Position numbers and translations under genes: made by a program
In this document: one piece after another, positions 1-64,000 of the stretch
Layout: each line of letters opens with the position of its first letter
How positions within the stretch are numbered: position 1 is the stretch's first letter
The notes under the pieces: model-generated
What the model saw: the letters and a program-made list of their open reading frames with translations, nothing else
Databases searched by the model: none
Told to the model about the DNA's origin: nothing
Assembly: GCA_009377865.1 (NCBI GenBank)
Contig: WHTH01000007.1
Coordinates: 1 to 64,000, forward strand
Length of the DNA stretch: 64,000 nucleotides
Source: Pseudonocardiaceae bacterium
Lineage (GTDB): Bacteria > Actinomycetota > Actinomycetes > Mycobacteriales > Pseudonocardiaceae
Reading direction: 5' to 3'

Positions 1-198
1 CAGCCTCGTGGCGCTACCGTTGTCGTCGGCGTCGGCCTGGGCGATCCAGTTCCGCAGGCACGAGTCGCTGATACGCAACTCCTCGGCCAGCTCTGCGATC
101 GATGTGTGGCCAGCGCGAGCCAACTCAACGGCACGCTGACGAAACTCAGGTGGGTGTGGTGCAGGCACCGGGACATCCTTCCTGGTGGCCGAGGCCAC
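1..198 (-). CDS. IS3-type transposase OrfA-like fragment, cut by window edge
   Basis: Read leftwards, this frame gives a short helix-turn-helix protein with PPEFRQRAVELARAG, then IAELAEEL and LRNWI, the pattern of the small OrfA protein of IS3-family elements, which binds the ends of the element. A stop lies at 205-207, so translation starts at GTG 198 or GTG 168. The reading frame runs off the window at base 1, so the DDE-containing OrfB is not visible. It sits exactly where the neighbouring integrase loses its catalytic half, so an insertion here probably destroyed that gene. The family is clear; the exact IS group cannot be told. Confidence 0.7.
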   Translation of the reverse strand, partial: MASATRKDVPVPAPHPPEFRQRAVELARAGHTSIAELAEELRISDSCLRNWIAQADADDNGSATRL

Positions 199-231
199 CG
201 CACATCAGGTGTCCGTGCTACGGGGCCAAGC

Positions 232-977
232 TCAAGTTCCCCAGTCGCCGTCCATTGCGAAGGCTTCCTCGACCAGGCGGGCCGCCTCGGCCGGTGACGG
301 CGGGTCGGGCTGCGGTGGCTTCTGCTTGGGCCGTTGCGCGACGCGCGCGACGTTGGAGTCGACCCAGTCCCAGCGAACCGCCGCACTCAGCGTGCCGCTG
401 ATGACCGAGTGGATCTGCCGCACGGTTGACGCCGCCATCGGCCTGCAGACATGGGCCCTGCACTTCTCCGCCGTGCAGTCGTGCTCGCCTTCCGCCTTGT
501 GCTCCACGAACGGTCGCCCGTTGCAGCGAGCCCGGCACCGACGAAGCTCGGCGTAGAGAGTTTCCAGCGTCCGCGCCGTCAGCTTGCTGACCGCCATGTC
601 GCCGAGCGCCGGCTGGATCGTACGTTCGATGTAACCGCGGTAGAGCTGCCGCGTGCTGTCTTCCACCTCGCAAGTCTGCAGCCACTCCTTGAGCGCATGG
701 CCAGCGTCACCGTGGTACTCGGTACGCGCTGCTTGTCGACCTGCGCGAGCAACTTGGTCATCACCTTGTCGGCACGCCGCCGAGCCGCCCGATCGGTGCC
801 CTTGACCGTCTCGGCGAGGTACCGCGGCCTTCCGGTCACCGGGTCGTTGCCCGCGTATACTCGGACCTGCAGCGAGCCTCCCCGTACCCGGACGCTGCCT
901 CGCTGACGGTCCTGCCCCCGGCTGCGCTGGCCATGAGAGAAGAGTAGGGCCGTGTCAATGGACAAGCTCATGGACAA
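232..977 (-). pseudogene. Tyrosine recombinase (phage/ICE integrase) remnant, frameshifted and truncated
   Basis: The first part encodes an Arm-type DNA-binding domain (RGSVRVRGGSLQVRVYAG, then PRYLAETVKGT). After a frame change near 700 it continues as a core-binding SAM-like domain (DSTRQLYRGYIERTIQPALG, then VRQIHSVISGTLSAAVRWDW). One extra C at the CC near 700 would restore a single frame (total length 746, one short of a multiple of three). The C-terminal catalytic domain with the Arg, His and Tyr residues is absent: the frame ends at 232, next to the IS3-type fragment. The gene lies just beyond the 3' end of tRNA-Met, the usual place for an integrase beside its attachment site. It cannot be functional as it stands. 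Confidence 0.8.
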
Positions 978-1026
978 AGATCGTGATTCCGGGGCTGACC
1001 GATCGCGTTTTAGCTGGTCACGATAG

Positions 1027-1101
1027 TGGGGCGGGTCGGACTCGAACCGACGACCTGACAGATTATGAGTCTGCTGCTCTGACCTGCTGAGCTACCGCCC
1101 C
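1027..1101 (-). tRNA. tRNA-Met (anticodon CAT)
   Basis: The minus strand folds as a complete cloverleaf: acceptor GGGGCGG pairs with CCGCCCC, the D arm contains AGCTCAGCAGGTCAGAGC, the anticodon loop is CTCATAA on a 5-bp stem, and the T arm carries GGTTCGAGTCC. The discriminator base is A and no CCA is encoded. Anticodon CAT with this body fits the elongator tRNA-Met; a CAT isoleucine tRNA cannot be fully excluded. The integrase remnant just downstream suggests the 3' end was used as an attachment site. Confidence 0.93.
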
Positions 1102-1286
1102 AAGGGGGTTGTGCCCGGGAGGCTAGCGCACCTTGGCAGCCGCCGATCCCACTCATCTCGTTACGGCGTGTTACGCCGCTGCGCTGCGTCCCACAGCGGC
1201 TGAGGCAACTCTCGGTCCGCAGCGCGTACGCCGACGAGTACGGCCACGTCGCGTTCGTCCTGCGGCCCCTGACGCCCGGCGTCTGC

Positions 1287-1625
1287 CTACTGCGCGACGT
1301 CGACCTTGCGGGGTCGGCCACGTCGCCGCTTGCGCGGGAGCACGACGCCGTGCTGGAAGATCTCGCCGCCCCACACACCCCAGAACTCCCGCCGCGCCTG
1401 TGCCGCGGCAAGGCATTCGGCGCGGACCGGGCAGTCTCGACAAAGCTGCTTGGCCCGGTCCAGATCCGCCGGGGCCTCCGCGAACCACAGATCGGGGTCA
1501 TGGGTGCGGCACGGCACTTCCAGCCCGGCGTCGAGCACCGCCTCGAGCAGCATCGCGACCTCGGCCGCGCTCGGCTGGTGCCAGCCGAGGTCGCGCCGGT
1601 TGTCCAGCAGCACTGCGCTCGGCAC
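1287..1625 (-). CDS. whiB7: WhiB7-type iron-sulfur transcriptional regulator
   Basis: A 112-residue WhiB-like protein. Four cysteines (about C39, C62, C65, C71; the last three in CRDCPVRAEC) would hold a [4Fe-4S] cluster. The GVWGG turn is at 83-87 and a C-terminal AT-hook RGRPRK at 102-107 marks the WhiB7 branch, which with the primary sigma factor activates intrinsic multidrug-resistance genes. The start is GTG 1625 with GGGGTGA upstream. It follows the dapA-like gene on the same strand after 111 bp, too little for the long attenuator leader usual for whiB7, so its promoter may lie inside the upstream gene or it may be cotranscribed. The hairpin GCACGAGCGTGC lies in the gap. Confidence 0.88.
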   Translation of the reverse strand: MPSAVLLDNRRDLGWHQPSAAEVAMLLEAVLDAGLEVPCRTHDPDLWFAEAPADLDRAKQLCRDCPVRAECLAAAQARREFWGVWGGEIFQHGVVLPRKRRRGRPRKVDVAQ

Positions 1626-1736
1626 AGCAAGTCACCCCACACGATCACGGCGGCACGGCCAGCGCGCGGGTGCCACCCCCTCGGTTCGGTGGTAGCACGC
1701 TCGTGCAGCGTCACAGCAGCCGGTTTCACACCGGTT

Positions 1737-2594
1737 TCAGGCCGCGGCGTCGGAGAGCAGCCCGATCCGCTGCAGCGCGGAACGGATCACCGCGATCTCG
1801 TCCTCGGTTGCCGACGTCATCGGCAACCGAAGCCCACCTACCGGATGCCCGAGCAGGTGCAGCGCCGCCTTCACCGGGATCGGGTTGGTGGTCACGCCCA
1901 TCGCGCGGTACACGTCGTGCAGCGACGCGTCGATCTCGGCGCGGTTCTCGGGCTCATCGACCATGCGCCGCATCAGGTCACCGACCACGTGGCTGGCCAC
2001 GCAGATGCCGCCGCAACCGCCGAGGTCCAGGGTCGGGCCGAAGATCTCGTCGTTGCCCGCGTAGAGGCCGAGGCCGTCGACCGGCGCGAGGCTGGCGTTG
2101 TTGGCCTGCTTGACGTAGTCCACCCGCTCGATCTGGGCGAGCTCGGCGAGCAACTCGTTGGACAGGTCGAGCACCACTCGCGACGGGATGTTGTAGAGCA
2201 CCACCGGCTTGTCCGTCGCGGCCGCGACCTCCTGGAAGTGGCGCACGATGCCGCGCCGGTTCGGCTTGTTGTAGTAGGGCGTGACAGACAGGATCGCGTC
2301 CGCGCCGAGTTCGGTCGCCTGTTGGGTCATGTTGCAGGCGTGGCGGGTGTTGTTCGACCCGGTTCCGGCGACGATGCTCATGCCCGGCGGCCGGTGCCGG
2401 CAGGCCAGCTCGATCATCCGCAGGTGCTCCGCGTCGTCGAGCGTCGGCGCCTCCCCTGTCGTCCCGCACACCACGAAGCCGTCGGAGCCGTGCGCGGCGA
2501 GGTGGTGCATGAGATCGACGAACGCCTGCTCGTCGACGGCGAGCTGATCATCGAACGGGGTGACGATCGCGGTGAGCAGGGATCCGAGCGACAT
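1737..2594 (-). CDS. dapA: 4-hydroxy-tetrahydrodipicolinate synthase (DapA-like)
   Basis: A 285-residue (beta/alpha)8-barrel aldolase of the DapA/NAL family. It shows the GTTGEAP motif (44-50), TPYYNKP, the Tyr of YNIPSR (Y134) and the Schiff-base Lys in DYVKQANN (K162). DapA condenses pyruvate with aspartate semialdehyde in the lysine and meso-diaminopimelate pathway, which fits the DAP-type MurE found later in the window. The gene is slightly shorter than the usual 290-300 residues, and no other dap gene is nearby, so it may be a second copy or a related pyruvate aldolase. Start is ATG 2594. Confidence 0.85.
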   Translation of the reverse strand: MSLGSLLTAIVTPFDDQLAVDEQAFVDLMHHLAAHGSDGFVVCGTTGEAPTLDDAEHLRMIELACRHRPPGMSIVAGTGSNNTRHACNMTQQATELGADAILSVTPYYNKPNRRGIVRHFQEVAAATDKPVVLYNIPSRVVLDLSNELLAELAQIERVDYVKQANNASLAPVDGLGLYAGNDEIFGPTLDLGGCGGICVASHVVGDLMRRMVDEPENRAEIDASLHDVYRAMGVTTNPIPVKAALHLLGHPVGGLRLPMTSATEDEIAVIRSALQRIGLLSDAAA

Positions 2595-2666
2595 GCACGA
2601 CAGGGTGCCCGTTGAAAGAGCGGAAGTCGATTCCTCGCGTCGGCTCGGCCACCCGAATGCCGCGTA

Positions 2667-3355
2667 TCACCGCTGCGCATCCTCCGGTGGGCAGCACTCG
2701 CAGTGCTGCTCTTCGGCAGCCGCCACGCCGGCCGTGGGCACGGCGCAGCAGGTCTCGCCGCGCCAGGCCTCCCGGCCCTCCTTGACGGCCAGCCCGGCGA
2801 TGACCAGCGCCGCGAGCGGGTCGGCCCACGCCCATCCCAGCAGGCTGTTGAGCAGCAGCCCGACGAGCAGCACCGCGGACAGGTAGGTGCACAGCAGGGT
2901 CTGCTTCGAGTCCGCGACGGCGCTGGCCGACCCCAGCTCGCGACCCACCCGCCGCTGCGTCGAGGACAGCACCGGCATGACGACCAGCGACGCCGCGGCG
3001 AGCACGATCCCGACGGTGCTGGGCTCTGCCGGGCCGGCGCCCAGCAGCGCGCGCACCGCTTCGGCCGAGACATAGGCCGCGAGCGCGAAGAACGACACCG
3101 CGATGACCCGCAGCGCGACCGTTCCCGTCGCTGCGGATCCGAGCCGGCGAACTGCCATGCCACCGCTGCGGCCGAGGCGACCTCGATCACCGAGTCCAGC
3201 CCGAACCCGATCAGCGCCGCGGAGGACGCGACCGTTCCCGCGCAGATCGCCACCACGGCCTCGACGACGTTGTACGAGATCGTGGCCGCGACCAGCAGGC
3301 GCAACCATCGGGTCAGCCGCAGCCGACGACGCGGGTCGACGACCGCCGTCGTCAC
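2667..3355 (-). pseudogene. Cation transporter with Cys-rich tail, interrupted by a -1 frameshift
   Basis: The gene starts at GTG 3355, overlapping the ArsR stop by 4 nt. The first frame gives membrane segments with ISYNVVEAVVAICAG and SAALIGFGLDSVIEV, the substrate-binding helix pattern of small CDF-like cation transporters. Near 3120 the frame is lost after SDPQRRE, and the rest (TVALRVIAVSFFALAAYVSA to the end) continues in another frame; total length 689 is one base short. The C-terminus is rich in cysteine (GETCCAVP, then HCECCPPED), likely metal-binding. Co-translation with a CmtR-like repressor suggests export of soft metals such as cadmium or lead. Whether the break is real or a sequencing error cannot be told. 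Confidence 0.75.
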
Positions 3356-3726
3356 GCCTGCACCTGATCGAGATCGGTCGGCGGGCAACAGCCGGCGTCG
3401 GTGTCGCAGGGCGGGCCGTCGTCGTGCTCGACCAGCAGCACCAGTGCCGACAGATCGGCCAGCGCGCTGGCCAGCCGCGGGCTCACCAGCGAGTAGCGCA
3501 CCCGCCGCCCCATCGCAGTGGCCACCACCAGCCCGCACCCACGAAGGCACGCGAGGTGGTTGGACACGTTGCCCCGGGTGAGCGCGAGGCGGTCTGCCAG
3601 ATCGGCCGGGAAGGCCGGCCCGTCGAGCAGTGACAGCAGCAGGCGGCGGCGGGTGGCGTCGGCCAACGCGGTTCCGACACGCTCGAGTGCAGCGGCGTCC
3701 ACCACCACAGCGGGCTCGTTGCTCAT
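3352..3726 (-). CDS. ArsR-family metal-sensing repressor, CmtR-like
   Basis: A 124-residue winged-helix protein. The recognition helix region reads LTRGNVSNHLACLRGCGLV; the two cysteines (about C60 and C64) match the pair used by mycobacterial CmtR to bind cadmium and lead, and a further cysteine group near residues 109-115 (PPCDTDAGCC) would supply the third ligand. Start ATG 3726 is preferred over TTG 3735. It is translationally coupled to the transporter downstream and divergent from a second transporter at 3880. The inverted repeat at 3755-3770 is the likely operator for autoregulation. Confidence 0.85.
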   Translation of the reverse strand: MSNEPAVVVDAAALERVGTALADATRRRLLLSLLDGPAFPADLADRLALTRGNVSNHLACLRGCGLVVATAMGRRVRYSLVSPRLASALADLSALVLLVEHDDGPPCDTDAGCCPPTDLDQVQA

Positions 3727-3754
3727 GGCACCCAACTGTAAAGCCTATACCTGA

Positions 3755-3770
3755 TTCAGTACAGACTGAA
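3755..3770. promoter_or_regulatory. Candidate ArsR operator (TTCAGT-N4-ACTGAA)
   Basis: A perfect 6-4-6 inverted repeat, TTCAGTACAGACTGAA, lies 28 bp before the ArsR start codon in the divergent promoter region. ArsR-family repressors bind such imperfect or perfect dyads near their own promoters, so this is the best operator candidate. Binding is inferred. Confidence 0.5.
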
Positions 3771-3821
3771 CCATGTATCACGGTCGGTGACCGATGCTGA
3801 CAACCAGTACCAGATTTGTTC

Positions 3822-3833
3822 ACATGCGCATGT
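3822..3833. promoter_or_regulatory. 12-bp palindrome before the divergent metal transporter
   Basis: ACATGCGCATGT is a perfect palindrome 46 bp upstream of the CzcD-like gene start. It lies in an unusually A/T-rich stretch for this window and could be a second regulator site or part of the promoter of the plus-strand transporter. Confidence 0.3.
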
Positions 3834-3879
3834 ATGGATACGTTGCCGGTGCTGCTGCCGAGTGGTGTGGGGAGTACTG

Positions 3880-4872
3880 ATGAGCCGAGGGTCCCACGGG
3901 GGCGCCTTCGAGCCGAACGGCGACGGCCACACGCCCGGCACGTCTCCGGGGTCGGACAGGTTCTGGCTCGGTGCGGCGCTGGTGCTGCTGCTCGGGTTCA
4001 TGGCCGTCGAGGTCGTCGTGGGGCTGCTGGCCGGCTCACTGGCGTTGCTGTCCGACGCCGCGCACATGCTCACCGATGCCGGAGCGATCGCGCTGGCACT
4101 GGTCGCGATCCGGCTGGCCGCCCGCCCGGCCCGCGGTGGCTACACCTTCGGGCTCAAGCGTGCCGAGATCCTCTCCGCGCAGGCCAACGGGATCACCCTG
4201 CTGCTGCTGACGGTCTACTTCGGCTACGAGGGCGTGCGCCGGCTGGTGGACCCACCGCCGGTGGAGGGCTTGCCGGTGCTGGTGACCGCGCTGGCCGGGA
4301 TCGTGGTGAACCTGGCCGCCACGTGGATGCTCGCCAGGGCCGACCGCCGCAGGCTCAACGTCGAGGGCGCCTTCCAGCACATCCTCACCGACCTGTTCGC
4401 CTTCATCGCGACCGCGGTCGCCGGGCTGGTGATGGTGCTGACCGGGTTCGCCCGGGCCGACGCACTGGCCGCACTGGTCGTCGCCGCGTTGATGGCCAAG
4501 GCGGGCTACGGGCTGGCGCTCGAGTCCGGGCGGATCTTCCTGGAGGCGGCGCCCCGCGGCATCGACCCACAGCGCGTCGAGGCCGACATCTGCTCGGTGA
4601 CCGGGGTCGTGGGCGTGCACGAACTGGACGTCTGGGAAGTCACCTCCGGCTTCACCGCGCTGTCCGCGCACGTGCTGGTCAGCACCGCCCATGACTGTCA
4701 CGAGCGCCGCGTCGCCGTCGAGCGGTCGCTGTCCGACCGCTTCGGCATCCACCACACCACGCTGCAGGTCGACCACCGCGACGAACCCGACGGTCGCACC
4801 GGGTCGTGTGCGGGCGCGAACGCGAGCTGCGGCGACCTGCCGGTCACGGACTCGATCAGTCCGCCACGATGA
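3880..4872 (+). CDS. CDF-family metal efflux transporter (CzcD/ZntB type)
   Basis: A 330-residue cation diffusion facilitator. Six membrane segments begin near residue 28 (FWLGAALVLLLGFMAVEVVV). The two metal-site motifs are SDAAHMLTD in the second helix and HILTDLFAF in the fifth, the HD/HD arrangement of zinc, cobalt or cadmium exporters, followed by a cytoplasmic domain of about 90 residues. Start ATG 3880 has GGGGAG 6-11 bases upstream; longer in-frame starts lack this. It is divergent from the CmtR-like repressor and is probably controlled by it. The stop codon lies two bases before the left attachment repeat of the island. Confidence 0.88.
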   Translation: MSRGSHGGAFEPNGDGHTPGTSPGSDRFWLGAALVLLLGFMAVEVVVGLLAGSLALLSDAAHMLTDAGAIALALVAIRLAARPARGGYTFGLKRAEILSAQANGITLLLLTVYFGYEGVRRLVDPPPVEGLPVLVTALAGIVVNLAATWMLARADRRRLNVEGAFQHILTDLFAFIATAVAGLVMVLTGFARADALAALVVAALMAKAGYGLALESGRIFLEAAPRGIDPQRVEADICSVTGVVGVHELDVWEVTSGFTALSAHVLVSTAHDCHERRVAVERSLSDRFGIHHTTLQVDHRDEPDGRTGSCAGANASCGDLPVTDSISPPR

Positions 4873-4873
4873 G

Positions 4874-4921
4874 GCTCCCCCAGCTGGATTCGAACCAGCA
4901 ACCCTGCGATTAACAGTCGCA
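4874..4921 (-). repeat. attR-like direct repeat: displaced 3' part of tRNA-Asn
   Basis: Identical over 48 bases to 20489-20536; the bases on both sides differ (4873 g against 20488 t; 4922 c against 20537 t), so the repeat is exactly bounded. It contains the anticodon arm, T arm and 3' acceptor strand but no D arm or 5' acceptor strand, so it is not a working tRNA gene. Confidence 0.92.
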
Positions 4922-5370
4922 CGACTGATCGTTGACTGCGGTTGGTGCCAGTTACCAGCAGAAACGGCGAAGGCACATGGCGACCAGTGGCTGTCATTGG
5001 CAGTTGATGTCCGCCATTTCTCATGCATAGATCGGGTCTATGATCTTGGTATGAGGTGGTCCGCCGCGAGTGTGCCGGGTCGTCTCAGCACCACGCCGGT
5101 CCTCGGACGAGGAAGCCGCGCCCGTGGCCACGGACCGTGCAACCCAACCCCTGACTACACCGCACGACCGTCCAAGATCCCGCAGACGATCCCCTGCGGG
5201 AGCTGGTCGACGCCCTATCAACTCCCACTCGCTGCCGCTCGAGTGGTCGCGTTATGGCCGCGGCGCGCTCAGCCAACAACGGCGCGTTGCGGCAGCGTCG
5301 AGCGTCGCCGAGTCCGTCGACAGCCGATGGCGCGGTGTGTGGTTGGAGCAGGTGTGCGGTCGCCAGGTCG
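4922..5370. other. Island left end, no convincing gene
   Basis: About 450 bp between the attachment repeat and the PIN gene. Several short frames exist on both strands, but none shows a recognisable family or good start context. The first 130 bp are relatively A/T-rich, as is common beside attachment sites. Confidence 0.5.
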
Positions 5371-5909
5371 TCAACGCAGCAGGTCTGCTGCGGCACCCGG
5401 GAGCCTGAGGGCTCGGTCCTGGTCGGCCATCTGCCGCAGCAGGTCGAATGCCTCCCTTGCAGCGATGTCGCCGTTCACGACGGCGAGGCTCATGAGGTCG
5501 GTTGTCTCGCGGGTGACGATGCCGCGAAAGCGGGCATACCGCAGCGCCTCCCGGTCGTCGGAAACCCACCACGAGCCCGCGAACGCGGCCCACTCGAGGA
5601 TCACGAAGCAGGTCTCGGCTTCCCGAGGTGCTCGAGCGGCTTGTCATCCGTACCACCGAAGACGGCGCGGCGAACGCGGTTGACCTGCTGGATGTCGGAC
5701 TCGGCGGTGATCTCGATCGGGTCGTCCAGCCAGCCCTCCGGGCCGAGGTCAGCGAGAGCGGGCAACGCCCGTGCAGACTTGGCCGCCTCGTATGCCACCG
5801 CAGCGGTCCATCTCCCTCGTCCGCCCAGTACTGACCGCAGCAGATCGAGGCGGTCGACCACAGCGAAGTTGCACAGCACCGTGTTGTCGGGGAACAAGAA
5901 CTCAGTCAC
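5371..5909 (-). pseudogene. PIN-like domain protein, broken by a -1 frameshift
   Basis: Starting at GTG 5909 (4-nt overlap with the ImmA gene stop), the frame encodes FPDNTVLCNFAVVDRLDLL, an N-terminal PIN-like start with an Asp, and runs to LEHLGKPRPAS-stop. In the next frame the sequence continues as EAETCFVILEWAAFAG, then SDDREALRYARFRG, the middle and end of a PIN-like fold with its Glu and Asp residues. One more G in the GGG near 5613 would join both into a 179-residue protein (present length 539). PIN domains are usually RNases acting as toxins. Coupling to an XRE/ImmA protein suggests a toxin-antitoxin or stress-response pair; the function is inferred. Confidence 0.65.
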
Positions 5910-7009
5910 GGGGCGTCGTAGCCTCCGCTCTCGGACTCCAGCGCACGCTTGAGCTCGTCGACGTCGACGCCGATGAGGTTGGCGTACGGGCGGAGCGTGG
6001 TGGCACCCGCATCGTGGGCGGCATAGGTGTCGCGGGCGAGCAGGCCCGGCGGGCGTGGTCGGCTCGCTTCGGTGACGCGGTGCGCGAACTCCGCGCTGCG
6101 ACCAGCCAGTCTCGCCGCCGTGACTCCGGTCATCGTCTTATGGCGGTCGCACATGCCGGCGTCGACCAGCCGGAGGTGCAGCAGCCGGTAGGCCAACGCC
6201 GACGGGGTGACCATGAGGTCGCACGACAGCGCCGCGAAGGCCTCCTCGGTGAGGCCGGTCGACCCGACCGCTCGACGGAGCAAGTCCTCCGGCATCAGAA
6301 AGGCGGCGGCGAAGGAGTTGGCCCGCCTCTCACTCGGGTTCCTCGCTTGCGCCTTGTCGAAGATGTCCTGATCGAGGTGGACGCCTTGATCATCGCCGGC
6401 GAGCAGGTGCCCGAGCTCGTGGGCCAGCGTGAACCGCTGCCGAGCAGGCACCTGGGAGGTCGCCAGCACGACGAGTTTGACCTCGTCCGACGAGGTCGCC
6501 AAGCCGTCGAAGCCCGACCCGAGGTCGACGACGGCCACGTCGGCACCGAATACCTCCTCCACGAGGGCGGCCAGATCCGCCTCCTCGGCGGAGTGGCCAC
6601 GCCGGCTGACTTGTTCGAGTGCTGCCCTCGCCAGCCGGCCACCCTGGTCGACCCAGGTGCCGGTATCGAGGCGGAAGTCAACCGATCGCCAGGGTTGGGG
6701 GAAGCCGAGCTCGGCGATGTCCGATCGCAGTGTGCTGAGCCGCCTGGCTTCGCGGGTCGCGGTGCAGGCGCTGCCACCCGTGGTGCGGGCCGCCAGTGCG
6801 AGGGGCGGCTCGTCGCCGGTGATGAGCCAGTCGACGGTGACCTCGCAGAGGTCCGCGATCCGGGCGAGGTCCAGGGACGAGAAGCGCCGACTGCCGCTCA
6901 ACGACTTCGACAGCTTCGAGTCGTCGAGCCCGATCTTCAGCGCGAAGTCGTGCTGCGTCAGACCAGATGCCTGGATCAGGTCACGCACGCGATCGAGGGT
7001 GTTCGACAC
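5906..7009 (-). CDS. XRE-type HTH protein fused to ImmA/IrrE metallopeptidase
   Basis: A 367-residue protein. Residues 1-70 are an XRE helix-turn-helix (LTQHDFALKIGLDDSKLSKS, then DLARIADLCEVTVDWLI). The second half is an ImmA/IrrE-type zinc peptidase with FTLAHELGHLLAG (HELGH at 197-201) and a following SERRANSFAAAFLMP helix that supplies the third ligand. Such proteins cleave or de-repress partner regulators in mobile elements and stress responses. It starts at GTG 7009 and overlaps the downstream PIN-like gene by 4 nt. The palindrome at 7031-7045 is a likely self-operator. It lies within the island and may serve its maintenance. Confidence 0.85.
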   Translation of the reverse strand: MSNTLDRVRDLIQASGLTQHDFALKIGLDDSKLSKSLSGSRRFSSLDLARIADLCEVTVDWLITGDEPPLALAARTTGGSACTATREARRLSTLRSDIAELGFPQPWRSVDFRLDTGTWVDQGGRLARAALEQVSRRGHSAEEADLAALVEEVFGADVAVVDLGSGFDGLATSSDEVKLVVLATSQVPARQRFTLAHELGHLLAGDDQGVHLDQDIFDKAQARNPSERRANSFAAAFLMPEDLLRRAVGSTGLTEEAFAALSCDLMVTPSALAYRLLHLRLVDAGMCDRHKTMTGVTAARLAGRSAEFAHRVTEASRPRPPGLLARDTYAAHDAGATTLRPYANLIGVDVDELKRALESESGGYDAP

Positions 7010-7030
7010 CGGGCGATACTAGCAACGGTC

Positions 7031-7045
7031 TTGCGAAAATCGCAA
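7031..7045. promoter_or_regulatory. Candidate XRE operator TTGCGA-AAA-TCGCAA
   Basis: A perfect inverted repeat TTGCGAAAATCGCAA ends 22 bp before the GTG start of the XRE/ImmA gene. Its position and symmetry fit a dimeric XRE repressor site overlapping the promoter. It abuts the IS1380 remnant, so the promoter may have been reshaped by that insertion. Confidence 0.55.
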
Positions 7046-8014
7046 AGAGCGGGCAGCATGGCGGGCCGAGAAGGTCCATGGCGATGGCGCCGGGCCCGGG
7101 GGTCGGCACTGACCTGCTCGGGTGCCAGAGCAACTCGGCGGATCAGCAGCCGGGTCGCGGCTGGCCACCAGTCCGGGCAGTAGTCGGCCACCGCGACCTG
7201 CGCACCGGCCATGTCGACCGCGTCGGACCAGTCGGCCTCACCCAGCCCGTCGAGGATCCGCCACAGCGGGGCGATGCGCTTGGCGCCGATGGCGAAGCAG
7301 ACATCGGCGAAGTGCGCGGCGCGGGCCAGCGCCCCGGCGAAGTAGCCGGCGTCGGCGCGCAGCAGTATCCGCCCGGCCCGCGCCGGCGTGGGTAGCGGCG
7401 CCAGCGCCCGGTCCAGCAGCCCCGCAGCGTGTGACCGAGGGTCGTCGTTTCCGGCCATCAGGTCCGCGGCCAGCGCGGTGGCGGTCTCGGCCCAGGTGGC
7501 CACGTGCGGCCGCCCACAGCGTTGGCCCTGGTGGTCGTAGGCAACCCCGCGCTTATGGCGACCGTAGACCTCCACGTCGGTGGTGTCCAGGTCGATGGTG
7601 ACCCGCTCGCACAGCGCCGCGGCACGCCCGCGGGCAGCAGCGCGAGCATCCCGGCACTGATGTCGCCGGTCCCGGTCTCCACCGCCGTGCCAGCCCGGCC
7701 GCCGTCGTCGAACTCAGCCATGCACCGCCGACAGCAGCTGCCCGGCGGCGTCAGCGCGGTAGCGGTCCAGCCCGACCAGAAGCTCCTCCCCGGCCAGCTG
7801 CGCGCACGCCATCCCGACCAGCAGCTCACCGGCCGGACAACCCCCGACCGCGGGTCTTGATCGGCCCGATCGCTGCGTCCAACAGCTTGATCATGTTCAG
7901 CCGGTCGACCAGCTCGGTCACCGCCGTTATCCCCGAAAACCGGGTCACCCTCGGATCCGGCGCGCCGATGCGCACCCGCCGCCGCAACCTGCTGATCTCG
8001 CGTACTCTGCCCAC
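7046..8014 (-). pseudogene. IS1380-family transposase remnant, several frameshifts
   Basis: Pieces in different frames line up with the IS1380 DDE transposase. They are IGAPDPRVTRFSGITAVTEL and LDAAIGPIKTRGRG, then ELLVGMACAQLAGEELLVGL in a second frame, then VEVYGRHKRGVAYDHQGQRC, HVATWAETATALAADL and RILLRADAGYFAG in a third. The C-terminal end is missing, as the sequence runs into the promoter of the XRE gene. At least two frame changes (near 7840 and between 7560 and 7740) make it non-functional. It shows the island has collected insertion sequences. Confidence 0.8.
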
Positions 8015-8016
8015 CC

Positions 8017-8089
8017 GATAGGTGTCCTTCCACCCGTGATGATCAAGCCCTGGAAAGCAGGATCATCCCAGGTCAGCAGGACACCTATC
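8017..8089. repeat. 11-bp inverted repeat beside the IS1380 remnant
   Basis: GATAGGTGTCC (8017-8027) and GGACACCTATC (8079-8089) are perfect inverted copies 51 bp apart, just upstream of the transposase remnant. They may be an IS end pair, the trace of an excised element, or a transcription-stopping hairpin between the transposase and the response-regulator gene. The 155 bp that follow, up to 8244, hold no gene I can name. Confidence 0.4.
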
Positions 8090-8244
8090 GCCACCTCACA
8101 AGCCGTGTCGCCCCGCTACTCGCGGATTCGGGTCTGGCCTGGGACGATGGGGAGCCCGAGGAGCTGGCCACTGCGTTGGCCGGTATGGCGCGTGACCTGC
8201 GATGGCGGATGCTGCGGGAGCGGGTGCAAGGAGCATCCCCGCGG

Positions 8245-9000
8245 CTACAGGCCGAGCAGGCGGCGCAGCTCGCGGGCGTGCCGCCGAGAGACCTCGACGC
8301 GGCTGCGCCGGTGATCGTCCATGACGAGTACGAGCGTTCCCTTGAAGTCGGGGACGAGCTCTCGCACGTGGTCGAGGTTGACCAGATACGACCGGTGGGT
8401 GCGGAAGAAGTGGCCGTGCAGCCGACGCTCGAGCTCGTTGAGTGAGAAGCCGACCAGGACCCGTTGCTTGTCCAGTTGAAGGTAGGAGTAGCCGCGCGCG
8501 GCGCTGGCGTAGATGATCGCGGACTCGTCGACGAGGACGGTGCGCTCGCCCCGCTGCACCGGGATCCGCCCCAGTTCCGGCGGGTTGTCTGCCGGGGAGG
8601 CGGGCGCCTTCGACTCGTCGTCGTCCGTGCCGGTGAACAGCGCCCGGTCGAGTGCGCGGCCGAGCCGGGTGGCGTCGAACGGTTTCACCAGATAGTCGAC
8701 CGCTTCGAGGTCGAAGGCGTCCACTGCGTGGTCGGGATAGGCGGTGGTGAAGATGACCTTCGGCGGGTTCGGCATGTCGCACAGCGCGGACGCGACGTCG
8801 AGGCCGGTGCCGCCGGGCATGCGGATGTCGAGCAGGACGATGTTGTAGCTCAACGAACGCAGCAGGACGAGGGCTTCCTCGGCGTTGGTGGCCTCGCCGA
8901 TCACCTGGACATGGTCGAAACCGTTGAGGAGGTACCGCAGCTCTTCCCTGGCCGGGGCCTCGTCATCGACGATGAGACAGCGTGTTCGCATCGACATCAC
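8245..9000 (-). CDS. LytTR-family response regulator
   Basis: A 251-residue two-domain regulator. Residues 5-125 are a receiver (LIVDDEAPARE, phosphoacceptor D58 in VLLDIRMPGG, and the conserved Lys in VDYLVKPFDA). Residues 145-250 are a LytTR DNA-binding domain (FFRTHRSYLVNLDHVREL, then SRRHARELRRLL). It starts at GTG 9000 overlapping the kinase stop by 4 nt, so kinase and regulator are co-translated, and both follow a symporter gene. LytS/LytTR pairs of the BtsSR and YpdAB type control carboxylate transporters; the same logic is likely here. Confidence 0.9.
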   Translation of the reverse strand: MMSMRTRCLIVDDEAPAREELRYLLNGFDHVQVIGEATNAEEALVLLRSLSYNIVLLDIRMPGGTGLDVASALCDMPNPPKVIFTTAYPDHAVDAFDLEAVDYLVKPFDATRLGRALDRALFTGTDDDESKAPASPADNPPELGRIPVQRGERTVLVDESAIIYASAARGYSYLQLDKQRVLVGFSLNELERRLHGHFFRTHRSYLVNLDHVRELVPDFKGTLVLVMDDHRRSRVEVSRRHARELRRLLGL

Positions 9001-10292
9001 CCGAGAGGGATCCGCAAGTCGACGCTGGTTCCCTCGCCCTCCTTGGATCGGATGTCGAAGTGGTAGCGCTCCCCGAACAGGGTGTCCAGGCGTTCGGAGA
9101 CATTGCGAAGACCGATGCCCTCGGGCGTCGACACAGCCTCCGAGGTGATCTTCTTCAGCAGGTCGGGGGGCATGCCCACCCCGTCGTCGGATACCCGGAT
9201 CGACGTGGTCCTGGTCAGCGGGTCGACTCGTGCCTTCAAGGTCACCGTGCCGCCTTCCACCTTGTTCGCCAGGCCGTGCTTCACCGCGTTCTCCACGAGT
9301 GGCTGGATGGCCAGCACCGGCACGTGAGCGGTGAGCACCCGCGGATCGACGTCGTAGCGGACGCGCAGGCGATCACCGTAGCGCGCCTGTTCTAGGGAAA
9401 GGTAGGTGCGAACGAAGAAGTACTCCTGCCCGAACTCGGCGAAATGACCGTCCTGACGGACCGCGTACCGGAAGAAGTCGGACAGCCGCAACAACAGCTG
9501 GCGGGCCTCCTCGGGGTCCGTACGCGCCTTGGAGGCGATCGTGTTCAGCGTGTTGAAGAGGAAATGAGGGTTGATCTGGGCACGCAGGGCGCCCAGCTTG
9601 GCATCCACCGCTAGCTTGCGTTCCCGGTCCAGTTCGGCGAGTTCCAGGTGAAGCGACAGGATGCCCGCCATGCCCTCGACCACATCGCGGGAGGGCGGGT
9701 TGTCGTCGACCCGGTAGACCGTGAGCGTTCCGATGATGCGCTTGCCGATCGCGAGCGGCGCCACCACGGCGGTCCGCAGCGGGCAGCCGGGGGCAGCGCA
9801 GCCCAGTGTCCTTCGACTGCGCACGACGAGGGTGCCTGCGCCTGCGAGCACGCGGGCGGAGGTGCGCGGCTGCGGGGGATCGCCGACGTTGTGGTGATCG
9901 GAGCCTGGCCCGACGAACGCGAGGACCCCTTCGCGGTCGGTGATGGCCACCGCGTCGCAGCCGAGGAGGGGGCGCAGCAGCCGGGCAGTGCGCATGGCGG
10001 CCTCCGCGGTCAACCCGGAGCGCAGCGGCATGGGTCGCCCGACGGCGGCGATGGTGTGGCGGGACCGGGAGGCGACGCCGCGCCTGCCGGGCGGGCGTTG
10101 CCCGCTTCGGGTGCTCCTCGGGCCACGGAGTGCCGATGGGTAGGCCAGCGTCAGCAGCAGGGTGAGTCCCACACCAGCGAGGACTGTGGTGCCGACACCG
10201 AGTGCAGGTTCGGTGACGACCTGGGTGACGAGGTAGACCGCGCCCCAGGCGACCGCGAGCGCACCAGCGAGCGGGAGGCTGCCGCTGCTCAT
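8997..10292 (-). CDS. LytS-like sensor histidine kinase
   Basis: A 431-residue kinase. Two hydrophobic segments lie at residues 6-50, a GAF-like region of about 95-215 follows (containing CAAPGCPLRTAVVAPLAI), then a His_kinase domain with the phosphoacceptor in QINPHFLFNTLN (H243) and an ATPase domain with QPLVENAVKHGLAN and SDDGVGMPP. The PHFLFN motif is typical of the LytS/YehU group that pairs with LytTR regulators. Start ATG 10292 overlaps the symporter stop by 4 nt. The translation start chosen removes a long upstream extension that lies inside the symporter gene. It probably senses the imported solute or its metabolite. Confidence 0.88.
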   Translation of the reverse strand: MSSGSLPLAGALAVAWGAVYLVTQVVTEPALGVGTTVLAGVGLTLLLTLAYPSALRGPRSTRSGQRPPGRRGVASRSRHTIAAVGRPMPLRSGLTAEAAMRTARLLRPLLGCDAVAITDREGVLAFVGPGSDHHNVGDPPQPRTSARVLAGAGTLVVRSRRTLGCAAPGCPLRTAVVAPLAIGKRIIGTLTVYRVDDNPPSRDVVEGMAGILSLHLELAELDRERKLAVDAKLGALRAQINPHFLFNTLNTIASKARTDPEEARQLLLRLSDFFRYAVRQDGHFAEFGQEYFFVRTYLSLEQARYGDRLRVRYDVDPRVLTAHVPVLAIQPLVENAVKHGLANKVEGGTVTLKARVDPLTRTTSIRVSDDGVGMPPDLLKKITSEAVSTPEGIGLRNVSERLDTLFGERYHFDIRSKEGEGTSVDLRIPLG

Positions 10293-11980
10293 GGTGCCTC
10301 CTTCGGACGGTCGCTCACCCCGGTGATGGTCAGCCTGGCCAGGCGCTCGGTCTGGCGATCGGCGGCGGTGCCGTGCAGTCGCAGCCACAGGCGCTCGAGC
10401 TCGGCGGGAGGCCTCGTCCGCGACGAGACCGCGATCGTGGCGAGCACGGCCATCGGTCCGGAGATGAGCGTGGGGGTCAAGAATATCTCGGCGAGGCCCT
10501 GGTCCGCGGTGATCAGGCCGGTCGAGAACATCCCGACGGCCACGATGGCGCCGGTGGTCATTCCCGCCGTCGCGCCCGCAGCCGTCGTGCCGCGCCACCA
10601 GATGGCGAGGATCAGCACGGGCGTGAGCGCGGAACCGGCAAGGGCGAAGGCCCATGTCACCATCGACGCCACGATCGAGGGGAGCAGGGCGGTCATCGAC
10701 TCGGGGCGCAGGCCGAGTGCGAGCACCCCGGACAGCAGCGCCACCCCCATGACGGCCAGCCGGCCGGCCCAGATCGCCTGCCGCTGGGTGGCCCTGGGGT
10801 TGAGGTGGCCCTCGTAAACGTCATGACCCCACGACGCGGCCGATGCGAGCAGCAGGCCCGCGATGGTCGACATCACCGCGATCAGCGCGCCGGTGGCGAT
10901 CAGTCCGAGGCCTGGCTGCCCGCCGTAGACCTGCCCCAGCACCAGCAGCGCGTTCTCCGGTACCCGGAGCACACCGTCGACGGTCAGGGCGCCGAGCCAG
11001 GGACGGCCGGCAACCGCCTCGGGTATGAGGCTCCTCGCGGCGGTGCCGAGCATCACCGCGAGCGCGTAGAAGAGCCCCGCCAACCCGAGCACCCAGACCG
11101 TCGTCATCCGCGCCGCATTGCCGGTGGGGCTGGTGAAGTAGCGGTTCATGACATGGGGCAGTCCGGCGGTACCGAGCACGAGCGTGATGATCAGGGCGAA
11201 CTGGCCGAGGCTGCCGTAGCGCGCGCCGGGCTCACCGAAGTAGGACGGCGCGCCCTCGTCGAGCCGGTTCGGCTCGTTGGCGAGCTGCCACCGGCCGTCC
11301 GCCTGACTGGGATTGGCCAGCGGTTGTGCGGCCAGGTCGTCGACGGCGGTCCAGTAGTTGAACCCGGAACCCAGCACGGCGGCGGCCAGCCATACCAGTA
11401 CCGCCAGCAGCAGCAGGAACTGCACCGCCTGGGTCCAGGTGGTTCCGCGCATGCCGCCCAAGACGACGAGGAGGGTGATGACGGTCGTCGACATCAGTAC
11501 GCCGGTCGCGTACGGGGGCAGACCGGCGATGCCGTGGCCGACCAGCAACTCCCAGGTGATACCGCTGGCGACCGCCTGCGGAACCAGGTAGGACACGATG
11601 ACGAGTTGAACGACCGCGACGGCGGTGAGTCGCACAGTTGCGGAGTCGAACCGGCGCCCGAGAAAGTCGGGGATCGAGAACTCGCCGAATCGGCGCAACG
11701 GGGCGGCCACGAACAGCAGTACCGGCACGAAGCCCGCCGCGAAGCCGGTCGCGTACCAGACCCCGTCGAGGCCGGAGGCGTAGACCGCCGCCGCGACGCC
11801 GAGGAAGGAGGCGGCCGAGAAGTAGTCCCCGCAGATCGCGCAGGCATTGGTGACGACGCCGACCCGCTGTCCCGCGAGGTAGAAGTCGAGCGTCGAGGCG
11901 CCCTTCGGCCGCACGGCGAGGGCCAGGGTGAGCGTCACGACGAGCACCACGACGAGGGTGACGATGCTCGCGTCGACCAC
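10289..11980 (-). CDS. Sodium:solute symporter (SSS family, ActP/MctC-like)
   Basis: A 563-residue membrane protein with about 13 hydrophobic segments. It has the SSS-family core: ICGDYFSAASFLG in the second helix, GGMRGTTWTQAVQFLLL, GTAGLPHVMNRYFTS, and GLGLIATGALIAVMSTIAGL. ActP and MctC import acetate, pyruvate or related monocarboxylates with sodium or protons; the substrate here is not provable. Start GTG 11980 overlaps the TAG of the small membrane protein upstream by one base. Its stop overlaps the histidine kinase start, so transport and sensing form one operon of four genes. Confidence 0.88.
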   Translation of the reverse strand: MVDASIVTLVVVLVVTLTLALAVRPKGASTLDFYLAGQRVGVVTNACAICGDYFSAASFLGVAAAVYASGLDGVWYATGFAAGFVPVLLFVAAPLRRFGEFSIPDFLGRRFDSATVRLTAVAVVQLVIVSYLVPQAVASGITWELLVGHGIAGLPPYATGVLMSTTVITLLVVLGGMRGTTWTQAVQFLLLLAVLVWLAAAVLGSGFNYWTAVDDLAAQPLANPSQADGRWQLANEPNRLDEGAPSYFGEPGARYGSLGQFALIITLVLGTAGLPHVMNRYFTSPTGNAARMTTVWVLGLAGLFYALAVMLGTAARSLIPEAVAGRPWLGALTVDGVLRVPENALLVLGQVYGGQPGLGLIATGALIAVMSTIAGLLLASAASWGHDVYEGHLNPRATQRQAIWAGRLAVMGVALLSGVLALGLRPESMTALLPSIVASMVTWAFALAGSALTPVLILAIWWRGTTAAGATAGMTTGAIVAVGMFSTGLITADQGLAEIFLTPTLISGPMAVLATIAVSSRTRPPAELERLWLRLHGTAADRQTERLARLTITGVSDRPKEAP

Positions 11981-12378
11981 TACGCCCCGCCCTCCCGCTC
12001 GGCGGGATCGGTCTCCTGCCCGCCGAGCATGCGGGCCTCGACCGCGGTGGACAGCGATGCGGCGGCGAGACCGAGCAGCCAGAAGAAGATGTAGAAGCCG
12101 AAGGCGGCCATGACGAAGCTGGGGCTCATGCCCCCGATGAGCTGGCCCTCGGACCACCAGTTCAGCGTGAGCGTGAGCCCGGGAACCCCGCCGACGGCGA
12201 CGAGGAACACCGCGAAGTAGCCGAGCGCACCGCGACGCAGGGTCCGAAACGCGGCATCCACCTCGGCGGCCGTGTCGTACTCGTCGAGCGAGTCGTATCC
12301 GGCCGGGATCACCCCATCACGGATCGACCGTGACCGGCGAGCAGCACGCCACCGCACGCGGCAGATCCTACGTCGCAT
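11980..12378 (-). CDS. Small two-helix membrane protein, probable symporter accessory subunit
   Basis: About 132 residues from ATG 12378 (a shorter start at GTG 12312 is also possible). After a basic N-terminus come ALGYFAVFLVAVGGVPG and SFVMAAFGFYIFFWLLGLAA, two membrane segments. Actinobacterial SSS symporters are often preceded by such DUF485-like small subunits, and the one-base overlap with the symporter start supports a joint role. Similarity to DUF485 itself is weak by eye. Confidence 0.65.
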   Translation of the reverse strand: MRRRICRVRWRAARRSRSIRDGVIPAGYDSLDEYDTAAEVDAAFRTLRRGALGYFAVFLVAVGGVPGLTLTLNWWSEGQLIGGMSPSFVMAAFGFYIFFWLLGLAAASLSTAVEARMLGGQETDPAEREGGA

Positions 12379-12394
12379 GCAGAGCTGGAAAGGT

Positions 12395-12817
12395 TCACGA
12401 GGCGGCACGGAGCCGCGTGGCCGCCCTGAGGACGATGACGGCGCCGCCCGCGGCCATGACCAGACCCATGCCGGGCAGCAGCGTTCCCCATCCGGCGGTG
12501 GTCGCGCTGAGCTGGACCAGGCGCGCGACCTGCCACAGCGCGATGACGGCGACGGCGAGGCCGGGCAGCACAGCGTGCGCGAGCGCGATGCGGCGGAACG
12601 GGATCAGCGCGCCGGCGATGGCGAGCATTCCGGCGGACAGGGTCCACAACCCGGGGCCGGCGGTACCCGACAGTGATCCGAGCGGGGTGGACACCCACGG
12701 CAACAGGGAGCCGATGGCGATGACCAGGCCTCCGACGATCATGCCCGTGCTGCCCGCGTGGAGGATACGGGGCCGCCCGTGGCGGGAGTCGGGTTGGTGT
12801 GTGGTCCTCGCCGACAT
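12395..12817 (-). CDS. Conserved membrane protein, four helices, unknown
   Basis: A 140-residue protein with four hydrophobic segments (GMIVGGLVIAIGSLLPWVS, LWTLSAGMLAIAGALI, HAVLPGLAVAVIALW, LLPGMGLVMAAGGAVIVL). I do not recognise the family. It is the first gene of the minus-strand transporter/sensor group, 16 bp before the start chosen for the small subunit. The 248 bp to 13066 form a divergent promoter region shared with the second symporter operon. Confidence 0.6.
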   Translation of the reverse strand: MSARTTHQPDSRHGRPRILHAGSTGMIVGGLVIAIGSLLPWVSTPLGSLSGTAGPGLWTLSAGMLAIAGALIPFRRIALAHAVLPGLAVAVIALWQVARLVQLSATTAGWGTLLPGMGLVMAAGGAVIVLRAATRLRAAS

Positions 12818-13065
12818 ACGGCAACCCTAGGAGCAGATCCGCCCCGCCCCCAATCCCCTCCCGTCAGCGGTCGATCCGTGCCGCCAGCGGTCGCTGAGCG
12901 GCTCCGACCGGTGGGCCGGTCGCCTGGATACCGCTCACGGCCCGCGGAGAACCGGTCGTGAACCGCACGGCCCCGCCCGCCGGTTGATGCTTGCGATCGG
13001 TGTGCTGCTGCGGCTGAAGTCGGATGCCGCAGGGGCAGATCCCTCGGGCACGAAGGGAGCCTGAC

Positions 13066-13389
13066 GTGAGTGACACGGGCCCGGGCAGCGAACCACCGCC
13101 GGGGTCGGCGGCCGAGGATTCGTGGCGACGCGAGTACTGGCGCCGGAACCTCCGGTACATGGTGATCCTGCTGTCCATCTGGTTCATCGTTTCGTTCGGC
13201 CTCGGCATCCTGCTCGTCGAACCCCTCAACGCGGTGATCATCAACGGGTTCCCGCTCGGCTTCTGGTTCGCCCAGCAGGGATCGATCTACACGTTCCTGC
13301 TGCTGATCCTCGTCTACGCGGTGCTCATGGACCGGCTCGATGACAAGTTCGGGGTCAGCGAGCGGGACGGTGAGGGGCGACGGCTATGA
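13066..13389 (+). CDS. DUF4212 small subunit of sodium:solute symporter
   Basis: A 107-residue protein matching the small subunit that accompanies VC_2705-type symporters: YWRRNLRYMVILLSIWFIVS, FGLGILLVEPLN, FPLGFWFAQQGSIYTFLLL and a final VLMDRLDDKFGV. Two membrane helices. Start GTG 13066 has GAAGGGAGC upstream. It overlaps the symporter ATG by 4 nt, so the two subunits are co-translated. Confidence 0.88.
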   Translation: MSDTGPGSEPPPGSAAEDSWRREYWRRNLRYMVILLSIWFIVSFGLGILLVEPLNAVIINGFPLGFWFAQQGSIYTFLLLILVYAVLMDRLDDKFGVSERDGEGRRL

Positions 13390-15068
13390 GTAGCATCCAG
13401 CTGTGGACCCTGATCTTCATCCTCGGGTCCTTCGCCGTCTACATCGGTATCGCGTGGCGCAGCAGGGTCCAGGAGACCGAGGGTTTCTACGTCGCCGGTC
13501 ACGGCATCCCGACCGTCGCGAACGGCGCCGCGATCGCGGCCGACTGGATGTCGGCGGCCTCGTTCATCTCGATGGCCGGACTCATCGCCTTCCTCGGTTC
13601 GGACGGCTCGATGTACCTCATGGGCTGGACCGGCGGCTACGTCCTGCTCGCCCTCCTGATAGCGCCCTACCTGCGCAAGTGGGGCAAGTACACCGTTCCC
13701 GAGTTCGTCGGTGACCGGTACTCCGAACTCGTCCGCACGATCGCCGCGGCCGCAGCCATCATCATCTCGTTCACCTACGTCGTCGGGCAGATGCGTGGTG
13801 GCGGCATCGTGTTCAGCCGGTTCCTCGGCCTCGACATCACCGGTGGCGTCCTGGTGGCTGCGGCGATCATCTTCACGTATGCCGTGCTCGGCGGTATGAA
13901 GGGCATCACCTGGACACAGGTCGCTCAGTACACCGTGCTGATCATCGCGTACCTGATCCCGGCGGCCGCGGTCGCCTGGCAGTTCACCAACATTCCGGTC
14001 CCGCAGGTGACCTTCGGCCAGGTCCTCGACGAGCTCAACGCGCTGAGCACACAACTCGGCCTGGACGCCTACACCCAAGCGTTCACATCGCGGCCCATGA
14101 TCGACGTGCTGCTGGTGACGCTGGCGCTGATGGTCGGTACCGCGGGGCTTCCGCACGTCATCATCCGGTTCTACACGACGAAGAGCGTACGAGGGTCGCG
14201 CTACTCGGCGTTCTGGGCGCTTGCGTTCATCGCCTTGCTGTACACCACCGCACCGGCGGTCGGCGCGTTCACGAAGCTGAACCTGCTGCAAGGGGTGCGT
14301 GGTAAGGCGGTCTCGGACCTACCCAGGTGGGTGCAGAACTGGGCGGAGACCGGCCTGGTGCAGATCAAGGAGGGCGTCGAACGGATCGGCTCGGTGAGCA
14401 ACGATCCCGCGGCGGGCGCTGACCTCACCGTCGACAGCGACATCCTGGTGCTCGCCTCACCCGAGATCGCCGGCCTGCCGGCCCCGATCATCGGGCTCGT
14501 GGCCGCGGGGGGCATGGCGGCCGCGATGTCGACCGCCGCGGGGTTGCTGCTGGTCATCTCGTCGTCGGTGTCGCACGACTTCTACTTCCGGCGGGTCCGC
14601 AGGGCCGCGAGCGACCGGGAACAGCTGCTCGCCGGCCGGATCGCGATGGGTGGGGCCGTGGTCATCGCCGTGCTCGGAGGCGTCAACCCGCCCGCGTTCG
14701 TGGCCCAGGTGGTCGCATTCGCGTTCGGGCTCGCCGCGGCGAGCTTCTTCCCCGCCATCGTTCTCGGGATCTTCTGGAAGCGGTGCAACGCCGCGGGTGC
14801 CGCCGCCGGGATAACCGTCGGGCTCGCCTTCACGATCACCTACATGGTCTACACCCTCGATGTGTTCGGCACGGAGGCCAACCCGTACCTCCTCGGCATC
14901 AGCCCGGAGGGGATCGGCGCCATCGGCGCGCTCGTCAACTTCGTCGTCGCGATCGTGGTGTCGAAGCTGACCGCCCCGCCACCGGCACACCTGGCCGAGC
15001 TGGTCGAGAGCATCCGGTACCCGGCCCCCCGGCGGCTCCCCGCCCACCAGGACGGCGAGGCAGTGTGA
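13386..15068 (+). CDS. Sodium:solute symporter, VC_2705-type large subunit
   Basis: A 560-residue SSS transporter. Key stretches are FYVAGHGIPTVANGAAIAAD, DWMSAASFISMAGLIAF, GGMKGITWTQVAQYTVLIIA, GTAGLPHVIIRFYTT and GGMAAAMSTAAGLLLVIS. This subfamily with a DUF4212 partner is annotated as cation-acetate or general carboxylate symport; the substrate is unproven. It lies back to back with the other symporter operon, so the island carries two related uptake systems in opposite orientation. An IclR regulator follows on the same strand. Confidence 0.9.
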   Translation: MSSIQLWTLIFILGSFAVYIGIAWRSRVQETEGFYVAGHGIPTVANGAAIAADWMSAASFISMAGLIAFLGSDGSMYLMGWTGGYVLLALLIAPYLRKWGKYTVPEFVGDRYSELVRTIAAAAAIIISFTYVVGQMRGGGIVFSRFLGLDITGGVLVAAAIIFTYAVLGGMKGITWTQVAQYTVLIIAYLIPAAAVAWQFTNIPVPQVTFGQVLDELNALSTQLGLDAYTQAFTSRPMIDVLLVTLALMVGTAGLPHVIIRFYTTKSVRGSRYSAFWALAFIALLYTTAPAVGAFTKLNLLQGVRGKAVSDLPRWVQNWAETGLVQIKEGVERIGSVSNDPAAGADLTVDSDILVLASPEIAGLPAPIIGLVAAGGMAAAMSTAAGLLLVISSSVSHDFYFRRVRRAASDREQLLAGRIAMGGAVVIAVLGGVNPPAFVAQVVAFAFGLAAASFFPAIVLGIFWKRCNAAGAAAGITVGLAFTITYMVYTLDVFGTEANPYLLGISPEGIGAIGALVNFVVAIVVSKLTAPPPAHLAELVESIRYPAPRRLPAHQDGEAV

Positions 15069-15226
15069 CGGGCGAGGCGAGCTGGGGTGGCCTTCACCGC
15101 CACCACGGCTCGCCCTCCCCCGTAAATACCCACTGCGCGGGAGACCGCACCGCCCGGCACCGAGCCGATCCGTGGCGCCCTCGGCCTCCGCGTCATCCAG
15201 CCCTACCGCGCTCGCTCATGCTGTAT

Positions 15227-15240
15227 CACTCGAAAGAGTG
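15227..15240. promoter_or_regulatory. Inverted repeat CACTC-GAAA-GAGTG before the IclR gene
   Basis: A perfect 5-4-5 dyad in the 267-bp gap between the symporter and the IclR gene. It could be an IclR-type operator or the hairpin of a weak terminator; no T-run follows it. Confidence 0.3.
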
Positions 15241-15335
15241 GTTGCCGCGAAACGCTCATCACCGTACACCAAGCGTCCTCGTTGAGCAGAACACGATCTC
15301 GAACACATGAGCTGACAGGCGAACCGAGTGGCGAG

Positions 15336-16139
15336 ATGGATATCCTAGGAGCAAGTGACCCGCACCGGAGCGCTTCGCGGCCGAGTGATCTGAACCGGAG
15401 CGCTTCGCGTGCGCTGCGGATCATCGATGAGTTGGGTAAGCATCCCGACGGTCTCACCGCCAGACGAATCGCCCAGCGCTGCGAGTGCAACCTCGCGACG
15501 ACGTACCACCTCATCCGTACTCTTCGGTACGAGGGATATGTCGGTCAACGTCCCGGTGGCCGATATGTCCTGGGGACGAAGATCGTCAGCCGCTTTCGGG
15601 ACTTCATGGCCGCGATCGCTGGCCCACCCAACCTGCACAGCGTCTTGCAAGAACTCGCCCGGACGACGGGGCAAAGCATCTACCTCAGCCAGCTGACTGG
15701 TAACCAGTTGATTGTGACTGATGTCGTGGAAGGGCCCTACTCGCCCCACCTCGAGGAGCTGATGGTCCATTTCGAGGATTCGGCACACGCAACGGCGCTG
15801 GGAAAGGCACTGCTATGGAGCCTGCCCGGTCGGCACCGGCGAGCATACCTGGGCGAACGGGGCCTGCGACGCTTCACCACAGCCACGGTCACAGATTCTG
15901 AAAAACTGGACGACGAGCTCCATGAGCTTGGGCGCCGGCAGCTGTTCACCGAACACGAGCAGTATCGTCGCGACGTGTGTTGCGGCGCTGTTCTCGTCAC
16001 CGGAAAGACCCGTGGCGCAATAGGTGTCTCATGTGGTGTCGAACGCTGGCGGCAGCTTGCCCCGACATTGACACACCAGCTCCGGCTCGCTGCGGCAGAC
16101 GTAAGCAGCGGCTACAACTGGCAGACAGCGAACCGGTGA
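15336..16139 (+). CDS. IclR-family transcriptional regulator
   Basis: About 267 residues. The N-terminal winged helix reads ALRIIDELGKHPDGLTARRI, then NLATTYHLIRTLRYEGYV. The effector domain follows with the IclR signature region HATALGKALL and RRDVCCGAVLVTG. Start ATG 15336 is chosen; TTG 15282 is also in frame. A 30-bp step contains two copies of ACCGGAGCGCTTCGCG, giving a repeated RSASR near the N-terminus. IclR proteins usually control catabolic operons in response to small acids or aromatics, so likely targets are the symporter upstream and the hydrolase genes downstream. Confidence 0.88.
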   Translation: MDILGASDPHRSASRPSDLNRSASRALRIIDELGKHPDGLTARRIAQRCECNLATTYHLIRTLRYEGYVGQRPGGRYVLGTKIVSRFRDFMAAIAGPPNLHSVLQELARTTGQSIYLSQLTGNQLIVTDVVEGPYSPHLEELMVHFEDSAHATALGKALLWSLPGRHRRAYLGERGLRRFTTATVTDSEKLDDELHELGRRQLFTEHEQYRRDVCCGAVLVTGKTRGAIGVSCGVERWRQLAPTLTHQLRLAAADVSSGYNWQTANR

Positions 16140-16304
16140 TGGCGGGCGAGTTCCAGCAGCTTCCTCCCAACCGTGTGACCTCCTCGTGATCATGACGCGT
16201 GGAGGCCGCAGGCCGCGCGAGCACTCATCGCGGAGCACCGTGTCGCGCCGGGCGTTACCGCCCGCCTCCGGTGCGCAGGTCCCCTTACGGTGAAGATGTG
16301 CACT

Positions 16305-16316
16305 ATCTGTACAGAT
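16305..16316. promoter_or_regulatory. Palindrome ATCTGTACAGAT in the hydrolase promoter region
   Basis: The 309-bp gap 16140-16448 between the IclR gene and the hydrolase holds no gene. It contains this perfect 12-bp palindrome about 130 bp before the start codon, in relatively A/T-rich DNA. It is a candidate operator, possibly for the adjacent IclR regulator. Confidence 0.4.
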
Positions 16317-16448
16317 CCGAACAATTTCTGAGTATCTTCTTCAGCACCCGCGTCCGCGCAGGTAGGCTCTGTCCACCTCACGGGAACTGTCGGCTGCGGC
16401 GTTTTTCCGGAGCCGATCTCGACTATCACTAGCATGGGGAGGCCGCCG

Positions 16449-18248
16449 ATGCGGATACCGCGGATTCCGAGGAAGAACGAACTGGACCCGCCCGAGGACC
16501 CTGCGATTGACGTCCTGCCGGCCTCGAACGGTGAGTACGTGCCCAAGCCTCCGAGCCGACGGCAGCGGGCGATCATGGCGCTGCAGGACCAGAAGATCGA
16601 AGAGCAGCGCCACAAGTTCGGGTTGAGCCGTCGTGACTTCGTCCGTACTGCGGCGGCCATGGGAATCGGAGTGTGGGCGGTCGACCAGGTGACGGGCGGG
16701 TTGTGGGGCCGGTATTCCTGGGCCGATGGCACCGCCACTACCGACGCTTGCGATCTCGAGAACCCCGGTTCGCAGCTGGCCAACCTGCCGGGCGAGTTCA
16801 TCTTGGACACTCAGGGCCATCACCTCGACGACGAAGGGCGGTGGCGGGTCGAGAACCCCGGCTTCAACGAGTTCCTGATGACATGGACCTCGCAGGCGAT
16901 GGGTGAGCATCCGGGGGCGAACCCGCCGCGCGGGTTCGGCGCCGGCGAGGTGGACCCGATCGCGAACCTCAATCGGTTCCATTACTTCAAGGAGATGTTC
17001 CTGGACTCATCGACGACGGTGAGCCTGCTTACTGCCCTGCCCAACCTTCCTGACGCGACGAACATCACCCCTATTGCCCACGCCAAGGAGACGATGGACC
17101 TGGCCAACAGCCTGTCCGGATCGCAGCGATGTTTCATTCACGCCTTCGCCCAGCCCAACCGCGGGTTCATGGGCCGTGACCGCAAGCCGCTTTACCAGGA
17201 CGAAGACTTCGCCTGGATGGAGGAAACGGCCAGAACGATTGGACCGTCCGGGTGGAAACTCTACTGCGGCTGGGGCGACGGCGGTCCGTCATCGAAACAC
17301 AGCTCGGGAGCGATGCCCGCCATGAACGGCTGGTGGTTCGACGACGACAACGGGATCGCGATTACCGAACACATCCGTAACCTGTCCCAGAAGTACGGCC
17401 TGCCGCCCGTTATCTGCACCCACAAGGGCTTGGCTTTCAACGGTGTCTTCGACTCCGCGAAGTTCTCCCCTCGCGACATGGGTGTGATCGGCCGGTTGTA
17501 CCCGGACGTGACGTTCTACACATATCACTCGGGATACGACGGCGAGCGCCAGTTGCCTTACCCGGGCGACGACAAGGTGAATTCGTCCAACCGAGGAGTC
17601 GATGCATTTATCAAGAGCCTGCGGGAAAACGGTATGGACGCCACCAGATTCGTCCCCGCCGGTCTCACGCACGGCAACTCTCCCAACATGTACGCTGAAC
17701 TCGGCACGGCGTGGTGGAACGTGATGCACGATGCCGATCAGGCAGCGCATATGCTGGGTAAACTCCTCACTTATGTGGGTCCGCGGCGCATCGTTCTGGG
17801 TACCGACTGCATCTGGTATGGTGCGCCGCAGCCCCAGTTTGTGATGTTGCGGGCGTTGCAGTTCAGTCCCAGGGCGAAGCAGCTCTATAACCTGCCTTAC
17901 GGCCTGGATGGTGACCGCTGGGACCCGCAGTGCAATGCGCTGTCCGGCGCCAGCTACACGTCTCCGCACCCGAACGTCCCGGACTGGCCCACGGACGGCA
18001 GCGTGCATCCCGAGCGCACCATTCGTAACGGGATTTTCGGACGCAATGCAGCGGCCGCCTACGGCCTCGACCCCGATGTCGTCCGGAACAAGATCTCCTG
18101 CGATGACGTCAACAAGCTGCGTGACAGCTATGTGCAGAACCCGGGCACCACGATGGAACGCACACCCCACAAGACCAACAAGATCCTCGGACCTCGCACG
18201 CGAAGGGAATTCTTCAATTACGTGAACTCCCCTGACTATTCCCCGTGA
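16449..18248 (+). CDS. Amidohydrolase-2 family metal hydrolase with Tat-like signal
   Basis: A 599-residue protein. After an unusually long 60-residue n-region comes SRRDFVRTAAAMGIGVWAV, a twin-arginine-type signal, so folded export with metal bound is likely. The body resembles amidohydrolase-2 (decarboxylase/hydrolase) barrels: LDTQGHHLDD near the start of the barrel, ICTHKGLAF, FYTYHSGYDG and VLGTDCIWYG offer His and Asp ligands. It is longer than common family members (300-350). Start ATG 16449 has GGGGAGG 6 bp upstream. The substrate is unknown. It begins a group with an unknown protein and a cupredoxin. Confidence 0.75.
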   Translation: MRIPRIPRKNELDPPEDPAIDVLPASNGEYVPKPPSRRQRAIMALQDQKIEEQRHKFGLSRRDFVRTAAAMGIGVWAVDQVTGGLWGRYSWADGTATTDACDLENPGSQLANLPGEFILDTQGHHLDDEGRWRVENPGFNEFLMTWTSQAMGEHPGANPPRGFGAGEVDPIANLNRFHYFKEMFLDSSTTVSLLTALPNLPDATNITPIAHAKETMDLANSLSGSQRCFIHAFAQPNRGFMGRDRKPLYQDEDFAWMEETARTIGPSGWKLYCGWGDGGPSSKHSSGAMPAMNGWWFDDDNGIAITEHIRNLSQKYGLPPVICTHKGLAFNGVFDSAKFSPRDMGVIGRLYPDVTFYTYHSGYDGERQLPYPGDDKVNSSNRGVDAFIKSLRENGMDATRFVPAGLTHGNSPNMYAELGTAWWNVMHDADQAAHMLGKLLTYVGPRRIVLGTDCIWYGAPQPQFVMLRALQFSPRAKQLYNLPYGLDGDRWDPQCNALSGASYTSPHPNVPDWPTDGSVHPERTIRNGIFGRNAAAAYGLDPDVVRNKISCDDVNKLRDSYVQNPGTTMERTPHKTNKILGPRTRREFFNYVNSPDYSP

Positions 18249-18298
18249 CACGGGCCGGCGGCGAGACTTCGACGAGCGAGAGATGAACGGAGAGGATT

Positions 18299-19012
18299 AT
18301 GCGCGGCAGAGTGAACGGGCCGATCATACCCATCCCCGACCCCCTTGGTGGGCGTGCGGATGACGAGCGGTCCGCGAACCGAGCACCCGACCCTGTCGAC
18401 CAGGCTCCCGATGTTGTCGACGAGGGAAGGCGTGCGGTCGAGGACGTGCCGAACCCGACGGAAGAGGCACCGGATGCACCACAGGAACCGGAGTCGTCAC
18501 AGGCGGGAGCGGCAACCGTCCATCGTCCCCCGTATCGAGCCGGTCCCAGTGGCGGCGACAACCACACTGTTACCAAGAACAACCCGCAAGCCGGGACAGT
18601 GATGGTGCTGGAGCACAACACACGGCAGGCGGCCTTCGTGCACTGCATCGGCAACGGTCCGATGTCGATGTTGCGAGTCGAGCACCCGGTAACGGAGCCG
18701 CTGTCGTCGGTGAAGATCGACTACTCGAGCGCCGTCCTGACCGACTCCGTCGTGATGAACGCGGTGGTCACCGGGTCGTCGAGCGGATGGCTCGGCCAGG
18801 GCGCCTCCCTGGGACCGAAGGAAGCACCCGATGACTGGGCGGGCACGATCGACATCCCGTTGGACAGGTCGCCCGAGGCCGGTGAGACCTTGACGATCCA
18901 GTTCGGCTTGCAGACTCACGCCGGTTGCCTGCCGTACCCAGTGCTCGGCTTGCCCGGCAGTCGCCCAGCTGAGACCGGCCGAGCCGCCTTCCCGCGAGTG
19001 TCCGTCAGTTAG
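18299..19012 (+). CDS. Unknown protein of the hydrolase/cupredoxin cluster
   Basis: A 237-residue protein I do not recognise. Residues 15-75 are rich in Pro, Glu and Asp (a flexible segment). Residues 85-215 look like a beta-rich domain (TVMVLEHNTRQAAFVHCIG, then SVKIDYSSAVLTDSVV, and ETLTIQFGLQTHAGCLPYPV) with two cysteines. No signal peptide is visible. GGAGAGG precedes ATG 18299. Placed 50 bp after the hydrolase and 41 bp before the cupredoxin, it is probably cotranscribed with both and may act with them. Confidence 0.65.
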   Translation: MRGRVNGPIIPIPDPLGGRADDERSANRAPDPVDQAPDVVDEGRRAVEDVPNPTEEAPDAPQEPESSQAGAATVHRPPYRAGPSGGDNHTVTKNNPQAGTVMVLEHNTRQAAFVHCIGNGPMSMLRVEHPVTEPLSSVKIDYSSAVLTDSVVMNAVVTGSSSGWLGQGASLGPKEAPDDWAGTIDIPLDRSPEAGETLTIQFGLQTHAGCLPYPVLGLPGSRPAETGRAAFPRVSVS

Positions 19013-19053
19013 CGAGAGCCATCACACCGGGTCAGAGAAAGGGAAGTGCCGCG

Positions 19054-19521
19054 ATGAAGGGTAGTCTGGCAAGACGAGGTAAGTCATTCTTCCGTAACTG
19101 GTGGAAGGTGGGTCTCGCTGTAGTGGTGCTGCTACCTGTTTTGGGTGGTGGTGCCTACGTGGCTGCCGACCCGATCACGGGCCAGGATCACCCGGGCGAT
19201 GTCACTGCCATAGAGAACAACTACGTCCCCGGCACGGTTCGGGTGCAGCAGGGCGAGGCCTTCAGCTTCGGCAATTACGATCCGCGCGCCGGCATTCCGG
19301 CCCACAGTGTCGTCGAGATCGTGCCCGGCTGCACCAGCCCGCCCTACACGGGCAACAACCCCGGCCAAGGCACATGCGATTACCCGAGGTTCAGTAGCGG
19401 CCTCGTTGACCATGGCCACGTGCACGATGTGAACGGGGTCGAATCGCTACCGCCGGGAACCTATGAGTTCACTTGTCAAGTCCACCCCGATATGAAGGGC
19501 ACCTTGATCGTGGAAGAATAA
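19054..19521 (+). CDS. Membrane-anchored cupredoxin (type 1 copper protein)
   Basis: A 155-residue protein with a basic N-terminus and one membrane anchor (VGLAVVVLLPVLGGGAYVAA), then a small beta-barrel domain. The type 1 copper ligands are visible: His84 in IPAHSVVEIV and Cys141, His144 and Met147 in FTCQVHPDMKGTL. Cys93 and Cys108 may form a disulfide. Such proteins carry electrons outside the membrane. As the third gene of this cluster it suggests that the exported hydrolase pathway involves a redox step or copper handling; that is inference. Confidence 0.85.
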   Translation: MKGSLARRGKSFFRNWWKVGLAVVVLLPVLGGGAYVAADPITGQDHPGDVTAIENNYVPGTVRVQQGEAFSFGNYDPRAGIPAHSVVEIVPGCTSPPYTGNNPGQGTCDYPRFSSGLVDHGHVHDVNGVESLPPGTYEFTCQVHPDMKGTLIVEE

Positions 19522-19598
19522 TGGCTCCTTCTTCTTGAAGCGGCCGACGCGACCCTCACCGCATCCGAGATCGATCTGAGCCCCACCTGCTGGCCGCG

Positions 19599-20282
19599 TT
19601 GGCCGCGGTGCCCGATCCGCGGTCACGGCGCGGGGTCCGTCATCGGTTCGCCGCGATCCTGGGGGTGGGGGTGTGCGCCGTGTTGGCCGGTGCGCGCACC
19701 TTTGCCGCGATTGCTGAGTGGACCCAGGACCTGCCGGTCGGGGTACGAGTCCGGCTCGGGCTGCGTCGCCGGGCGCCGTGTGAGTCGACGATCCGCCGCG
19801 TTTTGCAGGCCGTCGACGCCGACGCTCTGGATGGGGCCGCCTCGGCCTGGCTGGCGGCGCGATCCGCACCGGTGGAGGCGACCGGACCGGCAGCGGCACC
19901 GCAGGGGCGGATGATCAGCATCGACGGCAAGAGCGCCCGCGGTGCTCGCGGCCCCGACGGCCGTCCGGCGCATCTGCTGGCGGCGTTCGACCAGGCCAGC
20001 GGGGTCGTGCTCGGGCAGACCTCGGTGGACGGCAAGACCGACGAGATCACCGCGTTCGCCCCGTTGCTGGACCGCATCGACCTGACCGGCGCGATCGTCA
20101 CCGCCGATGCCCTGCACACCCAGCACCGCCACGCCGACTATCTGCACGTCCGCGGCGCGCACTACGTGCTGACGGTCAAGCGCAACCAGCCCAGCCTGCA
20201 CCACCAGCTCGCGAGCTTGCCGTGGGCGCAGATCCCCGCCGTCGACATAACCCAGGACAAGGGCCACGGCCGGGTCTGTTGA
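19599..20282 (+). pseudogene. ISAs1-family transposase, truncated at the 3' end
   Basis: 227 residues of an ISAs1 (H-repeat type) DDE transposase: AVPDPRSRRGVRHRFAAILG, GARTFAAIAEW, STIRRVLQAVDADALDGA, SIDGKSARGARG, TDEITAFAPLLDRIDLTGAI, VTADALHTQ and HYVLTVKRNQPSL. The conserved C-terminal third after DKGHGR is missing: the frame stops after VC and runs into unrelated sequence. The N-terminus extends upstream in frame (LLAALAAVPD), so the true start is before 19599. It lies at the tRNA-proximal end of the island, where it has apparently replaced most of the integrase gene. Confidence 0.8.
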
Positions 20283-20387
20283 ACCAGGGCAACAACGGAT
20301 CCGGCATCGGGTCGCCGTCGCCCGGCCACTCTTAAGTCTGATCATCCCAAAACTCGGCGACAGCATGGCGGCTCACCCGACCACCGA

Positions 20388-20528
20388 CGTGGACTGCTCG
20401 GCGCCCAGCCGTGGATGACGCAGGACGTCTACCTCGGCCGCAAGATGGTCGGTAGTGCGACCGCAGAGGCGTTGGAAGCTCTGACATTGCTCCCCCAGCT
20501 GGATTCGAACCAGCAACCCTGCGATTAA
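20388..20528 (+). pseudogene. C-terminal end of a tyrosine integrase, abutting tRNA-Asn
   Basis: In one frame the DNA reads LLGAQPWMTQDVYLGRKM, then GSATAEALEAL. This matches the last segment of actinobacterial integrases, in which the Tyr of MTQDVY is the DNA-cleaving nucleophile (codon 20430-20432). The frame runs into the antisense strand of the tRNA and stops at 20526-20528, inside the attachment repeat. Upstream of 20388 the rest of the gene is lost, replaced by the ISAs1 fragment. This is the likely source of the island's integration. Confidence 0.65.
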
Positions 20529-20536
20529 CAGTCGCA
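20489..20536 (-). repeat. attL-like direct repeat within tRNA-Asn
   Basis: Exact 48-bp partner of 4874-4921. It spans one base past the 3' end of the tRNA through the anticodon arm, so integration rebuilt a complete tRNA gene on this side. Confidence 0.92.
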
Positions 20537-20562
20537 TGCTCTGCCGATTGAGCTATGGGGGA
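20490..20562 (-). tRNA. tRNA-Asn (anticodon GTT)
   Basis: On the minus strand TCCCCCA pairs with TGGGGGA, the D arm is GCTCAATCGGCAGAGC, the anticodon loop is CTGTTAA and the T arm has GGTTCGAATCC. Length is 73 with discriminator G and no encoded CCA. Its 3' part is duplicated at the far end of the island. Confidence 0.95.
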
Positions 20563-20696
20563 AGGCGCCGCCCGGTACCGCTGCTCCGGACGGGACGTCT
20601 CACACCCTATCGCACCGCCCGCCGGGGTCGCGGCGGTGTGCCTCGTGATCCCGTGAGGGAGGATGAGCGCTCAGCAGACGACGAGGGAGGAACGGC

Positions 20697-20894
20697 ATGC
20701 TGAGGTTCCTGGTGGGAATGGCGACCGGATACGTGCTCGGTGCTCGGGCGGGCCGGCAGCGATACGAGCAGATCGTGCGGAACTACCGCCGGTTCGCCGA
20801 CCACCCCGCCGTGCAGGGCGCGGCCGGGGTGGCGCAGGCGCGGGCCACCGAGGCCCTCACCGGGCGGCCTCCGATGGAGCAGCATCGCCCCTGA
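20697..20894 (+). CDS. Small conserved protein of unknown function
   Basis: A 65-residue protein: [20 protein letters not shown], then [21 protein letters not shown] short glycine-rich hydrophobic N-terminus followed by an amphipathic helix is a pattern common in small actinobacterial YtxH-like membrane-associated proteins. GAGGGAGG precedes ATG 20697. Its end overlaps the convergent methyltransferase gene by 38 bp. Confidence 0.65.
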
Positions 20895-21651
20895 CGACCC
20901 GGGCGACGGCGAAGACCCGGCGGAACGGGAACCAGGTCACGCCGTCGGTCCTCGCGGGGTAGGCCGACCGCAGCCGAGGCGCGAGCTCATCGCGGAACTC
21001 GATCCACTCCGAGGACGTCAGCGAGTCGCGTACCGGGCGCAGCGCGGTCCCGGTGATCCAGTCGAGCACTGGGTCGGACCCGGTCAACCGGTGCAGGTAG
21101 GTGGTCTCCCACACGTCGACCGCCGCGCCGGTCGCGGCGAGCAACGCGGCGTAGCCCGCAGGTTCGAGCACCGCCTCCGGCCCGCGCAGGTCGAGCAGCC
21201 CCCGCCAGGGCGGCTCGGCCGCCAACCGCCGGATCTCGGTGTGCGAGCGGGCGGCGAAGTTCCCGGGCACCTGCACCGCCAGCCAGGCGCCAGCAGGCAA
21301 CCCGGCCACCCAGCCACGGAGCAGCTCGCCGTGACCCGGCACCCAGTGCAGCACCGCGTTGCACACCACGACATCGGTGTCGGGCGCCGGCTGCCACGAA
21401 CCGACGTCGCCGAGTTCGGCCGGCATTCCACGCTCGCGAGCGGCCGCGACCATCTCGGGTGAACTGTCGATCGCCTCGAGCCGCGCACCCGGCCACCGTC
21501 TCGCCAGCTCCACGGTCAGCGTCCCCGGTCCGCATCCGAGGTCGACCACCCGCCGCGGATCGGGGGCGCGCACCCGAGCGAGCAGGTCGTGAAACGGCCG
21601 CGCCCGGTGGTCACCGAAGCTGAGGTAGGTGGCGGGATCCCAGGTCGTCAC
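20857..21651 (-). CDS. tam: Trans-aconitate 2-methyltransferase-like
   Basis: A 264-residue SAM-dependent methyltransferase. It begins [19 protein letters not shown], the hallmark start of Tam proteins, followed by motif [21 protein letters not shown], the acidic SAM residue in [10 protein letters not shown], and [14 protein letters not shown]. Tam methylates trans-aconitate, an inhibitor of the citric acid cycle. Start GTG 21651 overlaps the preceding gene stop by 4 nt, so it is coupled to the dnaG-containing operon. Confidence 0.87.
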
Positions 21652-22190
21652 GGCTCCGACCGGGCCTGCCGCAGCCGGGTAGCCAGCTCCGCTGCGACGG
21701 CCGCCACGACATCGCGGTCGGTCCCCGGGTCGGGACGAACCTGCAGCACCACCCCGTCGCGGCCGGGAATCTTGCGCTGCACGAACCGGGCACCGCCACC
21801 GGGCAGCTCGCGGTAATGGCTGGAGCGTATCGACCCGGTAACCCTGGCCTGCACGATCTCGGGAACCTTGCCGGGCTCGGCGAGCCGAAGCTGCCGCGGT
21901 GGTAGCTCGGCGAGCAGTTCGGCGTCGCCGGCCTGCCCGTCGGGCACCGCCTCGGTGAGCGCGAGGGCGCTGCGGTCCCACACCGCCTTGCTCACCTGAT
22001 GCCAGCCGATCCGCCGCACGGTGTCGCCCTCGGGCACCCACAGCCCGAACTGGGTGAGCACCAGATGCCCGCCTCGTGCCAGGGTGCCCACCGCGAGGAC
22101 GTCTTCGCCGGGGTCGAGCCGGCCGGTGAAGCCCTCCGGCAGCGTCGGCGCGCGCAGCAGGGCGCACCACAGCCGTCGCCAGGCGATCAC
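21648..22190 (-). CDS. Conserved hypothetical protein coupled to dnaG
   Basis: A 180-residue soluble protein without recognisable motifs. It has a PH-like or beta-rich look in the first half ([20 protein letters not shown], then [15 protein letters not shown]) and an Arg-rich basic C-terminus. Start GTG 22190 and stop 21648 overlap dnaG and tam by 4 nt each. Its function is unknown. Confidence 0.7.
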
Positions 22191-24070
22191 TGCAGCGCGC
22201 CCATCGCCTGCTCCCGCAGCGCCTTGTGGTACTGCTCGAGCGCGACGAGGTCACCGAACAGGTTGTGGAACTCGTCGGTGTCCTGGTCGGGCGACAGCCG
22301 TTGCAGCCGCGATTTCAGCTCACCGATCTGCCGCCCGACCAGCTCGGCCTGCAGCCCCGCCAGCACCCCGTTGACGTAGCGTGGATCGGTCTCGTCCTTC
22401 GTCGGGAGGATCTCGACGGCGAGCTCGGACAGCAGGGCGCGCGTTGATGGCTGCGCGCAGTGCTCGCGCACCGCGTCGATCCATTCCGGACCCGACAAGC
22501 CCGCAGCGCACCCGCCGGCTGCCAGCACGGCGCGATGGACCTCGCGGTAGGCGGGGTGTCCGAACGCCTGGTGCGGCAGCGTGTCATAGACCGGTCCGGC
22601 CAGCGCGGGCAGCTGCAGCGCGGCCTTGAGCACATTGCGCTGCGCGACCAGGTGCGGATCCGTGCGCGACGGCAGCGGCGGTCCTTCCGGCCCAGGCTCG
22701 GCGTCCGATGTCCGGCGTCGCCGCGGTGCGCTGGCCGGGGCCCCCGCGGTCTCCCGCACCCGCCGCAGCACGGCGCCGACGTCGGCCCAGCCCACCCAGC
22801 CGGCGAGCTGGCGCGCGTACTCGTCGCGCAGCGCCACATCCTTGATCCGCGCCACCAGCGGCACGGTGCGCCGAAGCGCCTCCACCCGGCCCTCGGGGGT
22901 CTCGAGATCGTGCTCGGCCAGTACCGCGCGGACCGCGAAGGAAAACAGCGGCTGACGTCGTGCGACGAGGTCGCGCACCGCGGCATCGCCCTTCGACTGC
23001 CGCAGCTCGCACGGGTCCATACCCTCGGCGGCGACGGCGATGAAGGTCTGTGCGGCGAAGCGCTGCTCATCGTCGAACGCCTTGAGCGCCGCCTGCCGGC
23101 CCGCCTCGTCCCCGTCGAAGGTGAAGATCACCTCGCCGCGGAAGGCATCGTCGTCCATCAGCAGCCGGCGCAGCACCGAGATGTGGTCGACGCCGAACGC
23201 CGTCCCGCAGGACGCCACCGCGGTGGGCACCCCCGACAGGTGCATCGCCATCACGTCGGTGTAGCCCTCGACCACCACCACCTGGTGACGGCGGGCGATC
23301 TCCCGCTTGGCCTTGTCGATGCCGAAGAGCACCTGCGACTTCTTGTAGACCGGGCTCTCGCTGGTGTTGAGATACTTGGCCTCGATGCGGTCGTCGTCGA
23401 ACAGCCGGCGCGCGCCGAAGCCGACGACGTCGCCGCCGAGGTCGCGGATCGGCCACAGCAGCCGCCGGTGAAACCGGTCGATCGGACCCTGCCTGCCCTC
23501 CCGGCACAGCTGCGCCGTGTAGAGCTCGGTCAGCTCGAAGCCCCGTCCGAGCAGATGCTTGGTCAGCCGGTCCCACCCCGACGGCGCGAACCCGCAGCCG
23601 AAGTCGACCGCCGCTGCTTCATCGAAGCCGCGGTCGGTGAGGAACTCCCGCGCCGACCGGGCCTCCGGTGAGTGCAGCAGCTCGGCGTAGAACTCGGCGG
23701 CGAGCTTGTTGGCTTCCACGATCCGGGAGCGGGTGCCCCGGTCGCGCTGCACCGACGACCCGCCGCCGGTGTAGGTCAGCCGGATCCCGACCCGATCGGC
23801 GAGCCGCTCGACCGCTTCGACGAACCCCAGGTGCTCGATCTTCATCACGAAGTCGACGACCGAGCCGCCCTCACCGCATCCGAAGCAGTGGAACGTGCCG
23901 TGGCCGGGGCGCACGTTGAACGAGGGGGTCTTCTCGTCGTGGAACGGGCACAGCCCCTTCAGCGAGCCCGCTCCGGCGCGGCGCAATGCCACGTAGTCGC
24001 CGACCACCTCGTCGATCTGGTTGCGCTCGCGGACCTCCGCGATGTCGGAGTCCCGGATACGTCCCGCCAC
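22187..24070 (-). CDS. dnaG: DNA primase
   Basis: A 627-residue primase making RNA primers at the replication fork. Residues 38-65 form the zinc-binding domain ([15 protein letters not shown], then [10 protein letters not shown]). The TOPRIM core shows [13 protein letters not shown] with its catalytic Glu, [16 protein letters not shown], and [12 protein letters not shown]. The last 170 residues form the helicase-binding region. Start GTG 24070. Two downstream genes follow with 4-nt overlaps. Confidence 0.96.
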
Positions 24071-24105
24071 GGATAGCGAGTCTAGGTCGTGTCACACCTC
24101 GGTCG

Positions 24106-24132
24106 TGTCACACCTCGGCACGCCGTCCCGTC
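24106..24132 (+). promoter_or_regulatory. ECF41-like promoter TGTCACA-N16-CGTC
   Basis: TGTCACA at 24106-24112 is followed after exactly 16 bases by CGTC at 24129-24132, 40 bp before the membrane-protein start. As I recall, this is the published signature of ECF41 sigma factors, and an ECF41-type gene lies just downstream. A second TGTCACA at 24090-24096 belongs to a 16-bp tandem duplication (24085-24116) but has no matching CGTC. Confidence 0.65.
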
Positions 24133-24171
24133 CCTCGTGTGCAGCGATCCGACGACGAGGAGGGGTGGACC

Positions 24172-24591
24172 ATGCTGACGATGGCTCGCTGGGTGGCGGT
24201 GCTGGCCGGCTTCTTCTATCTGGTGTTCGGCATGTGGGCGTTCGCGGCGCCGGGGTCCTTCGCGGAGACGGTGGCTTCCTTTCCGCCGTACAACGTGCAC
24301 TACCTGCACGATCTGGGCGCGTTCCAGGTCGGCCTCGGGGTCGCGCTGCTCGCCGCGGTGATCTGGTCGAACGCCCTGGGCGCGGTGCTCGCGGGGGTGG
24401 CGGCAACGTCGGTTCTGCACACGGTGTCGCATGTGACCGACCACGGTCTCGGCGGCCGGGCCTCCGATCCGTACTCCCTCGGGCTGCTCGCCGTGGTGGT
24501 GCTCGTCGGCCTCGTCGCGGCAGCGCGCCGCACCCCCTCCCCGCAGGTACGCGCCGGCGCGAGTTCCGATCGCCCTCCTTCCCGTCTATGA
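24172..24591 (+). CDS. Four-helix membrane protein, probable ECF41 target
   Basis: A 139-residue protein with four hydrophobic segments (WVAVLAGFFYLVFGMWAF, FQVGLGVALLAAVIWSN, GAVLAGVAATSVLHTV, LGLLAVVVLVGLVAAAR), of DoxX- or DUF4383-like size; family uncertain. GAGGAGGGG precedes ATG 24172. It lies downstream of the ECF41-like promoter and 79 bp before the sigma factor, so the two may form an autoregulated operon. Confidence 0.65.
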   Translation: MLTMARWVAVLAGFFYLVFGMWAFAAPGSFAETVASFPPYNVHYLHDLGAFQVGLGVALLAAVIWSNALGAVLAGVAATSVLHTVSHVTDHGLGGRASDPYSLGLLAVVVLVGLVAAARRTPSPQVRAGASSDRPPSRL

Positions 24592-24670
24592 ACTCGACGC
24601 GGTGGAGCCCGGCTCGGCGTCTGACCCCCACGGCGTCGAGCTCATGGACACCGCGGCGGCGGGTGGCAGG

Positions 24671-25579
24671 ATGAGCGCTGTGAGCACGGGTGTCGATGCG
24701 CTGGCTGCCGAGTTCCAGCAGCATCGGTCGCACCTGCTCGGGGTGGGCTACCGACTGACCGGCAGCTGGGCCGACGCCGAGGACGCGGTACAGGAGAGCT
24801 GGCTGCGACTGCAGCGCACCGGGCGCGAGGAGGTGCACGACCTGCGCGGCTGGCTCACGGTCGTGGTAGGGCGGCTGTGCCTGGACCGGCTACGCTCGGC
24901 CGCCGCGCGGCGCGAACGCTACGTCGGGCCGTGGCTTCCCGAGCCGCTGGTGACGTCGCTCGACGAGCCGGCAGACGATGTGGTTCGCGACGAGGGTGTG
25001 CGGATGGCGGCGCTGGTGGTGCTGGAGCGGCTGACCCCCGACCAGCGCATCGCATTCGTGCTGCACGACGCGTTCGGCGTGCCCTTCGACGAGATCGCCG
25101 CCGTGCTGGGCTGCTCGGTGTCCGCCGCACGGCAGCACGCCTCCCGCGGGCGGCGGTCGGTTGCCGACGCCGACCCGCCCCCGCGCGCAGCATTGTCCGA
25201 GCAGCGCCGGGTGCTCGAGGCGCTGACGACCGCGCTCGCCGCCGCCGACCTCGATGCGGTGGTCGCGCTGCTGCATCCCGATGCCGTCCTGCTGGGCGAC
25301 GGTGGCGGCAAGGAGCGCACCGCCCGTCGCCCGGTCGCGGGGGCCGAGAAGGTGGCCCGGTTCCTGCTCGGCCTGCTCGAGCGTTACGGCGCCGACCAAC
25401 TCACCGCCGCCGGTCCGGTCCTCGTCAACGGTGATCTGGGCCTGCTCATCCCGGCCTCACCGGGCGACGCCGACCACCCGACGCCGATCGCCCGTCGCGT
25501 CTCCGGTTTCGCGGTGCGCGACGGGCGGATCTCCACGATCTACGACATCGTCAACCCCGACAAGCTGACCCGCCTCTGA
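24671..25579 (+). CDS. ECF41-type RNA polymerase sigma factor with SnoaL-like C-terminal domain
   Basis: A 302-residue sigma factor. Region 2 (HRSHLLGVGYRLTGSWADAE, then AVQESWLRLQ) and region 4 (LTPDQRIAFVLHDAFGVPFD, then AAVLGCSVSAARQHASRGRR) are followed by an NTF2/SnoaL-like domain. The ECF41 markers are all present: WLPEP in the linker, DGGGK, and YDIVNPDKL at the end. In this group the C-terminal domain replaces an anti-sigma factor and tunes activity. Start ATG 24671 is preferred. The convergent neighbour is a carboxymuconolactone decarboxylase, the classical partner. Confidence 0.92.
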   Translation: MSAVSTGVDALAAEFQQHRSHLLGVGYRLTGSWADAEDAVQESWLRLQRTGREEVHDLRGWLTVVVGRLCLDRLRSAAARRERYVGPWLPEPLVTSLDEPADDVVRDEGVRMAALVVLERLTPDQRIAFVLHDAFGVPFDEIAAVLGCSVSAARQHASRGRRSVADADPPPRAALSEQRRVLEALTTALAAADLDAVVALLHPDAVLLGDGGGKERTARRPVAGAEKVARFLLGLLERYGADQLTAAGPVLVNGDLGLLIPASPGDADHPTPIARRVSGFAVRDGRISTIYDIVNPDKLTRL

Positions 25580-25584
25580 CCCTC

Positions 25585-25636
25585 ATGGAGACATGTGGGG
25601 GCAAAGCAGCACCCTTTTACCCCCTCATGTCTCCAT
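25585..25636. terminator. Bidirectional hairpin between sigma factor and decarboxylase genes
   Basis: ATGGAGACATG (25585-25595) pairs with CATGTCTCCAT (25626-25636), and GGGGG (25597-25601) pairs with CCCCC (25620-25624), with an 18-nt loop. It sits between two convergent genes and includes the stop codon of the minus-strand one. There is no long T-run, as usual for high-GC terminators. Confidence 0.75.
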
Positions 25637-26230
25637 CTGGGGTGAGGCGGTGGGCGGCGCGTCGGCGGGGACCGGGACCCGGCACGCGTCACCCGAGGTG
25701 AAGCCCTGGTCGGTGATGCCCAGTGCGTGGTTGAACCGGGCACGGTGGTTCTCCACCGCGACGGCGTAGGTCAGCTCCACCATGCCGCGATGCCCGAGCT
25801 CGGCGTCGAGCTCGGCGACCATCTCGTCGGTGACCGCGGTCGGCAGCGCGGTCATGGCGTCGGCGTAGGCCAGTGCCCGCCGTTCCACCTCGCTGAACGC
25901 CGACGATGTGGCATAGTCGTCGATCGCGTGCAGCCGCTCCAGATCCAGGCCCTGGTGGCGGGCGAGCATGGTGCCGAAGTCGACACACCAGGAGCAGCCG
26001 ACCTGGGTGGCCACCCGGTGGACGACCAGCTCGCGCAGTGCCGCCGGCAGTTGACGCATCGCCTTCTCGTTGGCCAGCTCCCACGCGGAGTACGCCAGCA
26101 GCACCGGCCGGTGATGCAGCATGACCGTCGCGGGCTCGGGCACCGCACCGTAACGGCGGCGCGCGAAGCTGTAGAGCAGCCAGCCGAGCAGTCCGGCCGA
26201 TCGGGTGGGCACTCCGGGGACGCGCGGCAT
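25625..26230 (-). CDS. Carboxymuconolactone decarboxylase/AhpD-like protein, ECF41 partner
   Basis: A 201-residue all-helical protein. The AhpD-type redox motif is CSWCVDFGTMLARH, and the signature EVERRALAYADAMT follows. Such proteins act as thiol peroxidase or reductase partners or as decarboxylases. ECF41 sigma factors are usually found with a COE gene (carboxymuconolactone decarboxylase, oxidoreductase or epimerase) as their main target. Start ATG 26230 has GAGGAGG upstream, and an ECF41-like promoter lies 51 bp before it. Confidence 0.87.
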   Translation of the reverse strand: MPRVPGVPTRSAGLLGWLLYSFARRRYGAVPEPATVMLHHRPVLLAYSAWELANEKAMRQLPAALRELVVHRVATQVGCSWCVDFGTMLARHQGLDLERLHAIDDYATSSAFSEVERRALAYADAMTALPTAVTDEMVAELDAELGHRGMVELTYAVAVENHRARFNHALGITDQGFTSGDACRVPVPADAPPTASPQMET

Positions 26231-26280
26231 GATGATCCCTCCTCAGGCTCGGCCCACCGGTTGCGGGCCTTCACCACGAG

Positions 26281-26307
26281 GACGGAGCAGGGCCCGCACA
26301 TGTGACG
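26281..26307 (-). promoter_or_regulatory. ECF41-like promoter CGTCACA-N16-CGTC
   Basis: On the minus strand CGTCACA (26307-26301), one base off TGTCACA, is followed after exactly 16 bases by CGTC (26284-26281), about 50 bp before the decarboxylase start. It has the same spacing as the promoter at 24106-24132, which supports control of both by the sigma factor encoded between them. Confidence 0.6.
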
Positions 26308-26339
26308 GTGACGCGCGGATGGCCCGGAATGACAGCGCT

Positions 26340-26393
26340 CGTGAGTGGCGAAGCGGAGGCCCGGCTCGCCGGAAACCAGCAAAGCCACTCACG
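26340..26393 (-). terminator. Hairpin at the end of the aftB-like gene
   Basis: CGTGAGTGGC (26340-26349) pairs with GCCACTCACG (26384-26393), and the loop can form an inner GC stem. The stop codon of the minus-strand gene (26391-26389) lies within the arm. It probably ends transcription of the dgt/aftB operon. Confidence 0.6.
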
Positions 26394-28151
26394 GGCGCGA
26401 AGCGCACTGCTCGGCGGCCACCTCGGGGATCCGGGAGAAGCGCAGCGCGGTGCGCTCGGGCGCGCCGACGAGGTTGCGCCAGAACCGTTGCGGGGACAGC
26501 GGCGCGCGTACCGAGTCGAGCATCTCCTGGATCCGCGGGCAGGCCAGCGCTTCACGGGCATGCCGGATCGGCGCAGCGGGACCGGGCCCGGGCGGGCGCA
26601 CCTCGTCGGCGATGAGCCAAGCGACCGGCAGGTCCTTGTCGTGCCCGATGCGGCCGCCGAGCTCGGGGGTCGAGTGGGCGGCCAGCGGGTTGGCGAGGCC
26701 GACAGGGTCGACCACCCGCACGCCGACCGGGTGCGCCGCCGACATCGCGCCGAGGTTGGGGAACGGGACCGTGACGTGACCGACACCGTCGCGAGCGGTG
26801 TGGGGCCGCCAGTAGTCGTAGGCGCGCCCGTGGTCGACGAGCAGCACTGCGGGCTCGTCGACCCGCGCCACCGCGGCGACCGAGCGCCGCACGAGACTGC
26901 GGCCCTGGATGAAGTCCCGGGCCGTGACTGGGTGGTCGGAGTCGAGCGCGTCCGACCAGAAGGCCCGCTCGTCGACGATCCCCGTGGCCGGGTCGATCCG
27001 GGCGACGGACTCGGCCCGCAGCCCGCCCGGCGCGACGGCCATCCAGACGGCCAGGCCCAGCACGGGTAGCACCGTCGTCGCGGTCAGCGGTACGACGAGG
27101 ACCGGCAGCAGCAGCGCGGTGATCGCCGGGAGCAGCATCCGGCCGTGCATGAAGTCACCGCCCACCCGCACCACGTACAGCGCGGTGAGCAGCCCCGCGA
27201 CCATGGGCAGGAAGGCGACGGCGACGGTGGCCCACCGGTCCGTCCATCCTCGCGGCGGCCCACCAGGACGGCGAGGACCAGCAGCCCGCAGCCGACCGGC
27301 AGCCACAGCCAGTAGGTGGCGACGGTGTCCTGCAGGTAGGCGATCCCGTCCTGCCAGCGCACCCGGGCTGCCTCCTTGGCGAGCGCGGAGGCGGGCACCA
27401 GCAGTCCGTAGTAGCCGGCGCGGAAGATCTCGTAGCCGACCGGCACCGCGGCCGCCGCGCCGGCGAGACCCAGCAGCCGCTGCCATCCCGGTCGCAGCGT
27501 CGCCACCAGGACCAGCAGGCCCAGAATCGCGAAGATGCCGAGATCCGGGCGCACCAGCGGGCCGATGCCCAGTGCCACCGCGGCCAGCCACGAGACAGCC
27601 CCGGTCCGCCGCTGCCGGGCGAGCACGACGAGCAGCCACCACGTGCCCGCCATCCAGAGCGTGACGAGGCCGGTCTCCAGGCCCGACGTCAGGAAGTCGC
27701 GCGCCGGCGGCAGCGCGAGCACCACCACCACACCGAGCGGCACCAGCACCACCCGGGTCGAATGCAGCCGGCGGGCGGCGTCGCACCCGAGACCGATCCC
27801 GGCAGCACCGAAGGCCAGCCCCACGAACACCGCCGCGGCTTCCAGAGACACGCCGGGGACGGATCCCACCACGGTGAGGACGGCGGTCCACGCGGTGCTG
27901 GTGTTCGCCTCGATCCGCTCCCCCGCGTTGAACACCGGCCCGTTGCCCACGAGCAGCTGGCGGACGGTGCGCAGCACGATCAGCCCGTCGTCGGCGATCC
28001 AGCGCTGCTGCCAGCCCAGCAGCCAGGCCGCCACCACGCCGGCGGCGACCAGCACGGCATTCCAGGCGGACACCGGATGCGGCAGCCGCCACCGCGGCCC
28101 GGCACGGAGCGCCACGACCTCGACCGGCCGCTCCTCGACCGTCGTCAGCAT
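26389..28151 (-). pseudogene. aftB: AftB-like arabinofuranosyltransferase, interrupted by a -1 frameshift
   Basis: The first frame has RWIADDGLIVLRTVRQLLVG, NGPVFNAGERIEANTSTAWT, ARDFLTSGLETGLV, LVRPDLGIF and GYYGLLVPASALAKEAAR, closely like mycobacterial AftB, a GT-C enzyme adding terminal beta-1,2 arabinofuranose to arabinogalactan and lipoarabinomannan. Near 27240 the frame is lost after VGRREDG and resumes as TDRWATVAVAFLPMVAGLL, then GGDFMHGRMLLP, and a soluble C-terminal domain. Length 1763 is one base short of 588 codons. Start ATG 28151 overlaps the dgt stop by 7 nt. An otherwise intact long gene argues for a recent mutation or a sequencing error. Confidence 0.8.
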
Positions 28152-29440
28152 GGTGCCCGGGTGGCCTCGCCGGCGGTCGCGTCGCTGCCGCGTCCGGTCA
28201 GTGCGGCATGCCAGCGCGCCGCCTGGGCGTCGGTCAGCGAGGCGACCTGGTCGATGACGACCCGCCACCGCGCGTCGTCGCCGGCCGCCTCCTCCCAGGC
28301 CGGGCGCAGCACGGGGTCCAGGGCCCGCGGTGCGCGCCGTCCCAGCGCCGCACACAGCTCGCCGAGCAGCTCTCGCTGGGCGGCCTGCGCGGCCAACCGG
28401 CGCGGATCGCTCATCACGAAGCGCAGCGCCAGCGCCTTGAGCAGCGCCACCTCGGCGGCCACCTGCTGGGGTACCACCAGGTCCGCGGCGTAGCGGCGAA
28501 GCGGGCCCGGACCGTGCGCCTCGAGCGTGGCGCCCACCACCGCGCCGGCGAAACGTCCGACCAGTTCGCTGGTCAGCGTCTTGAGCGCCACCTGCGCGCG
28601 CAGCGAGCCGTCGTAGTGCCGCACCGCGCCGATCGCGGGGAGGGCGAGCAGCGCGAGCGCCGCGCCGTCGAGCTGGGCGGCGGGAAGCGCACTGAAATGC
28701 CCGGCGGCCAGCGCTGCGATGGTGGCCCGCTCGGTGGCGTCGGCCAGCGCGTCGAGCGTGATCCGCCCGCCGAGGATGCCGTCCTCCACGTCGTGCACCG
28801 AGTAGGCTACGTCGTCGGCCAGGTCCATCACCTGTGCCTCCAGGCAGCGCCTCCCGCCGGGAGCGCCCTCGCGCAGCCAGCCGAAGACCGCGATGTCGTC
28901 GGCGTAGACCCCGAACTTGCCGCCACCGTCTTGGCTCGGCCACGGGTACTTGGTGGCAGCGTCGAGCACGGCGCGGGTGAGGTTGAGCCCGTGGCAGCGG
29001 CCATCGTCGTCGATGACCTTGGGCTCGAGCCGGGTCAGGATCCGCAGCGTCTGGGCATTGCCCTCGAAACCCCCGACAGCCGCTGCCGCAACGTTGAGCG
29101 CATGCTCGCCGTTGTGGCCGAACGGCGGGTGCCCGATGTCGTGGGCCAGCCCGGCGGTGTCGACGACGTCGGGGTCGCATCCGAGCTGCCCGCCGATGCC
29201 CCGGCCGATCTGGGCCACCTCCAGCGAGTGCGTCAGCCGGGTGCGCGGGACGTCGCCCTCCCCGGGACCGACCACCTGGGTCTTACCGGCGAGCCGGCGC
29301 AGCGCGGCGGAGTGCAGCACCCTGGCGCGGTCACGGGCGAACGGGTCGCGGCGCTCGGCGCTGGCGCCGGGCAGCGCGGCGCGCTTGGGCGGCTCGGACA
29401 GCAACCGCGCCCGGTCGTGCTCGGTGTAGCCGCTGGTCAT
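28145..29440 (-). CDS. dgt: Deoxyguanosinetriphosphate triphosphohydrolase-like protein
   Basis: A 431-residue HD-domain enzyme that hydrolyses dNTPs to nucleosides and triphosphate. Visible are [37 protein letters not shown] with the first His, the HD pair in [17 protein letters not shown], and the late Asp in [17 protein letters not shown]. Start ATG 29440 has AGGAG upstream; a longer TTG start would overlap the previous gene. The order dnaG - dgt on the same strand resembles other actinobacteria, here separated by the ECF41 locus and aftB. Confidence 0.92.
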
Positions 29441-29487
29441 CGGACTCCTGCTGCCGGGCCGTGCCAACCCCGGGTGGGCGGGCGGGG

Positions 29488-30117
29488 TCAACCGAGATCC
29501 GAGCCCGATGACTCCGCCGACCCGCGGGTGACCCGGTAGTACAGCATGGCCGCCGTCTCGTAGACGATGGAACGGCCCTGGATCTCGCGGGTCGCCACCT
29601 TCGGCCCGCTGCGGGTGGGCGAGACTGTGACGTCGAGACCGGTGTCACGGGCCATCGTCCTGGTGCGCAACGAATGCCACGGGTCGCTCACGATCACGGC
29701 GCTGTCCCAACCTTCCCGCTGCGCCACGTCGGCGGTGGCCATCACGCTGCGCTGCGTGTCACTGCCCTCCAGGATGGCCACGACCGCCTCGTCGGGGATG
29801 CCGTAGGAGAGCAGGTAGTTGCGACCCGCCTCGCCCTCGGTGTAGCTGTCCCCGGCCTGCCGCCCGCCGACGGTGACGATCACCGGGGCGACATCGGTTC
29901 GCCACAGCCGTGCGGCGTGATCGAGCCGGGAGCTCAGCACCGGCGACGGCTCGCCATTGTACTGCGCGGCGCCGAGCACCACGATCATGTCGGCGGGCGA
30001 GCGGTCATCGGTCCGTGCCACCTGCCAGACCCGGAACAACGTGCCGGCGACGACCAGGGCGGCGATCAGTACCGCTCCGATGACCACCCGCACCCCGGCG
30101 CGTCGCAGTGCCGCCAT
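29488..30117 (-). CDS. DUF218 (YdcF/SanA-like) membrane protein
   Basis: About 209 residues. One N-terminal membrane segment ([20 protein letters not shown]) is followed by a DUF218 domain: [50 protein letters not shown], and [21 protein letters not shown]. coli members (ElyC, SanA) act in envelope and undecaprenyl-carrier maintenance; the precise role here is unknown. It lies just upstream of dgt on the same strand. Confidence 0.82.
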
Positions 30118-30142
30118 GACCGTCACGGTATCTGTGGTGCGC

Positions 30143-31171
30143 TCAACCACCGATGCGCCCGCCGGTCCCGAGCAGCGGTGCAGCGGTCCGTCCGGACTTG
30201 GTGGCGATCACCTCCGCCACCACCGAAACCGCCGTCTCCGCCGGGCTCGCGGCACCGAGGTCCAGGCCGACCGGCCCGTGCAACCGGTCGAGCTCGACTT
30301 CGGTCACACCCGCGGCGAGCAGCCGCTCCCGGCGGGCGGACTGCGTGTGCCGGGAACCCAGCGCCCCCGCGAAGCCGCGTCCGGATCGCAGCAGCTCGAC
30401 GAGCAGCACATCGAACTCGTGGCCATGGTCGAGCAGCACCAGGACGTCGGCCGCGCCGAACTGCCGCACGGCGGCCAGCGCGCCGTCGAGCGACGTCTCG
30501 GTCTGCGCCGGCCAGCCCAGCACCCCAGCCTGCGCCACCAGCGCCTCACCGATCCCACCGCCACCGACGACCAGCATCGACGGCACCGGCACCCAGAGGT
30601 CGATCAGGACCTCGATCCCGCCGGCATCGAGGCGCTCGGTGCTCGTGGCCCCGCGGCGCAGCAGTTCGCGCAGCCGGTCGAGGACCGCCTCGTCGGCAGC
30701 GGCAGTACCCAGCGTGCCGTGCACCTCGGCCAGCGCGGGACCGGTGGCCACCAGCACGGCGTTGCCGTCGGTGGTGGAGGCCAGCGCGGCGGGGATGCCG
30801 CCGGCGACGGCCGCGCCCAGGGCCGTGCCGGCAGCGCTGTCGAGGGAGTGTGCCAGCAGCGTCGCGCCACCGCTGCAGGCCAGCCCGGCCGCCACCGCGT
30901 CGAGCTCGGCGACGTGCCCCTCGGCGGTGACGGGGGTGCTGACGGCGCTGGTCAGCAACGGCAGCGCGACCTCGTCCATCGTGCCGCCGAGCAGCGCGCC
31001 GGCCCGCTGGCCGTCGGCGGTACCCACGAGCAGCTGACCGGGCTCGACCGTACCGAAGCCATGGCGCTCCAGGACCCGGACGGCGGCGGTGGCTTTGCCC
31101 TCACCGGACCAGCGTTGCAACTCCGCGCCGGCCTGCCGGCGCATCAACGGATCATCGCTCACGGCCCCCAT
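30143..31171 (-). CDS. XdhC/CoxI-family protein
   Basis: A 342-residue protein with the two XdhC parts: an N-terminal domain with an AVRVLERHGFGTVEPGQLLV stretch and a C-terminal Rossmann-like domain with SMLVVGGGGIGEALVAQAGV, VLVLLDHGHEFDVLLV, FAGALGSRHTQSARRERLL and GVTEVELDRLHGPVGLDLGA. XdhC proteins insert the sulfurated molybdenum cofactor into xanthine dehydrogenase or CO dehydrogenase-type enzymes. No such enzyme is encoded in the window, so its client is elsewhere. Confidence 0.82.
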   Translation of the reverse strand: MGAVSDDPLMRRQAGAELQRWSGEGKATAAVRVLERHGFGTVEPGQLLVGTADGQRAGALLGGTMDEVALPLLTSAVSTPVTAEGHVAELDAVAAGLACSGGATLLAHSLDSAAGTALGAAVAGGIPAALASTTDGNAVLVATGPALAEVHGTLGTAAADEAVLDRLRELLRRGATSTERLDAGGIEVLIDLWVPVPSMLVVGGGGIGEALVAQAGVLGWPAQTETSLDGALAAVRQFGAADVLVLLDHGHEFDVLLVELLRSGRGFAGALGSRHTQSARRERLLAAGVTEVELDRLHGPVGLDLGAASPAETAVSVVAEVIATKSGRTAAPLLGTGGRIGG

Positions 31172-31210
31172 GCTCCCAGATCGTCGGCTCGCGATAAGCC
31201 CGAATCAGAC

Positions 31211-32599
31211 TCAGCAACCGACGAGGCGCGCGGCCAGGTAGGACTCGACCTCCTCGATCGCCACCCGTTGCTGCGACATGCTGTCACGCTCGCGGATCGT
31301 CACCGCGTCGTCGGACAGCGTGTCGAAGTCGACGGTGACGCAGAAGGGCGTGCCGACCTCGTCCTGCCGGCGGTAGCGCCGGCCGATCGCACCGGCGTCA
31401 TCGAAGTCGACGTTCCAGTGCTGGCGCAACGTCGCCGCCAGGTCCCGTGCCCTCGGCGAGAGATCGGCGTTGCGCGACAGCGGCAGCACCGCGACCTTGA
31501 CCGGAGCGAGCCGTCGGTCGAGCTTGAGCACGACCCGCCTGTCCACCCCGCCCTTGGCGTTGGGCGCCTCGTCCTCGGTGTAGGCGTCGAGCAGGAAGGC
31601 CATCATCGGGCGGCCGACACCGGCTGCCGGCTCGATCACATAGGGGCGGTACCGCGAGCCGGTGGCCTGGTCGTAGTAGGACAGGTCGGCGCCGGAGTGG
31701 TTGGAGTGGGTGGTCAGGTCGAAGTCGGTGCGGTTGGCGATCCCTTCGAGCTCACCCCACTCCTGGCCGGAGGAGAACTCGAAGCGGTACTCGATGTCCA
31801 CGGTCCGCTTCGAGTAGTGCGACAGCTTCTCCTTGGGGTGTTCGAAGTGGCGCAGGTTGTCCGGGTCGATGCCCAGGTCCGTGTACCACTCGGTGCGGGT
31901 GTCGATCCAGTACTGGTGCCAGGTCTCGTCGGTGCCCGGCTCGACGAAGTACTCCATCTCCATCTGCTCGAACTCGCGGGTCCGGAAGATGAAGTTGCCG
32001 GGAGTGATCTCGTTGCGGAAGCTCTTGCCGACCTGGCCGACGCCGAACGGGGGCCGCTTGCGAGCGGTCTGCTCGACGTTCTTGTAATTGACGAAGACGC
32101 CCTGCGCGGTCTCGGGCCGCAGGTAGTGCAGGCCCTCCTCGCTCTCCACCGGGCCGAGGTGGGTCTTGAGCATCATGTTGAACTCGCGTGGCTCGGTGTA
32201 CTGGCCGCGGTTGCCGCAGTTCGGGCACGGCACGTCGGAGAGGTCACCTTCCATGACGTCCTTACCGGTGCGCTCGGCGTAGTCCTCGGCGAGCTGATCG
32301 GCACGCCACCGCCGGTGGCAGGAGGTGCACTCCACCAGCGGGTCGTGAAAGACGTCCGCGTGACCGGAGGCCTCCCACACCTGCCGGGGCAGGATCACCG
32401 AGGAATCCAGGCCGACCACGTCCTCGCGGCCGGTCACCATCGACTTCCACCACTGCCGCTTGATGTTGTCCTTGAGCTCCACGCCCAGCGGGCCGTAGTC
32501 CCAGGCGGACCGGGTGCCGCCGTAGATCTCGCCGGCGGGGAACACGAAGCCCCGGCGCTTGCAGAGGCTGACGACGGTCTCGATGCGATCGGCGGGCAC
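31211..32599 (-). CDS. glyS: Glycyl-tRNA synthetase, alpha2 type
   Basis: A 462-residue class II synthetase. It has [20 protein letters not shown] at the start, motif 1 and 2 regions ([44 protein letters not shown]), a CxxC pair set (CTSCHRRW and CPNCG) for zinc, and motif 3 near [20 protein letters not shown]-terminal anticodon-binding domain follows. Start GTG 32599 has AGGAG 8 bp upstream. It is divergent from the smtB-zur pair, as in mycobacteria. Confidence 0.95.
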
Positions 32600-32833
32600 G
32601 AGCGGGCTCCTGGACGGGCTGGCGGGGGCGGGAGGATCCGGGCACGGAGAATCCAGCGGGGTGCTCCAGCCTAGCGACGGCGCCGGGGCGAGCCGAATCC
32701 GGACCACCGGCGTCGGCTGCTGGTGCTGCTCACCGTCGTCGCGATCGCGTTGCAGCGGCTCGCCTGAGTCGCTGGCGCCTACCATGAGCGGTGAGGTCCA
32801 CCAGGACCCTGGATCGACGGAGGAAATGAGGAC

Positions 32834-33238
32834 ATGCCCACCGTGAGCGCGGACGCACCGTCGGACTCGGACCTGACCACTGCCGGCTCCGCCATGGCCG
32901 ACGAGGCCCACGAGCACACCGCCGGCAGGCCGGAACCCGGACCGGAGGCGACCCGCGACGACGCGACGCTCGTGGCGGCGGGTGAGCTACTGCGGGCGCT
33001 GAGCGCTCCGGTGCGGATCGCGATCGTGTTGCAGCTTCGTGCGGCGCAGCGCTGCGTCCACGAGCTGGTCGAGGCGCTGGGTGTCGCGCAGCCGCTGATC
33101 AGCCAGCACCTTCGGGTACTCAAGGCGGCCGGCGTGGTACGTGGGGAGCGCCACGGGCGCGAGGTCGTCTACCGGCTCGTCGACGAGCACCTGTCCCACA
33201 TCGTCGTCGACGCCGTGGCGCACGTGGAGGAGGAGTGA
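32834..33238 (+). CDS. smtB: ArsR/SmtB-family zinc-sensing repressor
   Basis: A 134-residue repressor. The winged helix reads [38 protein letters not shown] and [16 protein letters not shown]. The last helix has [17 protein letters not shown], whose Asp and His residues match the alpha-5 zinc site. An extended acidic N-terminus of about 45 residues is unusual. It overlaps zur by 4 nt, the same pairing as mycobacterial smtB-zur, where zinc release and binding set zinc uptake and export. Confidence 0.9.
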
Positions 33239-33642
33239 CACAGCGTCCCGCGCCGGTCCCGGGTCTGCGCTCGACCCGTCAGCGCACCGCCGTCGCGAGG
33301 CTGCTGGACACCACCGAGGACTTCCGCTCCGCCCAGGAGATTCACGAGGAGCTTCGCCGCACAGGTGAAGGCATCGGGCTGACCACCGTCTACCGCACGT
33401 TGCAGAGTCTCGCCGACGCCGGTGAGATCGACATGCTCCGGACCGGTACCGGGGAGGCGATGTACCGGCGATGCTCGTCGCACCACCATCATCACCTCGT
33501 CTGCCGTCACTGCGGCCACACGGTGGAGGTCGAGGGCCCCGCGGTGGAGCGGTGGGCCGATCGGGTGGCCGGCGAGCACGGATTCTCCGACCTCAGCCAC
33601 ACCGTGGAGATCTTCGGCTGCTGCCCGCGCTGCGCCGCGTAA
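33235..33642 (+). CDS. zur: Zinc uptake regulator Zur (Fur family)
   Basis: A 135-residue Fur-family repressor. The DNA-binding half has RSTRQRTAVARLLDTTEDFR and GIGLTTVYRTLQSLADAGEI. The dimer half has CSSHHHHHLVCRHCGHTVEV, with a run of five His and the first CxxC pair, and ends with CCPRCAA, the second cysteine pair of the structural zinc site. Start GTG 33235 overlaps the smtB stop, so both zinc sensors are translated together. Confidence 0.92.
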   Translation: MTQRPAPVPGLRSTRQRTAVARLLDTTEDFRSAQEIHEELRRTGEGIGLTTVYRTLQSLADAGEIDMLRTGTGEAMYRRCSSHHHHHLVCRHCGHTVEVEGPAVERWADRVAGEHGFSDLSHTVEIFGCCPRCAA

Positions 33643-33671
33643 ACGCCCACCCGGCACGAGAACCCAATTCG

Positions 33672-34619
33672 CTACTCGCCCGACGTGGCCGCGGCAGCCA
33701 GCACGTGCAGTGCGACGGTGAGATCGTCCGGATAAGGGCTGCTGAACTCCACCCGCCGGCCATCGGCTGGGTGGTCGAATCCGAGCCGGTGAGCGTGCAG
33801 CCACTGCCGGGTCAGCCCCAGCCGTTGCGCCAGCGCCGGGTCCGCGCCGTAGGTCAGGTCCCCGCAACACGGGTGACGCAGCGCGGCGAAATGCACCCGG
33901 ATCTGGTGGGTGCGCCCGGTCTCCAGCCGCACCTCGCACAGCGACGCCGAGCGAAACGCCTCGACCACCTCGTAGTGCGTCACCGCCGGCCTGCCGCCGG
34001 CCACGACGGCGAAACGCCAGTCGTGACGGGGGTGACGGTCGATCGGCGCGTCGATCGTGCCCCGGATCGGGTCGGGATGACCCTGCACCAGCGCCCGGTA
34101 GTACTTGTCCACCGATCGTTGCCGGAAGGCCTGCTTGAGCACGGAGTAGGCCCGCTCGGACTTGGCCACCACCATCACGCCGCTGGTGCCGGCGTCGAGC
34201 CGGTGCACGACGCCGTGGCGCTCCGCCGCACCCGAGGTCGCCACCCGCACCCCGGCCCCGGCCAGCCCACCGACCACCGTCGCGCCGGTCCAGCCCGGGC
34301 TGGGATGGGCGGCCACCCCGACAGGCTTGTCCACCACGACGATGTCGTCGTCTTCGTGCAGCACCCGCAGCCCGGGCACTGGTTCGGCCACCGGCTGGGC
34401 AGGACGCTGCGGTTCGGGCAACGTCACCTCGAGTTCGGCACCGGCGGTCAGCCGGTCGGACTTGCCCGCGACAGCCCCGTCGAGCAGCACCGAGCCGCCC
34501 TCGACGATGCCGGCGGCCACCGTCCGGGAGAAGCCGAGCAGCTTGGCAAGCCCGGCGTCGACCCGCAGGCCGTCGAGGCCATCGGGTACCGGCAGCGTCC
34601 GGACGTCGGAGGGGGTCAT
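33672..34619 (-). CDS. RluA/RluD-family 23S rRNA pseudouridine synthase
   Basis: A 315-residue enzyme. An S4 RNA-binding domain ([20 protein letters not shown]) precedes the catalytic domain with [19 protein letters not shown], the active-site Asp in [25 protein letters not shown] and [18 protein letters not shown]. It isomerises uridines in 23S rRNA. ATG 34619 overlaps the lspA stop by 4 nt, the same lspA - pseudouridine synthase pairing seen in mycobacteria. Confidence 0.9.
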
Positions 34620-35194
34620 TGCGCGTCCCGCCGCTGCCGCGTCGTCGTCCCGTCGTAATCGCGGCCGAGCATCGCGAGCAGGACCAGCAGCGCCCCACCT
34701 GACACGATCGCCGAGTCGGCCAGGTTGAACACCGGCCACACGCTGCCGTCGGGCGCCAGCAGCGACAGGAAGTCGACGACGTGGCCGCGCAGCGGACCCG
34801 GCGAGCGGAAGAACCGGTCGACCAGGTTGCCCAGCGCGCCACCGAGCACCAGGCCGAGTCCCGACGCCCAGCCCGGTGACCGCAACCGGGGCGCGAGCCG
34901 CACGATCGCGATCACCACCACGACGGCGATCAGGGTCAGCAGCCACGTCAGCCCGGTGGCCAGCGAGAACGCGGCGCCGGGGTTGCGGTAGAGCACCAGG
35001 TAGAGCCCACCGCCGAGCAGCCGGACGGGGTCGCGGCCCTCCAGCACAGCCACCGCGACCACCTTCGTGATCACGTCCAGCGTCAGCGCCACGGTGGCGG
35101 TGGCGGCGAACAGGCCCACCCGTCGCGGCAGCAGTGACGCCTCGGTGGCGGGCTGCGCCGGCGCACCCTCGGCCCGCGGATCTGGTGAAGTCAC
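34616..35194 (-). CDS. lspA: Lipoprotein signal peptidase
   Basis: About 192 residues with four membrane segments. The catalytic aspartates lie in [17 protein letters not shown] and [13 protein letters not shown], and DVITKVVAV and [13 protein letters not shown] are family motifs. LspA cuts the signal peptide from diacylated prolipoproteins. The GTG 35194 start has GGGGGA directly before it, tight spacing, so a nearby alternative start is possible. Confidence 0.92.
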
Positions 35195-35267
35195 TCCCCC
35201 ATCATCCTCGACGCACCGGCTGCCGCCGTGGGTGCACCGGTGATGGCCCGTCCACCGCACCCGGTCG

Positions 35268-36041
35268 TCAGCGCGACCAGCTCAGGGTCATCATCCCGCC
35301 AGGGCGCGGTGGCAACTCGGCGATAGCGGCGGCCACCTCGTCGACGCGGTCGGGTGCCAGACACAGCCGTCGGCAGGCCAGTTCGGCCTGCGCCCGGGTG
35401 TCGTCCCGGGGTGGCCGGTCCCAGTGCTGCACCTGGGGGTCCAGCCCGGACTCGTGCAGCACCGCCAGCGCATCGTGATAGGTCGCCGCAGGGGCTCGTT
35501 GCAAGCCGTGGAACCGCTCCCACAGCGGATCGAGCCACGCCGTGGGGTGCTCGGCGGTCATCTCGACGACAACGCCGCGGCTTGCCGCGGCATCGAGTGC
35601 CGCGACGAACGGCGCCAGCTCGGCGGTGTTGTACCCGACGTGGTGACACACCACGGCATCGGCTTTTCCTATCTCCCCAGCGGTCTCAGGCCAGGCGCCG
35701 TGCACCGTGCGGTGCGGGACACCGCGCCGGTCGCACTCCGCGCCGAACGCGGCCAGCATGTCCTCGGCGTGGTCGGTCCCGGTCAGGTGTGTCGCGGTGG
35801 GAAGCAACGCCAGCGCGGCGGCACCGGCACCACAGCCGACGTCGAGCACCGTGCCGCCTTCGCCCAGCAGGGCCAGGCCGGCACGTCGCGACGGGGTGTC
35901 GGGGGGCTGCTCGGGCGCCGCGAAGCGTCGCGGCTCGTGCCGGTAGGGGCTGCCGGGGGCGGCCTCCCGGATCTCTGGCGGGATCGCCCTACCCTCCAGC
36001 AGCTCACGCCACCGCGCACTCGCGGACCGGTCATCGCTCAT
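35268..36041 (-). CDS. Class I SAM-dependent methyltransferase, unknown substrate
   Basis: A 257-residue protein with motif I GTVLDVGCGAGAAALAL, the acidic residue in LTGTDHAEDMLAAF, and ADAVVCHHVGYNTAELAPFV. The C-terminal half contains WDRPPRDDTRAQAELACRRL, seen in small-molecule methyltransferases. The substrate is unknown. Its start overlaps the VapC stop by 11 bp. It separates lspA from ileS. Confidence 0.72.
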   Translation of the reverse strand: MSDDRSASARWRELLEGRAIPPEIREAAPGSPYRHEPRRFAAPEQPPDTPSRRAGLALLGEGGTVLDVGCGAGAAALALLPTATHLTGTDHAEDMLAAFGAECDRRGVPHRTVHGAWPETAGEIGKADAVVCHHVGYNTAELAPFVAALDAAASRGVVVEMTAEHPTAWLDPLWERFHGLQRAPAATYHDALAVLHESGLDPQVQHWDRPPRDDTRAQAELACRRLCLAPDRVDEVAAAIAELPPRPGGMMTLSWSR

Positions 36042-36471
36042 CGAGATCCAGCACCTCCACCACCTCGCGGTCCCGCACGGCGCGCGCCAGCAGCAGATCC
36101 GTCGTCAGCAGCGGGACCTCCAACGCTTCCGCCAGGCTCACGTAGTACGCATCGGCCACCCGAACCCAGTCGCGCAGCGACCATACCCGCGCTGTCAGTG
36201 GCGGCAGCGAGTGCCGCGAGATGCCGAGGTCCGCGAAGTCGGCCAGCAGCTCATCGGCTCGCCGTGCTGTGAGCCTGCCGGCGAGTTCGAGACGTCGCGC
36301 TACCGACACCACCTCCAGATCGAAGAATGCCGGTACGTGCAGCGCAGTCCCGTCGCCGAGAAGGAGACCGACGAGACCCTCCCGGTTGGGCTGGCCGGTC
36401 AGCACGTCGACCATCGCCGAGGCATCCACGACCACCGAGCGAGCAGTGGCAGACCGTTGCAACGGGATCAC
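36031..36471 (-). CDS. vapC: VapC-type PIN-domain toxin
   Basis: A 146-residue PIN RNase. The acidic residues appear in VVVDASAMVDVLTG, FFDLEVVSVARRLELAG, RVADAYYVSLAEALEVPLLT and TDLLLARAV. VapC toxins cleave tRNA or rRNA when released from VapB. Start GTG 36471 overlaps the antitoxin stop by 4 nt. Confidence 0.87.
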   Translation of the reverse strand: MIPLQRSATARSVVVDASAMVDVLTGQPNREGLVGLLLGDGTALHVPAFFDLEVVSVARRLELAGRLTARRADELLADFADLGISRHSLPPLTARVWSLRDWVRVADAYYVSLAEALEVPLLTTDLLLARAVRDREVVEVLDLDER

Positions 36472-36707
36472 CCCGCGGTCTCGTCCCTGACCTCGTTGAC
36501 GAGCTGCGCCGAGGTACGGCCGCCAAGGTCGACCGGTGCGCGCGACCGCAACCGGCGCGCCAGCTCCTGCTCGGTGGGGCGGGTTGCGACACGCGCCAGC
36601 TCCTGCCGCACGAACTCCGACAGCGACTGGCCCGCCTCGGCGGCCCGAGCCTTCAGCGTGCGATGCACGTCCTCGGGCACATCACGAATCTGCAGTAGCT
36701 TTCCCAT
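36468..36707 (-). CDS. vapB: VapB-type ribbon-helix-helix antitoxin
   Basis: A 79-residue protein. Residues 1-45 are a FitA-like ribbon-helix-helix domain (LLQIRDVPEDVHRTLKARAA, then GQSLSEFVRQEL) that binds the operator as a dimer. The tail (APVDLGGRTSAQLVNEVRDE) would wrap the toxin. ATG 36707 is chosen over TTG 36713. An inverted repeat lies just upstream. Confidence 0.85.
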   Translation of the reverse strand: MGKLLQIRDVPEDVHRTLKARAAEAGQSLSEFVRQELARVATRPTEQELARRLRSRAPVDLGGRTSAQLVNEVRDETAG

Positions 36708-36714
36708 GCGCAAA

Positions 36715-36728
36715 GTATGTTCTCATAC
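36715..36728. promoter_or_regulatory. Candidate VapBC operator GTATG-TTCT-CATAC
   Basis: A perfect 5-4-5 inverted repeat 8 bp before the vapB start, fitting autorepression by the VapBC complex. The rest of the 36729-36939 gap before ileS holds no gene. Confidence 0.55.
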
Positions 36729-36939
36729 GACACGAATGTCGGGGCCAGATGCCGGAGACCGAGACCCGGACGGCGACGCCATCGCCGACGGTGCCGACGC
36801 CCGGCGGCCGTGCCATCGTCTGCCTCGGCCGCGGGCAATACAAACCGCGCTTCCCTGGCTGACGCGCGTCGGAGAGCCGATGAGTTGGTCGCTACCCTGA
36901 GTTGTACTTGCCTGCGTGGCGCGGCATGAAGGAGTCCAG

Positions 36940-39900
36940 TTGCCTGACCAGTCGCCGTACACCCCGTTGCCCGCTCGGGTGGATCTGCCTGCTGTCGATC
37001 AGGAGGTCCTAGCGCTGTGGCGGCAACGGGACATTTTTGCGCGCAGTGTGGCGCAGACAGCGGGCGGCCCGGAGTGGGTCTTCTTCGAAGGGCCACCGAC
37101 GGCCAACGGCAGGCCTGGCACCCATCACGTGGAAGCGCGCGTGTTCAAGGACGTGTTCCCCCGGTTCAAGACGATGCAGGGCTACCACGTCTCCCGGCAG
37201 GCAGGCTGGGACTGCCACGGCCTGCCGGTCGAGATCGCGGTGGAGAAGGAACTGGGCCTGTCCGGTAAGCAGGACATCGAGAAGCTGGGCATCGAGAAGT
37301 TCAACGCCCACTGCCGGGAGTCGGTGCAGCGCTACATCGGCGAGTTCGAGCAGCTGACCGAGCGCGTTGGCTACTGGGTCGACATGTCGCACCCGTACTG
37401 GACGATGACACCCGAGTACATCGACAGCGTGTGGTGGGCGCTGCAGCAGATCAACGATGCGGGACTGCTGGTCGAAGACCACCGCGTCGCGCCCTACTGC
37501 CCGCGCTGCGGCACCGGGCTGTCCGACCACGAAGTGGCACAAGGATACGAGACGGTCACCGACCCCTCGGTGTACGTGCGGCTGCCGATCGTCGGCGACA
37601 TCGAGGGCCTGTCAGGGGTGGACCTGTTGGTGTGGACCACCACGCCGTGGACCCTGGTGTCGAACACGGCCGTCGCTGCGCACCCGGACGTGACCTACGT
37701 CGTGGCACGCACCGGGCGCGGCGCGTTCGTGGTCGCCGAGCCGCTGCTGGGCAGCGTGCTGGGTGAGGACGCCGAGGTGCTCGCATCGCTGCCGGGCAGC
37801 AGCCTCGCCGGCATGCGCTACCAGCGCCCCTTCGATCTGGTGAACATTCCCGACGCCCACGTGGTGATCACGGCCGACTATGTGACCATCGAGGACGGCA
37901 CCGGGCTGGTGCACCAGGCACCCGCGTTCGGCGCGGACGACCTCGCCGCGATCCGGCGCAACAACCTGCCCGTGGTCAATCCGGTCGGACCGGACGGCCA
38001 CTTCCTACTCGAGGTGCCGCTCGTCGGGGGCGTGTTCTTCAAGGACGCCGACCCGGCTCTGATCGCCGATCTGGAGCAACGCGGTTTGCTGCTGCGGTCG
38101 GCAAGCTACGAGCACCAGTACCCGCACTGCTGGCGTTGCCACACACCGTTGATGTACTACGCCCAGTTGTCCTGGTACATCCGCACCACTGCCAGGCGCG
38201 CCGAGCTGCAACGGGAAAACGAACGGACCAACTGGTATCCCGAGCACATCAAGCACGGGCGCTTCGGGGACTGGCTGTCGAACAACGTCGACTGGGCACT
38301 GTCGCGCAGCCGGTACTGGGGAACGCCGCTGCCGATGTGGCGCTGCCCGCAGGGGCATGTCAGCTGCGTCGGCTCGCGCGCGGAGCTGGGGATGCTCGCG
38401 GACAAGGACTTCTCCCAGCTCGACCCGCACCGGCCCTACATCGACGAAGTCACCTTCGCCTGCCCCACGTGTGGCGAGGAAACAACGAGGGTCAGCGAGG
38501 TGATCGACGCCTGGTTCGACTCGGGGGCGATGCCGTTCGCCAGCCTCGGCTACCCCTATACCGAGGGCAGTGTCGAGCTGTTCGATAAGCACTACCCGGC
38601 CCAGTTCATCTGCGAGGCGATCGACCAGACCCGAGGCTGGTTCTACACCCTCATGGCTATAGGAACGCTGGTCTTCGACCGGTCCTCGTACGAGAACGTG
38701 GTCTGCCTCGGGCACATCATGGCCGAGGACGGCCGCAAGATGAGCAAGCACCTCGGCAACATCATCGAACCGGTCCCGTTCATGGACAAGCACGGTGCCG
38801 ATGCGCTGCGCTGGTTCATGCTGTGCTCAGGCTCCCCGTGGTCGCCGCGCCGGGTCGGCGACGGCCCCGTGGAGGAGATCGTCCGGAAGATCTTGCTGAC
38901 CTACTGGAACACGGTCTCCTTCTTCACCCTCTACGCGCACACCAGCTCATGGACCCCCGGAGCGGCTACGCCCGCAGCAGGTCGACCGGTGCTCGACCGC
39001 TGGGTGCTGGCCGAACTCGACCACGTGGTCGCGCGCACTGACACCGCACTGGAGGACTTCGACACAGCAGGCGCTGGGCGCCTGCTCGCGCAGTTCATCG
39101 ATGACCTGTCGAACTGGTACGTGCGCCGGTGCCGAGGCCGTTTCTGGGCCAGCGATCCGGACGCCCTGGCGACCCTGCACGAATGCCTGCACACCGTCAC
39201 CCGGCTGCTCGCCCCCTTCGTCCCGTTCCTCACCGAGCACGTCTGGCAGCACGCGATGACGCCCGGCGACTCCACCGCAGCAGACTCGGTGCACCTGGCT
39301 CGCTGGCCCGAGCCGGAGGCCACCCGAGCGGATGAGCAACTCCGGGCGGACATGGACACCACGCGCCAGCTCGTGGAAATCGGCCGGTCCGCACGTAAGG
39401 CAGCCAACGTCCGCATCCGGCAACCACTCCAGCGGGCACTCGTCGCCATCCCCGGCGGCCGGGAACTGCCCGCGGAACTCGTCGCGGAGATCGCAGACGA
39501 ACTCAACGTCCGCGAAGTCACCGCGCTGGCCCAAGCCGGCGAGGTCGTCGACATCACCGTGAAGCCCAACTTCCGCGCGCTGGGCAAACGGTTCGGTTCC
39601 CGCACCCAGCAGGCGGCGACGGCCATCGCCGACGCCGACCACAGTGAGCTGGCCCGTGTGCTGAAATCCGACGGTCACCCGACGATCGACGTGGCCGGCG
39701 AACGGGCAGCGATCTCCCCGGATGAGGTCACGCTGCACGAGGTGCCCCGCAGCGGCTGGGCAATCAACACCCACCAGGACATGACCGTCGCGCTCGACAC
39801 GACGATCACTCCAGACCTACGGAGAGCCGGCCTGGCCCGCGAAGTCATCAGACTGGTCCAGACCGCACGCAAGGACGCCGGCCTCGAGGTCACCGACCGC

Positions 39901-40113
39901 ATCGTCCTGTCCTGGGCCGCCAGCAGCGAGACCGCCGACGCCGTGCGCGAGCACAAGAGCGACCTCGCCGACGCCGTACTGGCAGTGGAGATCGTCGAGT
40001 ACCCGTACGGGAACCTGCCAGCCGACGCGGCAACGTCGGACACCGGCGGGCGCGAAGACGACGAGCTTGGCGTGCGTTTCTGGCTGACCAGAGCAGACGA
40101 CCGCAGAACATGA
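36940..40113 (+). CDS. ileS: Isoleucyl-tRNA synthetase
   Basis: A 1057-residue class I synthetase. The ATP-binding HIGH-type motif is in FEGPPTANGRPGTHHVEARV, the KMSKS motif reads GRKMSKHLGN, and the editing domain holds LLVWTTTPWTLVSNTAVA. CPRCG and CPTCG pairs bind zinc. The THHVEARV form and the length fit the eukaryote-like type 2 IleRS that is naturally less sensitive to mupirocin. The start is TTG 36940, with AAGGAG 5 bp upstream. No T-box is visible in front. Confidence 0.95.
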   Translation: MPDQSPYTPLPARVDLPAVDQEVLALWRQRDIFARSVAQTAGGPEWVFFEGPPTANGRPGTHHVEARVFKDVFPRFKTMQGYHVSRQAGWDCHGLPVEIAVEKELGLSGKQDIEKLGIEKFNAHCRESVQRYIGEFEQLTERVGYWVDMSHPYWTMTPEYIDSVWWALQQINDAGLLVEDHRVAPYCPRCGTGLSDHEVAQGYETVTDPSVYVRLPIVGDIEGLSGVDLLVWTTTPWTLVSNTAVAAHPDVTYVVARTGRGAFVVAEPLLGSVLGEDAEVLASLPGSSLAGMRYQRPFDLVNIPDAHVVITADYVTIEDGTGLVHQAPAFGADDLAAIRRNNLPVVNPVGPDGHFLLEVPLVGGVFFKDADPALIADLEQRGLLLRSASYEHQYPHCWRCHTPLMYYAQLSWYIRTTARRAELQRENERTNWYPEHIKHGRFGDWLSNNVDWALSRSRYWGTPLPMWRCPQGHVSCVGSRAELGMLADKDFSQLDPHRPYIDEVTFACPTCGEETTRVSEVIDAWFDSGAMPFASLGYPYTEGSVELFDKHYPAQFICEAIDQTRGWFYTLMAIGTLVFDRSSYENVVCLGHIMAEDGRKMSKHLGNIIEPVPFMDKHGADALRWFMLCSGSPWSPRRVGDGPVEEIVRKILLTYWNTVSFFTLYAHTSSWTPGAATPAAGRPVLDRWVLAELDHVVARTDTALEDFDTAGAGRLLAQFIDDLSNWYVRRCRGRFWASDPDALATLHECLHTVTRLLAPFVPFLTEHVWQHAMTPGDSTAADSVHLARWPEPEATRADEQLRADMDTTRQLVEIGRSARKAANVRIRQPLQRALVAIPGGRELPAELVAEIADELNVREVTALAQAGEVVDITVKPNFRALGKRFGSRTQQAATAIADADHSELARVLKSDGHPTIDVAGERAAISPDEVTLHEVPRSGWAINTHQDMTVALDTTITPDLRRAGLAREVIRLVQTARKDAGLEVTDRIVLSWAASSETADAVREHKSDLADAVLAVEIVEYPYGNLPADAATSDTGGREDDELGVRFWLTRADDRRT

Positions 40114-40163
40114 CCGTCTCGTATGGGCACCCTGGCCGCCTGCTCCTCCACACGCTGCCGCAC

Positions 40164-40345
40164 TTACACCCGTGTTGCCGCGACCTGACGCGCCTTCCGT
40201 GCTAGATCGCGGGCGTCGCCGCCGGGCCTGGCATCCAGCGCGGCGACCAGCGGCACGAGCTGCTGGCGAGCGGGAACGGAGTGCAGGGTGGTCACCCCGT
40301 CGAGCGTGGTGTTCGCCCTGCTCGCCGGGGCTCATCGTCGCTCAT
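40164..40345 (-). pseudogene. Small hypothetical protein broken by a -1 frameshift
   Basis: ATG 40345 with GAGGGAGC upstream starts MSDDEPRRAGRTPRSTG-stop. In the next frame the sequence continues as VTTLHSVPARQQLVPLVAAL, then DARPGGDARDLARKARQV, ending at TAA 40164. One more G in the GGGG near 40298 would give a 60-residue protein (present length 182, one short). Function unknown. I infer it is a gene from the coding-like composition of the second part. Confidence 0.45.
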
Positions 40346-40408
40346 GGCCACCGCTCCCTCATCAGCTATCTACGCGCGGTCACAGTAGCGCCGATGCCGG
40401 CCCCGACC

Positions 40409-40999
40409 TCAGCCGGTGCTGGTGGCGCGGTGCCGGGTGGCCAGCTCGGCGTCCGGGCCGCAGCCGGCGCAGGGGGTGAAGCCGAGCTCGCGCGCCTGCC
40501 GGACCGGGAGCGCCTCGGTCGTTCGCGTCCCGACCCAGCGACAGCCGGGGAGGTGGTAGCGCGGGCGCTCGTCGACGACGAGCACTTCATCGTCGACCTC
40601 GCAGACCAGCAGCAGGTCGGCGGCGTCGGTGTCCTCCTCGGCAGGCTCCCCGGGCTGCCGCGCGGCAGCCGCACCGCCTGGCTGCGGTGTCTCCGGCTGC
40701 GGTGTCTCCGGCTGCGGCGTCTCCGGCTGCGGCGTGTCCGGCTCGGACGTGTCCGGCTGGGATGTTGCCGGCTCGGGGGCGCGTTGGGATGAACCCACGT
40801 GGTCCGGCCCTGGTGCCTGGCCCGCTGACCGATGACGTCCACGGGTCCAGTGCAGCCGCCACCACCGCACGAGCAGAACCAGCGCAGCTGCTGCGCTGGC
40901 GGCGATCGACCCCCAGGCCAGCCAGATCGAACCAGTGACCAGCGCTACCACCAGGAAGCCGACCGCGGCGAGCAGCAGCACCGAGGTTACGACGAGCAC
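40409..40999 (-). CDS. Membrane protein with Pro-Gln-Thr repeats and a Cys-rich C-terminal domain
   Basis: A 196-residue protein: two N-terminal membrane helices (VLLLAAVGFLVVALVTGSIW and GSIAASAAAALVLLVRWW), a linker with tandem ETPQPETPQPETPQP repeats coded by 15-bp units at about 40685-40750, and a C-terminal domain with YHLPGCRWVGTRTTEALPVR and GFTPCAGC, a HxxxC...CxxC set that could bind a metal. It resembles small Ada-like metal domains found in actinobacterial membrane proteins. It lies just downstream of divIVA on the same strand; a link to polar growth is possible but unproven. Confidence 0.65.
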   Translation of the reverse strand: MLVVTSVLLLAAVGFLVVALVTGSIWLAWGSIAASAAAALVLLVRWWRLHWTRGRHRSAGQAPGPDHVGSSQRAPEPATSQPDTSEPDTPQPETPQPETPQPETPQPGGAAAARQPGEPAEEDTDAADLLLVCEVDDEVLVVDERPRYHLPGCRWVGTRTTEALPVRQARELGFTPCAGCGPDAELATRHRATSTG

Positions 41000-41093
41000 A
41001 GCTGCCCCCTAGTCGCCTGCCTGCGACGGCTGGTCCGGTCCTCGACCGTCTTCACGCGGTGGCGCCGAAACGCAGTGGCGCACATCGACGAGG

Positions 41094-41912
41094 TCAGCTA
41101 CCGGCCTCCGCCCTCGGACCGAAGCCGGATGGAGCGTAGCCCTGCTGCTGGGAGCGGTTGGCATCGGCCGGTGCGGCCGAACCCCTGCCGTCCAGCTCAC
41201 GCAGCTGCGATTCCAGGTAGGTCTTCAGGCGCGTGCGGTACTCGCGCTCGAAGGTGCGCAGCTCGTCGATCCGCTTCTCCAGGCCCGACTTCTCCTGGTT
41301 GATCTGGCTCATGGTCTCGGTGTGCTTGCGCTGTGCCTCGCGCTCGAGCGAGGAGGCCTTCTCCCTGGCCTGCCGTTCGAGCGTCTCGGCGCGGGTGCGC
41401 GCGTCGTTGAGCATGGTCTCGGCGCGCGTGCGCGCCTCGTTGACCATGCTGTCGGCCTTCGCTCTGGCCTCGGACAGCAGCTGCTCGGACTTCGTCCGGG
41501 CCTCGCCGAGCATCCCGTCGGCCTCGGCCTTGGCCTCACCCGTGAGCCGGTCGGCCATCTCCTGTGCCAGACCCAGCACCTTGGCGGCCTGGACGTGATG
41601 ATCACCGCCTCCTGGCGACGTCTGCTCGGTTGGGGCCGGCGCAGGGGCGGCGGCCAGGTACGGCTGCTGCGGCGGCAACGTCTCGGTCTGGTGGACGGGT
41701 TCGGGCCGGCTCGGAGCCGCCGACGCGTCGTGGAGCTGCTCCTCGAGCTGCTCCATTTGGTTGCGGAGATCGTTGTTCTCCTCGATCATCCGCGCAAGTT
41801 CGGACTCGACGAGGTCGAGGAAAGCGTCGACCTCGTCCTCGTTGTAGCCCCGCTTGCCGATCGGCGGCTTGCTGAACGCGACGTTGTGAACGTCGGCGGG
41901 GGTCAACGGCAT
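41094..41912 (-). CDS. divIVA: DivIVA/Wag31 polar growth scaffold
   Basis: A 272-residue coiled-coil protein. Residues 1-60 are the DivIVA lipid-binding domain ([20 protein letters not shown], then [19 protein letters not shown]). A Pro-rich linker follows at about 65-105, then a long coiled coil at 110-245 with repeated EARxxA units ([20 protein letters not shown]). In actinobacteria it marks the poles and directs peptidoglycan synthesis. It is the last gene of the division cluster. Confidence 0.95.
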
Positions 41913-41980
41913 GGGATCACCTCACGCACTCCTCGGCTGTGCACATCCTCGAGTATCGGCCCACTTGGCCCCGACGGCCG

Positions 41981-42268
41981 CTACCCCCTAGGATCCACTA
42001 CTTGCATCAGTATGAACACCACGAGCAGCAGAACCATAATCGATAAGTCCAGTGCTACGCCTCCGATCCGCACCGGGCGGATCACTCGTCTGAGTGTACG
42101 CACCGGCGGATCGGTCACCGTGTAGATCGACTCGAGTGCCACTGCCACGCCTCCGGCCGGCGCCCACCCCCGCGCGAACGTTCGCACGAGCTCCGCGACG
42201 ATGCGCGCCGTGAGCATCAGCCAGAAGAAGAACAGCAGGTAGTACACCACGTACAAGACGACGTCCAC
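41981..42268 (-). CDS. YggT-family membrane protein
   Basis: About 95 residues with two membrane parts: VLYVVYYLLFFFWLMLTARI and LDLSIMVLLLVVFILMQVV, flanking YTVTDPPVRTLRRVIRPVRI, the YggT signature. YggT proteins sit between sepF and divIVA in many Gram-positives and help membrane and division organisation. GTG 42268 is taken as start; GTG 42277 is an alternative. Confidence 0.88.
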   Translation of the reverse strand: MDVVLYVVYYLLFFFWLMLTARIVAELVRTFARGWAPAGGVAVALESIYTVTDPPVRTLRRVIRPVRIGGVALDLSIMVLLLVVFILMQVVDPRG

Positions 42269-42280
42269 GCTCCCCACTGT

Positions 42281-42324
42281 GCCATTGCCTCCCGAAGGCC
42301 GGGCCATTGCCTCCCGAAGGCCGG
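42281..42324. repeat. 22-bp perfect tandem duplication
   Basis: The 22-mer beginning GCCATTGCCTCCCGAAGG occurs twice without a gap (42281-42302 and 42303-42324), between yggT and sepF. It looks like a recent replication slip in the intergenic region upstream of yggT. Confidence 0.85.
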
Positions 42325-42373
42325 GCGATGGGCCGCCGGTGGGTGGGCCATCTGCCTGCTCAGGGCTCGTGTG

Positions 42374-43042
42374 TCAGGAGCGGTTGAGGAAGCCACCCTC
42401 GGCGAGCCGGCGCTTGTCCTCGGCGGTGACGTCGACGTTGGTGGGTGAGAGTAAGAACACCTTGGTTGTCACCTTGTCGATGGAACCACGCAGTGCGAAA
42501 GCTAACCCTGCAGCGAAGTCAACCAGTCGCTTGGCGTCAGGATCATCCATCCCGGTGAGATTGATGATGATCGGCGTGCCCTCCCGGTAGCGCTCGCCGA
42601 TGAGCCGTGCTTCGTTGTAGCTACGGGGGTGCAACGTCACGATCCGGCCCAGCGGGTGACCGTCCTCCGCAGGCAACGGTCGGCTACGGGCAGCTGGCTC
42701 ACGCAACGGCGGCGTGGTGTCCATGGCCAGCGATCCGCGGACCGGGGCTACCGGGTTCTCGGAGGGCCAGCCCGGACGCCGCGCGCTGCGGACGGTGGCC
42801 AGTTCGGGCTCGTGGTAACCGTCGTCGGCGCGCGGGTAGCGAGCCCGGAGGTCGTCGGGAGCCGGGCACCTGGGACGCCGCGATGGCCGCTCCGGCGGGT
42901 ACTCCTCGTAGTCACCGTACTCCGGACCGTAGTCGGGGCCGTAGCCGGAACCGTACTCATAGCTGTACTCGTGGCCGTAGTCGTCGAGCTCCTCGGCTGG
43001 GACCATGCCGAAGTAGGCCTTCAGCCTGTGCAGCGCGCTCAT
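42374..43042 (-). CDS. sepF: SepF cell-division protein
   Basis: A 222-residue protein. The N-terminal membrane-binding helix MSALHRLKAYFGMVP is followed by an acidic, Tyr- and Pro-rich linker (residues 20-125) and the SepF domain: IVTLHPRSYNEARLIGERYR, TPIIINLTGMDDPDAKRLVD, FAAGLAFALRGSIDKV and FLLSPTNVDVT. It tethers FtsZ to the membrane, replacing FtsA, which is absent here as in other actinobacteria. Confidence 0.93.
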   Translation of the reverse strand: MSALHRLKAYFGMVPAEELDDYGHEYSYEYGSGYGPDYGPEYGDYEEYPPERPSRRPRCPAPDDLRARYPRADDGYHEPELATVRSARRPGWPSENPVAPVRGSLAMDTTPPLREPAARSRPLPAEDGHPLGRIVTLHPRSYNEARLIGERYREGTPIIINLTGMDDPDAKRLVDFAAGLAFALRGSIDKVTTKVFLLSPTNVDVTAEDKRRLAEGGFLNRS

Positions 43043-43121
43043 CCGCCTCGCCCTTCTCCTTGCCCGCCTGCCGACCCCGTCCCGACCCGCCCGATTCGGG
43101 CCGGCAAGCGTTTGCGCACGG

Positions 43122-43850
43122 TCACGGCGAGATTAACCGGCGCTTACCCAGCAGCGCGGTTCCGACACGCACGCAGGTCGAGCCGTACCGGATCCCGGCC
43201 TCCAGGTCACCGCTCATCCCGGCCGACAGTTCGGTGGCCGTCGGGTGGTCACGGCGGATCCGCTGCGCGCTCTCGGTCAGCGTTGCGAACGCCTCGTCAG
43301 GGTCGGCCCCGAGCGGAGCGACGGCCATCACACCGGCGAGCTGCAGCCCATCGGCGTTCGCGATCCTGTCGGCCAGTGCGTCGAGCCCAGCTAGCGGGCA
43401 GCCACCGCGGCCGGTATCGCCGTCGATGCTGGCCTGCACCAGCACTCGAAGCGGACCGGATCGCTCGCCCGCATCGACGGCGGCCAGCGCGGCTCGACCC
43501 AGCGCCTCCACCAGCCGCGGCGAGTCGACGGACTGCACAGCGTGCGCCCAGCGGGCAACCGACCGCGCCTTGTTGCGTTGCAACCGCCCGACCATCTCCC
43601 ATCGCGGTTCGGATCCCGGGCGCAGGGTGGCGAGCTCGGCGACCTTGGGTATGGCCTCCTGGTCGCGCGCCTCGCCGAAACCGGACAGTCCCAGATCAGC
43701 CAGCAGCGCCACATCGGTGGCGGGAAATGTCTTTGTGATCGTGAGCAACCGGACATCGGTCGGATCGCGCCCCGCCGCCGCGCATGCCGCCGCGATCCGT
43801 TCGCGGACCGCGGCGAGCGCGGCCGCCAGCTCACCGGCTCGGTCGCTCAT
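43122..43850 (-). CDS. YggS/PLPBP pyridoxal-phosphate-binding protein
   Basis: A 242-residue single-barrel PLP protein. The PLP lysine lies in VRLLTITKTFPATDVALLAD, with WEMVGRLQRNKAR, VQSVDSPRLVEALG and GMSGDLEAGIRYGSTCVRVG as family motifs. It has no enzyme activity of its own but buffers PLP and amino-acid balance. Its place between sepF and pgeF is conserved in actinobacteria. Confidence 0.93.
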   Translation of the reverse strand: MSDRAGELAAALAAVRERIAAACAAAGRDPTDVRLLTITKTFPATDVALLADLGLSGFGEARDQEAIPKVAELATLRPGSEPRWEMVGRLQRNKARSVARWAHAVQSVDSPRLVEALGRAALAAVDAGERSGPLRVLVQASIDGDTGRGGCPLAGLDALADRIANADGLQLAGVMAVAPLGADPDEAFATLTESAQRIRRDHPTATELSAGMSGDLEAGIRYGSTCVRVGTALLGKRRLISP

Positions 43851-43881
43851 GGCTCGACCCTGACACGCAGGTCTCGCGCGC

Positions 43882-44607
43882 TCACTGCGGTGCAGCCTCG
43901 ACCCAGGTCAGCGCGGCGATCCGGCCGGTGGTGCCCTCACGGCGGTGGCTGTAGAGCTCACGATCCTCGAGGGTGCAGCGCGGGTCCGCACCGATCCGGG
44001 CGATCCCGGCGGCGGACAGCTGCTCGGCGAGCCCGGCGCGCAGGTCCAGCGCTGCAGTGCCACGACGGGTCCGGCACGCGCTGCCGGGCAGGTGCGCCTC
44101 GACGTCGTCGCGCATCGCGGCGGGGACCTCGTAGCACAGCCCGCAGGCGGCCGGACCAAGCAACGCCTCGATCTCGCCGATGTCGGCGCCCGCTTGCTGC
44201 ATCGCCGCCAGCGCCGCAGGGAGCACGCCGAGCCGCGCGCCCACCCGACCGGCGTGCACCGCAGCCACCACGCCGGACACCGGGTCGGCGAGCAGTACCG
44301 GGACGCAATCCGCGACGAGCACCACGACGGCGAGGCCGGGCACCGCGGTGACCAGCCCATCGGTAACCGGGACCGGCTCGCCACGTGGTCCGTCGACCAC
44401 CTCGACCGTGCGGCCGTGTACCTGTTCCATCCAGACCAGCCGGCCGGGCGCGAGCCCGAGCTCATGGGCGAGCCGGTCGCGGTTCGCCGCCACATTCGCA
44501 GCCCGGTCACCGACGTGCGCGCCGAGATTGAACGAGTCGTACGGACCGTCGGACACCCCGCCCTCACGGGTGGTGACGACCCGGCGCACCCGGAGTCGTG
44601 CGGTCAC
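43882..44607 (-). CDS. pgeF: PgeF/YfiH-LACC1 family protein
   Basis: A 241-residue protein. Motifs are [66 protein letters not shown] and [13 protein letters not shown]. The three-residue metal site (His, Cys, His) is intact, though the usual HAGWRG is HAGRVG. Family members are purine nucleoside phosphorylase/deaminase-like enzymes or peptidoglycan-edit proteins. It overlaps the ftsZ stop by 4 nt. Confidence 0.9.
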
Positions 44608-45905
44608 CGTTTCATGAATGGAGGGACATCGACGTCGTCGTCCTCGACCTCGTCGGACATCGGGACGGCGCGGGCGGGCACGGCTGGGTCCGAGCGGTAC
44701 TGCGGCGAGCGGTGGTCACCGTGGTCGTACCCTGGTTGCGCTGCGGTCGCCGGGCGCCACTCCCGGTCGGGCGCCGACGGCTGTGCCGGGCGGGACTGTG
44801 ACGGCTGTCCCTGGCCGACCTCGCCGGGCTGGCGATCCTCGCCGGGCTGGCGATCCTCGCCAGGCTGGCGATCCTGGCCGGGCTGCACCTGCCCGGCCTG
44901 GGCACTGGCCATCGGACGGGACGCCACCGGTGCCGGATCCAGCTTCTTGTGCCCCGGCGCGCCGGCATCGAACCCGGCCGCTATCACCGTCACCCGCACC
45001 TCGTCGCCGAGCGAGTCGTCGATCACGGTGCCGAAGATGATGTTGGCCTCAGTGTGCGCCGACTCCTGCACCAGCGACGCCGCCTCGTTGATCTCGAAGA
45101 GTCCCAGGTCGGATCCCCCGGCGATGGACAGCAACACGCCGTGTGCGCCGTCCATCGACGCTTCGAGCAGCGGCGAGTTGATGGCCTTCTCGGCGGCCTG
45201 CACCGCCCGGCCCTCGCCCCGTGAGGAGCCGATGCCCATCAGTGCACTGCCTGCCCCCGACATGACGCTCTTGACGTCGGCGAAGTCCAGGTTGATCAGA
45301 CCTGGCGTCGTGATCAGGTTGGTGATCCCCTGCACACCGGACAGCAGCACCTCGTCGGCGGAGCGGAAGGCATCCATCAGGCTCACCCCGGCATCGCCGA
45401 GCTGCAGCAGCCGGTCGTTCGGGATGACGATGAGCGTGTCGCACTGATTGCGCAGCTCGGCGATGCCGTCCTCGGCCTGGCCGCCGCGGCGCTTGCCCTC
45501 GAAGTTGAACGGCCGGGTGACCACACCGATCGTCAGCGCGCCCAGCTTGCGCGCGATACTCGCCACCACAGGTGCGCCACCGGTACCGGTGCCGCCGCCC
45601 TCGCCGGCGGTGACGAACACCATGTCGGCGCCCTTGAGAACCTCCTCGATCTCCTCCCTGTGGTCCTCGCATGCCTTTCCGCCCACCTCCGGGTCGGCGC
45701 CCGCGCCGAGCCCACGGGTCAGCTCGCGGCCGATGTCGAGCTTGACGTCGGCATCCGACATCAGCAGGGCCTGGGCATCGGTGTTCACCGCGATGAACTC
45801 AACCCCCTTGAGCCCCACCTCGATCATCCGGTTGACGGCATTGACACCGCCGCCACCGATGCCGACCACCTTGATGACCGCGAGGTAGTTGTGCGGGGCC
45901 GTCAT
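44604..45905 (-). CDS. ftsZ: FtsZ, tubulin-like division GTPase
   Basis: A 433-residue protein. The GTPase core has [16 protein letters not shown], the tubulin signature [20 protein letters not shown], and [20 protein letters not shown]. After residue 320 comes a long linker with three 18-bp units coding DRQPGE. The end [11 protein letters not shown] is the conserved tail that binds SepF and FtsW. Start ATG 45905. The 290-bp gap to ftsQ (45906-46196) holds no gene and probably carries its own promoter. Confidence 0.97.
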
Positions 45906-46196
45906 CGCACTGTGCCCTTCATGACTGCGGGGCCTTCCATGGCTGTGAGCCCTCCTGGTCGCCTGCTGGTGCCGGATGTGGTCGGCCGGCACCGGATGCC
46001 CTCCCCCGGCGCGTTCGCAACCCTCAACCTCATGTACAGGGTTAGAGTTATGTCAGCTCCGAGCGTTGAGAGCGACGTTAGGCATCGCTGTCCACGCGGT
46101 CCAGCAGCCACGCCGGGCGAGGCGTCGGCGACGGTACCGATGGGTTGCATCCCTCGCCCCGTTGACCCCCACAGCTCATGAGGGCAGCAGGCGCGG

Positions 46197-47021
46197 TCAG
46201 GAGATGGTGGGGAGCTGCGGGCTCGAGACGTCGTAGACGTCGCCGGGCCGGCTGAGCAACGGTCCCAGCACGGCCGTCTTGCGCGCGGACTGGCTCGGCC
46301 CGCCCCAGTGCACCTCCCGGTCGTCGCCGAGCCGCAGCACCACGTCGGCCGACGAGCGGGCGCTCACGACCTTCACCCGTTCGCGCAGCCCCGGGGGAAG
46401 CTCGGTGAGCACCTGCACGGCGGCCCGTGCGGCGGGCACTTCGGGTGACACCCGCGACACCCGCAACTCGGGCAGGCCGCGCGGTACTTCCGGCACGGTG
46501 GCGAAGCTGGTAGCGGTGGCGTCGACGAGCGCCACCCCCTCCCCCGACGGCGCGACCGCCACAGGAGTGCGCTCGGACACCGTGATGCGCACCGTGCCGG
46601 TCATCGACCGGCTCACCTCGACCGTGGCGACGCGGCGCAGTTGCTGCACGCGGGACTCGATCGTCGCGGTGTCCAGCAGCAGCAGCGGGGTGCCGATCGG
46701 CACCTGTGCCGCGGTGCCCACCTGCTGCGACGACAGCTCGACGGTGCCCTCGACCGCGACCTGGCGGGCGGCGAACAGCGAACTGCCGAGCAGCAACCAC
46801 AGCACACCCCCCACCCCGGCCAGTGCCACGACCGCGATCGCCACCCGGCGCCGGCGCCGGCCACGAGCGACACGATCGGCCGGCGAGCCTTGCGACCTGG
46901 TGGCACGGCCGCGGCGGGCAGCGGCGCTACGGGGTGGTGTCGGGTCGCCGGCTCCCCGGCGCGGGCGCCTGCGAGCCGGGCGGTGCGGCTGCCGGCGGGC
47001 CGGGCGCTGCGTTGCGCTCAT
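46197..47021 (-). CDS. ftsQ: FtsQ/DivIB cell-division protein
   Basis: A 274-residue protein. A very basic 55-residue N-terminus precedes one membrane helix ([20 protein letters not shown]), a POTRA domain ([20 protein letters not shown], then [20 protein letters not shown]) and the FtsQ beta domain ([15 protein letters not shown]). It links FtsL and FtsW-FtsI at the septum. Start ATG 47021 overlaps the murC stop by 4 nt. Confidence 0.93.
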
Positions 47022-48538
47022 CGCCGGCCGGGCGTTCCGGCAATCGGCCACTCCGGCCCGGCATCATCCGGCGCAGCCTCCCGGCGGTCCAGTTCTGCGA
47101 GCAGCTCCGCAGCCAGCATGGTGATGTCGCCGGCTCCCATGGTCACCACGAGATCACCCGGTTCGACCAGCTCGGCGAGCCGGGCGGGAACCTGATCGAA
47201 CGACGGCTCGTAGTGCACCGAGCCGGCCGGCAGCGGCACGGCGTCGGCGATCAGTGCGCCGGTGACACCGGGTATCGGGTCCTCCCGAGCACCGTAGACG
47301 TCGAGTGCGAGCACCACGTCGGCCAGCGCCAGCGCGATACCGAACTCGGGGGCGAACTGCTGCGTGCGGGAGTAGAGGTGGGGCTGGAAGGCCACGACCA
47401 GCCGTCCCTGCCCCGCGACCTGGCGTGCGCCACGCAGCGCCGCTGCGACCTTCGTCGGATGATGTGCATAGTCGTCGTAGACCCGCACCCCCGCGCTGCG
47501 GCCCCGGAACTCGAAGCGTCGGCGCACCCCGGAGAACCCGGCGAGCCCGTCGAGCATCCCAGGCAGCGGCGCGCCCAGCTCCAGACCGGCCAGCAGCGCC
47601 GCGGTGGCATTCGATGCCATGTGCTCGCCGGGCACCGCGACCTGCAGCGTCACCCGCTCGCCGTCGAGGTCGAGCTCGGCGGTGCCCCGGCTGCCGTCCG
47701 GCCGGTAGTCAAGCAGCAGCACGTCACCGGCTGCCAGCCGGGGCGTGGCAACCGCCCGGCCGTACCGGCGCACCCGGATCCCGGCGGCCAGCGCCCGCGC
47801 GGCGAGTGCTGCCGAGCCGGGGTCGTCGGCGTTGGCCACCAGCAGCCCGCCGGGGCGGATCCGCTCGAGGAAGGCATCGAAGACGGCCGTGTAGGCCTCG
47901 ACGGTGCCGTGATGGTCGAGGTGATCGGCCTCGACGTTGGTGACGACGGCGATGTCGGGCGAGTACGCCAGAAACGTCCCGTCGCTCTCGTCCGCCTCGG
48001 CCACGAACACCTCCCCGGTGCCGTGGTGGGCGCCGGCACCGGAGACGTTGAGATCACCACCGACCAGGAAGGACGGATCGGCTCCACAGTGTTGCAGCGC
48101 AACGGTCAGCATCGAGGTCGTGGACGTCTTGCCTGCCGTGCCCGTGACGCAGGTCACCCGGTAACCCTCCATCAACGCCGCCAGCACGGTGGAGCGGTGC
48201 AGCACGGGGATTCCGCGCCGCGCCGCTTCGAGCAGCTCAGGGTTGTCCGGGTTGGTCTGGTGTACAGCCTTCGTGGTGACGATCGCGGTCGGGTCACCGG
48301 ACAGCTGGTCGAGGTTGACCGCGGCATGACCGACTGCAGTCCGGGCACCGAGCGCGCGCAGCGCGAGCAGTGCGCGGGAGTCCTTGGCATCCGAGCCGGA
48401 TACTTCGCCGCCCCTGCCGAGCACGAGCCGGGCGATCCCGCTCATGCCCGCTCCCCCGATGCCGATCAGGTGGGTGCGCTGCAGCTGCGACGGCAGCGCG
48501 GGTCCGGCCGGGGTCTCCGCCGGCCTGGCATGGTTCAT
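47018..48538 (-). CDS. murC: UDP-N-acetylmuramate--L-alanine ligase
   Basis: A 506-residue Mur ligase. The N-terminal Rossmann motif is [20 protein letters not shown], the ATP loop is [15 protein letters not shown], and the central domain has [20 protein letters not shown]. It adds the first amino acid of the peptide stem in the cytoplasm. 4-nt overlaps on both sides couple it to murG and ftsQ. Confidence 0.95.
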
Positions 48539-49632
48539 CGAGCCACCTCCAGCACCATCGTCGCCAGCGTGGCATCGGCCTCCGGATGCCCGGCTACCCG
48601 GGACGCGGCAGCCATCGTGGCGAGCCGGTGGGGGTCGGTGAGTACGGCGATCACTTCACGGGCCACCCGGGCGGGGGTGAGCTCGACGTCGGGTACGAGG
48701 ATACCGCCGCCGGCATCGATGACCGGCCGGGCGTTGAGCGCCTGCTCGCCGTTGCCGTGTGGCAGCGGCACGAACACCGCAGGCAGCCCCACGGCGGACA
48801 GCTCCGCCACGGTGATCGCACCGGACCGGCAGATGGCGAGATCCGCGGCCGCGAGCGCGAGGTCCATCCGCTCCAGGTACGGCACCGCGACGTAGGGTGG
48901 CGCCCCCGCGTCCGGCTCCACGGCAGTCACGTCGAGGGTGTTGCGGACGCCGTGCGCGTGCAGCACGCCGATACCCGCCGCGGCCAACTCGGCCGCCGCC
49001 CCGGAGACCGCCGTGTTCAACGATCGGGCACCTTGCGAGCCGCCGGTGACCAGCAACGTCGGGGCCTGGGGATGCAGACCGAAATGCGCCCGGGCCTCGG
49101 CCCGCAGGCCGGGGCGGTCGAGTGTGGTGATCGTCCGGCGCAGCGGGATCCCGATCACCTCGGCGCCGGGCAGGCCACCGCACGGCGCGGCCGCCGCGAC
49201 CCGGCTGGCGAACCGCGCGCCGATGCGGTTGGCCAGCCCCGCTTTGGCATTGGCCTCGTGCACCACGATCGGCAGCTCGCCACGGGCCGCCAGGTAGGCC
49301 GGCAAAGCCACGTAGCCGCCGAACCCCACGACCACGTCGGCGGCGGTGTCGCGCAGCACCTCGCGGGTGCGGCGCACGGCGGCACGGAGCCGCAGCGGCA
49401 GCCGCAGCAGGTCGAGGTGTGGCTTGCGGGGCAGCGGCACCGGCGGGATCAGCTCGAGCGGATAGCCGCGCTCGGGGACCAGCCGGGTCTCCAGGCCACG
49501 CTCGGTGCCCAGCGCGGTGATCCGGGCCTCGGGGGCCATCCGGCGCACCGCATCGGCCAGTGCCAGGGCGGGTTCGATGTGGCCTGCCGTGCCTCCCCCG
49601 GCCAGCACGACCGACAGTGGTCCGTCCTTCAC
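48535..49632 (-). CDS. murG: MurG N-acetylglucosaminyltransferase (lipid II synthesis)
   Basis: A 365-residue GT-B enzyme. It has the glycine loops [54 protein letters not shown] and the sugar-nucleotide part [20 protein letters not shown]. It turns lipid I into lipid II at the inner membrane face. It overlaps murC and ftsW by 4 nt. Confidence 0.95.
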
Positions 49633-51026
49633 CGGCCCGCCCCGCCGCGCATCGACGCCGGCGACGGGCGCCGGGCACGGGGGCGTGCGGCCGGCGGTGG
49701 CGGGCGCCGGACACCCGCCGGCCGCCGCGATGGCTGATAGGGCTCCGGAGGCCGCAGCCGCAGCAGCCTGACCAACCTGCCCCCGCCCGCCGGGCCGCCG
49801 CCGCGTGGCGCGAGGTCACTGCGAAGCGCCGTCACCGCCTGCGGCTCGTGCCGCGCGAAGTTGGCCAGCAGGCCGAAACTGAACATGGTCAACGCCAGCG
49901 AAGTCCCTCCGGACGAGATCATCGGGAGCTGCAGACCGGTGACCGGCAGTAGCCCCACAACGTAGCCGATGTTGATCGCGGCCTGGCCCACCAGCCACGC
50001 GGTGATGGTCGCCGCAACGAGCTTGATCCACGGGTCGGTGTTGCGAGCCGCGATCCGCATGCCGGTATAGGCCACGGTCGCGAACAGCAGCAGCACCACC
50101 AGGCAACCCAGGAAGCCCAGCTCCTCGCCGACGATGGCGAAGATGAAGTCGTTGTGGGCATTGGGCAGGTAGTCCCACTTGGCGCTGCCCTGACCGAGCC
50201 CCACCCCCCACCAGCCGCCTTCGGCCAGTGAGTACAGCGCCTGCCGCGCCTGGAAGGCCACCCCCTGCGGGTCGGCGGTGGGGTTGAGGAAGGACTCGAT
50301 TCGCGCCGAGCGGTACCCGGCTACCGCGGCCATCGTGACCGCACCGGCGACCGCCGCCACGACGATCGCGCCGAAGAGCTCGGCAGGCGCGCCCGCGAAC
50401 CACAGCAGTGCCAGCAGCACGATCGCCAGGATCATGGTGGTGCCCATGTCGGGCTGCAGCATCACCAGCGCGAAGATCAGCACAGCGACCGGCACCAGCG
50501 GCACCAGCAGATGCCGCCACTGGCCCAGCAGTGCCCGCTTGGCCACCAGGACCTGGGCTCCCCACATCGCCAGCGCCAGCTTCGCAGGCTCCGCGGGCTG
50601 CAGTGACGCCGGCCCGAGCCGCAGCCAGCTCTGCGCGCCCTGCGACTCGACACCCAGCGGGGTGAGCACCAGAACGAGCAGTGCGACGCAGCCCAGCAGG
50701 AATGCGAAGCTGGTGGCACGCAGCCACCTCACCGGCAGCCGCAGCGCGACCCAGAACATCAACAGCCCGGCCAGGCAGGAGACGAGCTGGCTGGTGAACA
50801 CGGCATAGGACGACCCGTCCTGCGTGAAGGACTGCACGCTCGACGCCGACAACACCATGACCAGTCCGAACAGCGTGAGCAGGCCGAAGGTGGCCAGCAC
50901 GAGATGCAGCGACGTCAGTGGTCGCGCCAGCCACGCGGTCAAAGCCGCGCGCGCGGCGGCAAGCTGCCGGCCGGTCGATCCGGCCGAGCCGCCGCGCTTC
51001 ATCCGACCGGCAGCAGGAACACTCAT
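49629..51026 (-). CDS. ftsW: FtsW peptidoglycan glycosyltransferase
   Basis: A 465-residue SEDS-family protein with about ten membrane helices. Motifs are [34 protein letters not shown] (catalytic-region Glu), [39 protein letters not shown] and [19 protein letters not shown] long basic Arg/Pro-rich tail (about 80 residues) follows. It polymerises septal glycan with FtsI. Confidence 0.95.
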
Positions 51027-52417
51027 CGGCCCGGCTCTCCGGTCAGCGCCACCACCGCGGCAGCGAAGGAACGACCGCGCTGGGCGTAGTCGGTGAACAT
51101 GTCCATCGAGGCCGCGGCGGGCGCCAGCAGCACCACGTCGCCAGCTCGGGCCAGGTCGGCCGCCGCTGCCACCACCTCCTTCATGGCGCCATCGTGCCCC
51201 GAGTCGACCACCCGCACCGGGAGATCCGGCGCGTGTCGGGCCAGTGCGTCAGCGATCACCGCCCGGTCGGCACCGAGCAGTACGGCGCCTGCCATCCGGT
51301 CCACCGTGCCCGCGACCAGCTCGTCCACATCGGCTCCCTTGAGCAGCCCGCCGGCCACCCAGATCACTCTCTGGTGCGCCAGCAGCGCGGCCCGTGCGGC
51401 GTGCGGGTTGGTGGCCTTGGAGTCGTCGACGTAACGCACCCCCCGGTGCTCACCGACGGGGATGCTGCGGTGCCCGCCGGGGGTGAACGACCGCAGGCCG
51501 GCGTCGACCGCCATCGCGGGCACCCCGACCGAGCGGGCCAGCGCCGCCGCAGCCAGCGCGTTGGACACGTTGTGCGGGCCCGGCGGCGCCACGTCGACGA
51601 TCGGCGCCAGCACCACCCCGGCGGAGTCAGGGCCGAAAGCCCGGTCGACCAGGCTGTCCCGCGCCACGCCGAGCATGCCCGGCTCGGGCGGGCCGAGGGT
51701 GAATTCGACGCTGCGATGAGCTGCGCCCGACTCGGCCAGCCGCACCGACCACTCGTCGTCGGCGTTGATGACGGCGGTGCCGGTACCGGCCGCGTACACG
51801 GTGCCCTTGGCCGCGGCGTAGGCCGTCATCGAGCCGTGCCAGTCCAGGTGATCGGCGGACACGTTGAGGACCGCGGCCGCCCGCGGTGCCAGCGAACTCG
51901 ACCAGTGCAGCTGGAACGAGGACAGCTCGACGGCCAGCACCGAATGCCCGGCGCGCACCGCGTCGAGCACCGGCAACCCGACGTTGCCGCAGGCCATCGC
52001 GTCCAGCCCGGCGGTACGCAGCATCGACTCGAGCATGCCCACCGTCGTGGTCTTGCCGTTGGTGCCGGTGACCACCAGCCAGTCGGCGGGCCCGTCCGGC
52101 CTCACCTGGTCGAGCCACCATGCGAGCTCGACGTCGCCGACGACGTCGATGCCGGCACGCCTCGCGGCCAGCAGCAGCGGCACGTCCGGCCGCCACCCCG
52201 GACTGGTCACGATCAGGTCTGTGCCCTCCGGGGGCGCGGTCAGGTCGGGTGCCACCGCGATGCCCGATACCCGCAGCGTGTCCAGGAGCTCCGGCGAGCT
52301 GTCGGTGACCGTCACGCTTGCGCCCCGCTCGAGCAACACACGAGCGGCCGAGGAACCGGCCACCCTGGCACCGGCGACCACGACACGGGCCCCAGCCAGC
52401 CGGTCAGCCCCGCCCAC
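51023..52417 (-). CDS. murD: UDP-N-acetylmuramoyl-L-alanine--D-glutamate ligase
   Basis: A 464-residue Mur ligase: VVVAGARVAGSSAARVLLER at the start, the ATP loop VVTGTNGKTTTVGMLESM, LNVSADHLDWHGSMTAYAAA and YVDDSKATNPHAARAALL. It adds D-glutamate to the peptide stem. GTG start 52417, 3 bp after the mraY stop. Confidence 0.95.
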   Translation of the reverse strand: MGGADRLAGARVVVAGARVAGSSAARVLLERGASVTVTDSSPELLDTLRVSGIAVAPDLTAPPEGTDLIVTSPGWRPDVPLLLAARRAGIDVVGDVELAWWLDQVRPDGPADWLVVTGTNGKTTTVGMLESMLRTAGLDAMACGNVGLPVLDAVRAGHSVLAVELSSFQLHWSSSLAPRAAAVLNVSADHLDWHGSMTAYAAAKGTVYAAGTGTAVINADDEWSVRLAESGAAHRSVEFTLGPPEPGMLGVARDSLVDRAFGPDSAGVVLAPIVDVAPPGPHNVSNALAAAALARSVGVPAMAVDAGLRSFTPGGHRSIPVGEHRGVRYVDDSKATNPHAARAALLAHQRVIWVAGGLLKGADVDELVAGTVDRMAGAVLLGADRAVIADALARHAPDLPVRVVDSGHDGAMKEVVAAAADLARAGDVVLLAPAAASMDMFTDYAQRGRSFAAAVVALTGEPGR

Positions 52418-52420
52418 CGC

Positions 52421-53491
52421 TCAGCCCCCTGCCACGCTGAGCCACTCGCTGTAGAACACACCGGCGCCCAGTGCACAGCAGATCCCGGCGAGCAGCCAGA
52501 ACCGGATGATCACGGTGGTCTCCACCCAGCCGGCGAGCTCGAAGTGGTGGTGGAACGGCGCCATCCGGAACAGCCGCTTACGGATCGTGCGGAAGACCGC
52601 GATCTGCAGTGCCACCGACAGTGCCTCGACGACGAACAGCCCGCCGATCACCACCAGCAGCATCTCGGTGCGGGTCACCACCGACAGCCCGGCGAGCAGG
52701 CCGCCGATCGCGAGCGAGCCGGTATCGCCCATGAAGATCTTCGCCGGGGCGGCGTTCCACCACAGGAAGCCGACGCAGGCGCCCACCGCCGCTGCCGCCA
52801 CGACCGCCACGTCGAGCGGGTCACGCACGATGTAGCAGCCGGGGATGAGCTCAGCGGCGCAGTCCTGAGTGAACTGCCAGAAGGACACGATGACGTAGGT
52901 CGCGAGCACCATCGCCGCCGATCCGGCCGCCAGCCCGTCCAGCCCGTCGGTGAAGTTCACCGCGTTGGACCAGGCGGACACCAGCAGGTAGCAGAAGAGC
53001 ACGAATCCGACCGCGCCGAAGGACACCACCGCGATGTCGCGCACGAAGGACAGGTTGGTCGAAGCGGGCGTGATTCCGTTGCTGTCGGGGAACCGCAGCG
53101 TCAGCACGGCGAACAGCACGGCGGCGGCGAGCTGCCCCACCAGCTTGGAGGTCTTGTTGAGGCCGAGGTTGCGCTGTCTTCTGATCTTGATCAGGTCGTC
53201 GAGGAAGCCGACCATGCCGAGCACGGTGGCCAGCAGCAGCACCAGCAGTGCCGACGCCGTGGGCCCCGAGCCGTTGGTGGCCACCAGCGCACCGAGATAA
53301 CCCGACCACAGCGCGAGCAGGATCGCCGTCCCACCCATCGTCGGCGTGCCTCGCTTGCTCTGATGGCCCTCGGGCCCCTCCTGGCGGATCTCCTGACCGA
53401 AGCCCTGCCGGGTGAACAGCCGGATGAGGTAAGGCGTGAACAGGATGGAGACCGCCAGCGCGACACCGGCAGCGACCAGGATGCTGCTCAC
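52421..53491 (-). CDS. mraY: MraY phospho-MurNAc-pentapeptide translocase
   Basis: A 356-residue membrane enzyme with ten helices. It shows [40 protein letters not shown] with the catalytic Asp pair, [35 protein letters not shown] and [13 protein letters not shown] (the HHH motif). It makes lipid I. It overlaps the murF stop by 4 nt. Confidence 0.96.
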
Positions 53492-54978
53492 CCGCCGCTC
53501 CTCTCGGCTGCCGTGTCCGGCGTCACACCTTCGCCCAGCAGGCCGGCTGCGATCCGTTCCAGCCCGGCGGCACGGGACGCCTTGACCAACACGATGTCCC
53601 CCGGGGTCAGCTCGGCACGCAGCAGCGCCAGCGCCTCGTCGGCATCGTCGACCAGCACCGGGGGCTGCCCGCCTGCCTCGGTCCGGTCCGCTGCCCGCTG
53701 CGCCGGCCGGGCAGCTTCACCGACCACGACCAGTCGATCGATCCCGAGCGCCACCGCCAGCCTGCCCACCTCCTCGTGTGCGCCGTCGGCGGCGTCGCCG
53801 AGCTCGGCGATCGGCCCCAGCACCGCCCAGCTGCGCCGCCCGGTCTGCGACATCGCGACCAGCGTCTGCAGCGCCGCGTGCACCGACTCGGGATTGGCGT
53901 TGTAGGCGTCGTTGACGACGGTGACCCCGTCGGGCCGGTCGGTGACCTCCATCCGCCACCGAGACGACGGCCGGTAGCCGGCCAGCACTGCGGCGACCTG
54001 TGCCGGGGTTGCGCCCAGCTCAAGCGCCACCGCCGCGGCGGCCAGCGCATTGGACACCTGGTGCTCACCGTGCAGCTGCAGCGTCACCGCCGCCTCGCCG
54101 GTCGGGCAGACCAGCCGGAAGGCCGGGCGGCCCTGGGCATCGAGTGCGATGTCAGCGGCCCGGACGTCGGCGTCGGGTGTCCGGCCGAACCGGACGACTC
54201 GCGCTGTGGTGCGATCCGCCATCGCCGTGACCGCGGGATCGTCGCCGTTGAGCACCGCCAGCCCGGCGGCGGGAAGCGACTCGACGAGCTCTGACTTGGC
54301 GCTGGCCACCGCCTGCCGCGAACCGAACTCGCCGAGGTGTGCCGAGCCGGCGTTGAGCACGACCCCGATCGACGGCGGCGCGACCCGGCACAGTGCGGCG
54401 ATATGGCCCGGGCCGCGGGCGGACAATTCCAGCACCAGGTGCCGGGTGGTCTCATCGACCCGCAGCGCGGTCCACGGGTGGCCGAGCTCGTTGTTGAACG
54501 ATCCGGGCGGTGCCACCGTGGGGCCCAGCGGCGCCAGCAGCGCCGCGACCACGTCCTTGGTGGACGTCTTGCCTGACGAGCCGGTGATGCCCACAACCCG
54601 CAGCCCGCCGGGGCGCAACCGGTCGGTGACGGCGCGGGCCAGCCGCGCCAGCGCGGCGAGCACGGCGGCCCCCGCACCATCGGTGTCGGCCGCCAGCGCA
54701 GCGCAGCTCAGCGCGTCGCCAGGATCGGCCGGCCCGACCACCACGGCAGGTACCCCCACGGGCCGGGCGGCGAGTACACCGACCGCACCGGCGGCGACCG
54801 CGGCCACCGCGTAGTCGTGCCCGTCGACGTGCTCACCGGGCAGCGCGACGAACAGGCCGCCCGGGCCGAGCCGCCGCGAGTCGAACTCGACGCCGCCGGT
54901 GACCCGCTCGCCACCGTCGGCGTCGCGCACCGTGCCGCCGACGACGTCGGCGATCTCGGCCAGGGTCAGCGCGATCAC
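53488..54978 (-). CDS. murF: UDP-MurNAc-tripeptide--D-Ala-D-Ala ligase
   Basis: A 496-residue Mur ligase with [20 protein letters not shown], the ATP loop [39 protein letters not shown] and [20 protein letters not shown]. It adds the D-Ala-D-Ala end of the peptide. GTG starts and 4-nt overlaps link it to murE and mraY. Confidence 0.95.
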
Positions 54979-56507
54979 CCCGGCTCCCTGTCGAGCAGGT
55001 CGGCTAGCACGTCGGCGTCGGAGAACGGGTGCGTGACGTCGCCCACCTGCTGGCCGGTCTCGTGGCCCTTGCCCGCCACCACGACGGCGTCGCCGGCGCG
55101 GGCGACCGCCACGGCAGCGCCGATCGCCGCGGCCCGGTCCCCGATCTCGCGCAGCTCGGCGTGCCCGGCCTCGCGGGCACCGCGCAGCACCGCCGCGCGG
55201 ATCTCGGCGGGGTCCTCGCTGCGCGGGTTGTCGTCGGTGACGATCAGCAGGTCGGCGGCACGGGCGGCCTCGGCGCCCATCCGTGGCCGCTTGGCGGTGT
55301 CGCGGTCACCCCCGCAGCCCAGCACCACGATCACCCGGCCCTGCACCTGGACCCGAACCGCCCCGAGCAGCGCGGCGACCGCGGCGGGCTTGTGCGCGTA
55401 GTCGACGACGGCGAGGAAATCCTGGCCACGGTCCACCCGCTGCATCCTGCCCGGGACCTCGGCGATCCCGATGCCGCGGGCCAGCAACCGGGGGTCGGCG
55501 CCGGCCGCGTGCCCGCAGGCCATGGCCAGCAGCGCGTCGGTCACGTTGAACGACCCCGGCAGCCGGACGGCCATCGCCACCTCGCACCCGTCCGGCCCCA
55601 GCGCCCGGAAGGTCTGCGCGCCCGAGTGCGCGGCCTCGATGTCCTCGGCACGCCAGTCGGCCATCCCGTGCAGCGACACCGTGACCCGGCCGGGCGCCGC
55701 GAGCCGGCGGCCCCAGTCGTCGTCGACACAGACAACCTCGCGGGCGGCGCGACCGTCGAACAGCAGCGCCTTGGCCGCGAAGTAGTCCTCCATCCCAGCG
55801 TGGAAGTCGAGATGATCCTGCGACAGGTTGCTGAAGGCGCCGACCGCGAAGCCGATGCCACCCACCCGGCCCAGCGCCAGCGCGTGGCTCGACACCTCCA
55901 TCGGCAGGTGGGTCACACCACGCTCGACCATCACCGCGAGCAGCGCCTGCAGGTCCGGTGCCTCCGGCGTCGTGAACGCGCTGGGCAGCCGCTGCGGGCC
56001 GATCCGGGTCTCCACCGTCCCGAGCAGCCCGGTCGCTGCACCGGCCGCCCGCAGGCCCTCCTCGAGTAGGTAGGCGATGGTCGTCTTGCCCGAGGTGCCG
56101 GTGATGCCGAGCACGGCCATCCGGGACGACGGATCGCCGTGAATCCGGGCCGCCAGTGGACCGAGCACCGCCCTCGGCTCGGGATGGACCAGGACCGGCA
56201 CCCCGGCATCGGCAACCGGCAGCCGCGCGGCACCGGCAGGGTCGGTGAGCACCGCGGCTGCGCCCGCTGCCAGCGCGTCACCGGCGAAATCGGCGCCGTG
56301 CGGGCGGCCCGCGCCCCCCATGCTCGGCAGCGCGGCGAACAGGTCACCCGGCCGCACCTGCTGGGCCCGCAGGGTCGCACCGGTGACCGCGGCACCGGTC
56401 GCGGCCGACGGCACGGCCAACCCGAGTAATTCGGCGAGGGCGGCCAGCGGGACGGGTGTGGTCAGCGTGGGCCGCAACGGTGTCGTGGAAGTCGGCGGGG
56501 GCGTCAC
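54975..56507 (-). CDS. murE: MurE, meso-diaminopimelate-adding ligase
   Basis: A 510-residue Mur ligase. The ATP loop is LGITGTSGKTTIAYLLEEGL, with NLSQDHLDFHAGMEDYFAAK. The third-residue specificity motif reads TDDNPRSEDPAEIRA; DNPR marks enzymes that add meso-diaminopimelate. This identifies the cell wall chemotype. Confidence 0.95.
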   Translation of the reverse strand: MTPPPTSTTPLRPTLTTPVPLAALAELLGLAVPSAATGAAVTGATLRAQQVRPGDLFAALPSMGGAGRPHGADFAGDALAAGAAAVLTDPAGAARLPVADAGVPVLVHPEPRAVLGPLAARIHGDPSSRMAVLGITGTSGKTTIAYLLEEGLRAAGAATGLLGTVETRIGPQRLPSAFTTPEAPDLQALLAVMVERGVTHLPMEVSSHALALGRVGGIGFAVGAFSNLSQDHLDFHAGMEDYFAAKALLFDGRAAREVVCVDDDWGRRLAAPGRVTVSLHGMADWRAEDIEAAHSGAQTFRALGPDGCEVAMAVRLPGSFNVTDALLAMACGHAAGADPRLLARGIGIAEVPGRMQRVDRGQDFLAVVDYAHKPAAVAALLGAVRVQVQGRVIVVLGCGGDRDTAKRPRMGAEAARAADLLIVTDDNPRSEDPAEIRAAVLRGAREAGHAELREIGDRAAAIGAAVAVARAGDAVVVAGKGHETGQQVGDVTHPFSDADVLADLLDREPG

Positions 56508-56683
56508 TTGAGGGTCACGTCCGGGGTCGTGTCGGCGGTGTCGGCGGTGCGGTCGTCCAGCGGTGCTGGCTGGCAGCGGGCACGCGGAAGGTTACCGGCG
56601 CGGCGCACCCATCCCGGCCCGGACCCCGGTCCCGCCACGGTCGCAGTGAAGGGCGCCTGCACTGCCACTGCCGGCTACCGCCC

Positions 56684-56736
56684 GCCGTGAAGGGCACCTG
56701 CACTGCGTCGGAGGCCGTGCAGGTGCCCTTCACGGC
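56684..56736 (-). terminator. 20-bp perfect hairpin at the end of ftsI
   Basis: GCCGTGAAGGGCACCTGCAC (56684-56703) and GTGCAGGTGCCCTTCACGGC (56717-56736) form a perfect 20-bp stem with a 13-nt loop. The ftsI stop codon (56732-56730) lies inside the arm. A related half copy is at 56645-56662. It lies in the 222-bp gap before murE, so it may dampen read-through from mraZ-ftsI into the mur genes. Confidence 0.7.
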
Positions 56737-58571
56737 AGCGTGAGGGTGGCAACCGGGCTGGGGCGGGGGGACAGCGGTATCTGGTGGCGCTGTGCCAGGT
56801 ACGAGGCGATGTCGTGGAACAACGGCGCCGCGCTGGTCCCGCCGTCGGGGTTGTCGAGCACGATGCCGACGACGAACCGGGGGTCCTGCGCGGGCAGCAT
56901 CCCGGCGAATGTGATCCAGTACTCCGAGCTGCTGTAACACCCGCATGCCGGGTCCACCTGCTGCCCGGTGCCGGTCTTGGCGGCGATCCGATAGCCAGCG
57001 AGTCCGGCGGCCGGAGCGGTGCCCTGCTGTCCGGGCTCGTCCTGCACCACCGCCTGCAGCATGTCCCGCACCGTGCCCGCGGTCTGCGGGCTCACCACCC
57101 GGATACCTTCGGGCCGCGGCCGCTGGGTGCGGGTCCCGTCCGACGCGATCTCGGCACGGACGATGCGCGGCGGCACCCGCACCCCGTCGTTGGCGATGGT
57201 CTGGTACATCCCGGCCAGCTGCAGCACGGTCATCGACAGGCCCTGGCCGATGGGCAGGTTCGCGAAGGAGCTCCCGGACCACTGCTCGCGGGGCGGCAGC
57301 CGCCCGCCGCTCTCGCCCGGCAGGCCGACGCCGGTGGGGCGGCCGAGCCCGAAGCGTTCGACCATCTCCATGAACCGCTGCTCGCCCACCCGCTGCGCGG
57401 TGAGCAGGGTGCCCACGTTCGAGGACATGGCCAGCACCCCGGTGAAGGTCATGTCCAGCGTGCCGTGCGACCACGCGTCGCGGACGGTGCGATCGGCGAT
57501 CTCGATCTGGCCCGGTACCCGCAACACGGTGTCCGGCTCCACCAGGCCGTGCTCGATGGCCGCCGCCCCGGTGATGACCTTGTTCACCGAGCCGGGTTCG
57601 AACGGCTCCGCGACCGCGACGTTGCCCAGGTCGTCCGGGTCGGCCTCGGCGAGGTTGGTCGGGTCGAACGTCGACCCGTTGGCCATCGCGTGCACCTCGC
57701 CGGTCTGCGCATCGAGCACGACGGTGCTCGCGCTCTGCGCACCTTGGCGCCTCGCGTAGTCCTCGGTCAGCTGCTGCACGACGTACTGCAGGTCGGCGTC
57801 GAGGGTGAGCTCGAGGTCGGTGCCGGGTACCGGTGGGCGGACCGCGCGCTCGCTGCCGGGGATCACGGTGTCCTCACCCTCGGCGGTGTCGACCACCCGG
57901 CGCCCGTCCACACCTGCCAGCAGGGTGTCGGCGAAGTTCTCCAGCCCGACCAGGCCCCGGACCTTCTGCTCGTCGGAGCGCCAGTTCGCCACGCCCAGCA
58001 GGTTCGCCGCGAGCTCGCCGCCCGGGTACTGGCGGACCTCGCGGTACTCATCGCTGATCTCGGGGAAGTCCTGCTGGATCGCCCGAGCCTGTGCCGGTTC
58101 GACGATGTCGGCCAGCCGCACCACGGTCTGGTCACTCGACAACTTGCCGAGCACCTCCCGCTCGGTGACCTGCCCGCCCAGCACCTCGGCCACCCGGCGG
58201 GCCATGGCCGCCTTGTGTGCCTGCGGATCCGCGCCGACCTCGCGCTGCTCCGTGACGATCCGGTTCGGCATGGCGTAGAGGGTGCGCGCCTCGGTGCTGA
58301 ACGCCAGCGGGGTGCCGTTGCGGTCGGTGACGGTGCCGCGCTCGGCAGGCAGCAGCTCTACCGTGGTGCGCTGGCCGGCAGCCTTGGCGGCGAGCTCCCC
58401 GGCCTCCAGGCCCTGCACCTGCACCAGCTTGAGGCCGGCCGCCACGAGCGCGACGATCAGCACGATGCGGCCGATCGCGAGCCGCGCTCGTGCCGCGCCG
58501 CCGGAGGCCCGCGACACCGGAGGTGGCCGGCGGGCCGCCGGTGCCGCTCGTGGCGGGCGGCGCTCCATCAC
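56730..58571 (-). CDS. ftsI: FtsI/PBP3 septal transpeptidase
   Basis: A 613-residue class B PBP. One N-terminal membrane helix (AIGRIVLIVALVAAGLKLV) is followed by the pedestal domain (LPAERGTVTDRNGTPLAFST), the active-site serine in FEPGSVNKVITGAAAIEHG, the SxN motif MSSNVGTLL and the KTG motif in IAAKTGTGQQ. It cross-links septal peptidoglycan with FtsW. GTG 58571 overlaps the FtsL-like gene by 4 nt. Confidence 0.95.
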   Translation of the reverse strand: MMERRPPRAAPAARRPPPVSRASGGAARARLAIGRIVLIVALVAAGLKLVQVQGLEAGELAAKAAGQRTTVELLPAERGTVTDRNGTPLAFSTEARTLYAMPNRIVTEQREVGADPQAHKAAMARRVAEVLGGQVTEREVLGKLSSDQTVVRLADIVEPAQARAIQQDFPEISDEYREVRQYPGGELAANLLGVANWRSDEQKVRGLVGLENFADTLLAGVDGRRVVDTAEGEDTVIPGSERAVRPPVPGTDLELTLDADLQYVVQQLTEDYARRQGAQSASTVVLDAQTGEVHAMANGSTFDPTNLAEADPDDLGNVAVAEPFEPGSVNKVITGAAAIEHGLVEPDTVLRVPGQIEIADRTVRDAWSHGTLDMTFTGVLAMSSNVGTLLTAQRVGEQRFMEMVERFGLGRPTGVGLPGESGGRLPPREQWSGSSFANLPIGQGLSMTVLQLAGMYQTIANDGVRVPPRIVRAEIASDGTRTQRPRPEGIRVVSPQTAGTVRDMLQAVVQDEPGQQGTAPAAGLAGYRIAAKTGTGQQVDPACGCYSSSEYWITFAGMLPAQDPRFVVGIVLDNPDGGTSAAPLFHDIASYLAQRHQIPLSPRPSPVATLTLP

Positions 58572-59212
58572 CGCTCCCCTGGCGGCTGCCCGGATGCCGG
58601 GAGGGCCTGCTGCTCCGGTGCGGGTTCCGGCTCGGGCTCCGGTGCAGGCTCCGGTGCAGGCTCGGGCTCGGGTTCGGGCTCGGGTTCGGGTTCGGGTTCG
58701 GGCGACGGGGTGGCAGCTGGCGGCGGTGGCGGGGCCGTCGCCGGTGTCGGCTCCCCCACGACGGCGACGGCGCCGTCAGGACGCACGACGAGACGGGCCG
58801 GCTCGCCCGCCGGCACCATCCCCAGCTCCCGCGCGCGCCGGGCGAGCTGCGGAGCGGTCTCGAGCGTCGCCACCTGCCGGCTGAGCCGTTCGGAATGCTC
58901 GGCGAGGTTGCGAGCCTCGGTCTGGGCCTCCTGTAGCCGGTAAGAGTCACCTGCCGCGGCGGTCGACAACCACAGCGTGGCCACCAGCCCGGCGCACAGC
59001 AGCACCATGACCAGCACAACGACCCGGGCGCGGCTGCCGGGGGCCTCGGGTTCGGATCCCAGTGCCAGCCAGCGATCGGTGCGCTGGGCCCGCCGTGCAT
59101 ATGCCCGCTCGACTGCCGCCGAGCGGGCACGCCCGGACCCGGACCCGCGGTGACGTGTCGGTGCGCCCCGGGTGGACCTGGCAGGCGCTGCAGTGCGTGC
59201 CGGTGCGGTCAC
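58568..59212 (-). CDS. ftsL: FtsL-like septum protein with Pro-Glu repeat tail
   Basis: A 214-residue protein. One membrane helix ([20 protein letters not shown]) is followed by a coiled coil ([20 protein letters not shown], then [13 protein letters not shown]), the FtsL/FtsB pattern, and a tail of PEPEPEP repeats in about residues 165-200. Its length is nearly double that of usual FtsL because of the basic N-terminus and the repeat tail. The position between rsmH and ftsI is the conserved ftsL slot. Confidence 0.88.
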
Positions 59213-60273
59213 GACGTCACCTCCGGGCCGTGGTCGGCACGCGAGGAAGCGATCGGTGCGATCCGCTCGACGGCGCGCAACCGCACCGAGGCCGCTCGCG
59301 GGTTGGACTCGGACTCCTCCGGCGTCGCCTGCTCAGCACCCCGCGTGAGCAGCCGCAGCTGCGGACCGTGACCGGGCAGCTCGACGGGCAGCCCGGGCGG
59401 AGTACGCGACGTCGCCAGTTGTGCCAGCGCCCGCTTGACGATGCGGTCCTCGAGCGACTGGTAGGACAGCGCCACCAGCCGGCCACCGACAGCCAGCACG
59501 CTCAGCGCGGCGGGAACGGCCGTGCGCAACACGTCGAGTTCGCCGTTGACCTCCACGCGCAGTGCCTGGAAGGTCCGCTTGGCGGGATGGCCACCGGTGC
59601 GGCGAGTGGCAGCGGGTACCGCCCGGTAGACGAGCTCGACCAGGCGGGCGCTGGTGTCGAACGGCCGGTGCTCCCGCTCTACAGCGATCGCGGTGGCTAT
59701 GCGCTTGGCGAACCGCTCCTCGCCGTATTCGCGCAGCACCCGGGTGAGGGCGGCCACCGGGTAGGTGTTGAGGACGTCGGCTGCGGTCGGGCCGGAGGTC
59801 GGATCCATCCGCATGTCCAGCGGAGCGTCCCGCGCATACGCGAAGCCCCGCTCCGGGTCGTCGAGCTGCAGCGACGAGACCCCGAGGTCGAAGAGCACGG
59901 CGTGCACCTCACTGATGCCGAGCCGTTCCAGCACCTCGGGCAGCCGGTCGTAGCCGGCGTGCACCGGATGCAACCGGGCGGCGTGGTCGCGCAGCCGCTG
60001 CACCGCGAGGCCGAGTGCCTGCGGGTCGCGGTCGAGCCCGACCACGTGCAACTCGGGATGCGCGTCGAGCAGCGCTGCGGCATGCCCGCCGAGACCGAGG
60101 GTGGCGTCCACCGCGACCGGAGAGCTCGCGGTGGCCAGCGCCGGGGCTATCAAGTCGAGGCAGCGGTGCAGCAGGACGGGCACGTGCCGGGCACCACCGT
60201 TGTCCGGGCCACCGCTGTCCGGGCCACCGCGCCCTGGCTCGACCACTGCCGCAGTCCCTCCGCTCACCGGCAC
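59209..60273 (-). CDS. rsmH: 16S rRNA (cytosine-1402-N4)-methyltransferase
   Basis: A 354-residue SAM methyltransferase (MraW). [13 protein letters not shown] and [20 protein letters not shown] form motif [29 protein letters not shown] and [20 protein letters not shown] are diagnostic. It modifies the ribosomal P site. A 184-bp gap separates it from mraZ. Confidence 0.95.
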
Positions 60274-60457
60274 TCCCTCGTTGCATCGCCGACCGCTGCT
60301 GCCGTACCGGCCCCGGTGCCGCGAGGTCTCCGTCCGCTACCTGCGGTCCTGGCGCCGGGGAAGGTGCGTCAGGGCCGGCTCGAGCTCTCGCAGACGGAGG
60401 CCTCGCGGCACCGGGTGGCTTGTCCGCCCGGAGTCGCCTCCGGACGTGGCCGTCCGG

Positions 60458-60889
60458 TCAGAACACTCCGGGTAGCACCTCCTCCTGCGCCTGCGCGTAG
60501 GACTCCTCGTGGTCGGCGAGATAGCGCTCCCACGCAGCGCCGTCCCAGACCTCCAGTCGAGTGATCGCTCCGATCACCACGCACTCCTTGGCCAGTCCCG
60601 CATAGCGCCGCAGCTCCGGAGCGATCGAGATGCGGCCCTGCCCATCGGGTCGCTGCTCGTCGGTGCCCGCGAACAGATAGCGCTGATAAGCCCGCACCGC
60701 TTCGTTCGTGAACGGTGCCGAGGCCACCTTGCGGGCCATGTCCTCGAACTCCGCGCGGGGGAAGACGTAAAGGCAGTGGTCCTGTCCCTTGGTGATCATC
60801 AGCCCCCCTGCGAGTGCGTCACGGAACTTCGCCGGCAAGGTCAGCCGGCCCTTGTCGTCGAGCCGAGGGGTGTGCGTACCCAGGAACAT
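60458..60889 (-). CDS. mraZ: MraZ transcriptional regulator of the division cluster
   Basis: A 143-residue protein with two SpoVT-AbrB-type halves: [20 protein letters not shown] and [20 protein letters not shown], then ATDEQ-like [20 protein letters not shown]. MraZ binds DNA repeats upstream of its own gene and sets dcw expression. It is the first gene of the cluster, with its boxes at 60943-60968. Confidence 0.95.
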
Positions 60890-60942
60890 GGGTCACCACC
60901 TCCCCACCAGCCCGGGTGGACCGGTCATGGAGCACCCTTGCG

Positions 60943-60968
60943 CCCCACCATCAGCCACGGTACCCCAC
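60943..60968 (-). promoter_or_regulatory. MraZ boxes: three GTGG repeats, 10-bp period
   Basis: On the minus strand GTGGGG (60968-60963), GTGGC (60958-60954) and GTGGGG (60948-60943) occur at exact 10-bp spacing about 55 bp before mraZ. This matches the direct GTGGG repeats bound by MraZ rings in other bacteria. Confidence 0.75.
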
Positions 60969-61153
60969 TTCCAACCACTGTCAACGGGAAAATGCGTGTG
61001 ACGGGGACCGCTGTCAGCTCCCGCCGCAGGTCAGCGGTAGTGGGGCTGGGTGGGAGGTCCGCCCTCCGGGGCAAGTCGCCAACGCGGCGTTCGGGTAACC
61101 TCGCTGCCGCAAGGCCGCGTTGGGGGCAGCGCGAGGGCGGCATACTGGCTCAC

Positions 61154-61978
61154 GTGGTGCGCATTCTGACCCTCGCGCTGGCCGTACTCGCCGTGGTGCT
61201 GCTACTGGGTGGGGCGATGTGGGGGCTGCAACGTCGGCTGATCTATTTCCCGGACCAGCGGCTGCCCCCGGTGGCCGAGGTACTGCCGGGTGGTCGCGAG
61301 GTCACGCTGGACACCGCTGACGGGCTTGCGCTGCAGGCCTGGTTCATCCCGCCGAGCGGGCCCGATCGCGGGATGGGTGTGCTGGTGGCGCCGGGCAACG
61401 GCGGCGACCGGGCCGACCGCGCCCCGCTCGCACGTCGGCTGGCTGCGGCCGGCTTCGCGGTGTTGCTGCTCGACTACCGCGGCTACGGTGGCAATCCCGG
61501 CAGCCCCGACGAGGAGGGCCTGGTCCGCGACGCCCGCGCGGCCCACCGCTACCTGACCGGAGCGGCAGGATTCCCCGCAGACCGGTTGATCTATTTCGGC
61601 GAGAGCCTCGGCGGCGCGGTGCTGACCCGGCTCGCCACCGAGCACCCGGCCGGCGGGCTGCTGCTGCGGTCCCCATTCACCGACCTGGCTGCGGTAGGGC
61701 GACACCACTACCCGGTGTTACCGGTGCGCACGCTGCTACGTGACCGGTTCCCGGTCGCCGGGCCGATCGGCGGGGTCACCGTTGCGACCACGGTGGTATA
61801 CGGCACAGCCGACTCGGTGGTGCCGCCCGAACAGAGCCGCGACGTCGCGGCGGCAGCCGGCGGGCCGGTGGAGGTCACGGCGGTCACGGGAGCCGATCAC
61901 AACGACCGGGCGCTGCTCGACGGCGACATGCTCGTCACGGCGCTCGTCGAGCTCGCGCAGCGGATCGAGCCCCGCTGA
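61154..61978 (+). CDS. Alpha/beta hydrolase, BEM46/ABHD13-like
   Basis: A 274-residue protein with an N-terminal membrane helix (ILTLALAVLAVVLLLGGAMW) and RLIYFPDQRLPP. The catalytic Ser lies in IYFGESLGGAVLTRLA, the Asp in VYGTADSVVPPEQS and the His in VTGADHNDRALL. GNGGDRADRAPLARRLA and DYRGYGGNPGSP form the oxyanion and cap region. Membrane-tethered family members act as esterases or thioesterases; the substrate is unknown. Start GTG 61154. Confidence 0.83.
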   Translation: MVRILTLALAVLAVVLLLGGAMWGLQRRLIYFPDQRLPPVAEVLPGGREVTLDTADGLALQAWFIPPSGPDRGMGVLVAPGNGGDRADRAPLARRLAAAGFAVLLLDYRGYGGNPGSPDEEGLVRDARAAHRYLTGAAGFPADRLIYFGESLGGAVLTRLATEHPAGGLLLRSPFTDLAAVGRHHYPVLPVRTLLRDRFPVAGPIGGVTVATTVVYGTADSVVPPEQSRDVAAAAGGPVEVTAVTGADHNDRALLDGDMLVTALVELAQRIEPR

Positions 61979-61994
61979 CCACCCTGCAGCGCGT

Positions 61995-62390
61995 TCAGCG
62001 CTCCTCGAAGCGCCGCCGGAAACGTTCCTCCATCCGCTGCGCGAGTGAGCTCTTCCCACCGCCTGATTGCTCCGGACCGTCACCTTGCCCCTTGGCGGGC
62101 TCGCTGTCCTGACCCCTGGCGAAGATCGCGACAACCGCGCCGGTGAACATGACCAGGAACCCGGCCACGCTCATCACCGGGAAGTCGCCGACCCACAAGC
62201 TCCTGACGACGGCACCGACGACGAGCAGCAGCAGCCCCAGCACGAACAGCGCGATCCCCTGCAAGCGCCGGCGGCGGGAGGGACTGCGCATCCGTCCGCC
62301 CCGCACGTTCGAGGCGAACTTCGGATCCTCTGCATAGAGCGCGCGCTCGATCTGGTCGAGCAGACGCTGCTCGTGCTCGGAGAGTGGCAT
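61995..62390 (-). CDS. DUF3040 membrane protein
   Basis: A 131-residue protein starting MPLSEHEQRLLDQIERALYA, then EDPKFAS, the DUF3040 signature, followed by two helices (GIALFVLGLLLLVVGAVV and VMSVAGFLVMFTGAVVAIF) and a charged tail. AGGAGG lies just before ATG 62390. The family is widespread in actinobacteria; its role is unknown. Confidence 0.9.
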   Translation of the reverse strand: MPLSEHEQRLLDQIERALYAEDPKFASNVRGGRMRSPSRRRRLQGIALFVLGLLLLVVGAVVRSLWVGDFPVMSVAGFLVMFTGAVVAIFARGQDSEPAKGQGDGPEQSGGGKSSLAQRMEERFRRRFEER

Positions 62391-62534
62391 CGCTCCTCCT
62401 CCGGCACTCCAAGCGACAATTGCCGGTATCGACGGTATCGACGGTAACCGCCGGGCCCGGCGGGCGCCCAACGTGGGCACCCACTCCTAAGGATACGAGC
62501 CCGCGGCGACGGCGACTACCCGAACCGCTCACAC

Positions 62535-62592
62535 GATTTGTTGGCACGACGTGATTTGTTGGCACGACTTCGTGGCACGACTTCGTGGCACG
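62535..62592. repeat. Short tandem repeats after dinB
   Basis: GATTTGTTGGCACGAC occurs at 62535-62550 and 62553-62568 (18-bp period), directly followed by two copies of a TTCGTGGCACG unit at 62569-62592 (13-bp period). All share TGGCACG. The array ends 2 bp before the dinB stop codon. Confidence 0.8.
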
Positions 62593-62594
62593 GC

Positions 62595-63851
62595 TCACTC
62601 AGGCCGCGGCGCCACAGCAGGTCGAGGTCCCGCGTCGAGCAGGGTCGCGGGACGGACCGCGGCTGCCCCGAAGCGGGACCGAGCGGCATCCGCGGCACGC
62701 TCGGCCTCCGACCAGCCCGGGCCCATCTCATCGAGCGTGCGCTGCTCGCCCCCCTCGCCTGCGACCAGCTGCTCGATGCGGACCCCGAGCAGCCGGATGC
62801 TGGTTGCGACGGGCAGGTGCACGTCGAGCAGCTCGCCGGCCACTGCCAGGATCGCGCGCCCACCGTCGGTCGGCTCGGCCAGCGTCCGGCAGCGGGTGAT
62901 CGTGGTGAAGTCGGGGTAGCGCAGCTTGAGCGCCACCGTGAGGCCGCGCAGCCCACGGCGGCGCAGCGTCGCCGCGGTCCGCTCCACCAGTCGCAGCAGC
63001 TCGCGGCGCAGCGCCGCCCGGTCAGCGACGTCGACATCGAAGGTCTCCTCGGCGCCCACCGACTTCTCCGGTGAGTCCGGCACCACCCGGCGCTCATCGT
63101 GACCCTGTGCCAGCGCCTGTAGGTGCTCGGCTGCGGCGACGCCGAGGGACCGCCGCAATGCCGGCAGCGGGGTCGCGGCGACCTCGGCGACGGTCCGGCA
63201 GCCGAGCCGGTGCAACGCCGCCGCGGTCCGTGCCCCGACACCCCACAGCGCCGAGACCGGCAGCGGGCGCAGGAACTCCAGCACCCCATCGGCGGGCACG
63301 ACCAGCAGTCCGTCCGGCTTGGCCATCCCCGAGGCGAGCTTGGCGGCGAACTTGCTCGGCGCCACCCCGACCGAGCAGGTGACCCAATGTGCGTCGAATA
63401 CCTGCCCGCGGATCCACTCCCCGACCATCGCCGGGCTCATCCCCAGCCGCCGCAACGAGCCCGACACGTCGAGGAACGCCTCGTCCAGCGACAGCGGCTC
63501 GACCAGCGGCGTGATCGAGCGGAACAGCCGCATCACGCCGGTCGAGACCTCGGTGTAGTGGGGGAAGTGCGGCGGCACGAACACCGCCTGCGGGCACAAC
63601 CGGCGCGCCCGTGCTGCGGGCATCGCCGAGCGCACCCCGTACGTCCGAGCCTCGTAGCTCGCCGAGAGCACCACGCCCCGGGTGCTACCCCCGGCGACGA
63701 CCACCGGCAGTCCGGCCAGCTCCGGCCGCTCCCGGACCTCGACCAGGGCGTAGAAGGCGTCCATGTCGACGTGCAGCACCCCGCAGCCGGTGTCGTCCGG
63801 CCGGGCGCCACCCCGGTCCGGCTGCCGGGGCAGCTCCCCGCTGCGTCCCAC
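62595..63851 (-). CDS. dinB: DNA polymerase IV (Y family)
   Basis: A 418-residue translesion polymerase. The palm motifs are VLHVDMDAFYALVEVRERPE and PLSLDEAFLDVSGSLRRLG, with the steric-gate region VVLSASYEARTYGVRSAMPA, VGVAPSKFAAKLASGMAKPD, the thumb HhH ALWGVGARTAAALHRLGC, and the little-finger LRYPDFTTITRCRTL. Start GTG 63851 has GGAAGGGGG upstream. The tail lacks an obvious beta-clamp motif at its very end. Confidence 0.94.
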   Translation of the reverse strand: MGRSGELPRQPDRGGARPDDTGCGVLHVDMDAFYALVEVRERPELAGLPVVVAGGSTRGVVLSASYEARTYGVRSAMPAARARRLCPQAVFVPPHFPHYTEVSTGVMRLFRSITPLVEPLSLDEAFLDVSGSLRRLGMSPAMVGEWIRGQVFDAHWVTCSVGVAPSKFAAKLASGMAKPDGLLVVPADGVLEFLRPLPVSALWGVGARTAAALHRLGCRTVAEVAATPLPALRRSLGVAAAEHLQALAQGHDERRVVPDSPEKSVGAEETFDVDVADRAALRRELLRLVERTAATLRRRGLRGLTVALKLRYPDFTTITRCRTLAEPTDGGRAILAVAGELLDVHLPVATSIRLLGVRIEQLVAGEGGEQRTLDEMGPGWSEAERAADAARSRFGAAAVRPATLLDAGPRPAVAPRPE

Positions 63852-63888
63852 GCTGCCCCCTTCCTGGCCCGTAGCGCCATACGCGGAC

Positions 63889-64000
63889 TCATGGTGCCAC
63901 CGCGCGGCGGGCGATCGCGTGCAACCGCGTCGCGATGTCGCGCAGCGGGACCCGGTCAGCGGCGGCGAGCTCCAGCTCGGTAAGCGCCTCGGCCGCACCG
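63889..64000 (-). CDS. C-terminal end of an unidentified protein, cut by window edge
   Basis: The last 36 codons before TGA 63891-63889 read ALTELELAAADRVPLRDIAT, then LHAIARRAVAP. The composition looks coding and the frame is open to the window edge. The family cannot be recognised from this piece. Confidence 0.5.
   Translation of the reverse strand, partial: GAAEALTELELAAADRVPLRDIATRLHAIARRAVAP

Follow-up and report, generated by a model that had tools for sequence, protein, structure and literature searches.

A predicted Tat-exported amidohydrolase genetically linked to copper and haem redox proteins in actinobacteria

Introduction

A contig of a Pseudonocardiaceae bacterium (GenBank assembly GCA_009377865.1, contig WHTH01000007.1) raises the question of whether three closely spaced genes, for an amidohydrolase-like protein (A), a protein without assigned family (B) and a cupredoxin (C), act together outside the cytoplasm or are merely neighbours. 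They lie in the stretch of 64,000 nucleotides that we analysed and refer to as the window; positions given without a locus label are those of the window. A sequence-only reading of this DNA had suggested an exported system that corresponds to no named pathway, and we found no paper describing such a set in the openly licensed literature.

Results

The three genes were found on the plus strand at the places where the sequence-only reading had put them: A, a Tat-type Amidohydro_2 protein of 599 aa, at 16449..18248; B, 237 aa, at 18299..19012; and C, a type 1 cupredoxin of 155 aa with an N-terminal signal or anchor, at 19054..19521. The gaps measure 50 bases between A and B and 41 bases between B and C. 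For A, we preferred the start codon ATG 16449 because a GGGGAGG sequence is located between the alternative ATG 16434 and ATG 16449. Upstream of A on the same strand is the gene of an IclR-family regulator (15282..16139; Pfam IclR_C 1.1e-19, HTH_IclR 1.3e-11), with an uncertain start codon (the earliest in frame is TTG 15282). At the downstream edge of the cassette lies a plus-strand remnant of an ISAs1-family transposase gene (19554..20282; NCBIfam transpos_ISAs1 1.4e-41) that is truncated and spans about two thirds of the profile (positions 1-207 of 314). Fragments that by eye resemble integrase and transposase genes lie towards the left of the window (232-977 and 6976-7575). An Rfam search of the region gave no match, and a scan for sigma-70 promoters found none.

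The composition of the cassette is foreign. Its G+C content from the IclR gene to C is 0.627 versus 0.711 in the rest of the window, and 0 of 299 windows of the same size were lower; GC3 of the IclR gene is 0.68 versus 0.87-0.93 in most neighbouring genes. In Haloechinothrix alba (H. alba; L003) we found the same order A-B-C, with identities of 83% for A, 65% for B and 72% for C. An IclR homologue (58% identity; L003:12159-12899) adjoins the three genes there on the opposite strand, and none was found at the locus of genome G049. The regulator may control A, B and C in the window.

A block of genes in the order LytTR, kinase, symporter, small protein, X, DUF4212, symporter is common to the window, H. 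alba, G003 and G049. In the window it occupies 8245-15068 and comprises the LytTR regulator, the kinase, two sodium:solute symporters and small partner genes. The block is contiguous and free of the cassette in G003 and G049. In H. alba the cassette lies inside the block, and in the window it lies at the downstream end. Because the set occupies two different positions in one symporter block, it appears to move as a unit. Its position next to the same symporters may reflect a tie in function to the uptake of solutes, or else a rearrangement at this site.

The sequence-only reading had been made to depend beforehand on co-occurrence of the families in other genomes, and such co-occurrence was found. 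A was present in three of 297 genomes of a first family sample. When 390 genomes of the family were searched, the profiles of A and B matched the same three, with the two genes adjacent in each. In a sample of 396 genomes of the phylum, B was confined to two, the window genome and G336, where it adjoins A; it was never seen without A. A search of 22 genomes with B gave strong matches in four genomes, in which B is located beside A, and weak matches in two more. We conclude that the association of A, B and C goes beyond that of chance neighbours.

The A proteins fall into two groups. The long ones, including A of the window, form one clade (100/100 support) apart from the short relatives. A cupredoxin gene adjoins six of the seven long A genes and 0/8 of the short ones (Fisher p 0.0014, a generous value because the close relationship of H. 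alba to the window makes these two loci non-independent). The seventh long locus, that of G049, has a MauG-like di-haem protein where the others have the cupredoxin. The long A subfamily shows genetic linkage with redox proteins of the copper or haem type at 7/7 loci. Seven long loci in all are known, and the class-level searches around G321 and G302 covered 5 and 3 genomes. A survey of the neighbours of eight short relatives gave no recurring partner.

The signs of a mobile cassette (low G+C, the IS remnant downstream and two insertion points) would also fit genes that merely travel together. A would then be an ordinary exported hydrolase, and C would deliver or buffer copper or serve the respiratory chain, with no electron coupling between them. 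That amidohydrolase-2 reactions are non-redox (PMC8187880) agrees with this explanation. However, a cupredoxin or a di-haem protein is found near A time and again, at seven loci whose gene orders differ, and the short A relatives lack such neighbours. We regard such uncoupled travel as possible, though it is not the explanation we would expect.

By itself, A of the window reached 15.5 bits with Pfam Amidohydro_2 (PF04909), under the curated cut-off of 26.4. Its assignment to the amidohydrolase-2 family rests on relatives, 14/15 of which in our alignment matched at E <= 0.01 (best 1.9e-12). With regard to the TIM-barrel fold and mononuclear metal site of that family, a PDB sequence search with A gave no match, and an AlphaFold2 model from two sequences (the window and H. 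alba) had a pLDDT of 29. Conserved across the 15 aligned sequences are D-x-Q-x-H, H231, K270, D298-D299, H325, H360 and G-T-D453. Judging by this conservation, Q122, H124, H231, K270, D298, D299, H325, H360 and D453 are possible metal or active-site residues.

In the metal-site motif of the family, H124, H231, H325, H360 and D453 are retained, and the first position is Gln in 15/15 sequences. This replacement of the first metal His of HxH would be consistent with a catalytically dead amidohydrolase fold that serves in binding and might, for instance, hold B and C as a scaffold. Yet H124, H231, K270, H325, H360 and D453 are all conserved over 15 divergent sequences. Moreover, known decarboxylases of the superfamily carry Glu or His at the position of the Gln: Glu19 in LigW, Glu8 (with His10) in gamma-resorcylate decarboxylase and His12 (with His14) in iso-orotate decarboxylase (PMC8187880). 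Glu at the first position is thus already compatible with catalysis, and a dead enzyme is unlikely.

A had also been described as carrying an internal RRDFVR signal, and the motif SRRDFVRT is indeed present at residues 60-67 (RR at residues 61-62). Behind a conserved leader of ~60 residues, the twin Arg and the Phe after it show no variation among the 15 rows of the alignment. A moderately hydrophobic stretch follows, with an A-x-A-like site in the long members. The sequence of A therefore has the features of a Tat substrate (S/T-R-R-x-F, hydrophobic stretch and cleavage site); the Pfam and TIGR Tat models scored it under their cut-offs. On this basis A is predicted to be a Tat export substrate, in line with the earlier proposal of an exported set. 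In the alignment, many short relatives have a Cys just behind the hydrophobic stretch; those at L040-L047, from other actinobacteria, look Tat-lipoprotein-like for this reason. Among plasmids, A had one relative, on a Sphingobium plasmid; no relatives were found in phages, and a search of viral contigs found none.

B is a protein family without known relatives, whereas all other parts of the system belong to known folds or families. Neither Pfam nor NCBIfam gave a match at E <= 1, and a plasmid search found no relatives. Its N-terminal ~70 residues are Pro/Glu-rich (18299-18510), as the sequence-only reading had noted; the remainder is probably a beta-rich domain, as also proposed there and predicted here at low confidence (model from the window and H. 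alba sequences only, pLDDT 48). C116, C210 and H129 are conserved in the alignment of relatives. No match under 0.001 came out of a fold search with this poor model. In the window, B lacks a hydrophobic signal peptide (hydropathy of the best 15-residue stretch 0.16), unlike its relatives in G049 and G336, which carry Sec-type signal peptides (hydropathy 2.1 and 2.4). We considered a frameshift as the reason and rejected it: the other frames upstream of and across the start encode no evident signal peptide.

In G049, A and B are followed by the MauG/MbnH-like di-haem protein (L006:10492-11535), which adjoins them in the place of C, and by an apparent cytochrome c maturation cluster (seen by eye). 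The di-haem protein matches the MauG and MbnH models below cut-off. This neighbour brings to mind the maturation or acquisition of a copper protein, in which B would bind copper like CorA/MbnP and be modified by the di-haem protein as by MbnH/MauG, with A and C assisting. CorA (4bz4) is among the many weak fold matches of B, but it ranked 32nd among unrelated beta-sandwiches, and the B model is poor. Furthermore, profiles do not place B in the MbnP/CorA family, as it is without a Pfam or NCBIfam match, and the di-haem gene was seen at one locus only. We consider such a maturation system very unlikely.

C matched Pfam Cupredoxin_1 at 9.1e-8 (32.5 bits, above the cut-off of 27) and has the complete set of type 1 copper ligands (H84, C141, H144, M147). 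The sequence-only reading had called C a membrane-anchored type 1 copper protein; the four ligands were borne out, but the anchoring is not clear, as VAA-D at residues 36-39 resembles a signal peptidase I site and C may be cleaved rather than anchored. C is the single Cupredoxin_1 match in the 4.0 Mb of the window genome, and none was found in G037, a genome of the same genus.

In other actinobacterial classes, the neighbours of A are more elaborate. In G321, G336 and G302, the gene immediately upstream of A, encoded on the same strand, is that of a large secreted protein or of a cupredoxin beside one; in G348, the tail of a large secreted protein is found at the contig edge. Five such proteins (L036:8252-10255, L037:9374-11632, L037:12509-14332, L039:368-2281 and L039:4304-6271) all have the motifs HxHH, MxHN, HxHPGG and YxxM, in that order, followed at the C-terminus by an amicyanin-like cupredoxin domain with CxxHPxM. 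Their main part has no Pfam match. Distant matches were found in G661, G431, G453, G039 and G049, none in the window genome, and a plasmid search gave no relatives.

The order of the putative ligands in the large proteins (HH, H, HxH, M) resembles that of PHM, in which H107/H108/H172 and H242/H244/M314 form the set (PMC6123673); it is present in all five sequences, and a chance resemblance is possible. No match to Cu2_monooxygen up to E 10 and no PDB sequence match was obtained, so that the PHM-like nature is suggested by the ligand pattern and not by the sequence searches. The large proteins are possibly a new copper oxygenase family. PQQ-type propellers were detected by Pfam in the A clusters of G321 and G302 (loci L036 and L039), and PQQ-like proteins were seen by eye in G336; at the window locus, no PQQ protein was seen. 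Because the window genome gave no match to the large copper-protein family and no PQQ protein was seen at its locus, no redox partner of C was identified in the window.

Discussion

The presented results lead us to propose that A-B-C, joined by the IclR gene in the window and in H. alba, is a catabolic module that has spread horizontally and acts outside the cytoplasm. A would serve a copper-linked oxidation pathway as an exported hydrolase or decarboxylase that depends on a metal; we see about equal grounds for accepting and for doubting this proposal. A would fold inside the cell, be exported by Tat and be released. As a mononuclear metal-dependent amidohydrolase-2 enzyme, it would then hydrolyse or decarboxylate an oxidised small molecule, its own step being a non-redox cleavage. 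C would be the copper electron carrier for the oxidation step of the pathway, an electron route that we infer together with its direction. B would have an accessory role specific to its clade, probably by binding A or the substrate, and it might exit the cell bound to A, as Tat could permit. In G049, the MauG-like di-haem protein would substitute for C.

In the other classes, oxidation would probably fall to the PQQ-type dehydrogenases encoded beside A and to the large secreted proteins, read as PHM-like copper oxygenases to which a cupredoxin domain is fused. We offer tentatively, as the bolder and less probable extension, a degradation pathway outside the cytoplasm in which these oxygenases, each equipped with its cupredoxin domain, would act in sequence with PQQ-type dehydrogenases and a Q-x-H amidohydrolase exported by Tat; A-B-C would be a reduced mobile form of it.

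Joint inheritance in a few distant actinobacteria and the copper and PQQ-type neighbours make A-B-C look like part of a real, unstudied extracellular pathway. An amidohydrolase subfamily predicted to be exported, and so far uncharacterised, is now tied to redox proteins of the copper and PQQ types; B, which has no known relatives, gains a partner in A. If the proposal is true for the larger clusters, bacteria would have a route in which both oxidation and bond cleavage are extracytoplasmic, with the fused cupredoxin domain hinting at how a PHM-like copper enzyme could be supplied with electrons.

The large neighbours in G321, G336 and G302 share the candidate ligand order HH...H...HxH...M with the PHM/DBM copper monooxygenases (PMC6123673). 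They differ from these enzymes by having no Pfam or PDB sequence match, by the fused C-terminal cupredoxin domain and by their absence from the window genome. C shares all four type 1 copper ligands with cupredoxins of the amicyanin/plastocyanin type (PF13473, PF00127). However, with 18 of 110 bits it does not qualify as the amicyanin equivalog, and no methylamine dehydrogenase genes were seen beside it.

The short Tat-type relatives (~420-500 aa), including that on the Sphingobium baderi plasmid NZ_CP128176, have the leader, the RR motif and the active-site pattern of A. In contrast to the long A proteins, they belong to a separate clade, are without cupredoxin neighbours and in many cases have a lipobox-like Cys instead of A-x-A; the S. 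baderi gene is located among acyl-CoA genes. ACMSD, gamma-resorcylate decarboxylase and LigW belong to the same Pfam family (PF04909) as A, judged by weak, repeated matches, and the order of motifs is alike: D-x-[QEH]-x-H, His residues further on and a terminal G-T-D. A differs from them by its Tat-type leader with ~60 conserved residues before RR and by Q-x-H in place of E/H-x-H, and the long A clade differs by ~100 extra residues and by its linkage to copper and haem proteins.

Follow-up and report, generated by a model that had tools for sequence, protein, structure and literature searches.

A four-helix membrane protein as a probable second target of a SigJ-type ECF41 sigma factor in a Pseudonocardiaceae genome

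The window analysed here, a stretch of 64,000 nucleotides of a Pseudonocardiaceae contig (WHTH01000007.1), contains a sigma factor gene with a gene for a four-helix membrane protein (4TM) on one side and a gene for a carboxymuconolactone-decarboxylase (CMD)/AhpD-like protein on the other (Table 1). The sigma gene lies 91 bp 3' of the 4TM gene on the same strand and is convergent with the CMD gene. Two ECF41-like motifs with identical 16-bp spacers had been proposed for this locus, and our sequence scan finds both at the places and on the strands given. The first is separated by 39 bp from the start of the 4TM gene and lies where the 4TM reading frame extends 5' beyond its ATG, ahead of the ribosome-binding site. 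Its -35 box is copied in a 16-bp tandem duplication, and a -10 CGTC follows at 16 bp only after the second copy; the sister genome (L065) carries a single copy at this position. In the CMD promoter the first -35 base is C instead of T, as in many Mycobacterium homologues. The strong hairpin between the convergent genes is probably a two-way terminator. No RNA family matches at the locus, and neither a sigma-70 promoter nor a T-run terminator was found within 24000-26500.

Table 1. Coordinates of the features at the sigma factor locus of the window
Feature	Position	Strand	Details
16-bp tandem duplication	24082..24113	+	Copies the -35 box of the 4TM promoter
Putative ECF41-type promoter of the 4TM gene	24106..24132	+	TGTCACA-CCTCGGCACGCCGTCC-CGTC, spacer 16 bp; -35 TGTCACA 24106-24112, -10 CGTC 24129-24132
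Four-helix membrane protein (4TM)	24172..24591	+	139 aa
Hairpin	24584..24649	+	22-nt arms, 86% complementary; from the 4TM stop codon towards the sigma start
ECF41 (SigJ-type) sigma factor	24683..25579	+	sigma2, WLPEP linker, sigma4, SnoaL_2 C-terminal domain
Strong hairpin between convergent sigma and CMD genes	25580..25641		Folding -51 kcal/mol, z -6.9
CMD/AhpD-like protein	25625..26230	-	CSWC; PF02627, ahpD_dom TIGR00778
Putative ECF41-type promoter of the CMD gene	26281..26307	-	CGTCACA-TGTGCGGGCCCTGCTC-CGTC at 26307-26281, spacer 16 bp; -35 CGTCACA 26307-26301, -10 CGTC 26284-26281

Judged by its sequence, the sigma factor between the two promoters is a SigJ-type ECF41 factor. Sigma70_r2 (residues 11-74), Sigma70_r4_2 (109-158) and SnoaL_2 (179-284) domains each score above the gathering threshold, and the protein reaches 371 bits against the NCBIfam SigJ model NF007214 (cut-off 271). 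The WLPEP, DGGGK and NPDKL motifs noticed earlier are all present (YVGPWLPEP at residue 80, DGGGK at 206, NPDKL at 291). The sigma2/sigma4 domains are thus accompanied by a SnoaL-like C-terminal extension of about 100 residues, a WLPEP motif in the linker, the conserved C-terminal motifs and an adjoining COE gene, here the CMD with its CxxC motif (CSWC). The target promoter corresponds to the published ECF41 consensus TGTCACA-n16-CGTC (Wecke et al. 2012, PMC3426412), which in S. meliloti lies 9 nt upstream of a mapped start site (PMC3616915). With the same distance, transcription in the window would be predicted to begin near 24141 (+) and 26272 (-). The locus shares sigma architecture, motifs, promoter, CxxC CMD and convergent layout with the ECF41 + COE systems as described in PMC3426412, where the >ECF><COE< context is given for 9 of 373 cases and where B. 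subtilis, which has no ECF41 factor of its own, served as laboratory host. We find the convergent sigma-CMD layout with the same kind of CMD promoter site in 16 relatives. According to PMC3426412, ECF41 factors are under the control of their own C-terminal domain and have no anti-sigma, and by analogy the window factor would likewise be governed by its fused SnoaL_2 domain without an anti-sigma. Mycobacterial SigJ, listed as ECF41 (PMC8999054), is represented by the NCBIfam model whose cut-off the window factor exceeds; the target named for it in PMC4821874, sigI, is however neither a 4TM nor a 4TM-PPOX protein.

Motif frequencies were obtained by pattern searches. The window contains two GTCACA-N16-CGTC sites against 0.37 expected, with at least two in 4 of 100 shuffles, and the 4.0-Mb genome contains 10 against 4 for the reversed pattern. 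The looser YGTCACR-N16-CGTC occurs 29 times genome-wide, a control pattern 19 times. Because these frequencies are close to those of control patterns, bare motif counts were rejected as evidence, and the case rests on position and conservation. The genome-wide search that the earlier note had proposed as a check thus gave a count near chance, but promoter position sets the two window sites apart from the rest of the 10 exact sites. By a crude ORF calling with a codon-usage score, each of the other eight falls within a predicted coding frame, in one case directly at a start codon. Three of the 29 looser sites are outside other genes and have a gene just 3', namely the two window sites and one further site (G000:C56:39676). 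The locus sigma gene is the sole intact ECF41 gene found in the window genome; the other matches are led by a truncated frame and SigX5/PRK08241-type factors. With two promoter-positioned exact sites and one intact factor, the small regulon suggested earlier is supported for this genome.

A weight matrix trained on 15 CMD promoters, all from other genomes, ranks the 4TM promoter first and the CMD promoter second among 29 sites of the window genome. In two relatives the 4TM promoter ranks 1 of 24 and 2 of 42, and in a third (G296) the site of the 4TM-PPOX gene reaches only rank 11 of 30. In Prauserella shujinwangii (G021/L100), whose fusion gene lies in trans, the two top-ranking sites belong to CMD and 4TM-PPOX. 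One further genome (G175) has a 4TM gene without the site, but an FAD oxidoreductase gene with it. It is conceivable, and we give it some weight, that another ECF sigma reads the sites lying away from sigma genes, either an ECF41 paralogue or a SnoaL-bearing factor of the ECF56/ECF205 type, so that the link to the SigJ orthologue would be indirect. A SigJ-model match above cut-off is found in 31 of 32 genomes tested, in many of them more than one, and further SnoaL-bearing ECF groups are described (PMC8999054). In the window genome, however, a search found a single intact ECF41 gene, the matrix puts the two promoters ahead of all other sites, and the -35 element TGTCACA is called ECF41-specific in PMC3426412.

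Conservation of the promoter before homologues of the membrane gene was analysed in a family search of 85 rows, each of which was examined over 300 bp of upstream DNA for the strict N16 motif. It is present in 26 of 35 homologues with at least 60 bits, and at lower scores in 0 of 5 (35-60 bits), 5 of 24 (25-35 bits) and 3 of 21 (below 25 bits). As an off-register control, all 21 other spacings summed give 7 matches for the same 35 strong homologues. Of 35 clusters formed at 75% identity, 20 have the motif, whereas shuffling of the upstream DNA gives an expectation of 0.01. Among the 46 named loci, 36 carry it, always as N16-CGTC. Even the relaxed motif is missing within 300 bp upstream of seven of the 35 strong homologues: one of these regions is interrupted by a contig end, one locus (L024) has a site farther out, and another (L053) has a site before a partial sigma match. 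No motif was found beside the membrane gene in four Chloroflexi loci and one Acidimicrobiaceae locus (L067, L071, L072, L077 and L069), and outside Actinobacteria it occurs there only in a Thermomicrobiales locus.

This distribution bears on a rival explanation of the locus, in which CMD is the sole real target and the site before the 4TM gene mainly serves to transcribe the sigma gene, with 4TM as a passenger. COE genes, plus the sigma gene where it is co-transcribed, are described as the sole targets in B. licheniformis, R. sphaeroides and S. meliloti (PMC3426412, PMC6180224), and the short distance between the two genes in the window fits such an arrangement. However, in the locus DNA examined, a sigma match was found in only one of the 36 motif-bearing named loci, that of the sister genome. 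A passenger would lose its site in the other 35; since the motif is retained where no sigma gene is near, we consider this explanation quite improbable. The membrane protein as a new target, proposed in the earlier note, thus gains from the 26 strong homologues that keep the promoter, mostly without a nearby sigma gene. The term 'self-contained' used there for the regulon proves too narrow, as in relatives the membrane gene mostly lies apart from any sigma gene and the protein mostly bears a fused oxidoreductase domain.

A second domain is fused to the membrane domain in 34 of the 46 named loci. The L049 protein, the single fusion analysed for this, matches TIGR03666 in its C-terminal domain with 115.2 bits (cut-off 84.9), which places that domain in the Rv2061 family of PPOX-class F420-dependent oxidoreductases; the window protein differs in consisting of the membrane domain alone. 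A predicted structure of the fusion (pLDDT 81, pTM 0.61) was too weak for placing both domains and was discarded. Four stand-alone TIGR03666 members score above cut-off, and a TIGR03666 search of the window genome gave no match above it. The motif stands before 6 of the 9 nearest stand-alone PPOX genes (one with CGTT), but before only 1 of the next 20.

The 4TM protein itself matches no Pfam or NCBIfam family above cut-off. Four-helix families such as DoxX-like, DUF4345 and DUF4267 are of similar size, and weak Pfam matches occur among 37 4TM members (8 to DUF4345, 7 to DUF4267 and 1 to DoxX_2). The window protein, however, scores far under the cut-off of DUF4345 (PF14248; 13.1 bits, E 0.099, gathering cut-off 26.5) and has a family signature of its own, HxxHDxGAFQxG ... 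HxxxHxxDxxxGG, with the conserved residues H43, H46, D47, H83, H87 and D90. A search of the PDB with its sequence gave no match, Foldseek gave nothing at E <= 0.001, and a second structure comparison gave Z up to 7.3, a level common for helical bundles. With the 4TM gene immediately 5' of the sigma gene, and co-transcription of ECF factors with anti-sigmas being described as common (PMC3426412), the protein might be a regulator of the sigma factor, as a new membrane anti-sigma or sensor, instead of a redox partner. We hold this to be very unlikely: it runs against the self-control of ECF41 factors cited above, and most homologues have no neighbouring sigma gene and carry an enzyme as their fused second domain. 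Moreover, no soluble sigma-binding domain is left, since almost all 139 residues lie in helices of membrane length.

Taken as a whole, the locus is in our opinion likely to be an ECF41 locus with two outputs, with the membrane protein as an independent, conserved ECF41 target. The sigma factor would guide RNA polymerase to two promoters of the type [TC]GTCAC[AG]-N16-CGTC. The first output would be the convergent CxxC CMD/AhpD-like gene, the classical ECF41 output, and the second the four-helix membrane protein. In related actinobacteria the membrane protein is encoded at unrelated places, preceded by the same promoter motif and mostly fused to a PPOX enzyme of the Rv2061 family. The retained promoter, the PPOX fusion and the promoters of stand-alone PPOX genes lead us to see in the protein the membrane half of a redox unit that would be produced on the ECF41 signal. 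Because the window genome has no Rv2061-type enzyme above cut-off, the membrane protein may work with CMD in this species. More tentatively, and with considerable doubt on our side, ECF41/SigJ may govern a redox module scattered over the genome and built around a new kind of membrane-anchored F420-dependent oxidoreductase, with a His/Asp site at the outer membrane face and the enzyme on the cytoplasmic C-terminus. The proposed site would comprise the invariant H43, D47, H83, H87 and D90; from the helix order and the C-terminal enzyme, these residues are predicted to share one outer face. Such a pair could move electrons to a quinone or metal acceptor in the membrane or detoxify a lipophilic oxidant.

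ECF41 is a widespread group, and a dispersed target tied to a PPOX/F420-type enzyme and the membrane hints at the purpose of the system. An Azospirillum ECF41 factor is said to control lateral flagella. The ECF41 family itself is already known, and the conserved membrane/oxidoreductase target elsewhere in the genome appears to be new. In PMC3426412, Pyridox_oxidase-domain genes beside ECF41 are already classed as 'oxidoreductase', the legend of figure 2 mentions unnamed hypothetical genes bearing the motif at ECF41 loci, and the conclusion drawn is that each locus contains its own target, one gene or operon, with no conserved regulon elsewhere. The two promoter-positioned sites in this genome and the trans sites in relatives would argue otherwise: in contrast to the systems described there, the 4TM gene and its fusion to an F420-type oxidoreductase keep the promoter at dispersed places, and a conserved, usually non-adjacent target of this kind would go against the single adjacent target. 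Searches of open-access literature found no report of a 4TM or 4TM-PPOX target of ECF41. Dispersed ECF41 targets would offer reporters for finding the inducing signal, and the simplest test ground is a genome such as this one, in which a single intact ECF41 gene is accompanied by two putative target promoters.

The sigma gene has no ECF41-type motif of its own. Transcription running from the 4TM gene into it is possible and would provide positive autoregulation, and the hairpin at the 4TM stop codon may damp this read-through. This hairpin lacks a T-run, and its z of -1.2 is not exceptional at this base composition; a similar one occurs in the sister genome.

The genome around the window (4.0 Mb, 121 contigs) contains a three-gene ECF41 locus, and its closest named relative found is the Pseudonocardiaceae MAG Dino_bin20 (L065). 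The sigma protein is an ECF41 member. Its Sigma70_r2, Sigma70_r4_2 and SnoaL_2 domains each exceed the gathering score, the NCBIfam SigJ model (NF007214) gives 371, above its cut-off of 271, and YVGPWLPEP, DGGGK and NPDKL are all found. Nine matches to this protein exist in the genome, and it is the only intact ECF41 gene found when the second, the third and one of the six weaker matches were inspected; the third-best is a PRK08241/TIGR02960-type factor. The second-best (L057, G000:C111) is ECF41-like but truncated, with a frame of 116 aa. Similarly, in L065 (~4860-6000) the sigma frame is ECF41 until just past WLPEP and then becomes another protein, by either deletion or misassembly.

Genes of the ECF41 locus and its neighbour
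Feature	Position	Strand	Remark
dnaG	22187-24070	-	adjoins the three-gene ECF41 locus
Membrane gene (four-helix, 4TM), 139 aa	24172-24591	+	
Sigma gene	24683-25579	+	
Carboxymuconolactone decarboxylase (CMD) gene	25625-26230	-	

Both promoter motifs proposed in the earlier note are confirmed: TGTCACA-N16-CGTC ends 39 bp 5' of the membrane gene ATG and CGTCACA-N16-CGTC ends 50 bp 5' of the CMD ATG. Judged from sequence, ECF41-type regulation of both genes via these predicted promoters is likely. Before the membrane gene, the promoter's -35 box occurs twice owing to a 16-bp tandem duplication (24082-24113), which is a single copy in L065. The window holds two motif copies against 0.37 expected. 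In the whole genome there are 10 exact motifs against 4 for the reversed pattern, and 29 sites of a looser form against 19 for its control. By count, in the window as in the genome, the motif is thus no more than chance, and it is by position that the two locus sites stand out. The remaining eight exact sites all lie within coding frames, and the looser set adds the sole other promoter-like position in the genome (G000:C56:39676, outside the top five matrix scores). This site (L275 277) reads TGTCACG-N16-CGTC, fell outside the called genes and lies 92 bp 5' of a long frame.

An independent matrix was built from CMD promoters. The best SigJ-model loci from 32 genomes gave 30 loci, and a homologue of the window CMD (35-68% identical) adjoins the sigma gene in 20 of them, convergently in 19. 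The motif precedes CMD in 16 of these 19; L218 lacks it, and the stretch is not covered in L213 and L214. With 15 CMD sites, the tested genome's own site excluded, all YGTCACR-N16-CGTC sites were ranked in five genomes. In the window genome 4TM is first and CMD second (n=29), and in Prauserella shujinwangii (G021) 4TM fused to a PPOX-class oxidoreductase (4TM-PPOX) is first and CMD second (n=24). CMD is first in the other three, followed by 4TM as second in G034 (n=42), 4TM-PPOX as 11th in G296 (n=30) and a Pyr_redox_2 oxidoreductase as second in G175 (n=18), where the 4TM gene has no YGTCACR-N16-CGTC site. By these ranks, the matrix recovers known kinds of ECF41 target, and 4TM scores comparably to these in three of the five genomes. 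The Pyr_redox_2 oxidoreductase is of a COE type (a known kind of ECF41 target) named by Wecke et al. (PMC3426412). The G175 site precedes a Pyr_redox_2 (FAD/NAD) gene (L272 184-1403, G175:C17) with CMD on another contig, and this gene is a probable further target in trans.

The membrane protein was searched against 249 genomes of the family, giving 85 matches in 73 genomes, and the upstream DNA of all 85 was read for the strict motif ([TC]GTCAC[AG]-N16-CGTC) within 300 bp. It is present in 26 of 35 matches at bits >= 60, 0/5 at 35-60, 5/24 at 25-35 and 3/21 below 25. When the two boxes are set at 21 other spacings, the 35 give 7 matches in total, with a maximum of 4 (N11). Among 79 homologues clustered at 75% identity, the motif lies within 200 bp in 20 of 35 clusters against 0.01 expected from shuffled DNA. 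In a partly overlapping named collection the motif is found at 36 of 46 loci, always with N16 and CGTC and mostly 50-115 bp before the start. These come from Mycobacterium, Mycolicibacterium, Prauserella, Actinophytocola, Amycolatopsis, Herbihabitans, Haloechinothrix, a Propionibacteriales MAG and a Thermomicrobiales MAG. No sigma match was found in the DNA covered at 35 of these 36 loci, so the promoter tracks the membrane gene and not the sigma neighbourhood. The earlier picture of a small self-contained regulon is right in essence and too restricted, since in relatives the 4TM gene usually does not adjoin a sigma gene. Eight of 45 distant homologues (bits under 35; L026, L198, L199, L203, L279, L292, L293, L300) also carry the strict motif, so the target family may extend wider than traced. 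In an Acidimicrobiaceae MAG (L069 5986-6950) a CMD homologue (38%) follows the 4TM gene on the same strand, with no strict motif before 4TM.

At 34 of the 46 named loci the reading frame extends from the membrane domain into a second one. In the one member scanned, this second domain belongs to the Rv2061 family of PPOX-class F420-dependent oxidoreductases (TIGR03666, 115 bits vs 84.9), and 27 fused proteins align over their full length. Loci of stand-alone PPOX relatives were taken from 298 genomes of the order. The motif lies 27-76 bp before the match in six of the nine nearest relatives (five CGTC, one CGTT) and at 240 bp in one of the next 20; all four motif-bearing enzymes scanned exceed the TIGR03666 cut-off. 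Because 4TM and PPOX occur both separate and fused, with one promoter type, the two proteins very likely function together. No TIGR03666 match over cut-off was found in the window genome, so the partner there may be CMD or another enzyme. In Haloechinothrix alba (L109 5920-6423) the 4TM-PPOX frame stops at 168 aa within the second domain, with the promoter motif present.

The AlphaFold2 model of the membrane protein (mean pLDDT 93.5) consists of four long helices (4-25, 42-64, 68-89, 99-119), with short helices at 27-34 and 124-130. G20, F30, H43, D47, G49, A50, F51, Q52, G54, H83, H87, D90, G94 and G95 are invariant in 37 sequences, with H46 kept at 90% or more. Since H43/H46/D47 begin helix 2 and H83/H87/D90 finish helix 3, both groups should share one membrane face. 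The enzyme fused at the C-terminus and the arginines near both ends suggest that the termini should be cytoplasmic and the His/Asp site extracytoplasmic. Metal, haem or quinone are guesses for what is bound. Its Pfam matches are weak and fall in the DUF4345/DUF4267/DoxX-like group.

According to PMC3426412, which describes the promoter together with the COE genes and the domain fused to the sigma factor, ECF41 factors control one gene or operon, and a conservation screen gave nothing besides COE and ECF41 genes. RpoE9 of S. meliloti is likewise reported to have one target (PMC6180224). Already in Wecke et al. the 'oxidoreductase' class included Pyridox_oxidase genes adjoining ECF41, and the figure 2 legend has motif-bearing unnamed hypothetical genes. 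Our literature searches found no report of 4TM or 4TM-PPOX as an ECF41 target. The addition to this published picture is a conserved candidate target, mostly not beside the sigma gene.

The earlier note also predicted autoregulation through read-through. The sigma gene shares its strand with the membrane gene and starts 91 bp past it, and our motif scan found no N16 motif in this interval. A hairpin with 22-nt arms lies there and includes the membrane-gene stop codon; its fold (z -1.2) is unexceptional for the base composition. In the similar hairpin of L065 one A-U pair is changed to G-C and two more pairs are changed one-sidedly (two sequences only). This hairpin may damp read-through into the sigma gene. 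The sigma and CMD genes converge onto a strong hairpin (z -6.9). In a Chloroflexia MAG (L077) the motif lies 116 bp 5' of a sigma match, and a 4TM gene follows that match at a distance of 1.2 kb, which independently hints at a sigma-4TM arrangement.
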